Below the pieces are notes generated by a model. It saw only the letters and a list, made by a program, of their open reading frames with translations, had not been told where the DNA came from and made no database searches. Positions 1 to 33,120 of a stretch of 33,120 nt of DNA are shown here, one piece after another (the first letter of the stretch is position 1; each line of letters starts with the position of its first letter). The stretch covers positions 1 through 33,120 of the forward strand of contig JANXVA010000078.1 of assembly GCA_025351875.1 (NCBI GenBank), given 5' to 3'. Source of the DNA: Myxococcales bacterium (GTDB lineage Bacteria; Myxococcota_A; Polyangia; Polyangiales; Polyangiaceae). A program made the translations under genes and the position numbers.

Positions 1-957
1 CGCGACGGCGCGTGCGAGTCGCGAACGGGTGACGATGAGCGCCGACAGCTGGTCCATCGCGTCATCGAGGCGAACGACGTCGACGCGAACGAACCCTTGC
101 CGCATGGGCTCGGAGTTGGCGCCAGTGGCGACCTCCTCGGTGGAGAGCGGCGCGAGTCGGCTGGGTACGGCCTCATCGACTCGAACCGAGGTGAGTCGTT
201 CGATCGCAGATGGCTCCACCTCGACGGCCGCGGCGATCTCCGCGTCGGTCGAGGAGGTGACCATGAGCAGGGCGAAGCTGAGGCCACCGAGCGCGCTCGC
301 CGTGCTCGCACGCGACAAAGGCAGGACCTTGATGACGTCGGCAATGCCGCTTAACCGCTCGCGCACCGCTGTGATGGACAGCCCGCTCGCCGCCTTTTCG
401 GCGGACGGAACGAAATCCACACGCAGGGCGCGCTGGCCGGCCTCGGCACCTGCGACGAGGAGGTCGAGCTCGAACGCGGCCAGCCTCCCGGCGAGGACGG
501 GGTCGAGATCGAGCGTCGCGGGCGCGCGGACGGTTGCCGCGGGCGCGACGGGGTCGAGGCGATCGAGCGCGTCGAGAAGATCCGCCGGGGGCTCGGAGAC
601 CGACCCCCCGCTGGCGAGCTCGCGAACGCGCGTCTCGATCTCCCGTAGACCGAAGAGAAGCGTGTCGACCCCGGCGGCGGGGAGCTGGCCGCCGGTGCCA
701 TCCGACGCGCGAAGAACCGACTCCATCCGATGGGCGATGGCGACGACGGGCTCCACGCCGACCATCGCCGAGAGCCCCTTGATGGTGTGCAGCGCGCGAA
801 AGAGATCACGCACGGCGCGCGGATTCGGCAGGGCGCCCTTGGCGGAGACCTCGATCTTCAGGAGCGTGCCGTTCGCGGCGTCGAGCTGCTCGCCGACCTC
901 GGCGAGGTAGGCGGCGAGGAATTCCTTGAGCTCCACACCGTTGGAGGGGGTCTTCAC
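1..957 (-). CDS. cheA: CheA-type chemotaxis histidine kinase, N-terminal part (runs off left edge)
   Basis: This frame is not in the ORF track because it has no stop before the window edge; I translated it by hand. It gives 319 codons from a GTG at 957 to base 1. An Hpt (P1) domain covers about residues 8-110 with the phosphoacceptor motif HTIKGLS (His57). A ferredoxin-like stretch at about 155-230 may be a P2-type domain. The start of the P3 dimerisation helix (FVRVDVVRLDDAMDQLSALI) lies at about 287-306. The P4 ATPase and P5 domains would lie outside the window. CheA proteins autophosphorylate on the Hpt His and pass phosphate to CheY/CheB receivers. The GTG overlaps the TGA of the upstream receiver gene (GTGA), so the two are probably translationally coupled. 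In Myxococcota such clusters control gliding or development as well as motility, so the output is unknown. Confidence 0.85.
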   Translation of the reverse strand, partial: MKTPSNGVELKEFLAAYLAEVGEQLDAANGTLLKIEVSAKGALPNPRAVRDLFRALHTIKGLSAMVGVEPVVAIAHRMESVLRASDGTGGQLPAAGVDTLLFGLREIETRVRELASGGSVSEPPADLLDALDRLDPVAPAATVRAPATLDLDPVLAGRLAAFELDLLVAGAEAGQRALRVDFVPSAEKAASGLSITAVRERLSGIADVIKVLPLSRASTASALGGLSFALLMVTSSTDAEIAAAVEVEPSAIERLTSVRVDEAVPSRLAPLSTEEVATGANSEPMRQGFVRVDVVRLDDAMDQLSALIVTRSRLARAVA

Positions 958-1328
958 CGGACCGGCTCGAGCAGCGCAGTGACCTCGGAGAGAATCGCCT
1001 CGGGAGTGAACGGCTTCGTCATGTAGCGGGAGGCCCCGGCGCGGAGCGCTTTGTCCCTGGAGCTGTCGTCGTCGCGCGTCGTCACCACGAGGATCGGGAG
1101 CGACCTCAGGCCCTCGTGCGTACGCACGAACTCGATGACCTCTAGCCCGCCGATGTCCGGCATGTTGAGGTCGAGGACGAGGACGTCGAACGGAGTCAGC
1201 GAGAGCTTCTCTATCGCCTCGAGCCCGCTCGCCGCGTGGGTCATCGCGAAATGCCGATTCGACTTCAGGCAAGCGGACACCATGTCGCGCATCACCTTGC
1301 TGTCATCGACGACCAATATTTCCGTCAA
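954..1328 (-). CDS. CheY-like single-domain response regulator
   Basis: A stand-alone receiver of 124 residues. The acidic pair is Asp8-Asp9, the phosphoacceptor is Asp53 in LVLDLNMPD, Thr84 is the switch Thr and Lys105 (TKPF) is the conserved Lys. There is no output domain, so it should act by protein-protein contact or as a phosphate shuttle. The track's 205-residue version is too long, because the sequence before LTEILVVDD is not receiver-like. I chose the TTG at 1328, which has AGGA a few nt upstream and places the first beta strand directly after the start. Its stop overlaps the GTG of the CheA gene, so the pair forms an operon and CheA is the likely phosphodonor. It is divergent from the hybrid kinase gene at 1398. 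Confidence 0.85.
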   Translation of the reverse strand: MTEILVVDDSKVMRDMVSACLKSNRHFAMTHAASGLEAIEKLSLTPFDVLVLDLNMPDIGGLEVIEFVRTHEGLRSLPILVVTTRDDDSSRDKALRAGASRYMTKPFTPEAILSEVTALLEPVR

Positions 1329-1397
1329 ATAGTCCTGGTGGCCGACTCTAGCAGGGCTACAGTCCGTCGCTCGCGATTCGGTATTTGAGGAGCTTCT

Positions 1398-2837
1398 TTG
1401 TCGCAGTTGCCGCTCATCTGGTTGATTGACGACAGCCCGCTGGAAGCGGATGTCGCCGTGCGCACCCTCGAGAGTGCCTTCATGGTGCGCGTTTTCAACG
1501 ATGGAAGCCTGGCTCTCGAAGAGCTCGCCAACGGCGCGCCGACGCCTGAGCTGTGGATTCTCGATTGGCAAATGCCAGGCCTATCGGGAATCGATATTTG
1601 CCAGTATCTACGCAGCAATCCGTCGACGCAGACCGTGCCGGTCCTCATGCTCACCAGCAACGAGCAGACGGAGGACGTGGTCGAGGCGCTGCGATCCGGT
1701 GCCGACGACTACGTCCGAAAGCCGCACAAGCCGGCCGAGCTGAGGGCCCGCGTCGGTGCGCTGCTGCGGTCGCATCAGGTCCTCCTGCGCGCCGAGAAGG
1801 CCGAGCGCGCCGTCCGGTCTCTGCTCACCCAGCTGCCCGACGCGGTGCTGGCGATCGATGCGACGGGCCACGTGGCGTTCGCGAACGAGGAGGCTGTGCG
1901 CGTGTTCGCTGGCCAATCCGAGGAGTCGCTCGTGGGACGGGATCTTCGGACCGTCCTCCCGACCCTCGAGCTGTCCCTCGTTGCCGTCACCGAGGGGGAT
2001 GAGCGACCCGACCCCCGCGACGTCTCGGTCGGCGACCAGGTCTACGCACCCATCGTGGGTCAGGTTCATCTCGACGGGACCAAGCTCGCGACGATCACGC
2101 TCCGCAACGTGACCTCCAAGCACGCCGAGGCGGCGCGCCGGCTCGATTTTTACTCGATCATCGCCCACGACCTGCGCTCGCCGCTCAACGCGATGAACAT
2201 GCGGACGCACCTGCTCCTCGACGGTGCCCGCGGGCCCCTCTCGGAGGAGGTGCGCCTCGATCTCCAGAAGGTGCTCGACCGGATCAAGGGACTCGTCGTC
2301 ATCATCGACGATTTTCTCGATCTCGCGCACCTCGAGGCGAAATCGGTCCTCATCGAATCCGAGAATTCGGACCTCCGAAAAATCATCGACGCTTCCGTCG
2401 AGATCCTCGCCCCCCTGGCCGAGGAGAAGAACATCCAGGTCCGGGTTTCCCAGTCGTCGGAAAATCAGCAGGTCGCGATTGATCGACGTCGAATCGGGCA
2501 AGCGGTTACAAATCTCCTCTCCAATGCGATCAAGTTCAGTCCGAAGAACGGCGAGGTCGTCATCCTGCTCGACTCGGTCCCGCAGGGCACCGAGGTGACG
2601 TTCCAGGATTCAGGCCCGGGGATCGCGGCGGCGGATCTCCCGCAGCTCTTCAAGAGGTACGCGCGGGTCGCGGGGACCAACGTTGCGGGGACGGGTCTCG
2701 GGTTGATGATCGTCCGCGAGGTCGTCGAGGCTCACGGCGGCAGCGTGCACGTGACGAGCGAGGTCGGGCACGGCAGTCGGTTCAGCTTCGTGCTCCCGAG
2801 GGCCGTCTCACGAACGCCGTCGGACCCGGTGGCCTGA
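1398..2837 (+). CDS. Hybrid sensor histidine kinase: receiver-PAS-HisKA-HATPase
   Basis: A 479-residue soluble kinase with no membrane segment. The N-terminal receiver covers about 1-120 (Asp11/12, phosphoacceptor Asp56 in ILDWQMPG, Lys108 in RKPHKP). A PAS domain lies at about 138-240. HisKA carries FYSIIAHDLRSPLNAM with phospho-His257. The ATPase domain has the N box NLLSNAIKF (Asn372/376), G1 DSGPGI and G2 GTGLGL. The receiver comes first, so the kinase is probably tuned by phosphate or a partner arriving from another protein, perhaps the CheA/CheY pair encoded divergently. The start is TTG, preceded by GAGGAG at about 7 nt. The NtrC-type regulator gene begins 4 nt after the stop and is the likely output partner. 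The signal sensed cannot be read from the sequence. Confidence 0.92.
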   Translation: MSQLPLIWLIDDSPLEADVAVRTLESAFMVRVFNDGSLALEELANGAPTPELWILDWQMPGLSGIDICQYLRSNPSTQTVPVLMLTSNEQTEDVVEALRSGADDYVRKPHKPAELRARVGALLRSHQVLLRAEKAERAVRSLLTQLPDAVLAIDATGHVAFANEEAVRVFAGQSEESLVGRDLRTVLPTLELSLVAVTEGDERPDPRDVSVGDQVYAPIVGQVHLDGTKLATITLRNVTSKHAEAARRLDFYSIIAHDLRSPLNAMNMRTHLLLDGARGPLSEEVRLDLQKVLDRIKGLVVIIDDFLDLAHLEAKSVLIESENSDLRKIIDASVEILAPLAEEKNIQVRVSQSSENQQVAIDRRRIGQAVTNLLSNAIKFSPKNGEVVILLDSVPQGTEVTFQDSGPGIAAADLPQLFKRYARVAGTNVAGTGLGLMIVREVVEAHGGSVHVTSEVGHGSRFSFVLPRAVSRTPSDPVA

Positions 2838-2841
2838 GCCC

Positions 2842-4233
2842 ATGGAGAGTCCCGTGACGCCCCATGTGCTCGTGATCGACGACGAGGTCGACGCCTGTGA
2901 GCTCGTCGAGCTCATCCTCTCGCGCGAAGGGATCCGCGTGACGTCGTTTCAGGATCCCTGGCCCGCCCTCGAGTGCGTGGTCCAGCAGCGATTCGACGCC
3001 GTCCTGACCGACCTGACGATGCCGGGGATGGATGGCCTCGAGGTCTGTCAGCGCGTCCTCGGCGCGCGGCCGGATCTGCCGGTGATCGTCCTGACTGGCG
3101 CCGGGAACCTCGACGTCGCGGTCGGCGCGATCCGGGCAGGCGCCTTCGATTTTCTGACGAAGCCGACCGACGCGAAGATGTTGCTCGTCGCCGTGCGCCG
3201 GGCCATCGAACGGAGGCAGCTGGTCTCGGAGCTCGAGCGGCTCCAGGGGAGCGAAGCCGCGCCCGTCGAGGCCAACGGCATCCTGGGAGCGAGCCCCGCG
3301 ATGAGGCGGGCGTTCGCGCTCGTGGATCGCGTCGCCTCGAGCGACGCGAGCGTGCTCATCCACGGCGAGACCGGAACGGGCAAGGAGCTCATCGCGCGCG
3401 CGATCCACGCGCAGAGCGCAAGGGCGAAGGGGCCGTTCGTCGCGGTGAATTGCTCGGCGATCCAGCCGAACCTCTTCGAGAGCGAGCTGTTCGGCCACGT
3501 GCGCGGCGCGTTCACCGACGCGCGTGACAATCACAAGGGGCTCTTTCTCGAGGCGAACGGCGGGACGATCTTCCTCGACGAGGTGGGCGAGCTGCCGCTG
3601 GATCTCCAGCCCAAGCTGCTGCGCGCGCTCCAGGAGCGCACGATTCGTCCGGTGGGCTCGGACAAGGAATTCCCTTACGAGGCGCGAATCGTCTCGGCGA
3701 CGAACCGCGTGCTAGAGGACGAGATCTTCGAGAAGAACTTCCGCGAGGATCTCTACTACCGGCTGAACGTCGTGCGGATCGACATCCCGGCGCTGCGCGA
3801 GCGCATGAGCGACATTCCACTTCTCGCGCAGTTTTTTCTCGACGGTTTTGCGCGAAAGCAGGGGCAAGAGCCGTTCGTCCTGACGCCGGCGGCGGTGGCG
3901 AGGCTCGTCGCCTATCCGTGGCCGGGCAACGTGCGCGAGCTGGAGAACTGCATGGAGCGCGCGACGGCGCTCTGCCGACCGGGCGAGGTGAGCGACAAGG
4001 ATCTTCCGGACAAGGTGCGCGAGCACCGCGCGACGGCGTTCGGCATCACGGCGAACACCGACGGAGACATCGTGACGGTCGACGCGCTGGAGCGCGCCTA
4101 TGTAGCGCGTGCTCTCTCGCTCCTCGGCGGCAACAAGACGCGCGCCGCGCAAGCGCTCGGCATCGACCGTCGCACGCTCTACCGGAAGCTGGCGGACTGG
4201 GAAGCATCGGAGCCGCCGCCGCCGCGTCGTTGA
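2842..4233 (+). CDS. NtrC-family sigma54-dependent response regulator
   Basis: 463 residues with the full three-domain plan. The receiver (about 5-125) has Asp13/14, Asp57 in LTDLTMPG and Lys107. The AAA+ domain (about 147-385) has Walker A GETGTGKE at 175-182 and Walker B GTIFLDEVGELP. A C-terminal Fis-type helix-turn-helix (NKTRAAQALGIDRRTLYRKL) follows. It should activate sigma54 promoters when phosphorylated, with the kinase encoded just upstream as probable donor. The sigma54-contact loop reads GAFTDA instead of the usual GAFTGA. The ATG at 2842 lies 4 nt after the kinase stop. A GTG at 2854 has a better ribosome site (GGAGAG, 4 nt spacing) and would also give a complete receiver, so the first four residues are uncertain. 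I saw no -24/-12 promoter that it obviously controls. Confidence 0.93.
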   Translation: MESPVTPHVLVIDDEVDACELVELILSREGIRVTSFQDPWPALECVVQQRFDAVLTDLTMPGMDGLEVCQRVLGARPDLPVIVLTGAGNLDVAVGAIRAGAFDFLTKPTDAKMLLVAVRRAIERRQLVSELERLQGSEAAPVEANGILGASPAMRRAFALVDRVASSDASVLIHGETGTGKELIARAIHAQSARAKGPFVAVNCSAIQPNLFESELFGHVRGAFTDARDNHKGLFLEANGGTIFLDEVGELPLDLQPKLLRALQERTIRPVGSDKEFPYEARIVSATNRVLEDEIFEKNFREDLYYRLNVVRIDIPALRERMSDIPLLAQFFLDGFARKQGQEPFVLTPAAVARLVAYPWPGNVRELENCMERATALCRPGEVSDKDLPDKVREHRATAFGITANTDGDIVTVDALERAYVARALSLLGGNKTRAAQALGIDRRTLYRKLADWEASEPPPPRR

Positions 4234-4306
4234 GGGGACGGGATCGCCGCGCTCCCAGCTTTCTAGGTAGCGAGCACCGTTGGTTCTGAGGTTCACTCGG
4301 AGGTCC

Positions 4307-5455
4307 TTGGAACCCAAACGTCGTCTGCGTCTCGTCGGCCCCTCCCTCCTCGCGGTCGTCATCGGCCTCGCCAGCTGTGCGCATTCTTCGGCGGACCACG
4401 CTCGTCTGGCGGCGCGTCCTGGCAAGGTCGTCGACCCGAACGCGGAGCCGGCTGAGCCCGAGGTACCGCACGACGACACGCCGGCCATGAACACCGAGTA
4501 CTTCCTCGGGACGGCCGAGAGCGAGGCCGCTCAGTTTGCCGAGTTCTCGCGCCAGATCCAGGAGCTGCAGCGGAAGGCTGCGAGCGAGCACAGCCAGCCG
4601 CTGCAGCGCGGCTTCCACGCGAAATCGCATGCGTGCCTCGACGGCGAGCTCCGCCTCGACCCGCGTCGCGATCCGCGGACCCGCTTCGGGGTCCTCGCGG
4701 AAGGCCAGGAGACGAGGCGCATCGTCGCGCGCTTCTCGAACGGTGTCGGGTGGAAGCAGGCCGACGGCGAGCTCGACGCACGCGGCCTCGCCTTCAAGGT
4801 GTTCGGCGTTCCGGGCACGAAGTACATGGCCGACGAGCAGGACACGCAGGACTTCCTCATGACGAACTCGCCCACCCCCGTCGGGCGCGACGCCGTCGAG
4901 TTCATGGAATTCGCTCGCGCGAACGCGAAGGGTCGCGTCGCGGGTCTGTTCTTCCTCGCGGGCCACGCGTCGACCGCGGCGAAGGCGCTCGTCCGCACCA
5001 ACGCCGTCGACAGCATGGTGACCGAGCGGTACTGGAGCGGCGGTGTTCATCACCTCGGCGCGCACCAGGCGGTCAAGTTCAGCACCCGCCCGTGCGATCT
5101 GCGGCTCGTTCGCGAGCCCGCGCGCGACGGCGACGACTACCTCCGGAGGGACCTCGCCCTCGCGGCGAAGGAGGGCGTCTGCATGACGCTGTACGTCCAG
5201 CTCCAGACCGACCCGGTGAAGACGCCCATCGAGAACTCGTCGGTCGTCTGGGAGGAGACCGACTCGCCGATCCTGCCGGTCGCGAGGATCGTGATGCCGC
5301 CGCAGGACGTGCCGCTCGCCGCCACGGCGGCGTGCGACCAGCTCGCCTTCACGCCGTGGCACTCGATCCCCGCGCACAAGCCCATGGGGCACATCAATCG
5401 CGCGCGTCGCTTCGTCTACGCGGCGAGCCAATCGCTCCGCGGCTCGAAGCCGTAG
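4307..5455 (+). CDS. Catalase-like (SrpA-type) haem protein, lipoprotein
   Basis: A protein of about 382 residues from the catalase-related/SrpA-like superfamily. The N terminus (EPKRRLRL, hydrophobic stretch, then LASC) is a lipoprotein signal, so it is probably anchored in the envelope. The haem-side motif RGFHAKSHACLDGEL holds the presumed distal His. RIVARFSNGVGW and RGLAFKVFGVPG follow, and the C-terminal NRARRFVYAASQSLR carries the probable haem-ligand Tyr. Members of this family use H2O2 or organic peroxides, but substrate and activity cannot be read here. The track starts at TTG 4280. I prefer the in-frame TTG at 4307, which gives a compact signal peptide and follows GGAGG, although only by 3 nt. 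It converges with the hydrolase gene, with a 4 nt gap. It sits after the sigma54 regulator but 73 nt away, so co-transcription is uncertain. Confidence 0.82.
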   Translation: MEPKRRLRLVGPSLLAVVIGLASCAHSSADHARLAARPGKVVDPNAEPAEPEVPHDDTPAMNTEYFLGTAESEAAQFAEFSRQIQELQRKAASEHSQPLQRGFHAKSHACLDGELRLDPRRDPRTRFGVLAEGQETRRIVARFSNGVGWKQADGELDARGLAFKVFGVPGTKYMADEQDTQDFLMTNSPTPVGRDAVEFMEFARANAKGRVAGLFFLAGHASTAAKALVRTNAVDSMVTERYWSGGVHHLGAHQAVKFSTRPCDLRLVREPARDGDDYLRRDLALAAKEGVCMTLYVQLQTDPVKTPIENSSVVWEETDSPILPVARIVMPPQDVPLAATAACDQLAFTPWHSIPAHKPMGHINRARRFVYAASQSLRGSKP

Positions 5456-5459
5456 CGCA

Positions 5460-6278
5460 TCAGCCGTCGAGGCCGCCGGCCCACGCGATGGCGTCGCGGA
5501 GCACCGTCGTGTCCTCGACCGCGTAGGTGTGGCCGACGCGACCGAGCTCGAAGAAGCGCGCCTCGAGGCCCTCGCTGTCGAGACGACGCGCTTCCTCCAC
5601 CAGCGAGTCGTGCGCGCCGTCGAGGCGGCCAGCGCCGAGGGCGATGCGCTTCACGCCGGCGTCGCGAAGCGTCTGCGCGTTCGGGTGCATCTCGGCGCCG
5701 AGCAGCACGAGCCCGCGGAAGCGTGCAAGCCGCGCCTTCACGAGGTCGACGGCCACGTAGCTGCCCTGCGAGAAGCCGACGGCGACGCCCGGCTCACGGG
5801 TCGCGCCGTTCGCGACGGCGGCGCGGAGCGTACGGTTCACGATCGCGCCCTGGGCGAAGACGTCCGCGCCCCACGACCACGAGCCGTCGGGCTGCTCTTC
5901 GACGCCCTCCGGGCACACGAGCCACCCGAGCTCGCTCGCGCCACCGCGGAACCACGGGCAGCCGTTCGCGACGCGCGCATGTCGACCGTGCAAGTAGATG
6001 ACGGTCATCGGCGCGCGCGCCGCGCTCTTCGCCGGCGGGAAGGCCATCACGTTCGCGCCTTCCGCGCGCAGCGAGGTCGGGGTCGAGCCGTACATGCCGC
6101 GCGCCTCGGAGGCGCCGAGCGTCGTGACGTGCGACGCGGCGACGTGGGCTACGCGTGCGCGCCCGACGCCGTCGTTCCCGCTGGCGGCGCGGCTCGCGAG
6201 CGAGGTCGCGAAGAGCACGGCGGCGAGCGAACAAACGACTCCGACGCGCCGCACGGCGCGTGAGAACGACATCGACAT
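5460..6278 (-). CDS. Secreted alpha/beta hydrolase (esterase/depolymerase-like)
   Basis: 272 residues with a Sec-type signal peptide (Arg-rich start, hydrophobic core, cut near ASRAAS, about residue 32). The hydrolase core has an oxyanion-side motif VIYLHGRH (about 93-100) and the nucleophile elbow VGFSQGS (Ser170). The acid is probably Asp220 or Asp224, and the catalytic His is in GRVGHTY (His250). The fold suggests hydrolysis of an ester or related bond outside the cytoplasm; the substrate is unknown. The ATG at 6278 is preceded by GGAG at about 7 nt. It resembles in size and layout the secreted hydrolase at 26473-27330 (both carry VIYLHG). The 5' flank contains a perfect 8-bp dyad at 6451-6468 that could be an operator. 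Confidence 0.85.
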   Translation of the reverse strand: MSMSFSRAVRRVGVVCSLAAVLFATSLASRAASGNDGVGRARVAHVAASHVTTLGASEARGMYGSTPTSLRAEGANVMAFPPAKSAARAPMTVIYLHGRHARVANGCPWFRGGASELGWLVCPEGVEEQPDGSWSWGADVFAQGAIVNRTLRAAVANGATREPGVAVGFSQGSYVAVDLVKARLARFRGLVLLGAEMHPNAQTLRDAGVKRIALGAGRLDGAHDSLVEEARRLDSEGLEARFFELGRVGHTYAVEDTTVLRDAIAWAGGLDG

Positions 6279-6649
6279 GGAGGGCTCCGGGGGGCGGCAG
6301 GGCGCGGAGGCGACGCGCGTGCACCCACCCGATGCAGCCGGTGTGCCGCACGGCGGAGCGCGTCAGGAGCGGTGATTCACGCCCATTTTGAAGCCGTGCG
6401 ACGCCGCGCGTGGCGGCGCGGACGCAAGCGCCGTGGCCGCCCGAGGACGCGTCACCCGAACGGGTGACAGCCTCCGTCACTCCGGCCTTTCACACGAAGT
6501 CTCGGAGCCTCGCAAACTCGGAGCTTTGAGGGCTGGCTCACCCGCGAGCCACGCGGCCGCCGCGCTCGCCGACGCGTTTCAGCGCGCCACGCCCCCCCAC
6601 AAAAACTCCGAGCGTCCGCGTGATCTCGGATCGGCGACGGCGCGTCAGG
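6279..6649. other. Intergenic stretch without a supported gene
   Basis: About 370 nt between the hydrolase start and the 3' end of the HtrA remnant. ORFs of the track that cross it are Arg/Ala-rich shadows without domain signal. The only structure I could see is the GTCACCCG-AA-CGGGTGAC dyad at 6451-6468. Some of this DNA may be decayed flank of the broken protease locus. Confidence 0.5.
6451..6468. promoter_or_regulatory. Perfect 18-bp dyad, possible operator
   Basis: GTCACCCG and CGGGTGAC are exact reverse complements separated by AA. The 2-nt centre is too tight for a good RNA hairpin but suits a dimeric DNA-binding protein. It lies about 175 nt upstream of the hydrolase gene start at 6278. 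No factor can be assigned. Confidence 0.35.
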
Positions 6650-7149
6650 TCACTTTGCGCGTTCGACCGCCACGTAGCGCGTGACGCCTTCGCGCTTCAC
6701 GCGGAGGAGGAGCGGCTTGTTTTGCCGAGCACCCTGGCGTCGAACTCGCGCTCGTCGGCGAGCTTCACGCGAACCTTGTCCGCGCCGGCGACCACGTGCG
6801 CGTTCGTGAGGACGCGCGCCTCGTCGTCGACGAGGAACCCGGAGCCGAGCGCATGACGCTTCTGCACATCGGGCGCTCGTCCTCCAGGCCCGTTGCGCCG
6901 GAAGAACTCGAACGGGGACATCGCTGCATCCTGGGCCTTCGGGCTCGACTCGACCGTGATGTTCACGACCGACGCCTTGACCTTGGCCACGAGCGAAGGG
7001 GTATCGAGCGCGGGGCCAGGCGAAGCGATCACCGGAGCAGACGCCTGCGCGGGCGTGGTCTGCGCCTACGTGACCGCGCCGACCGCGAGGCCTCCGAGGA
7101 GCGCGGGGACGGCGAAGCGGGTTGCAGACGCTAGAAATCGTCTTTTCAC
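6650..7149 (-). pseudogene. Degenerate HtrA/DegP-type periplasmic serine protease
   Basis: Pieces of an HtrA protease remain in order. A signal peptide starts with GTG at 7149 (VKRRFLASATRFAVPALLGG). An in-frame TAG at 7066-7068 follows (…GAVT*AQTTPAQ). The mature N terminus then reads PSLVAKVKASVVNITVE, then ALGSGFLVDDEARVLTNAHVV with the catalytic His, up to EFDARVLGK. At about 6717-6723 the frame breaks and the next recognisable sequence is the extreme C terminus typical of the last PDZ domain (KPLLLRVKREGVTRYVAVE…stop at 6650) in another frame. The catalytic Asp and Ser regions and nearly all PDZ sequence are missing. Intact family members are roughly 450-500 residues; about 165 codons remain. 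A nonsense codon plus an internal deletion with frameshift makes it a pseudogene. Confidence 0.85.
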
Positions 7150-7211
7150 GTGAGCGTGAACACGAGGGCCGCCCGGGTGTTCCCGGCCGTGTTTCTTTTG
7201 CCTGCCTCTCC

Positions 7212-7217
7212 TATAGT
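7212..7217 (+). promoter_or_regulatory. Putative -10 element (TATAGT) of a leaderless promoter
   Basis: TATAGT ends 9 nt before the ATG at 7227. A transcript starting about 7-9 nt after the hexamer would begin at or next to the ATG. The GGGGAG before the ATG is only about 1 nt away, too close to work as a normal ribosome site. No clear -35 is visible. Confidence 0.45.
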
Positions 7218-7226
7218 GCGGGGAGC

Positions 7227-9704
7227 ATGACTGAACCGCAGCTGCCCGCGCGCGCACGCGTCGTCGTCGTCGGAGGTGGCATCATTGGCTGCTCCGTCGC
7301 CTACCACCTCGCTCACATGGGCTGGAAGGACGTCGTGCTGCTCGAGCGCGACCGCTTGACCTCGGGGACCACGTGGCATGCGGCCGGGCTCATGGTGACC
7401 TTCGGGTCGACCTCCGAGACGTCGACGGAGATGCGGAAGTACACGCGCGACCTCTACAGCAAGCTCGAGGCCGAGACCGAGCAGTCCACCGGCTGGAAGC
7501 CCGTCGGCTTCATCGAGGTTGCGGCCGAGCCCGACCGTCTCGAGGAGTACCGGCGCGTCTCCGCGTTCAACCGCTACTGCGGCGTCGACGTGCACGAGAT
7601 CAGCAGCGCGGAGGTGAAGGATCTCTTTCCGCTCGCGCGCACCGAGGACATCCTCGCCGGCTTCTACGTCAAGGAGGACGGTCGCGCCGACCCCGTCGGC
7701 TGCACGATGGCGCTCGCGAAGGGCGCGCGCATGCAGGGCGCGAAGATCATCGAGAACTGCGCGGTGACGGGCATCCTGAAGAAGCGCGGCGCCGTCACCG
7801 GCGTGCGAACACCCTACGGAGACATCGAAGCAGAGTACGTCGTCAACTGCGCCGGCATGTGGGCGCGTCAGCTCGGCGCGATGTCGGGCGTGAACATCCC
7901 GAACCAGAGCGCGGAGCACTACTACCTCATCACCGAGAAGATCGCGGGGATGTCCGCGTCGTTCCCGGTGCTCGAGGATCCGGAATCGCACGGCTACTTT
8001 CGCGAGGAGGTGGGGGGGCTGATGATCGGCCTCTTCGAGCCGGTCTGCGCGCCGTGGAAGGTGTCGGGAGTGCCCGAGGACTTCTCTTTCGGTGAGATCA
8101 CGCCCGACTGGGACCGCATGGGACCCTACGTCGAGAAGGCGATGAAGCGCGTGCCGATCTCGCTCGAGACGGGCGTGCGCAAGTTCTTCTGCGGACCGGA
8201 GAGCTTCACGCCGGATCTCCAGCCGATCGTCGGCGAGGCGCCGGAGCTCAAGAACTACTTCGTCGCGGCGGGCCTCAACTCGATCGGCATCCTCACCGGC
8301 GGCGGGCTCGGCCGCGTGATGGCGCACTGGATCATCAACGGTCGCCCCGACGTCGATGTCACCGGCATGAACATCGACCGCCTGCACACGTACCAGGCGA
8401 ACCCCGAATACCGGAGGACGCGCACGGTCGAGTCGCTCGGCATGGTCTACCAGTGCCACTACCCGACGCGCTCGATGATGACGGCGCGCGGCGCGAAGAA
8501 GTCGGCGCTGCATGATCGCCTGGCCGCGAAGGGCGCCTATTTTCGCGACGTCAGCGGCTGGGAGGGCGCAGACTGGTACGCGCCGCACGGCGTGGAGCCC
8601 AAGGTCGAGAGGCTGTCGTGGGGCCGCCAGGAGTGGTTCCCGTACTGGCAGGCCGAGCACGAGGCCGCGCGCAACGGCGTCATCCTCATGGACATGTCGT
8701 TCATGGCGAAGTTCATCGTGCAGGGGCGCGATGCCGGCAGGATTCTCAACTACATCTCTGCGAACAACGTCGACGGGCCCACGGGCATGATCACGTACAC
8801 CCAGTGGCTCGACGGCGCAGGGAAGCTCCAGGCCGACCTCACCGTCACGAAGCTCGCCGACGACAAGTTCTGGGTCGTGGCCTCCGACACGGCGCATCGC
8901 CACGTCGAGACGTGGATGAAGCGCCACATCGAGGCGGACGCTCCGGGCTCGCTCGGCGCGCACGCGTTCGTGACGGACGTGACGTCTGGCTACGCGCAGA
9001 TCAACGTGCAGGGCCCGCGCTCGCGCGAGCTGCTCCAGTCGATCACGTCGCACGATCTCTCGAACGAGGCGTTTCCGTTCCGCAGCGCGCACGAGATCGA
9101 CATCGGCTTCGCGCGCGCGCTCTGCGTGCGGATCACGTATCTCGGTGAGCTCGGCTACGAGCTCTACGTCCCCACCGAGCAAGCCACGCACGTCTACGAC
9201 CGGCTCACCGACGCCGGTACGCACTTCGGCCTCCGTCACGCCGGGCTCAAGGCGCTCGCGAGCCTGCGCATGGAGAAGGGCTATCGCGACTACGGGCACG
9301 ACATCGACAACACCGACTCCGTGCTCGAGGCTGGCCTCGGCTTCGCAGTCGACCTGAAGAAGCCGGGCGGCTTCCTCGGCAAGGAGGCCGTCGAGGCGAA
9401 GAAGGCGGCGGGCCCGATGACGCGTCGGATCGTGCAGATCCTCCTGAAGGATCCGGAGCCGATGCTCTATCACGCAGAGATCGTGCGACGGAACGGCAAG
9501 GCCGTCGGCTACATCCGCGCGGCGTCGTACGGGTTCACGGTGGGCGGCGCCGTCGGCCTCGCGATGATCGAGGCGGGTGAGCCCGTGAACGCGAAGTACT
9601 TCGAGGAGGGGACGTGGGAGGTCGAGATCGCAGGCAAGAACCATCCGGCCATCGCCTCGATGAAGCCCCTCTACGACCCGACGAACGAGAAGGTGAAGTG
9701 CTGA
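7227..9704 (+). CDS. FAD-dependent oxidoreductase with C-terminal GcvT domain (sarcosine/dimethylglycine dehydrogenase family)
   Basis: 825 residues. The N-terminal half is a DAO-type FAD domain with the dinucleotide motif VVVVGGGIIGCSVAYHL (about 12-28) and the sequence SGTTWHAAGL, whose His51 aligns with the His that binds FAD covalently in dimethylglycine dehydrogenases. The second half is a GcvT-like folate-binding aminomethyltransferase module (ARNGVILMDMSFMAKFIVQG onward, ending with GKNHPAIASMKPLYDP). Such enzymes oxidatively demethylate N-methylated glycines and hand the C1 unit to tetrahydrofolate; the exact substrate is not resolved. The track start at 7122 lies inside the remains of the neighbouring protease gene. 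I chose ATG 7227, which starts just before the Rossmann strand and follows a TATAGT box. No glycine-betaine pathway genes are adjacent. Confidence 0.93.
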   Translation: MTEPQLPARARVVVVGGGIIGCSVAYHLAHMGWKDVVLLERDRLTSGTTWHAAGLMVTFGSTSETSTEMRKYTRDLYSKLEAETEQSTGWKPVGFIEVAAEPDRLEEYRRVSAFNRYCGVDVHEISSAEVKDLFPLARTEDILAGFYVKEDGRADPVGCTMALAKGARMQGAKIIENCAVTGILKKRGAVTGVRTPYGDIEAEYVVNCAGMWARQLGAMSGVNIPNQSAEHYYLITEKIAGMSASFPVLEDPESHGYFREEVGGLMIGLFEPVCAPWKVSGVPEDFSFGEITPDWDRMGPYVEKAMKRVPISLETGVRKFFCGPESFTPDLQPIVGEAPELKNYFVAAGLNSIGILTGGGLGRVMAHWIINGRPDVDVTGMNIDRLHTYQANPEYRRTRTVESLGMVYQCHYPTRSMMTARGAKKSALHDRLAAKGAYFRDVSGWEGADWYAPHGVEPKVERLSWGRQEWFPYWQAEHEAARNGVILMDMSFMAKFIVQGRDAGRILNYISANNVDGPTGMITYTQWLDGAGKLQADLTVTKLADDKFWVVASDTAHRHVETWMKRHIEADAPGSLGAHAFVTDVTSGYAQINVQGPRSRELLQSITSHDLSNEAFPFRSAHEIDIGFARALCVRITYLGELGYELYVPTEQATHVYDRLTDAGTHFGLRHAGLKALASLRMEKGYRDYGHDIDNTDSVLEAGLGFAVDLKKPGGFLGKEAVEAKKAAGPMTRRIVQILLKDPEPMLYHAEIVRRNGKAVGYIRAASYGFTVGGAVGLAMIEAGEPVNAKYFEEGTWEVEIAGKNHPAIASMKPLYDPTNEKVKC

Positions 9705-9706
9705 GC

Positions 9707-9762
9707 TCGAGCCGCGTGACTCACGCGCAGGTGGTCACAGCGACCTGACTCACGCGGGCTCG
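9707..9762. terminator. Nested GC-rich inverted repeats between convergent genes
   Basis: CGCGTGACTCACGCG at 9713-9727 is a perfect dyad (7-bp arms, 1-nt centre). Outer arms CGAGCCGCGTGA and TCACGCGGGCTCG can pair with one bulge. There is no T-run. Lying in the 71-nt gap between two convergent genes, it is a likely bidirectional terminator. The core GTGACTCAC recurs in the dyad at 18839-18869. Confidence 0.5.
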
Positions 9763-9775
9763 TGCGGCGAGGCAC

Positions 9776-10849
9776 TCACGGCAGGTCGACGCACGTAGCG
9801 CTGCCGAGGCCGTCGCGCGGCTCGGCCCAGAAGCGATAGGGCGTGAACCAGAAGCCTGCGTCGATGCCGACCGAGGCCTGGCGCCAGGAGCCCATGACGT
9901 AGCCCCAGTCACGGAGCGAGCGCTGGTCCGGGGTGCCCATCAGCAGCTCGAAGCCGGTCGCATCCTGCAGGTAGGTCGATTGCAGCCAGTCGTCGGTGAG
10001 AAGATAGGCAGCGCGCGCGCCGATCGCGTGCATCCAGCGGCCGCTGTTCCTGAGATTCGTGTGCGTGTGCTCGGCGCATGGCTCGACGAGGATCCGCTCC
10101 GGCGCGATGTGCTCGCGGCACTCGAGCAGCTGCATCATCGCGAAGGCCTCGATGACGCGCGAGTGGACGGCGCCGCCCGTGACGATCGCGACGGGCGCGA
10201 CCCCGCCTCGCAGCGCATCGGCCGCGCGGGCCGTGCGGACGGGGAGAACGCCGAGCCGCCCGAGATCGCCGTCCGCGAGGTCCTTGCACGTGTGGCCAGG
10301 GAGGAAGCTCGCGAGCGCCGTGTCGTTCTGCTCGAGCACCCCGTGCCCCGGAATCACGAGCGCGGAGTAGGGATAGATCGTCGACTCCCTCGCGATCGCG
10401 CGGAGGGCGCGCGCGTTCTGGCGCTGCGCGGTCCTGCGCTGGTCGGGGGTAAGCGAGCAAGGGAAGAGCTTCGAGGGCGCCGCCACCGGGAGCGCGTCGA
10501 GCTCGTCGGCGAGCGCCTCGAGCCTCGCGCGCGCGCTCGGGGCGGGGAAGCCGCACCCGCGCGGCGGTTGCCCGACCGACACCTTGCGACCCTCGTGGGT
10601 CACCGGGGTGAAACATGCATCTTGCACGTTACTCTCCGGGAACGAGACGTGGGTGATCGCCCACTCGTCGCGACCGACGATCGACGTGTGCCAGCTGCCG
10701 CACATCGTCGCGAGCGAGGGCGCATCGCCTCTGCCACCGAGCCGCCCGAACCTCGCGTCGTTCGCGGTGAACGCGGGCAATGGCTCGCGCATCCCGCACC
10801 CGAAGAGGAGGAGCGCGACCGCCATGATCCCTGCCGCGAATCTCCCCAC
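9776..10849 (-). CDS. DUF218/YdcF-like lipoprotein
   Basis: About 357 residues from the GTG at 10849. The track's longer N terminus is an Arg/Gly-rich shadow. The N terminus MGRFAAGIMAVALLLFGCG is a short lipoprotein signal with the lipid Cys in LLFGC; an ATG at 10825 is an alternative start. The central and C-terminal parts show the DUF218 pattern: YSALVIPGHG, later APVAIVTGGAVHS, then an acidic/His segment VEPCAEHTHTNLRNS and YLLTDDWLQSTY. DUF218 proteins are linked in some bacteria to envelope carbohydrate or vancomycin-related functions, but the biochemical role is not settled. It converges with the FAD-GcvT gene and diverges from the small lipoprotein at 10906 with a 56-nt gap. Confidence 0.75.
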   Translation of the reverse strand: MGRFAAGIMAVALLLFGCGMREPLPAFTANDARFGRLGGRGDAPSLATMCGSWHTSIVGRDEWAITHVSFPESNVQDACFTPVTHEGRKVSVGQPPRGCGFPAPSARARLEALADELDALPVAAPSKLFPCSLTPDQRRTAQRQNARALRAIARESTIYPYSALVIPGHGVLEQNDTALASFLPGHTCKDLADGDLGRLGVLPVRTARAADALRGGVAPVAIVTGGAVHSRVIEAFAMMQLLECREHIAPERILVEPCAEHTHTNLRNSGRWMHAIGARAAYLLTDDWLQSTYLQDATGFELLMGTPDQRSLRDWGYVMGSWRQASVGIDAGFWFTPYRFWAEPRDGLGSATCVDLP

Positions 10850-10891
10850 CGCCCCATCGCTTACCGCAAGCCTCTCGCCGCCGCCATCCTG

Positions 10892-10897
10892 TAGCCT
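10892..10897 (+). promoter_or_regulatory. Putative -10 element (TAGCCT), leaderless type
   Basis: TAGCCT ends 8 nt before the ATG at 10906. The intervening CCGGCCCC has no ribosome binding site. This fits the TAnnnT pattern seen at several starts in this window. Confidence 0.35.
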
Positions 10898-10905
10898 CCG
10901 GCCCC

Positions 10906-11421
10906 ATGCGCCGCGCGCTCCCCCTCGCTCTCCTCCTCGCGTGCACACCCTCCCGCGAGCCAACCACGTCCGCGGGCACGGACGCCGGCCCCCCCTCTCT
11001 CTCCCACGTGCCCGTGCCCGTGCCCGTGCCCGTGCCCCATCCCCCCTCGACACCAGCACCCACCGCCACGCCTCCTCCCGAGGAAACGCCTCCCTCCGTC
11101 AAGCTCGCCACCATCGGCATGCACGTCGGCGGCGGCCCCTACGACGAGCCGACGAAGGAGCCGATGAAGCGCTCCGTCGAGCCGCGCTTCCCCGACCTCG
11201 CGCGCTGCTGGAAGCACGTCATCAAGCTGGCCCCCACGGACGTCGGCGTCGATCTGGTGATCGAAGCGACTGGAGGGCGCGCGCGCGTGTCGAATCCGCG
11301 CACGTCCGTGACGAGCGAGGGCTTCGTGCCGTGTGTCGTCGCGTTCTTCGAGACCGTCGACTTCCAGAAGCCCAAGAACGGCAAGACCGTCGTGAGCTAT
11401 TCGGTCCGCTTCACGCCCTGA
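10906..11421 (+). CDS. Small lipoprotein with AgmX/PglI-like C-terminal domain
   Basis: 171 residues. The signal MRRALPLALLLAC gives a lipid-anchored Cys13. A low-complexity Pro/Thr-rich linker (about 14-65) contains a VPVPVPVPVP run. The C-terminal domain (about 66-171) has PRFPDLARCWKHVIKLAP, then VGVDLVIEATGGRARVSNP and CVVAFFETVDFQKPKNGKT. This resembles the TonB-C/AgmX-type domain common in myxobacterial envelope proteins, where a central Cys pairs with a second one near the end. Its role is probably in the cell envelope; no enzyme motif is visible. The convergent neighbour ends 4 nt away. Confidence 0.7.
   Translation: MRRALPLALLLACTPSREPTTSAGTDAGPPSLSHVPVPVPVPVPHPPSTPAPTATPPPEETPPSVKLATIGMHVGGGPYDEPTKEPMKRSVEPRFPDLARCWKHVIKLAPTDVGVDLVIEATGGRARVSNPRTSVTSEGFVPCVVAFFETVDFQKPKNGKTVVSYSVRFTP
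11008..11037 (+). repeat. Hexanucleotide tandem repeat (GTGCCC x5)
   Basis: Five exact GTGCCC units lie inside the linker of the lipoprotein gene and encode alternating Val-Pro. Copy-number change would keep the reading frame, so it would alter linker length rather than switch the gene off. Confidence 0.85.
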
Positions 11422-11425
11422 GCGT

Positions 11426-11797
11426 TCACACGAGGGCGATGGCGCCGTAGCGCACCAGGTCGTCGATCGCCTCGAGCCCGGAGACCTCGTCGAGCCGGCA
11501 CGCGTCGAGGATCTGCTCGAGGGTACGGCGGCCGTCGACGTGGGACACGAAGAGGCGGCATCGGTCGTCGAGCGGCAGCGAGAGGACCTCGTCGGGGCGC
11601 ATGCGCACCCTGGGTACGATGTTTCCGAAGAGGCTCGACTCGGCGTGGGCCTCTGGCGTCAGCACGAGCCACTCGGGCTCGCGCGCGATGAGCTGCTCGG
11701 GCGGATCGTCGTAGATGGGGATCAGACCTCCGAACGGGTCGTCGGGCTCGATCTCCCCACGTGCGATGGCGAGCAGGCGCTCGTCCACCTTCGTCAT
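11426..11797 (-). CDS. Conserved-looking small acidic protein, function unknown
   Basis: 123 residues from the ATG at 11797. The C terminus has the pattern DDRCRLFVSHVDGRRTLEQI followed by LDEVSGLEAIDDLVRYGAIAL. This looks like the short helical regulatory module often found at the end of myxobacterial signalling proteins, similar in spirit to a PqqD-like or winged-helix segment. The N-terminal half (ARGEIEPDDPFGGLIPIYDD) is acidic. There is no signal peptide or membrane segment, so it is likely cytoplasmic. The open frame continues upstream with plausible protein (ITIELRVRVPPEAEYLAGPP). A GTG at 11953 would give 175 residues, and neither start has a clear ribosome site. The 461-residue version in the track is mostly shadow of the next gene. 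It ends 4 nt from the convergent lipoprotein gene. Confidence 0.6.
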   Translation of the reverse strand: MTKVDERLLAIARGEIEPDDPFGGLIPIYDDPPEQLIAREPEWLVLTPEAHAESSLFGNIVPRVRMRPDEVLSLPLDDRCRLFVSHVDGRRTLEQILDACRLDEVSGLEAIDDLVRYGAIALV

Positions 11798-12022
11798 TCG
11801 TCTGGTGGGCGGACCGGCGAGGTACTCCGCCTCCGGGGGTACCCGCACGCGCAGCTCGATCGTGATCTCGTCGTCGCTTTCCGCCTCGGGCGCGCGCTCT
11901 TTCTGGCTGCTCCTGTCACGGTGGAGAATCTCCCTCGTGGATCGGAACGGCACAGCGCCGCGGACCTTGAGCCGATTTAGACAGGTCCCGCAGGAGGCTG
12001 CTCCTGTCGCGAACTTTGCCCG

Positions 12023-13279
12023 ATGGCGAGGCTCGTGCATCCTCCGCCGGTGTTGCGGCTCACCGCGTTCGCGCTCGCGTCTCTCGCTCTCGTCGCGTGC
12101 GCAGGCCCGCGCGTCGCGGTGACGCCCAAGCCCGTCCACACGACCGCTGCCCCGGTCGCAGCCGTTGCGGCCACGCCCGCGCCCGCGTCGCCACCGGGGC
12201 ACTGGTACTTCGAGTGGCTCTCCGCCGACGGCACGCGCGCGCTCCTGCGCCGGCTCGACGGCGAGGCCCGCTCCACGCTGCAGACACGCGTGGTCGATGT
12301 CGAGACGAAGCACGTGCTCGTGGAGGACGCATTCCCCGAGCTCGGCAAGCTGCCGACGGCGACGATCGGCCGGAAGCCCAACGAGGTCGCCGAGCTGATG
12401 GGCCGGCTCGCTGCGCCGACCTTCGCCGACGATCTCGTGCGCGGCGCGAGCATGGCGGAAGCCTTCCCGTTCGGCTCGTGCGGCCGCCTCTCCACATCGC
12501 CCCAAGGCGGCGCGATCGCGTTCAACGCGGGCGACTGGCTCTACGTTGCCGACAGCCGCGGCCACGTGCAGAAGCGGCTGACGACGCAGGCGGCGTACGA
12601 CCCGCGCTTCACGCCGGACGGACGGAACCTCCTCTTCCGGCGCGCGACGGGCACCATCGACAAGGTCCGCGCGAAGTACGAGCTCTTCATCATGCCGACG
12701 GATCTGTCGTCGGCGCCGAGGCTCCTCGGCGGGACCGCGGGCGCGCGTGACCGGTTCGCGATCGACGCCGAGGGTGGCGTGGCGGTCGTCGTCGCGTCGC
12801 AGGAGCCGCACATCAAGACATGCGTGCTCTCGATCGGGCTCAAGGCTCCCTTCGCGGTGAAGAAGCTCGCGTGCATCGACGGCGGTGAGCAGCTCGTCGA
12901 CTCGACGCTCTCGCCCAACGGGCGCTGGGCGGCAGTGACGACGCAGAAGGCCGCGAAGGACTCTCCGTCAGGCTTCGAGTGGAGGCTACGTGCGGTGTCG
13001 CTCGCGACCGGGAAGGTGGCGCTCGACGAGCCCGCAGAGCCGGGGCTCCTCGTGCGTGCGGTCAGCGATGCCGGGCTCCTCGTGCAGAGCGGGGGTGGGG
13101 GGATGGTCGCCGGGATCATCGGGGAGCCGAGGGTGGTGGTCGACGACCTCGTGGCGAAGACGAAGCGGACGCTCCGGCGCCCCGTCGAGCTCGGTCATCG
13201 GGGCTTCTTTCGCAGCGCGACCGAGCTCGTCGTCGTGCGCGGCGGCTCGGTCGCCGTCGTCGATCTCGCGCAGGATTAG
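12023..13279 (+). CDS. Putative beta-propeller (TolB/PD40-like) lipoprotein
   Basis: 418 residues. The signal peptide ends in LALVACAG, so Cys26 is the likely lipidation site. A short Pro/Ala/Thr linker (to about residue 57) follows. The remainder has repeated blade-like strands typical of PD40/TolB propellers: AAYDPRFTPDGRNLLFRRATG, DSTLSPNGRWAAVTTQ and SRGHVQKRLTTQ. No catalytic residues are recognisable. Such proteins usually bind partners in the periplasm. The ATG at 12023 has no strong ribosome site, and internal GTGs (for example 12050) would still leave a complete lipobox. It is followed by an inverted repeat at 13288-13317 and the convergent peptidase gene. Confidence 0.7.
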   Translation: MARLVHPPPVLRLTAFALASLALVACAGPRVAVTPKPVHTTAAPVAAVAATPAPASPPGHWYFEWLSADGTRALLRRLDGEARSTLQTRVVDVETKHVLVEDAFPELGKLPTATIGRKPNEVAELMGRLAAPTFADDLVRGASMAEAFPFGSCGRLSTSPQGGAIAFNAGDWLYVADSRGHVQKRLTTQAAYDPRFTPDGRNLLFRRATGTIDKVRAKYELFIMPTDLSSAPRLLGGTAGARDRFAIDAEGGVAVVVASQEPHIKTCVLSIGLKAPFAVKKLACIDGGEQLVDSTLSPNGRWAAVTTQKAAKDSPSGFEWRLRAVSLATGKVALDEPAEPGLLVRAVSDAGLLVQSGGGGMVAGIIGEPRVVVDDLVAKTKRTLRRPVELGHRGFFRSATELVVVRGGSVAVVDLAQD

Positions 13280-13287
13280 ACGTCAGA

Positions 13288-13317
13288 GCGAGCCGTTCAC
13301 TTCGGCGCTCGGCTCGC
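13288..13317. terminator. Inverted repeat between convergent genes
   Basis: GCGAGCCG and CGGCTCGC are perfect 8-bp arms around a 14-nt loop. They lie exactly in the 40-nt gap between two gene 3' ends. There is no T-run, as expected at this GC content. It is a likely bidirectional terminator. Confidence 0.5.
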
Positions 13318-13319
13318 GA

Positions 13320-14828
13320 TCACTCGGCCGGGCAGGACGTCTTGGTCGGTGGCTTCGACGGGTCGAGGAGGAACTGCGTGACGACGTCACGAACACACGA
13401 GCTGTGGAGCGCCGCCGCGTGGCCGTCGCCCTCGTACGTGAGGACACTCGAGCCGTTTCCGAGCTGACTCACCAGCTCCGCGCCCTGCGCATATCCGGTG
13501 ATCGGATCGAACCGGCCGGAGATCACGAGAGCCTTTGGTGCCGCAGCCGCGTTCACTGCCACACGCGCGCCCGAACGCGCGTGCGGCCACCCCGCGCAGA
13601 GCGCCCAAGGGAGGAGCGCCGCCACTCCTCGTGGGTGCGCGACTCGCTGCGCTGCGGCGAAGGTCTGGAACGCATCGACCGTAGGCACGGCGCTGAACGG
13701 CTGATCGAGACACGCGATCGCGAGAAGCCCCAGCACCGTCGTGTCGTAGTGGGCGTCGGCGGTGCGACCCATCAAGGCGTCGGCTCCGACGAGGAGCTTC
13801 GTGGCGTCACCGGCCTCTGCCGCCGCGAGCTCGGAGGCGAGCCCACGCCAGTCCGCCGTGCGAAGACCGTCGGCGAGCGCGAAGTGCAGATCGACGAGCG
13901 ACAGCCTGCGCGCGCCCGCGGCGAGCCCGCCCTCGGTCTTCGCCTTCGCCACGAGCGTATCGAGCCGCTGGCCGACGGCCGCGGGATCTGCGCTGGTTGC
14001 TCCCGTCCCCCGCAGCGCGCAGGCGGCGTCGCGCGCGCAGGCCTCGAAGAATCTCGCGAAGCCGAGCTCGTAGCTCGCGCCCTGCTCGGCGATGTCGCCC
14101 TCGAGATCCCGAGCCAGCACCGTCGCCGAATCGAGCGCGAAGGCACGAACGCGGTCGGGAAAGAGCGTCGCGTAGGTCGCGCCGAGCCAGGTGCCGTACG
14201 AGAAGCCGAGGTAGTTCAGCTTCTCCTCGCCGAGCGCCTCGCGGATCCGGTCGAGATCGCGCGCCGCGTTCTCGGTGTTCATCGTGCGGAGCACGCGTGC
14301 GTCGGCCTTTGCGAGGCAGCCTCCGAGCAACGCGGTGCGAAGCTCGGTCACCGCCTGGAGGGAGCCGGGCGTCTCGAGCGTGAGATCGGTGCTGCGGAGT
14401 CGCTCGAAGAGCGCGTCGTCGCTGCAAGCGATGGGTGCGCTGCGCCCGATGCCGCGCCAGTCGAACGTGACGACGTCGAACCTCGTGGTCGCCTCGGAGA
14501 AAGCTGCGCTCAGGACGGGATACGTCGTGGCGAGCCGCTCGACGAACGCCTGCCCGGGGCCGCCCGGATTGACGACCACCGCACCGAGCCGCGCGGCGGG
14601 GTCCTTCGCCGGCGCTCGCAAAAGGGCGATCGAGATCTTCGCGCCCCCGGGGTCGGCGTAGTCGACAGGCACGTCGACCGTCGCGCACTCGTAGTCGCCC
14701 TCGCAAGGCGTGAAGGTGACTCGCTTGCTCGTTGCGCCGCCGTCCGAAGATCCGCAGGCCGCTCCGAGCACGGCGGACGCCATGATCGCCAGCACTGCAC
14801 CCCTCGCGCCGCGGCTTGCCCTCGTCAT
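13320..14828 (-). CDS. Secreted TAP-like alpha/beta hydrolase (tripeptidyl aminopeptidase family), lipoprotein
   Basis: 502 residues. The lipoprotein signal ends in LGAACGSS (Cys25). VVNPGGPGQAFVE forms the oxyanion region and FDVVTFDWRGIGRS the next strand. The nucleophile elbow is YLGFSYGTWLG (Ser210). Near the C terminus ALVISGRFDPITGYAQG carries the acid Asp, and TYEGDGHAAALHSSC carries the catalytic His. This is the layout of the SlpD/SlpE/TAP-type secreted aminopeptidases (S33-like with a TAP C-terminal domain), which clip short peptides from N termini; the substrate here is not known. The ATG is 1 nt after the stop of the NarL-type regulator, so the two are almost certainly co-transcribed. 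This ties an exported peptidase to the two-component system. Confidence 0.88.
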   Translation of the reverse strand: MTRASRGARGAVLAIMASAVLGAACGSSDGGATSKRVTFTPCEGDYECATVDVPVDYADPGGAKISIALLRAPAKDPAARLGAVVVNPGGPGQAFVERLATTYPVLSAAFSEATTRFDVVTFDWRGIGRSAPIACSDDALFERLRSTDLTLETPGSLQAVTELRTALLGGCLAKADARVLRTMNTENAARDLDRIREALGEEKLNYLGFSYGTWLGATYATLFPDRVRAFALDSATVLARDLEGDIAEQGASYELGFARFFEACARDAACALRGTGATSADPAAVGQRLDTLVAKAKTEGGLAAGARRLSLVDLHFALADGLRTADWRGLASELAAAEAGDATKLLVGADALMGRTADAHYDTTVLGLLAIACLDQPFSAVPTVDAFQTFAAAQRVAHPRGVAALLPWALCAGWPHARSGARVAVNAAAAPKALVISGRFDPITGYAQGAELVSQLGNGSSVLTYEGDGHAAALHSSCVRDVVTQFLLDPSKPPTKTSCPAE

Positions 14829-14829
14829 G

Positions 14830-15492
14830 TCACGCGAGACGGTACGCGGTCGTGACCGCTTCGGCCTTCGAGCAGACGTGGAGCTTCCGGTACATCGCCC
14901 GCACGTGATGGCGGACGGTGTTGACGCTCATCGAGAGCATGCGCGCCACATCTTCGTAGGTCGCGCCCTTCGCGAAGAGCTCGATGATCTCGCGCTCGCG
15001 ATCGGTGAGATCGGAGGCATCGGGCGAGCCGTCGTGCGCGGCCACCACACCGGCGCTCGGGGTCGGAGCGAGTCCGCGACCCCTGAAATCGTCGAGCAGT
15101 CTCCGCGCGATGGTCGGCGAGATCGGCGCGCCGCCATCTCGCAGGATCGCGAGCGACTCCGCCACGCGCGTCGCCGCGTCACCCTTCAGCAGGTACCCCG
15201 AGGCGCCCGCCGCGAGAGCCTTGTAGACGTTGTCGTCGTCGTCCCAGACGGTGAGGATGAGGACGGCCATCTGCTTCTCGACGGCGAGCTGGATGAGCGG
15301 GATCGAGCTGCCGTCCGAGAGCTGCAGATCGAAGACACCGATCGTTGCGCCCGAGCTCTCGATCGCCTTCTTGCCGGAGACCACGTCTCCAGCCTGCGCG
15401 ACGACCGTGAAAGCGCCGTCGCTTTCGATCTGCCGCACGACCCCCCGCCGGATCATGGGGTCGTCTTCGAGCACGAGAACCGCGTCCGTCAC
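14830..15492 (-). CDS. NarL/LuxR-family response regulator
   Basis: 220 residues from the GTG at 15492; the track adds 12 unlikely residues. The receiver has Glu9-Asp10-Asp11, phosphoacceptor Asp55 in IGVFDLQLSDG, Thr81 and Lys103 (LLKGD). The C-terminal LuxR-type helix-turn-helix is clear: LTDREREIIELFAKGATYED, then VARMLSMSVNTVRHHVRAMYRKL. It should bind DNA as a dimer after phosphorylation. It is divergent from a kinase whose last module is a HisKA_3-type (NarX/DesK class) transmitter, the class that normally pairs with NarL-type regulators. The downstream gene, 1 nt away, is the TAP-like peptidase. There is no ribosome binding site, but TATACT lies 8 nt before the GTG, suggesting a leaderless mRNA. 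Confidence 0.93.
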   Translation of the reverse strand: MTDAVLVLEDDPMIRRGVVRQIESDGAFTVVAQAGDVVSGKKAIESSGATIGVFDLQLSDGSSIPLIQLAVEKQMAVLILTVWDDDDNVYKALAAGASGYLLKGDAATRVAESLAILRDGGAPISPTIARRLLDDFRGRGLAPTPSAGVVAAHDGSPDASDLTDREREIIELFAKGATYEDVARMLSMSVNTVRHHVRAMYRKLHVCSKAEAVTTAYRLA

Positions 15493-15500
15493 AGGTCCGA

Positions 15501-15528
15501 AGTATACTGTGGCCTCAGGCCATCGCAA
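15501..15528. promoter_or_regulatory. Divergent promoter with palindromes between regulator and kinase genes
   Basis: AGTATACT (15501-15508) is palindromic and supplies TATACT on both strands. On the minus strand TTGCGA (15528-15523), a 16-nt spacer and TATACT form a good housekeeping-type promoter for the regulator gene, with the GTG 8 nt downstream. The spacer contains the perfect dyad TGGCCT-C-AGGCCA (15510-15522), well placed for an operator. For the kinase, TATACT lies about 50 nt upstream of its GTG. Confidence 0.55.
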
Positions 15529-15558
15529 TCGTCAGAGTCCGGAAATCGTGGGTAAATC

Positions 15559-17961
15559 GTGACGAAAACAGGCGGTGAGGCGCCCGCGCACACCTCGCTC
15601 GATCCCCAGGAGCGCTTCGAGCGAGCGTTCGAGATCGAGCGCGGAGAGACCATCCAGACGCGTTCGCGCTGGATCTGGGGCGGCTCGCTCACGATGTTCT
15701 TCGTCAGCCTCGTTTTCATCGACCGGGCGGTCTTCACGTGGGGGCAGGCGCTGACCATCCGCGTGCCCGAGCTGGCGCTCGCCATCACCATGCTCGTCTA
15801 CCTGCGGAAGCCCCGCCCGCGGGTCCAGATCGAGCGCTGGACGACGCTCGGCTGGACCCTCATGGCGGTCCTCAGCAGCTGGGGCTTCACGGTGGTTCCT
15901 CACGAGAAGCTGCCGGCCAAGGTGGCCGCGCTCACGCTCTCGGTGATCGTCGTCTGCCTCCTCGGTGCGTTCACCTGGCAGACGTCGTTCCTCATCGCGC
16001 TGATCACGATGCTCTCGCTCTCGTCCCTGCTCTACGTGGGCGCGAACTCGCTCTACATGCTCACGATGACGGTGGTCGGCTTCGCGTGGGGCGTCATCAT
16101 CGTCTCTGCGGCGGCCCGCGATCGGCTGAAGCGCAAGGAGCTCGTCGCCCGCCTCGGTCTCATCGAGGCGAACGAGAAGCTCCAGCGCGAGGACGAGCTG
16201 AAGAGGCGCCTCTTCGTGAACCTGAGCCATGATCTGCGGACGCCGCTCGCGATCGTCCGCGGCGAGGCGGCGATGCTGCGTGGCTCCGGGCGCATGGATG
16301 ACGACGACGCCGCGCTCGCGCGCGTCGAGCGCAACGCCGCGGCGCTCTCCCAGCTCGCAGACCAGCTGCTCGACCTCGCGCGCCTCGAGGCAGGCCAGAT
16401 GCCCGTTCGCGCACGCGCGTGCGATGTCGGCCAGATGGTTCGCGACGTCGCATCGCAGCTCACGCCGCCCGGCGAGCCGCGCATCCACACGAAGACCGAA
16501 GGCGAGCGCGTCGTCAGCCGGGTCGACCCGACACACCTCCAGCGCATCCTGACGAACCTCGTCGCGAACGCGCTCCGTCAGGCAAAGCCTGGTGGAGAGC
16601 CCGGGCTCGTCACGCTCTTCGTCCGAAGTGAGAAGGCAACCAACCACGTCGTCCTCGACGTCGTCGACGAGGGCCCAGGCGTACCGCCCGAGCGCCGCGT
16701 GGCGATCTTCACGCGCTTCGTCTCGTTCGACTCCGACGGCAACACGGCGTCCGGGATCGGTCTCCCGCTCGCGCGCGAGCTGGCGATGCTGAACGCGGGG
16801 ACGCTCGAGCTGCTCCATGACGTCCGGCCGACGACGTTTCGCCTGACGCTGCCCGCCACGTCGGACGAGCCGGATGCGATCGAGCCCGAGCTCGCCGCCG
16901 CTCTCGCGCCTGCGCCGACTCGCGAGGCTCGCCACGCGCCGCCTTCGACGCTTGCTCCCGGATCGCGCCCTCGGCGCCGGATCCTGGTCGTCGAGGACAA
17001 TCCGGACATGGGCCTTCTGCTGGTGCGTTCGCTCGGCAGCGCGTATCGGGTCGAGCACGTCACGCGCGTGGCCGACGCGCTCGCGGTGCTCGCCGAGGAC
17101 CCGCCCACCGCCGTCCTCTCGGACGTCATGCTCCCCGACGGGACCGGCTACGAGGTCCTCGCTGCGATTCGCGGCCGTCGCGATCTCGATCGGATGCCCG
17201 TCGTGCTGGTCTCCGCGCTCGGCGAGGTGGACGAGCGCGTGCGAGGTCTCTCGGCAGGCGCCGACGACTACGTCGCGAAGCCGTTCGCCCCTGAGGAGCT
17301 GCGCAGCCGCGTCAACGCGGCGATCGACCGCGCCGACACGTGGGGACAGGCGCTCGCAGCGCAGCGAGACGTCCTCCTGATGGAGGTCCACGACGGCGTG
17401 AGCGCGAGCCTGTCGCGTGCATCGATCCTGCTCTCCGATCTCGAGCCGCACCTCTCCCCCGAGACGGTGGCTCACGCGCGCGACGCGATCCGTGACGGGC
17501 TCGACGAGGTGCGCGCCATCACGCGTCTGCTCGCGCCGAAGCCAGCTTCGTTCCTCGCGCTGACCGCGGAGATCCGTCGCGCGATGGGCGACGCATGCGC
17601 CGCCGCCAAGCTCGAGCTCGACTTCGACGTGCAGAGCAGCGCCGACCTCGATGGCGCCACCGTGCCCGCCGGCACGGCTCACACGATGAGGCGCGTCGCG
17701 CGCGAGGCCACGACCAACACCATCAAGCACGCGAATGCGAAGCGGGTCGCCTGCCACGTGTCCGCGACGACGGAGTCGTTCGTCATGCGCATCCAGGACG
17801 ACGGTCGCGGGCTCCCGGAGGAGCGATCGGACGGGCAGGGACTTGGCATCATGAGCCGTCGTGTCGGACGCGTCGGCGGCACCGTGGAGCACGGAAATCG
17901 CGCGAGAGACGCGGGCGGCGGGGCGTACGTCGAGGTGCGCTTGCCCAGGCTCTCGCGCTGA
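15559..17961 (+). CDS. Membrane double histidine kinase: HisKA-HATPase-receiver-HisKA_3-HATPase
   Basis: 800 residues. The N terminus has about six membrane helices (roughly 40-184) with little periplasmic sequence. Module 1 is a classical kinase: LFVNLSHDLRTPLAIV (His224), N box NLVANALR, G1 DEGPGVP, G2 SGIGLPLA. A receiver follows (about 474-590) with VVEDN, Asp522 in LSDVMLPDG and Lys574 (AKPF). Module 2 is a NarX/DesK-type transmitter: LLMEVHDGVSASLSRAS (His611), EATTNTIKHA, DDGRGLP and GQGLGIMSRR. Module 2 is the type that phosphorylates NarL-type regulators, and such a regulator is encoded divergently. An internal relay from module 1 to the receiver, gating module 2, is inferred. The start is GTG 15559 with only a weak ribosome site. 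The C terminus is complete and no module shows frameshift damage. Confidence 0.93.
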   Translation: MTKTGGEAPAHTSLDPQERFERAFEIERGETIQTRSRWIWGGSLTMFFVSLVFIDRAVFTWGQALTIRVPELALAITMLVYLRKPRPRVQIERWTTLGWTLMAVLSSWGFTVVPHEKLPAKVAALTLSVIVVCLLGAFTWQTSFLIALITMLSLSSLLYVGANSLYMLTMTVVGFAWGVIIVSAAARDRLKRKELVARLGLIEANEKLQREDELKRRLFVNLSHDLRTPLAIVRGEAAMLRGSGRMDDDDAALARVERNAAALSQLADQLLDLARLEAGQMPVRARACDVGQMVRDVASQLTPPGEPRIHTKTEGERVVSRVDPTHLQRILTNLVANALRQAKPGGEPGLVTLFVRSEKATNHVVLDVVDEGPGVPPERRVAIFTRFVSFDSDGNTASGIGLPLARELAMLNAGTLELLHDVRPTTFRLTLPATSDEPDAIEPELAAALAPAPTREARHAPPSTLAPGSRPRRRILVVEDNPDMGLLLVRSLGSAYRVEHVTRVADALAVLAEDPPTAVLSDVMLPDGTGYEVLAAIRGRRDLDRMPVVLVSALGEVDERVRGLSAGADDYVAKPFAPEELRSRVNAAIDRADTWGQALAAQRDVLLMEVHDGVSASLSRASILLSDLEPHLSPETVAHARDAIRDGLDEVRAITRLLAPKPASFLALTAEIRRAMGDACAAAKLELDFDVQSSADLDGATVPAGTAHTMRRVAREATTNTIKHANAKRVACHVSATTESFVMRIQDDGRGLPEERSDGQGLGIMSRRVGRVGGTVEHGNRARDAGGGAYVEVRLPRLSR

Positions 17962-18032
17962 GCGAGCCGTACGATCGTACGAGGTACAGCCCGCCGCATG
18001 AACGTGCGATCCCCTGGCTCGCGCCACCTCAC

Positions 18033-18038
18033 TACGCT
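18033..18038 (+). promoter_or_regulatory. Putative -10 element (TACGCT), leaderless type
   Basis: TACGCT ends 6 nt before the ATG at 18045. The intervening TGCCGC offers no ribosome binding site. Confidence 0.35.
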
Positions 18039-18044
18039 TGCCGC

Positions 18045-18833
18045 ATGACTATTAAATCGTTTGCTTTGGTCGGTCTCTCCAGCCTCCTCCTCGTTGCCGG
18101 TTGTGGAAGCAGTGACGACAGCAAGCCTGCGGCCGCGGAGGGGACGCCCAACAAGTCGGGCGCGAGCTCGGCGACGACGAGCACGATCACGGCTGTCCAG
18201 ACGGCGATCAAGCCGTCGGCGGGCGGCACCCCCGGGGACTCCGGTCAGGCTTCGGCAAACCAGCTCGCGAGCGCGGCCCAGGCGACGCAGAACCTCGTCA
18301 CGCCGGCAGCCGGCGGTGCCGGCGCGAAGAGCCTCCCCGGCCTCGAGCTCCTGGCGGACTTCCTCCACCCGCTCGCCCCGACGGGGCAGACGGGCACGTG
18401 CACCTGCACCGCCGACTCCTGCACGTTCGCGGCGTGCGCGAACGGTAGCGTCACCATCGACGGCACGTACTCGTTCGGTGGCGGCAAGATCAAGGCAACC
18501 GGCCTCAAGTACACGATCAACGTCGGCGGCGAGGGCGCGTCCACGGGCGTCACCGCCGCCGTCGTCATCACCATCGACGCCGACATCACCGCGACGGCCA
18601 CGTCCATCGACGGCTCGTTCCATTCGGCGGGCAGCACGAACACGAGCGCCGGCGGACAGTCGTACTCGTCGACCTGGGACTCCACGCTCGCGTTCAACAA
18701 GGTCACGTTCCCGTCGGGCGGCGGCGCCGCGACGGGCGGCAGCGAGCACGTGTCGGCGACGACCAACGTGAGCGCCGGCGGCGGCTCGCAGGCGTACCAG
18801 TCGAACTTCGACGTCACGTTCCCGGCGAACTGA
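18045..18833 (+). CDS. Gly/Ser/Thr-rich lipoprotein, function unknown
   Basis: 262 residues from the ATG at 18045; the track's 412-residue frame starts inside the kinase gene. The signal peptide MTIKSFALVGLSSLLLVAGC gives lipid Cys20 followed by GSSDDS. The first half is low-complexity Ala/Ser/Thr/Gly. A Cys-rich spot TGTCTCTADSCTFAAC lies at about 120-135. The rest is beta-rich, with alternating patterns such as ITIDADITATATSIDG and a last part rich in Gly and Ser. No known domain is recognised. It is probably an outer-membrane or surface-exposed lipoprotein. The gene ends just before a strong 15-bp dyad. Confidence 0.75.
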   Translation: MTIKSFALVGLSSLLLVAGCGSSDDSKPAAAEGTPNKSGASSATTSTITAVQTAIKPSAGGTPGDSGQASANQLASAAQATQNLVTPAAGGAGAKSLPGLELLADFLHPLAPTGQTGTCTCTADSCTFAACANGSVTIDGTYSFGGGKIKATGLKYTINVGGEGASTGVTAAVVITIDADITATATSIDGSFHSAGSTNTSAGGQSYSSTWDSTLAFNKVTFPSGGGAATGGSEHVSATTNVSAGGGSQAYQSNFDVTFPAN

Positions 18834-18838
18834 GCATC

Positions 18839-18869
18839 GCTCGTGCCGTGTGACTCACGCGGCACGAGC
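18839..18869. terminator. Near-perfect 15-bp dyad between convergent genes
   Basis: GCTCGTGCCG and CGGCACGAGC are perfect 10-bp arms. The inner TGTGA-C-TCACG continues the pairing with one G-U pair, so the whole 31 nt is symmetrical about C18854. It lies between the stop at 18833 and the convergent stop at 18902. There is no T-run. It is a probable bidirectional terminator. Confidence 0.6.
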
Positions 18870-18901
18870 AGCCTCTGTGGCTGAGGGCTCTCGAAGGTCG
18901 C

Positions 18902-20170
18902 TCAGCGCACGAGCGTTGCGCACCCGAAGAGGATCTCGACCTTCGGCAGCTTCGTTCCGCCATGCGACTGTGCGCCCTCACACGATCGAGGGCACAGGAT
19001 GACCTTCGTCGGTGACGTGGGCGCATCGTAGTACCAGCCGTCGAGCCCTGCGCATGCGGGCTCGCCGGTGACCCGCGGGACGCTCAAGGGCGGCTTCACG
19101 CCGTCGGTCACGCGCACGTTCACGCGCGCGGGGTCGACGGTACCGGCCTCTGCCACGGGGATGTCGAGCTCGCAGGCAACGCGCGCCGTCTTCACGACTG
19201 CGGTGGCGACGTCGTCGAAGAACGGCCCCCAGGCGGCGCTGCCGTCGCAGATCTTCGCGCGGACGCCGCCCGTCTTCAGGACGAGGGCGGTGTACTCGGA
19301 GCCCGACGCCGTCGGCTTGCTGTTGTCCGGAAACGTGCAGCGGATGCTCGGGTCGACCGTCGTTCCCCACCCGTAGATGCCGCTCAACACGTACCCGAGC
19401 CACGCGCCGCCGCGGCTCGGATGAAGGATGCCCGCCGGAAGCACGAGGCCGCCGGTGTACGGATTGTCGCCGCCCGGGAAGCCCTCGAAGCTCACGCCCG
19501 GGAAGCGCGAGTTGTCGTCGGTGACGATCACGATGCTCTTCGTCGCGTTGGCGCGCAGCGCCTGCGCCCACGGCTCGCCGCCGCGCGCGTTGCCGGAGGT
19601 GTAACCCTGCGTCTGATCGAGGGTGCCGAGGATCTGCTCGAGGGGCTGCGTGCTCTGGATGTCGACCGCGGCGTGCGTGAAGAGCGCCGTGTTCGCGCAG
19701 TTGGGGTCGCCGGCCCCGTCGACGCCGCCGAGCGGGGGAGGGACGCACACCGGGTAGCGCCACTTGACGCCGATGGGGATCGGAGCCGTTCCGCGCAGCG
19801 AGAGGAGCACAACGCGGAAGTCGAGGCCCTTCGTGCCGACGACGTTCGCGAATGCGTTGAGCCCGGCTTGCACCTCGGCGACTGCGGGCGCCATGCTCGA
19901 CGAGTTGTCGACGACCCAGATGATGTCGACCGGGAGCTTCTCGCGCTTCGCCTCGACGGCGGCGCTCGCGCACGTCTCGAAGCCGGCCTCGGCGGCGTCC
20001 GGCACGTTCGCGTCACCCTTGAAGTCGGTCGGCGGCAACGGCGCGGCGGCCTCGGGGGTCTCGACGGACTCGAACGAGCGTGTCGCCGTGTCGTCGCTCG
20101 CGCATGCCGCGAACGCGGCGAGGCCGCTCAGCAGGAGACCAACCGCAGTGAAGCGCGCGCGAGTCGACAT
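18902..20170 (-). CDS. von Willebrand factor A-domain lipoprotein
   Basis: 422 residues. The signal peptide ends in AAFAACASD, so Cys23 is lipidated. After a Pro/Ala linker, the VWA domain starts at about 80 with LPVDIIWVVDNSSSM, a complete MIDAS DxSxS motif (residues 88-92). ATKSIVIVTDDNSRF fits the strand carrying a further metal-site Asp. Several Cys (CVPPP, DPNCAN, IRCTF, KICDG, VACELD, EPACAG, ILCPRSCEG) suggest disulphides in an exported protein. VWA domains bind proteins through a divalent metal. The ATG is preceded by AGGA at about 6 nt. It lies 47 nt downstream of the large MYXO-CTERM gene on the same strand, so the two probably form an operon and may work together at the cell surface. 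Confidence 0.85.
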   Translation of the reverse strand: MSTRARFTAVGLLLSGLAAFAACASDDTATRSFESVETPEAAAPLPPTDFKGDANVPDAAEAGFETCASAAVEAKREKLPVDIIWVVDNSSSMAPAVAEVQAGLNAFANVVGTKGLDFRVVLLSLRGTAPIPIGVKWRYPVCVPPPLGGVDGAGDPNCANTALFTHAAVDIQSTQPLEQILGTLDQTQGYTSGNARGGEPWAQALRANATKSIVIVTDDNSRFPGVSFEGFPGGDNPYTGGLVLPAGILHPSRGGAWLGYVLSGIYGWGTTVDPSIRCTFPDNSKPTASGSEYTALVLKTGGVRAKICDGSAAWGPFFDDVATAVVKTARVACELDIPVAEAGTVDPARVNVRVTDGVKPPLSVPRVTGEPACAGLDGWYYDAPTSPTKVILCPRSCEGAQSHGGTKLPKVEILFGCATLVR

Positions 20171-20217
20171 GGGTGTCCTTTAGCGTCTCTGGATGGCAAC
20201 GAGGTGCCGTTCGCGCA

Positions 20218-22908
20218 TCATCGGGCGCGCGCCCGGGCGCGGACGGCGAGTACGGCGGCGAGCGCGAAGAGGCCTGCAAACAGGCCGGATCGCGTGTTTC
20301 CCACGGGAGCCGGAGCGCCGGTCACGCGGCAGCCGCACCCGCTGCCGGCGGCGGCGAGCGAGCTGTCGGCCTTGCCGCGGATGAGCGGGAGGCTGACGCG
20401 GCCGACGTTGCCCTCCTCGTCCTTCACCTCGAGGTCCACGGCGCTGGAGGCGTCGGCGTCGAACGAGGCGACGCTGCCGAGGGCCGCCCACTCCGACCAG
20501 CCACCTTCGCCGATGCGGCGTCGAGCGACGAGAGCGGTCTCGGGCGAGACGTAGTCGATCGCGCGTACGGACACGCGGTCACCGTCACGCTTGCCCTCGA
20601 TGCGCGGAGGGAGCGTGTCGATCACGAACGGCAGCTCGGCGGGCGTCCCGTCCTCCGAGGCCATGTCACCGACGACGCGCGACGAGACGTGGAGCACGTG
20701 CTTGCCCTGGAGGATCATCGTGTCCTGATCGACGACGAGGTCGCTCTCCTGCGTCCAGGCGGAGTGCGTGCCCTCGTCGATCCACCACGTGTGCTCGGTG
20801 CGGTGCGAGGCGATGCCCTCGACGTGCACGCGCAGGGTGGGGAAGCTCGCGCGCGACGCGGTGAGGCCCATCGCGTCCGGGTGCACGATCTTCTCGACGA
20901 TGGATGCGCGCGTGTCGGCCTCCTCGTGCGCGGTGCCGGCGGCCTTGGTGATGTTCGCGAAGATGGCGAGGAAATCGTCGGTGCCGCTCGTCAGCTTGCG
21001 GATGCCGCCCGGCGGGATGTCGAGCCCGAGACCGAAGCTCGCGAGCGCGGTCGAGAGGTCGATTGGCTTGAGGCCGCCGCCGAGGAACTGCCCGAGGATC
21101 CCGCCGAGGAGGCCCGTGACTCCGCCGGAGACCATGCCGGGATCGTCCATGAGGAGATCGGCGTTGGTAACGCTCGCGTTCGCGAGCGTGAGATCTCCGA
21201 TGACGGGAAGGAGGCCGCCGTTCGGGTTCGTCTTCGGATCCTTGCCGGTCTGGAGGTTGACCGGGATCGTGACGTCGGCCGTGTACGTGAAGAAGCGGAC
21301 GAAGCGATCGAGCGAGAAGACGTAGAAGTCGACGGCGAACTTCTCGAGCGTGATCTTGAGGAGCGGGTCCGTCTTCACGTCGGTGCCGCCGCCGAGCTTG
21401 ATCTTCGGCGGTGCGCCGGGGCGGGTGGTGACGGCCGCGGCGGCGGCGTTCTGCTCGAACGCGAGCAGCTTGATCGACGGGGCGAGGATGCTGAGATATC
21501 CGGTCTGCAGCTGGTCGACCTGCGCGGTCGAGATGCCGAGGCAGAGCACGCCGCTGTTGAAGGCGCTCGTCGCTGCGTGATCGAGGTAGCGGCCCGCCAG
21601 CGCGAAGCCGAGGTGGGGACCCGGCGTCGCCGCCGGCCATGGCGTGATCGTGTCGCCCTCGAGCTCCTTCGGGATCGGGATGCCTTGCGGCGGCGGGTTC
21701 GGAACGACGGTGACGCACTTGGCCGTCGGCTGGGGCTGCGCGCCGCCGAGCATCTTGAGCGAGATGCCGTTGGTGTTGTTGTCCTCCGCGGGAACGGGCG
21801 GCTTGCGCGGCGTCCACGCGGGGAGGGTCGTGACGCCCGGCGCGGGGTTCATGTCGCCGGCCGACGCGAGGACGAAGTCGAGACCGCCCTGCGTCCCCGG
21901 CGAGAAGCTGCTGAGCGCCTTCGACAGATCCATTCGCCCGTCGATGCCGAGGAGCGAGGGCACGCACTCCTTCGTCCCGGTGAAGACGCACTTGGTGGCC
22001 TTCGTGAGGTCGGCGTCGTCGGGCTCCGAGCCTGTCGGGCATGCCGGTGTCACCGTGGGCGTCGGCTTCGTGCAGAACGCGCTCGCGAGCGCGGTCTTCA
22101 CCTGGCTCTTCACGCCGTCGATGAGCGTGTTGAAGGCGAGGTCCTTCACGGTGTCGAAGAAGCCCTGGCAGATGCCGAGGCCGCCGCAGGTGTCGTCGCA
22201 GACCTCGACGTCGTTCTTGGTGATGCCGATGTCGATGACCGCGTTGTCGACGTCGACCTTCGTGTAGCCGTCGCGCGGCGCGCGTGTCTCGGTGATGAGC
22301 GGGAGCTCGATGTTGAGCGGGAAGTCCTTGAACGGGAGCGTGTCCGAGCCGCGAAGACCGGCAGCGCAGAGGTTCTGGCTGGGGACCTGCGTCTTGTCCG
22401 CGGCGACGACGTATGCCTTGACGGTGAAGCCGACCGAGAACGAGACGGGCAGATCGCGGATGCGAACGGGAAGCAAGCCGTCGATCTTCACGCGGTTGGG
22501 GGTGATCGAGTTCACGCGGAGCTTGGATTGGCCGAGCGCGATCTCCGCGTTGCACTGCGCGGGGGTGGGCATCGCGACGGAGCAGACCTTCGGGTTGCCG
22601 CTGCCCGGCGGAATGTTGAACGACGCGACGCCGGGCTTGCCGCCCGCGCCGGCGCCCGCGCCGAGCGCCTTCTCGGCGAGTGTGCCGATGTTCTCCTGGA
22701 GGAAGGTGAGGCCGGGGCGCGTGACTCGAACCGAAGCGGCGTTGGGGATGGTGCTCGCCTTCGGGAAGCCGCCGGGGAGCGGGGTGGTGCCGCAGGAGGC
22801 GCAGCCGCCGGAGCAGCCGCCGCCGCTGCACGAGGCAATGAGGAGGAAGAGGGCTACGAGAAGGACGCGCTGGACGAGGTGCTTGTGAGCTTTGCTGGGG
22901 AAAAACAT
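20218..22908 (-). CDS. Large Cys-rich lipoprotein with MYXO-CTERM sorting tail
   Basis: 896 residues. The N terminus has a lipoprotein signal (LVALFLLIASC, Cys27), directly followed by a Cys/Gly cluster GGGCSGGCASCG. The long central part (about 60-840) has no domain I recognise. It contains paired Cys (VCDDTCGGLGICQ) and beta-rich stretches; the last part (about 700-840, VSSRVVGDMASEDG, LPPRIEGKRDGDRVSV) looks Ig-like. The C terminus GSGCGCRVTG, a spacer, then GLFAGLFALAAVLAV and RARARAR matches the MYXO-CTERM plan: Cys motif, membrane helix, Arg tail. Myxosortase-type processing would then place it at the surface. The ATG at 22908 has AGAGGA at a good distance. The VWA lipoprotein gene follows 47 nt downstream. 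The 924-residue plus-strand ORF over the same DNA is a shadow. Confidence 0.88.
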   Translation of the reverse strand: MFFPSKAHKHLVQRVLLVALFLLIASCSGGGCSGGCASCGTTPLPGGFPKASTIPNAASVRVTRPGLTFLQENIGTLAEKALGAGAGAGGKPGVASFNIPPGSGNPKVCSVAMPTPAQCNAEIALGQSKLRVNSITPNRVKIDGLLPVRIRDLPVSFSVGFTVKAYVVAADKTQVPSQNLCAAGLRGSDTLPFKDFPLNIELPLITETRAPRDGYTKVDVDNAVIDIGITKNDVEVCDDTCGGLGICQGFFDTVKDLAFNTLIDGVKSQVKTALASAFCTKPTPTVTPACPTGSEPDDADLTKATKCVFTGTKECVPSLLGIDGRMDLSKALSSFSPGTQGGLDFVLASAGDMNPAPGVTTLPAWTPRKPPVPAEDNNTNGISLKMLGGAQPQPTAKCVTVVPNPPPQGIPIPKELEGDTITPWPAATPGPHLGFALAGRYLDHAATSAFNSGVLCLGISTAQVDQLQTGYLSILAPSIKLLAFEQNAAAAAVTTRPGAPPKIKLGGGTDVKTDPLLKITLEKFAVDFYVFSLDRFVRFFTYTADVTIPVNLQTGKDPKTNPNGGLLPVIGDLTLANASVTNADLLMDDPGMVSGGVTGLLGGILGQFLGGGLKPIDLSTALASFGLGLDIPPGGIRKLTSGTDDFLAIFANITKAAGTAHEEADTRASIVEKIVHPDAMGLTASRASFPTLRVHVEGIASHRTEHTWWIDEGTHSAWTQESDLVVDQDTMILQGKHVLHVSSRVVGDMASEDGTPAELPFVIDTLPPRIEGKRDGDRVSVRAIDYVSPETALVARRRIGEGGWSEWAALGSVASFDADASSAVDLEVKDEEGNVGRVSLPLIRGKADSSLAAAGSGCGCRVTGAPAPVGNTRSGLFAGLFALAAVLAVRARARAR

Positions 22909-23072
22909 GGCCCGTCCTCTGCGCGGGGGAAGACCCCGGGCAACTGAGGGGAGTTTGTATCACCTGGGAGGGGGGCGCGCGCGTCTCAACGGGAGCTTGA
23001 TTGGGGTTCCGGGAGGGGAGATCCGGGCACGGGCACGTGGCGCGCTCGGGGCATCTTTGGTGGGGGCGGTGG

Positions 23073-23078
23073 TAGGCT
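23073..23078 (+). promoter_or_regulatory. Putative -10 element (TAGGCT), leaderless type
   Basis: TAGGCT ends 6 nt before the GTG at 23085, with no ribosome binding site between them. Confidence 0.35.
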
Positions 23079-23084
23079 GCGGGC

Positions 23085-23420
23085 GTGCGTCGCTGGATAT
23101 GTGTAAGTTGCATCTTTATCGTCGCGCTGACCGTGCCCGTCTACGCAAGCGCGCAGGGCGGGCCGATCGCAGACGCGAGCGCGGATTCGAGCCCCGTCGG
23201 CCCGGCCTCCGCCCCGAGCTCGACTGCGACCGCGAACCCGACCCCGCACCCGAGCGAGTCCGCGGCACCCGAGCCTCCGCCTCGCGCCGTCCGGGGTCCG
23301 GCCGTGCGCGAGCGTGCGGGCCGTCGCTCGCGTGGAGGGTCCGTCGCGTCGGGCGCGCTCATGCTCTTCATGCTCATCGCGTTCATGGGCTACTACGTCG
23401 TGAAGAAGCTCCGTCGCTGA
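23085..23420 (+). CDS. Small exported protein with C-terminal membrane anchor
   Basis: 111 residues. The signal peptide (MRRWICVSCIFIVALTVPVYASAQ) is probably cut after ASA near residue 23. A Pro/Ser/Ala/Thr-rich linker runs from about 25 to 72, followed by a basic patch (RERAGRRSRGG). A single membrane helix (ASGALMLFMLIAFMGYYVV) and a basic KKLRR end complete it. The layout is an exported segment tethered by a C-terminal helix. No domain is known to me. The helix plus basic tail lacks the Gly-Cys motif of MYXO-CTERM, so it should stay in the inner membrane. The start is GTG behind a TAGGCT box. A hairpin follows at 23439-23458. Confidence 0.65.
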   Translation: MRRWICVSCIFIVALTVPVYASAQGGPIADASADSSPVGPASAPSSTATANPTPHPSESAAPEPPPRAVRGPAVRERAGRRSRGGSVASGALMLFMLIAFMGYYVVKKLRR

Positions 23421-23438
23421 GCAACGCAAGGGACGTGA

Positions 23439-23458
23439 CTGCGGTGATCTGACCGCAG
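23439..23458 (+). terminator. Hairpin after the small membrane protein gene
   Basis: CTGCGGT and ACCGCAG form a perfect 7-bp stem around GATCTG, 18 nt after the stop at 23420. There is no T-run. It is a likely terminator. Confidence 0.5.
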
Positions 23459-23560
23459 GTGAATGTCACGGCCTCGTCTCATTGCCGCAGGAAACACGAA
23501 GTAAGAAGCGCCTCCGCGGGCCGGATCGTAGACCCGTCCCGCCACCCAGGAGCTTCACGC

Positions 23561-24520
23561 ATGACGCTTTCGCGATCGTCGACCCTCACGAGCCTCGCCG
23601 CGGCGCTCTTGTTCGCGTGCGGAGGCGATCCTGGCGCGCCGATCCCCGCCGCCGCCGTGACGGAGGCCGCACCCGCCTCACCGGCGTCACCCGCGCCGGC
23701 CTCGTCCGACGGAACGCCAGGTGCGTCCGGCACCTTCGCTCTCGCGATCCGCGTCGAGGGCACCGGCCGCGTCGTCTCGCAGCCCGCCGGCATCGACTGC
23801 CCGGGCAAGTGCACCATGAAGGTCTCGACGGGCACGAGCGTCGCGCTCGCCGCCACCGCAGCCGAAGGCTGGCGCCTCGACGCCTGGCGCGGCGCCTGCT
23901 CCGGTAGCGGAGGCTGCTCGGTCGTCGTCACCGCCGACACGTCCGTGACGAGCGCGCTCTCGCTGGTCGATGCGCGTTGGGACCCCGCCGTCGGTGCCGC
24001 GGACTGCACGGCTGCGTGGGGCAACGGCGGCGACAAGCTCTCGCCGTGCGACACCGTGAAGGACGACTACGTCGTCGTCCACAAGAGCACGCGCAACGTC
24101 GCGCTCTGCAAGAGCGGCAACCTCGTGAAGAACCTCCGCGCCGGCCTCGGCTCGAAGCCGGTCGGCGACAAGGTGAAGCAGGGCGACGGCCGCACGCCGG
24201 AGGGCGTGTTCTACGTCCCGCGCCTCGTGCCGAATTCGTCGTTCTACAAGGCATTCCTCATCAGCTACCCGTCCATCGACGCGGCGAGCCGCGGCTTCGC
24301 GGGTGGCCTCATCTCGTCGGCGGTCCGCGCGCAGATCCAGAGCGCGCATTCGGCGTGCGTCGAGCCCCCGCAGGACACCGCGCTCGGCGGCGACATCGAG
24401 CTCATCGGAAACGGTAGCAGCGAGGACTGGACCGCCGGCCATGTCGCCCTCGACGACAAGGACATCGACGTGTTGTGGGCCAGCATCGGCGTCGGCGACT
24501 CGGTGGTGATTCTTCCGTAG
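23561..24520 (+). CDS. L,D-transpeptidase (YkuD)-fold lipoprotein lacking catalytic His and Cys
   Basis: 319 residues from the ATG at 23561, which has AGGAG 8 nt upstream. The lipoprotein signal ends in LFACGG (Cys20). A Cys-containing beta repeat of the divergent InlB-B/bacterial-repeat type lies at about 57-133 (VEGTGRVVSQPAGIDCPGKC…). The YkuD-like part covers about 168-319: DDYVVVHKSTRNVALCKSGN, GRTPEGVFYVPR, then IELIGNGSSEDWTAGHVALD. Active members read roughly IHGxGSSxDWTAGCIAL here. The usual His is Ile282 and the usual nucleophile Cys is His294 (codon CAT). The fold is therefore kept without the expected active site. It may be a peptidoglycan-binding or structural pseudoenzyme. The frame is intact and selection-like, so it is not a pseudogene. 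Confidence 0.8.
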   Translation: MTLSRSSTLTSLAAALLFACGGDPGAPIPAAAVTEAAPASPASPAPASSDGTPGASGTFALAIRVEGTGRVVSQPAGIDCPGKCTMKVSTGTSVALAATAAEGWRLDAWRGACSGSGGCSVVVTADTSVTSALSLVDARWDPAVGAADCTAAWGNGGDKLSPCDTVKDDYVVVHKSTRNVALCKSGNLVKNLRAGLGSKPVGDKVKQGDGRTPEGVFYVPRLVPNSSFYKAFLISYPSIDAASRGFAGGLISSAVRAQIQSAHSACVEPPQDTALGGDIELIGNGSSEDWTAGHVALDDKDIDVLWASIGVGDSVVILP

Positions 24521-24568
24521 GAGCGCGTAGCCCTCTTCGGGGAGCGGGCCTCTGGTCATCGATCACAT

Positions 24569-24588
24569 CTGACTGAATTATTCGGCAG
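24569..24588 (+). repeat. Possible left inverted repeat of an IS4/Tn5-like element
   Basis: CTGACTGAATTATTCGGCAG lies 37 nt before the transposase remnant. It begins with CTGACT, as the ends of Tn5/IS50 elements do. It is locally AT-rich in a GC-rich window. No right-hand copy was found in the next 300 nt. Confidence 0.35.
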
Positions 24589-24605
24589 TTCTGCGTCAGC
24601 CCGCG

Positions 24606-24770
24606 ATGCGAGACGAGCATCTTGAATGGGCAGGGTGGGAGTTTGGTTCGGCGGAGCTCGGCGATGCACGGCGGACGGCCCGGCTCGTCATGCTTGCAGC
24701 GGAGGCGGCGGCGCGGCCGTCAGGAACGGTGACTGGCGCGTGTATGACGGCGGCCTCGAGGGAAGGAGCC
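24606..24770 (+). pseudogene. Truncated IS4/Tn5-family transposase, N-terminal fragment
   Basis: The ORF starting at ATG 24606 reads HLEWAGWEFGSAELGDARRT, then ARLVMLAAEAAARPSGTVT. This is the N-terminal DNA-binding domain of Tn5-type transposases (W…EFG.A.LGD.RR…RLV..A…A..P.G). Similarity stops after about 55 residues (ASREGA). The rest of the 130-residue ORF is shadow of the acyl-CoA synthetase gene on the other strand. The catalytic DDE domain, normally several hundred residues, is absent. This is the left end of a decayed insertion sequence lying against the 3' end of the synthetase gene. Confidence 0.7.
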
Positions 24771-24854
24771 GCCCCCCCTGGCAGCCTCACCGGAGACGCC
24801 TCAGGTCGCCACTCGGCCACAGAGCGCAACGATCTCGCAGCGCCGCCGGCTGTC

Positions 24855-26441
24855 TCACTGCGTAGAGATCCCCGCGCGCTTCCCGCGCAGGACGAACTTC
24901 TGCACCTTGCCGGTCGCCGTCTTCGGGAGCTCGGCGATGAAGTGGAACGCCTGAGGGCACTTGAAGTGCGCGAGCCGATCGCGCACGAACGTGCGTAGCT
25001 CCTCGGGGGTCGTCGTCGCGCCGGCGCGGAGCACGAGGAACGCGTTCGGCGCCTCTCCCCACTTCTCGTGCGCCATGCCGACGACCGAGACCTCCTGCAC
25101 CGCGGGGTGCTGGAGCAACACGCCCTCGATCTCGACCGACGAGATGTTCTCGCCGCCGCTGATGATGACGTCCTTGATGCGGTCGCGGATCTCGATGTAG
25201 CCGTCCGGGTGGACGACCGCAGCGTCGCCGGAGTGGAAGTAGCCGTTCCTGATCGCGAGCGCGGTCGCCTCGGGGTCGTCGTAGTAGCCCTTCATGACGA
25301 CGTTCCCGCGGACGGTGATCTCGCCCGCTGTCGCCCCGTCGTGGGGGACCTCGCGGCCCTGCTCATCGTCGACGAGCAGCTCGCCCGAGCAGACGAGCTC
25401 GACGCCCTGGCGCGCCTTCACGATCGCGCGCTCCTCGAGCGACAGGCTCGCATGCTCGGGGCGCGCCTCGCACAGCGTGATGAGCGGCGCCGTCTCGGTG
25501 AGGCCATAGACCTGGGTGATGGTCCAACCGAGCTCGCCCTCGACGCGGGCGATGGTCGCAGCCGCGGGAGGTGCACCGCCGGTGAGCACGCGCACTCCGC
25601 CGGGCGCCTTCTTGCGTATCTCGTCGGGGGCGTTCGCGATGCCGATGAGCACCGTGGGGGCCGCGCAGAGCATCGTGATCGACTCGTCCGCGAGCGCCTC
25701 GAAGATCTTCGCCGGCTCGACGCGCCGCAAGCATACGTGCGTGCCGCCGATCGCCGTGACCGTCCACGTGAACGTCCATCCGTTCGCGTGGAACATCGGC
25801 AGCGTCCACAAGTAGCGGTCCGCGGCGGTCATGGGGACGTGAGCGAGAACGCCCACCGAATTGAAGTAGGCGTTGCGGTGCGTGATCATCACGCCCTTCG
25901 GGCGCGCGGTCGTGCCGCTCGTGTAGTTGATGGTCAGCAGATCCGTCTCGGCGATCGCGGGGCGCACGACGTCGATGGTCGCGCCCGGCGCGCCGGAGGC
26001 TTCGAGCTCCTTCTCGTAGTCGAGCCAGCCGCTCTTCTCGCCCTCGAGCGCGACGAACTGAGTGACGTTCGGGATGCGGTCACGGATCGAGTCGACGAGA
26101 TCGAAGTACTCGGGCGCGACGCAGACGATCTTCGCTCCGGAGTGGCCGATGATGTACGCGAAGTCGTCGGCGATGAGCCGGTAGTTCATCGGTACGAGCA
26201 CCGCGCCGAGCTGCGGAACGGCGTAGAACGACTCCAGCTGCGCGTGCGTATTCGGCGCGATGTACGCGACGCGATCGCCCTGATTCACGCCGAGACGCGT
26301 GAGGGCCGCCGACCAGCGGTCGCAACGATCGAAGAGCTGCGCGTAGGTGTAGCGGAGCTCGCCGTCGACCACGGCCTCGCGATTGGCGTAAAGCCGGCGC
26401 GCACGGCGCATGAACTCGAGTGGCGTGAGCGCGACTTCCAT
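24855..26441 (-). CDS. Acyl-CoA synthetase (AMP-forming, ANL superfamily)
   Basis: 528 residues, full length for the family. The AMP/ATP loop is INYTSGTTARPKGVMITH (about 171-188). Motif YGLTETAP and the hinge region HSGDAAVVHPDGYIEIRDR followed by KDVIISGGENISSVEIE are intact. The C-terminal catalytic Lys lies in ELPKTATGKVQKFVLR. The enzyme should activate a carboxylic acid, probably a medium- or long-chain fatty acid, as acyl-AMP and then acyl-CoA. The W-T-LPMFHANGW stretch is typical of fatty-acyl-CoA synthetases. It starts 31 nt after the secreted hydrolase gene on the same strand, so they probably share an mRNA; a hydrolase releasing acids for activation is a possible link. Its 3' end lies next to the transposase remnant but the protein looks complete. 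Confidence 0.93.
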   Translation of the reverse strand: MEVALTPLEFMRRARRLYANREAVVDGELRYTYAQLFDRCDRWSAALTRLGVNQGDRVAYIAPNTHAQLESFYAVPQLGAVLVPMNYRLIADDFAYIIGHSGAKIVCVAPEYFDLVDSIRDRIPNVTQFVALEGEKSGWLDYEKELEASGAPGATIDVVRPAIAETDLLTINYTSGTTARPKGVMITHRNAYFNSVGVLAHVPMTAADRYLWTLPMFHANGWTFTWTVTAIGGTHVCLRRVEPAKIFEALADESITMLCAAPTVLIGIANAPDEIRKKAPGGVRVLTGGAPPAAATIARVEGELGWTITQVYGLTETAPLITLCEARPEHASLSLEERAIVKARQGVELVCSGELLVDDEQGREVPHDGATAGEITVRGNVVMKGYYDDPEATALAIRNGYFHSGDAAVVHPDGYIEIRDRIKDVIISGGENISSVEIEGVLLQHPAVQEVSVVGMAHEKWGEAPNAFLVLRAGATTTPEELRTFVRDRLAHFKCPQAFHFIAELPKTATGKVQKFVLRGKRAGISTQ

Positions 26442-26472
26442 CGGAACCCTCCTTACGAGGCCCGAGGTTACG

Positions 26473-27330
26473 TCACTGAGCGACGACCGCGCTGGCGTTT
26501 GCGAGCGCAGGACCTGCGCCAGCGCCCTGACGCGTCCGCTCGCGGAGCCACGCGATCCCGTGCGCCATGAAGGTCCAGTCGACCATGTGCCCGGCGTTGC
26601 GCTCCTCGACCTTGTACGGCCAGCCCATCGCGGCGAGCGAGCCGGCGAACGAGCGCGAGTGGCCGGCGGTCTGCGGGTCGGCGGCAGACACGCCGACGAA
26701 CACCGGGACGCGCTTGTTCTTCGGCGACGTTGCGCTCTCGGGCTTCACCCAGGAGGAGCCGCCGGCGAGGACGATGTAGCCGTCGACGTCGAGCATGTTG
26801 CGCACGGCCAGCGAGCTGCCGTAATAGGCGCCGCTCGAGAAGCCGACCACGAACGTCTCGTCGAACTTGTGGCCGACCTTCTTCTCGAGGGTGGTGCGCG
26901 CCCTGGCGATGCCCGCGAGGATGCCCGCCTCCTGGTCCTTCTGCGCCGCCTGCGCCGTCGGCCACACGTAGCCGACGCCGTCGCTCGGGCTCGTCGGCAT
27001 CAGGACGGTGAAGCCGTGCTTCTTCGCGTGCAGCGCCATCGCGCGCTGCTGCATGTAGAAGAACCCGTTGTACATCGCGAGCGAGCCGTGGAGATAGATG
27101 ACGAGCGTGTTCTTGCCGCTGCCGTCCGTCGCCGCGCCGCCGTCGAAGAAGCAGGTGTGCTCGGAGAGCTCGCTGACCTCGGGGGCGCAGTAGGTCTTTC
27201 CCTCGGGCGGCGTCTTCGCCGTCTTTCCGGTCTTCGCCTTGGTGGTTGCCTCATCAGCAGCGGAAGGAGACGCGAACGTGAAGGACGTCGCGAGCGTCAG
27301 CAGGGCGAGGGTAGCGAGGGCGGGTCGCAT
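26473..27330 (-). CDS. Secreted alpha/beta hydrolase
   Basis: 285 residues from the ATG at 27330; the upstream extension in the track overlaps the mutM region and is shadow. The signal peptide (MRPALATLALLTLATSFTFA) is cut near SPSAADE. A Lys/Thr-rich linker follows. The core has NTLVIYLHGSLA (oxyanion side), VVGFSSGAYYG with the nucleophile at Ser165 (GxSxG), probable acid Asp218 (VSAADPQT) and His248 (NAGHMVDW). Two Cys (YCAPE, HTCFF) may form a disulphide. It is likely a periplasmic or extracellular esterase-like enzyme with unknown substrate. It is the first gene of a probable operon with the acyl-CoA synthetase, and its 5' flank contains several nested dyads. Confidence 0.83.
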   Translation of the reverse strand: MRPALATLALLTLATSFTFASPSAADEATTKAKTGKTAKTPPEGKTYCAPEVSELSEHTCFFDGGAATDGSGKNTLVIYLHGSLAMYNGFFYMQQRAMALHAKKHGFTVLMPTSPSDGVGYVWPTAQAAQKDQEAGILAGIARARTTLEKKVGHKFDETFVVGFSSGAYYGSSLAVRNMLDVDGYIVLAGGSSWVKPESATSPKNKRVPVFVGVSAADPQTAGHSRSFAGSLAAMGWPYKVEERNAGHMVDWTFMAHGIAWLRERTRQGAGAGPALANASAVVAQ

Positions 27331-27334
27331 GGCC

Positions 27335-27402
27335 GCAGGGCGTACCACAGAACGACCGGAGGAGCACCCTGCGGGCGGGACCCCGAGGACTGTGGTCCTC
27401 GG
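27335..27402. promoter_or_regulatory. Nested inverted repeats in the hydrolase/mutM divergent region
   Basis: CCGAGGAC-TGTG-GTCCTCGG (27383-27402) is a perfect 8-bp dyad. ACCACAG (27344-27350) pairs with CTGTGGT (27390-27396). GCAGGG (27335-27340) pairs with CCCTGC (27367-27372). The partly exclusive pairings lie between two divergent starts, so operator sites or alternative RNA folds are possible. Confidence 0.4.
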
Positions 27403-27451
27403 TTCGCGCCTCCTTGTCCTCGCCGCGTAGGCGGTGCAGATCGCGTTCATC

Positions 27452-28273
27452 GTGCCCGAGCTCCCTGAAGTGGAACATGCGCGCCGCACCCTTTCGAGGT
27501 GGCTCGAGGGTGCGCGGATCGACGCCGTAACCGTGCAGGATGCACGGATTCTCGACCACGGTGTGACTCCTGCACGAGTCGTGCGCGCCCTCGAGGGGCG
27601 CCGCGTGACGGCGGTCGAGCGGCGAGGCAAATGGCTGCGTCTCGCGCTCGATTCGGGGCGCGTGTTCTCGCACCTCGGGATGACGGGGAAGTGGGTTCGT
27701 ACGGAGGTCGGGGCGGAGGAGACCAGGTTCGAAAAAATTCGCGTCGACGCGACGGCACGCGACAAGACGCGCAGAAGCGTGCGGTATCTCGACCCCCGGC
27801 TCTTCGGCCGCTTCGTGGTCGTGAAGGAGGGCGAGGCCGATCTCAAGGCATGGAATGAGCTCGGACCCGATCCGCTGGTGGACGGGATCGACGTCAGCGC
27901 ACTGCACGCGAAGCTCGCGAAGCGAAGGCTCGCGATCAAGCCGACGCTCCTCGATCAGGGCGTGCTCGCGGGCGTAGGCAACATCCTCGCGACGGAGGCG
28001 CTGTTCTACGCGCGCATCGATCCGCGTCGGCCGTCGCGCGACCTCTCGCGCGTCGAGGTGGGCAAGCTCTCGCGCGGCATCCGTCGCGCGATCGACAGGA
28101 CGCTCGCGAAGGAGACGGGCGAGACGATCCAGTACGTCGAGGAGCCGGGCGCCCCGAACCCGTTCACGATCTACGGCCACGAGGGCGAGCCGTGCCCGTC
28201 GTGCAGTCGGCCACTCGCGAAGATGTTCCTCGGCGGGCGGGGCACCGTGCTGTGTGTGCACTGCCAGCGATGA
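27452..28273 (+). CDS. mutM: Formamidopyrimidine-DNA glycosylase (Fpg/MutM)
   Basis: 273 residues. I chose the GTG at 27452 because it yields PELPEVE directly after the initiator Met. The N-terminal Pro is the Schiff-base nucleophile and must be exposed, so the track's extra six residues cannot be right. Glu3 and the conserved Lys in RRGKWLRL are present, as are MTGKW and QGVLAGVGNILATEALF (helix-two-turn-helix). The C-terminal zinc finger is complete (CPSC, 16 residues, CVHC). The enzyme removes oxidised purines such as 8-oxoguanine and nicks the abasic site. The next gene starts 19 nt downstream. There is no obvious ribosome site at the GTG. Confidence 0.95.
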   Translation: MPELPEVEHARRTLSRWLEGARIDAVTVQDARILDHGVTPARVVRALEGRRVTAVERRGKWLRLALDSGRVFSHLGMTGKWVRTEVGAEETRFEKIRVDATARDKTRRSVRYLDPRLFGRFVVVKEGEADLKAWNELGPDPLVDGIDVSALHAKLAKRRLAIKPTLLDQGVLAGVGNILATEALFYARIDPRRPSRDLSRVEVGKLSRGIRRAIDRTLAKETGETIQYVEEPGAPNPFTIYGHEGEPCPSCSRPLAKMFLGGRGTVLCVHCQR

Positions 28274-28279
28274 TCGCGA

Positions 28280-28285
28280 TAACCT
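28280..28285 (+). promoter_or_regulatory. Putative -10 element (TAACCT), leaderless type
   Basis: TAACCT ends 7 nt before the ATG at 28293, in the gap after mutM. GCGCTCC between them has no ribosome binding site. Confidence 0.35.
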
Positions 28286-28292
28286 GCGCTCC

Positions 28293-29000
28293 ATGATCAC
28301 GACCGAAGACCCGCTCCCGCGTCGCTGGTACACGGCGGGCACCAACCTAGAGGTGTGGGGCAAGGCCGGGACGTACAAGGCGGTGCCGTACGAGGCACTC
28401 CCCCCGCTGCCCGCGACCACGACCGACTCGTTTGCGTGGCTGCGCGGCGCGCCGTTGTCGCCGCACGGGCTCGACTTCGGCGACGACGCGAGCGCTGAAG
28501 AAGACGACACGGCGAAGCAGGCCGCGATCGACGCGCGGCTCGCCCGGGTCGTCTTCGACGCGACGAAGCTGGGCCTCACCGTGCCGCCGGCGCTGATCGC
28601 GTTCTTCGTTCATCCGGAGCTCCATCGCCGCGTGCCGAGCTGCACTGCCTGCTACCTCGACGTACCGGCGAAGCTCGTGGAGCTCCCGGGCGGCCAGCCT
28701 GGGCGCCTCCTGCGCTTCATGAACGACCAGCAGTGCTGCATCCTCTGGTACGTGCACCTCGAGCCGAGCGGCGGTCACTCGGTGGTGTGCGCGGCGCCCG
28801 AGTGGATCGAGGGCGCTGTGGGCGAGAGCCTCGAGGACGTGACGACGCCGCGCGACGTCGAGATGTGCGCGCCCGACTTCGAGACCTTCATGCATCGCTT
28901 CTGGATGGAGAACTCGCTCTGGTTCGCGGTGAGCAAGGGCGCGCCCCTCACGGCGGAGCAGACGGCGTACGCGGCATGCTCGGCTTCAACGTCGCCGTGA
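28293..29000 (+). CDS. Unknown cytoplasmic protein, possibly SUKH/SMI1-like
   Basis: 235 residues from the ATG at 28293; the track's 13 extra residues overlap mutM. There is no signal peptide or membrane segment. The middle (LTVPPALIAFFVHPELHRRV, then CTACYLDVPAKLVELPG) and the following LLRFMNDQQCCILWYVHLEP resemble the pattern of SMI1/KNR4 (SUKH) proteins: a hydrophobic 'LP..L..F' helix, then beta strands ending with aromatic residues. I hold this only weakly. The C terminus has FMHRFWMENSLWFAV. SUKH proteins often act as immunity proteins, but no toxin gene is visible nearby. The last residues (AACSASTSP) look arbitrary and could reflect a late frameshift. Confidence 0.6.
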   Translation: MITTEDPLPRRWYTAGTNLEVWGKAGTYKAVPYEALPPLPATTTDSFAWLRGAPLSPHGLDFGDDASAEEDDTAKQAAIDARLARVVFDATKLGLTVPPALIAFFVHPELHRRVPSCTACYLDVPAKLVELPGGQPGRLLRFMNDQQCCILWYVHLEPSGGHSVVCAAPEWIEGAVGESLEDVTTPRDVEMCAPDFETFMHRFWMENSLWFAVSKGAPLTAEQTAYAACSASTSP

Positions 29001-29025
29001 ACCCGTTGGGCCGCGCATCCTCGGC

Positions 29026-29196
29026 CTACATCCTCGGCTTCTCGGGCGTCTTCGAGAGGGGCTCGTCGGCGGACGGTCCGTCGTCGAAGTCGATCGCGAT
29101 GACCTCCCCGCACGGGCAGCCCGCCAGGCCCTGATCGCGTTCGAAGGTCCACGTGGCCGAAGGGCGCGCGCACCGCGGACACGCCTCAAGTCTCAT
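29026..29196 (-). CDS. 56-residue zinc-ribbon-like mini-protein
   Basis: Too short for the ORF track. From the ATG at 29196 the frame reads MRLEACPRCARPSATWTFER, continues with GLAGCPCGEVIAIDFDDG and ends at TAG 29026. The four Cys form CPRC…CPC, a pattern typical of small zinc ribbons in which the last pair is C-x-C. The Cys-aromatic-Cys layout and acidic tail look like real protein rather than a shadow, while the overlapping longer ORFs are Arg-rich. It starts 13 nt after the stop of the pirin gene on the same strand, so it is probably its operon partner. The ribosome site is weak. The function is unknown. Confidence 0.6.
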   Translation of the reverse strand: MRLEACPRCARPSATWTFERDQGLAGCPCGEVIAIDFDDGPSADEPLSKTPEKPRM

Positions 29197-29209
29197 CCGT
29201 AAAGCCGTA

Positions 29210-30232
29210 TCACGCGATCTTCTCGACGCGCCCGTCGGCGTGCTTGGCGAAGCGCCCGGCGTCGCGCTCGTGGACGGGGGCCTCGCTCGGCCACGGCCAG
29301 CCGCCGAAGCGGGTGCGCTGGTAGTCGCTGATGGCGCGCTGGATGCCCTCGCGCGTGTTCATGACGAACGGCCCGTGCGCGACGACGGGCTCGCCGATCG
29401 GGCGGCCTTGCAGCATGAGGAGCGCGCAAGGGCCGTCGCCTGCCACGAGCGTGAGCTCCTCGCCGCTCTCGACGACCATCGCGCAATGCTCGGAGACGCG
29501 CTCGCCGCCGACCTCGACCGAAGGTCCTTCGTAGAAGTAGAGCGTGCGGATCGCGTCCTCGTTCGAGGCAGGCGGGAGCTTCCACGTCGCATTCGCCTCC
29601 ATGAGGACGGTCCAGATCGCGACGTCGGTGTCGGGACGCGCGGCCCACGAGCGCGGCGGCGGCGGAGGCGGCTTCTTTCCGTCGAGCTCGCCTGCGACCA
29701 CATCGATCGCCGTGACACGCCCGCGGTCGTCCTTGGCGATGATGCGCGGGATGTCCTTCTGCCAGAGCATCGTGAAGTGCGGCTCGACCATCTTGTCCTC
29801 GGCCGGCAAGTTCAGCCAGATCTGGAAGAGCTCGAGCGGGTTCGGCTTGTCGCGCTCGAGGAGCGGGAACATCTCGGAATGCACGATGCCGCCGCCGGCC
29901 GTGAGCCACTGCGTGTCGCCCGAGCCGAAGCGCGCGGCGGCGCCGAGCGAGTCCGAGTGATCGATGAAGCCCTTGCGCACGACGGTCACGGTCTCGAAGC
30001 CGCGATGCGGATGGCCGGGAAAACCAGGCACGATCTCGCCGTGGTACATGCGCCAGCCGTCCTTGCCCTCGAAGTCCTGGCCGATGTTGCGGCCCTCCAG
30101 CGTGGCGCTCGGCGGCGCCATGCCCTCGTCACCGGCAGGGTAGGCGTCGTCGTGGTGAACGCAGAACAGAAACGGGTCGGTGGTCCCCCACGGGAACCCG
30201 AGCGGCGCCTTGGCGATGATCGATGAGCTCAC
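29210..30232 (-). CDS. Pirin family protein
   Basis: 340 residues, slightly longer than the usual 230-300. The N-terminal cupin holds the metal-site motifs: HPHRGFETVTVV (His74, His76) and QWLTAGGGIVHSEMF (His118, Glu120). A Pro-rich insertion (GKKPPPPPPRSW) separates the two cupin halves. Bacterial pirins bind iron; some have quercetinase activity and others act as redox-dependent regulators, so the role is not fixed by sequence. The start is GTG 30232 with TATGCT 6 nt upstream and no ribosome site, suggesting a leaderless mRNA. A Cys-rich 56-residue ORF follows 13 nt after the stop. Confidence 0.92.
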   Translation of the reverse strand: MSSSIIAKAPLGFPWGTTDPFLFCVHHDDAYPAGDEGMAPPSATLEGRNIGQDFEGKDGWRMYHGEIVPGFPGHPHRGFETVTVVRKGFIDHSDSLGAAARFGSGDTQWLTAGGGIVHSEMFPLLERDKPNPLELFQIWLNLPAEDKMVEPHFTMLWQKDIPRIIAKDDRGRVTAIDVVAGELDGKKPPPPPPRSWAARPDTDVAIWTVLMEANATWKLPPASNEDAIRTLYFYEGPSVEVGGERVSEHCAMVVESGEELTLVAGDGPCALLMLQGRPIGEPVVAHGPFVMNTREGIQRAISDYQRTRFGGWPWPSEAPVHERDAGRFAKHADGRVEKIA

Positions 30233-30238
30233 ACACCC

Positions 30239-30244
30239 AGCATA
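30239..30244 (-). promoter_or_regulatory. Putative -10 element (TATGCT), leaderless type
   Basis: On the minus strand TATGCT is followed by GGGTGT and then the GTG at 30232. The 6-nt spacing would place transcription initiation at the start codon. Confidence 0.4.
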
Positions 30245-30257
30245 ACCAGCACCGCCT

Positions 30258-30902
30258 CTAGCGGCACGCCCTCGTGAAGCGCGCGTCGAGGTCGCGGACG
30301 CGTCGGTCGGCGGGCTTCTCCTTCTTGGCCTTGTCGAGGTCCTTCGAGGCGTACTTGCACATGAGCTGCCGCGACGCCTGCGACGGCGAGATCGTCACCT
30401 GCTTGAGCGTCTTGTCGGCGCTCAGGATCGGCACCTCGAGGGAGCACAGCCGCTTCGACTCGAGGACGAGCACCTTCGCCTCCGCATCGGGCAGGGCCTC
30501 GAGGCGTGGGCGCGCCGACTCGACCTCGTCACAACGCATCGTCGCGTCGCCCTCGTCGGGCTTCGCAGGGTTCGTCACGACGCCCGCCTTCACCATCGCA
30601 TCGATCTCGCGGAGCTGCGTCTTGGTCTGCTCGAACGCGGCACGGTCCGCGGGGCTCATCGTGTCGGCGGGCGGAGGAGGCACCACCGGCGCGGCCGTGA
30701 CGACGGCGACGGGAATCACGCCCGCGTCGAGCGACGCGCCCTGCGTCGTCGCCGTCGAGGAGAGCAGCTGCGGCGCCGGCGGGAAGGGCTTCCGCTTCTT
30801 CTTGCAGCCTGTGACCGAGGTGAGCGAGACGAGCGCGAGCCCGAGCCCGAGCACCTGCACCAGCCGAGACCTCTTCGAAGTGATCACTTTCCGCGAAATC
30901 AC
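30258..30902 (-). CDS. Small lipoprotein, function unknown
   Basis: 214 residues. The signal peptide has a basic start (RKVITSKRSR), a hydrophobic core and the lipobox SVTGC (Cys33), followed by KKKRK. A linker rich in Ala, Val, Pro and Thr (about 38-80) leads to a helical domain (DRAAFEQTKTQLREIDAMVK). This ends with three spaced Cys (MRCDE, RLCSLE, LMCKYA) and a final ACR. The Cys could pair in the periplasm. No known domain is recognised. The start is GTG 30902 with TAGCTT at 9 nt; a second GTG lies 5 codons later. It is divergent from the MFS gene at 31059. Confidence 0.7.
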   Translation of the reverse strand: MISRKVITSKRSRLVQVLGLGLALVSLTSVTGCKKKRKPFPPAPQLLSSTATTQGASLDAGVIPVAVVTAAPVVPPPPADTMSPADRAAFEQTKTQLREIDAMVKAGVVTNPAKPDEGDATMRCDEVESARPRLEALPDAEAKVLVLESKRLCSLEVPILSADKTLKQVTISPSQASRQLMCKYASKDLDKAKKEKPADRRVRDLDARFTRACR

Positions 30903-30911
30903 GAGCCTTCG

Positions 30912-30917
30912 AAGCTA
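30912..30917 (-). promoter_or_regulatory. Putative -10 element (TAGCTT)
   Basis: On the minus strand TAGCTT lies 9 nt before the GTG at 30902. An AAGG between them could also act as a weak ribosome site, so this is a less clear case of the leaderless pattern. Confidence 0.3.
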
Positions 30918-31022
30918 GCGCGAAGGGACCACTCTCGGCTACCTCCGTGCGCGGTAGGAGGGAGGCCACCTCACCGACGTGAGACTGCAAAAGGCAAGGG
31001 AGGAAGGCGCGCGTAGCTCGCC

Positions 31023-31038
31023 CCGCATCGCAATGCGG
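31023..31038. promoter_or_regulatory. Dyad upstream of the MFS gene
   Basis: CCGCAT-CGCA-ATGCGG is a perfect 6-bp inverted repeat ending 20 nt before the start codon and 7 nt before TAGCGT (31046-31051). It could be an operator over the promoter. Confidence 0.35.
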
Positions 31039-31045
31039 CGGGTGA

Positions 31046-31051
31046 TAGCGT
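31046..31051 (+). promoter_or_regulatory. Putative -10 element (TAGCGT), leaderless type
   Basis: TAGCGT ends 7 nt before the GTG at 31059. CCTCCGT between them has no ribosome binding site. Confidence 0.35.
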
Positions 31052-31058
31052 CCTCCGT

Positions 31059-32315
31059 GTGAGCCAGGGGAGCGAGGGCGCAGTGAGCCGCGGACCGTCC
31101 CAGCCGCGCGGGCCGCATCCCGTCGTCTGGACGGTGCTCTATCTTCCGTTCGGCGCGCTCAGCGGCTTCGTCACGGTGGCGCTCACGTTCCTCGCGACCA
31201 AGCACGGGCTCTCGATCTCCGAGGGCGCGCTGCTGAACGGCGCGCAGATGGGAACGCAGTGGCTCAAGTGGCTCTGGGCCCCGGTCGTCGACGTCACGCT
31301 CACGCCGCGCAAGTGGTACGTGCTCTCGACGGCCGCGTCGGCCGTCGGCGTCCTCGGCATGGCCGCGGTGCCGCTCGGGCCGGACACGCTCGGCGTGCTC
31401 CTCGCGATCATCGCCGCCGCGAGCCTCATCAACTCGGCCGTCGGCATGGCGGTCGAAGCGCTCATCGCGCAGGCGACGCCACCCGATCAGGTCGGCCGCG
31501 TCAGCGCCTGGTTCCAGGCCGGCAACCTGGGCGGCGCGGGGCTCGGCGGCGGGCTCGGTCTCTTCCTCGTCGTCCACCTCCCGAAGCCGTGGATGGGCGG
31601 GGCGATCATGGGCGTCCTCTTCATGCTGTGCTGCTTCGCGCTCCTCTTCACGCCGCAACACCAGTCGCTGCACGCGCACACGACGTCGTTCGAGGCGGTG
31701 AAGGGCGTCGTCCGTGATCTGAAGCTGATGTTGAAGACGAAGGGCGGTCTCCTCTCCGCCGTGCTCTGCATCCTGCCCGTCGGGACCGGCGCCGCGCAGG
31801 CCGTCCTCACGCAGGCCAAGGTGGCGGGCTTCTGGGGCGCGGGCGAGCGCGAGGTCGAGCTCCTCCAAGGCCTCGCCGCCGGCTTCGTGACGGCGGTCGG
31901 CTGCTTCGCGGGAGGCTGGGTGTGTCAGCGCCTCGCGCCGCGTACCGCGTACGCGGTGATCGGAGTCGGGCTCGCCCTCGTCGCCGCGGGGATGGCGCTC
32001 AGCCCTGCGACCGTCTTGATGTACGTCGTCTGGAACCTGACCTACGCGTTCGGTGTCGGCCTCTCCTACGCCGCGTTCACCGCGGTGGTGCTGAGCGCGA
32101 TGGGCGCGGGGTCTGGCGCGACGAAGTACAATGTGTACGCGTCGCTCGCGAACTTCCCGATCTGGTGGCTCGGGCTGCTCCTCGGCTTCGCGGCGGATCA
32201 CTGGGGCGTGCGGAAGATGCTCCTCACCGAGGCGGCGCTCGGCGTCATCGGCGTCGCGATCTTCGCGTTCACCGCGGCTCGCGTGCGCCGCTCGAAGCTG
32301 GCCGACACGGTGTGA
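31059..32315 (+). CDS. MFS transporter, AmpG-like
   Basis: 418 residues with about 12 hydrophobic segments. After the first two helices the loop QWLKWLWAPVVDVTLTPRKW matches the 'K-W-APxxD' region of AmpG/PAT-type permeases. A central cytoplasmic loop (about residues 208-236, HAHTTSFEAVKGVVRDLKLM) separates the two halves. AmpG carries anhydro-muropeptides inward for cell-wall recycling; the resemblance is limited, so the substrate is open. The start is GTG 31059, supported by a TAGCGT box. A GTG at 31083 has GAGGG at a usable distance and is the alternative. It converges with the TVP38/VTT gene with a 23-nt gap, where only a weak GCCC/GGGC hairpin is visible. Confidence 0.85.
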   Translation: MSQGSEGAVSRGPSQPRGPHPVVWTVLYLPFGALSGFVTVALTFLATKHGLSISEGALLNGAQMGTQWLKWLWAPVVDVTLTPRKWYVLSTAASAVGVLGMAAVPLGPDTLGVLLAIIAAASLINSAVGMAVEALIAQATPPDQVGRVSAWFQAGNLGGAGLGGGLGLFLVVHLPKPWMGGAIMGVLFMLCCFALLFTPQHQSLHAHTTSFEAVKGVVRDLKLMLKTKGGLLSAVLCILPVGTGAAQAVLTQAKVAGFWGAGEREVELLQGLAAGFVTAVGCFAGGWVCQRLAPRTAYAVIGVGLALVAAGMALSPATVLMYVVWNLTYAFGVGLSYAAFTAVVLSAMGAGSGATKYNVYASLANFPIWWLGLLLGFAADHWGVRKMLLTEAALGVIGVAIFAFTAARVRRSKLADTV

Positions 32316-32338
32316 ACGCCCTGTGGGGCTCCTACTTG

Positions 32339-32935
32339 TCAGAGGTAGCCGCTCACCACGACGGCGACGAGGACCGGCGCGACGAGTCCGACCGCCGAGC
32401 CGACGACATGGTCGCGCACGCGCAGCTTGCTCGAGGCCAGCGCATAGCTGAGCGGCGGGGCGAGCCAGAGGACGAGACGGAGGAGCGCGACGGTCTGCAC
32501 CGGGTGAGCCTCGAGGCGATCGAGCGCGCGCTGGGCGAACTTCCAGCGCGGTCGCCACGGGTCGGTCGACGAACGCGCGGCGGCGACGAGCTGCCGCGCG
32601 ACGAGGAACGAGACGGTGACGGCGAACACCGCGCCGGTGTATCCGAGCACGAAGCCGACGGTCGGTCCGAAGACCAGCCGCGCGACGACGATGAAGACCA
32701 TCCCCGGGAGGTGAAGCAGCTCACCCGCGGCCATGACGAGGAGGAAGAGGGGGGCGGCGAGCCATCCGAGCGCGAGCAGCTCGCGCTGGAGCATGGGCCC
32801 GTCGACACCGCTTCGCCGCGCGACGATCGCCGCGGCAATCAGGGTCAGAACGACGAGCACCGCGCCCACCCGTCGCGCCAGGAGGCCGCGCGCTGCGGGC
32901 GCCGGAGACGGAGTGGTGGCCGCAGGCTGGTTCAC
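32339..32935 (-). CDS. TVP38/TMEM64 (VTT/DedA-like) membrane protein
   Basis: 198 residues with a Pro/Ala-rich cytoplasmic start and about five hydrophobic stretches. The VTT (SNARE-associated) signature is visible: LLHLPGMVFIVVARLVFGPT, then VGFVLGYTGAVFAVTVSFLV and AR. Near the end LLRLVLWLAPPLSYALASSK resembles the conserved R…P.. segment. Related DedA/TVP38 proteins act in lipid or membrane homeostasis, some as flippases for undecaprenyl phosphate or phospholipids. Which applies here is unknown. The start is GTG 32935 with AAGG a few nt upstream. It is slightly shorter than usual (about 220-250) but has both halves of the domain. Confidence 0.82.
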   Translation of the reverse strand: MNQPAATTPSPAPAARGLLARRVGAVLVVLTLIAAAIVARRSGVDGPMLQRELLALGWLAAPLFLLVMAAGELLHLPGMVFIVVARLVFGPTVGFVLGYTGAVFAVTVSFLVARQLVAAARSSTDPWRPRWKFAQRALDRLEAHPVQTVALLRLVLWLAPPLSYALASSKLRVRDHVVGSAVGLVAPVLVAVVVSGYL

Positions 32936-32997
32936 GGCCTTCGTCCTAGACGAAAGCGCGCGGTCCGCAAGGTTATTTTACATCGTAAGGGAGAAGT

Positions 32998-33120
32998 CTG
33001 GCGCCCTCCGCGTACGAGGGAGAGTCCAAAGGAATCGTCAGCGGCAAGACCTACGTGTTCGGCCGAGGCGACTACGTCACGGGTGTCTTCAAGGGGTTCC
33101 TCGCGCGCATCGACGACGCG
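32998..33120 (+). CDS. Start of an unidentified gene, cut by the right edge (possible CTG start)
   Basis: The frame opens after a TAA at 32986 and runs to the edge as LAPSAYEGESKGIVSGKTYV, then FGRGDYVTGVFKG and FLARIDDA. The codon use and composition look coding, unlike the other two frames (Arg- or Ser-rich). No ATG, GTG or TTG precedes the protein-like sequence. A CTG at 32998 has AGGGAGA just upstream, and the first standard start in frame is the GTG at 33055. The upstream 33 nt is locally AT-rich (TTATTTTACAT), which may be the promoter. There are too few residues to name a family. Confidence 0.45.
   Translation, partial: MAPSAYEGESKGIVSGKTYVFGRGDYVTGVFKGFLARIDDA

Follow-up and report, generated by a model that had tools for sequence, protein, structure and literature searches.

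The window, by which we mean the whole 33,120-nucleotide stretch of myxobacterial DNA analyzed here, encodes a hybrid sensor kinase of 800 residues (15559–17961, plus strand, GTG start codon) in which two transmitters (HK1 and HK2) flank one receiver in a single chain. Pfam matched HisKA, HATPase_c, Response_reg and the second ATPase in this protein, and H224, D522 and H611 lie where the first-pass annotation had placed them. The AlphaFold (AF2) model begins with helices at residues 16–58, 61–81, 88–112, 115–135, 140–159 and 163–242, which suggest an N-terminal membrane domain of about six helices (residues ~38–186; 15670–16116, plus), of predicted topology, whose last helix extends without a break into the first DHp domain. 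That HisKA domain (DHp 1, residues 215–279; 16201–16395, plus; 49 bits) carries the phospho-acceptor H224 (16228–16230) and is followed by an HATPase_c domain (residues 323–434; 16525–16860, plus), whose N, G1, F and G2 boxes are invariant in a six-protein alignment, and by the receiver (residues 475–585; 16981–17313, plus; Response_reg 77 bits) with its phospho-site D522 (17122–17124) and the residues S552 and K574. A connector made of receiver α5 and a signaling helix (residues 578–607; 17290–17379, plus) is placed by the model and the alignment as a continuous helix into DHp 2 (residues 608–661; 17380–17541, plus), where the phospho-acceptor H611 (17389–17391) sits in the motif HDGVSASL. 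The second ATPase (residues 699–797; 17653–17949, plus), DesK/VraS/DevS-like in a profile search of the PDB, scores 41.7 bits with HATPase_c when searched as a domain alone; in the full protein, HATPase_c matches a second stretch besides 323–434, and HATPase_c_2 matches residues 700–755.

Divergent from the kinase lies a NarL/FixJ-type response regulator (14830–15492, minus strand; Response_reg 43.7 bits, GerE 49.9 bits). It probably starts at GTG 15492 rather than at TTG 15528, because VADAVVVLEDDP/VSDAVVVLEDDP is the corresponding start in its orthologues. One base past the regulator stop is the start codon of a TAP-like alpha/beta hydrolase gene (13320–14828, minus strand; Abhydrolase_1 82.5 bits, Abhydrolase_4 72.6 bits), which adjoins the regulator in three same-order loci (L002/L005, L003 and L004/L006) and is a candidate for co-regulation and for a target of the system. 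A consensus promoter scan returned one weak match, on which we do not rely. Elsewhere in the window, very long open frames overlap on both strands (20173–22947, plus; 20218–22908 and 20666–23113, minus) because of the high G+C content, and gene calls there need care.

Full-length relatives of the hybrid kinase occur in 3 of 57 other close relatives searched, in 5 of 184 genomes from the order (host included) and in a single genome from a different family within the class, a distribution that is sparse but real. Six proteins entered the alignment, the other five being 40–56% identical to the window protein, and all six are hybrid kinases with a separate NarL-type regulator encoded alongside (TRT-R), divergent in five and convergent in L087. 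Invariant residues comprise H224, D225, T228, N333/N337, D370, G372/G374 and G399/G401 in HK1; E479/D480, D522, S552 and K574 in the receiver; and H611, D612, N720, D747/D748, G749/G751 and G759/G761 in HK2. The claim that every module carries its key motifs thus stands, both ATPases and the receiver being intact throughout, and the three-module layout is not a matter of chance. Retention of the catalytic residues in all three modules also argues that HK2 has been selected as a kinase and not merely as a phosphotransfer domain. It is very improbable, in our judgment, that two independent kinases were fused by accident and both feed one regulator, with an inert or buffering receiver between them: domain architecture is known to have changed through indels and fusions in two-component genes of myxobacteria (PMC4603909), but here the receiver and both kinases are intact and their order is constant across families and orders. 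Within the taxonomic order, 18 related and readable frames were considered as possible REC-HisKA_3 paralogues; they lack a receiver by a simple motif and look instead like ordinary HisKA_3 kinases, so that none of them offers a local precursor of the fusion.

The second transmitter had been described as a complete HisKA_3-HATPase, and here its class and its formal label part ways. Against a Pfam HisKA_3 cut-off of 24 bits, HK2 scores 15.2 bits within the whole chain and 19.5 bits as a domain alone, so that its DHp does not reach the threshold either way; four of five HK2 family members match HisKA_3 at E ≤ 0.1. A profile built from five HK2 orthologues finds VraS (3e-12), DevS, DosT and DesK among its best solved relatives in the PDB (3e-12 to 6e-8), mostly via the ATPase domain, and by this profile, not by the Pfam label, HK2 belongs to the NarX/DesK class. 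We found no other DesK-class transmitter in the host genome at E ≤ 1e-6. Five GerE proteins were found there, just one of which besides the regulator has a receiver, and that one is not NarL-like, leaving the regulator as the only NarL-type one found. This twofold uniqueness, together with adjacency in all six loci, bears out the proposed partnership; because the host assembly is 95% complete and split into 805 contigs, the uniqueness is strong but not final.

A kinase that ends in a second transmitter is by itself no novelty. The first-pass annotation held that the usual hybrids end in a receiver or an Hpt and not in a further transmitter, which is wrong: TodS, StyS and LvrA do so, as do the 392 HK-RR-HK proteins that a 2015 census counted in 251 species (PMC4558063). 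Myxobacteria have 26 proteins with at least two transmitters and one receiver, an 11.75-fold enrichment (PMC4603909), TRT-R relays, TodST and RedCDEF have been discussed by Williams and Whitworth (PMC3018481), and StyS was remarked on for its 'two different kinase cores' (PMC2442086). The layout can therefore not be called unusual, having been censused, shown to be enriched in myxobacteria and elucidated in TodS/TodT, in LvrA and, as regards the portion made of receiver and kinase, in LvrB. In the open-access literature we found no description of a chain in which a HisKA kinase comes first, an internal receiver next and a DesK-class kinase last, and it is mainly the DesK-class output module that sets the window protein apart from the known precedents.

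Among the closest known systems is LvrA of Leptospira (HK1-REC-HK2), which shares the order and has near-identical spacing, H218-D524-H616 against H224-D522-H611 here (PMC5863495). Control from kinase to receiver to kinase has been shown for LvrA and LvrB, the latter a REC-HK protein that ranked first among PDB structures in the fold search with the window-protein model. LvrA, however, is soluble with a PAS sensor, whereas the window protein has a putative membrane-domain sensor; the operon partner of LvrA is LvrB and not a NarL-type regulator; and in the window protein HK2 is of the DesK class. The NCBIfam LvrA profile covers only HK1-REC in the window protein (residues 203–589).

TodS (with TodT) and StyS (with StyR) resemble the window system in that two transmitters flank one receiver and a NarL/FixJ-type regulator is encoded alongside. 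They differ in being soluble, in having PAS1 and PAS2 as sensors and a PAS between receiver and HK2, and in working as relays; a PAS before each transmitter is a trait of the TodS family, whereas Pfam found none in the window protein, in which 37 residues separate K574 from H611. The HK2 of TodS is a HisKA of the FixL type.

HisKA, receiver and HisKA_3 also share one chain, as here, in two proteins of Acidobacteriota (L020 and L045; REC-PAS-HisKA-HATPase-REC-HisKA_3), with a HisKA_3 score of 37 bits. Compared with the window protein, they have an extra N-terminal REC-PAS, no membrane domain that we could see, and a degenerate second ATPase, which lacks the G1 box (L020:3456-6134, L045:4060-6708). 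The two are unrelated to the window protein, and the HisKA-REC-HisKA_3 order occurs there independently; they are possibly relays whose second transmitter is solely a phosphotransfer domain.

In the window family, the two linkers within the chain behave very differently. The HK1-REC tether is variable, with 27% identity and gaps in 15 of 38 columns of the six-protein alignment, whereas the REC-HK2 connector is ungapped and the K574-H611 distance is constant in all six, as expected for mechanical coupling. AF2 predicts an unbroken helix at residues 578–626, from receiver α5 into DHp 2, in a model of mean pLDDT 77 built on an alignment of 11 sequences, with the helix at pLDDT ~62–70 around DHp 2. 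The model thus joins the receiver directly to the DHp-CA unit by a helix prolonging α5, as in an LvrB-type Rec-controlled kinase. When the complete model was compared with PDB structures by Foldseek, LvrB in the phosphorylated-receiver form ranked first (E 5e-15); the TM-scores were low, as a hinged multi-domain model would lead one to expect. In LvrB, phosphorylation of the receiver by the partner LvrA raises autokinase activity, to which a D56A mutant is unresponsive (PMC5863495), and activation goes through formation of an α-S coiled coil (PMC13269768). Two features fit this precedent less well: the connector here is shorter than that of LvrB, and its a-positions are hydrophobic at four sites only (585, 592, 599 and 606), with d-positions poor for a coiled coil. 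Its heptad phase agrees with that of the Acidobacteriota pair (37 versus 51) and differs from that of other REC-HisKA_3 proteins (55, 60 and 69), and a general heptad rule for such connectors was accordingly rejected.

We propose, with a probability of roughly 0.6, that the receiver gates HK2 through one continuous helix and that HK2 phosphorylates the adjacent regulator. The kinase-gates-kinase model put forward in the first-pass annotation agrees with the precedent of LvrB and with a REC-to-DHp helix that is constant in length and free of gaps. The main rival is a TodS-type relay, H224 to D522 to H611 to the regulator aspartate, with DHp 2 serving as a phosphotransfer domain; we hold it to be unlikely, although it is the most serious of the alternatives. 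In its favor, TodS/TodT, which among worked-out TRT-R systems with a NarL/FixJ-type partner is the closest and has its domains in this order, is a His-Asp-His-Asp relay (PMC4321377); RedCDEF of M. xanthus likewise has a second transmitter as acceptor (PMC3018481), and the missing G1 box in the Acidobacteriota pair is what a relay would allow. In the window family, however, the second ATPase is intact in every aligned protein, and the receiver appears to run straight into a rigid helix where TodS has a PAS in between. Furthermore, back-transfer from P~Asp to His is minimal in the DesK class (PMC5231405), which disfavors a relay. Taken together, the variable tether, the gapless connector, the single AF2 helix, the LvrB fold match and the poor back-transfer of DesK favor gating over the relay. 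The fuller claim, of a single chain in which a HisKA kinase acts on one of the DesK class via an internal receiver, without a relay, and thereby feeds the sole NarL-type regulator that we found in this genome, we would put at about even odds.

Under the gating model, a membrane or periplasmic cue would set the autophosphorylation of HK1 at H224, and the phosphoryl group would pass from HK1 to D522 across the long flexible tether. Phosphorylation of D522 could then alter the pairing of the two receivers in the dimer, and the α-5 helices, which continue without interruption as the DHp helices of HK2, would switch HK2 on or off. With its own ATP, HK2 would be phosphorylated at H611 and pass the group to the NarL-type regulator encoded beside it. 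The likely targets of that regulator include at least its own operon with the TAP-like hydrolase.

The sign of the gating may be either, and CheA3/CheS3 suggest that it can be negative (PMC3868531). HK1 might phosphorylate the receiver to turn off an HK2 that is on by default for the regulator, or the receiver might act as a phosphate drain, and an off-switch of this kind would be useful in that HK2 lacks the glutamine of the phosphatase signature DxxxQ after H611, which is A616 in all six aligned proteins. We consider this improbable: in LvrB, which the model resembles most in structure, the effect is activation, and L092, the most closely related of the ordinary HisKA_3 kinases, likewise has an alanine at that position, so the loss of the glutamine is not specific to this layout and was rejected as an adaptation to it.

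If the receiver does gate HK2, the gating principle of LvrB would extend to the HisKA_3 class, the receiver-α-S switch would not be bound to one DHp family, and a single polypeptide would be available for directly testing receiver control of a DesK-class kinase. Together, the window family, with its intact second ATPase, and the Acidobacteriota proteins, with their degenerate one, provide a natural pair for asking when a transmitter is a kinase and when it is a phosphotransfer domain.

Matches that seemed to be full-length were rejected from this class in six further loci (L010, L012, L023, L037, L068 and L075), each of which has two HisKA-like transmitters; all of these except L012 represent a Planctomycetota-type TRT family with an N-terminal membrane stretch and the order HisKA-HATPase-REC-HisKA-HATPase. 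Among seven plasmid matches considered as REC-HisKA_3 candidates, L121 and L123 have no receiver, and L127 is a HisKA-only hybrid.

The same modules are also found as separate genes. Gloeocapsa (L124) and Nostoc (L125) encode a REC-HisKA_3 kinase with a NarL regulator next door and HK1 unfused, and Paraburkholderia (L126) has a hybrid kinase, a REC-PAS-HisKA_3 kinase and a NarL regulator consecutively, an unfused counterpart of the window system. In all three, a receiver precedes HisKA_3-HATPase directly or via a PAS, and the window gene reads as the fused form of this modular pathway. In the Paraburkholderia locus (L126:1366-5749), the hybrid kinase carries a CHASE5 domain, and the reading frames overlap.
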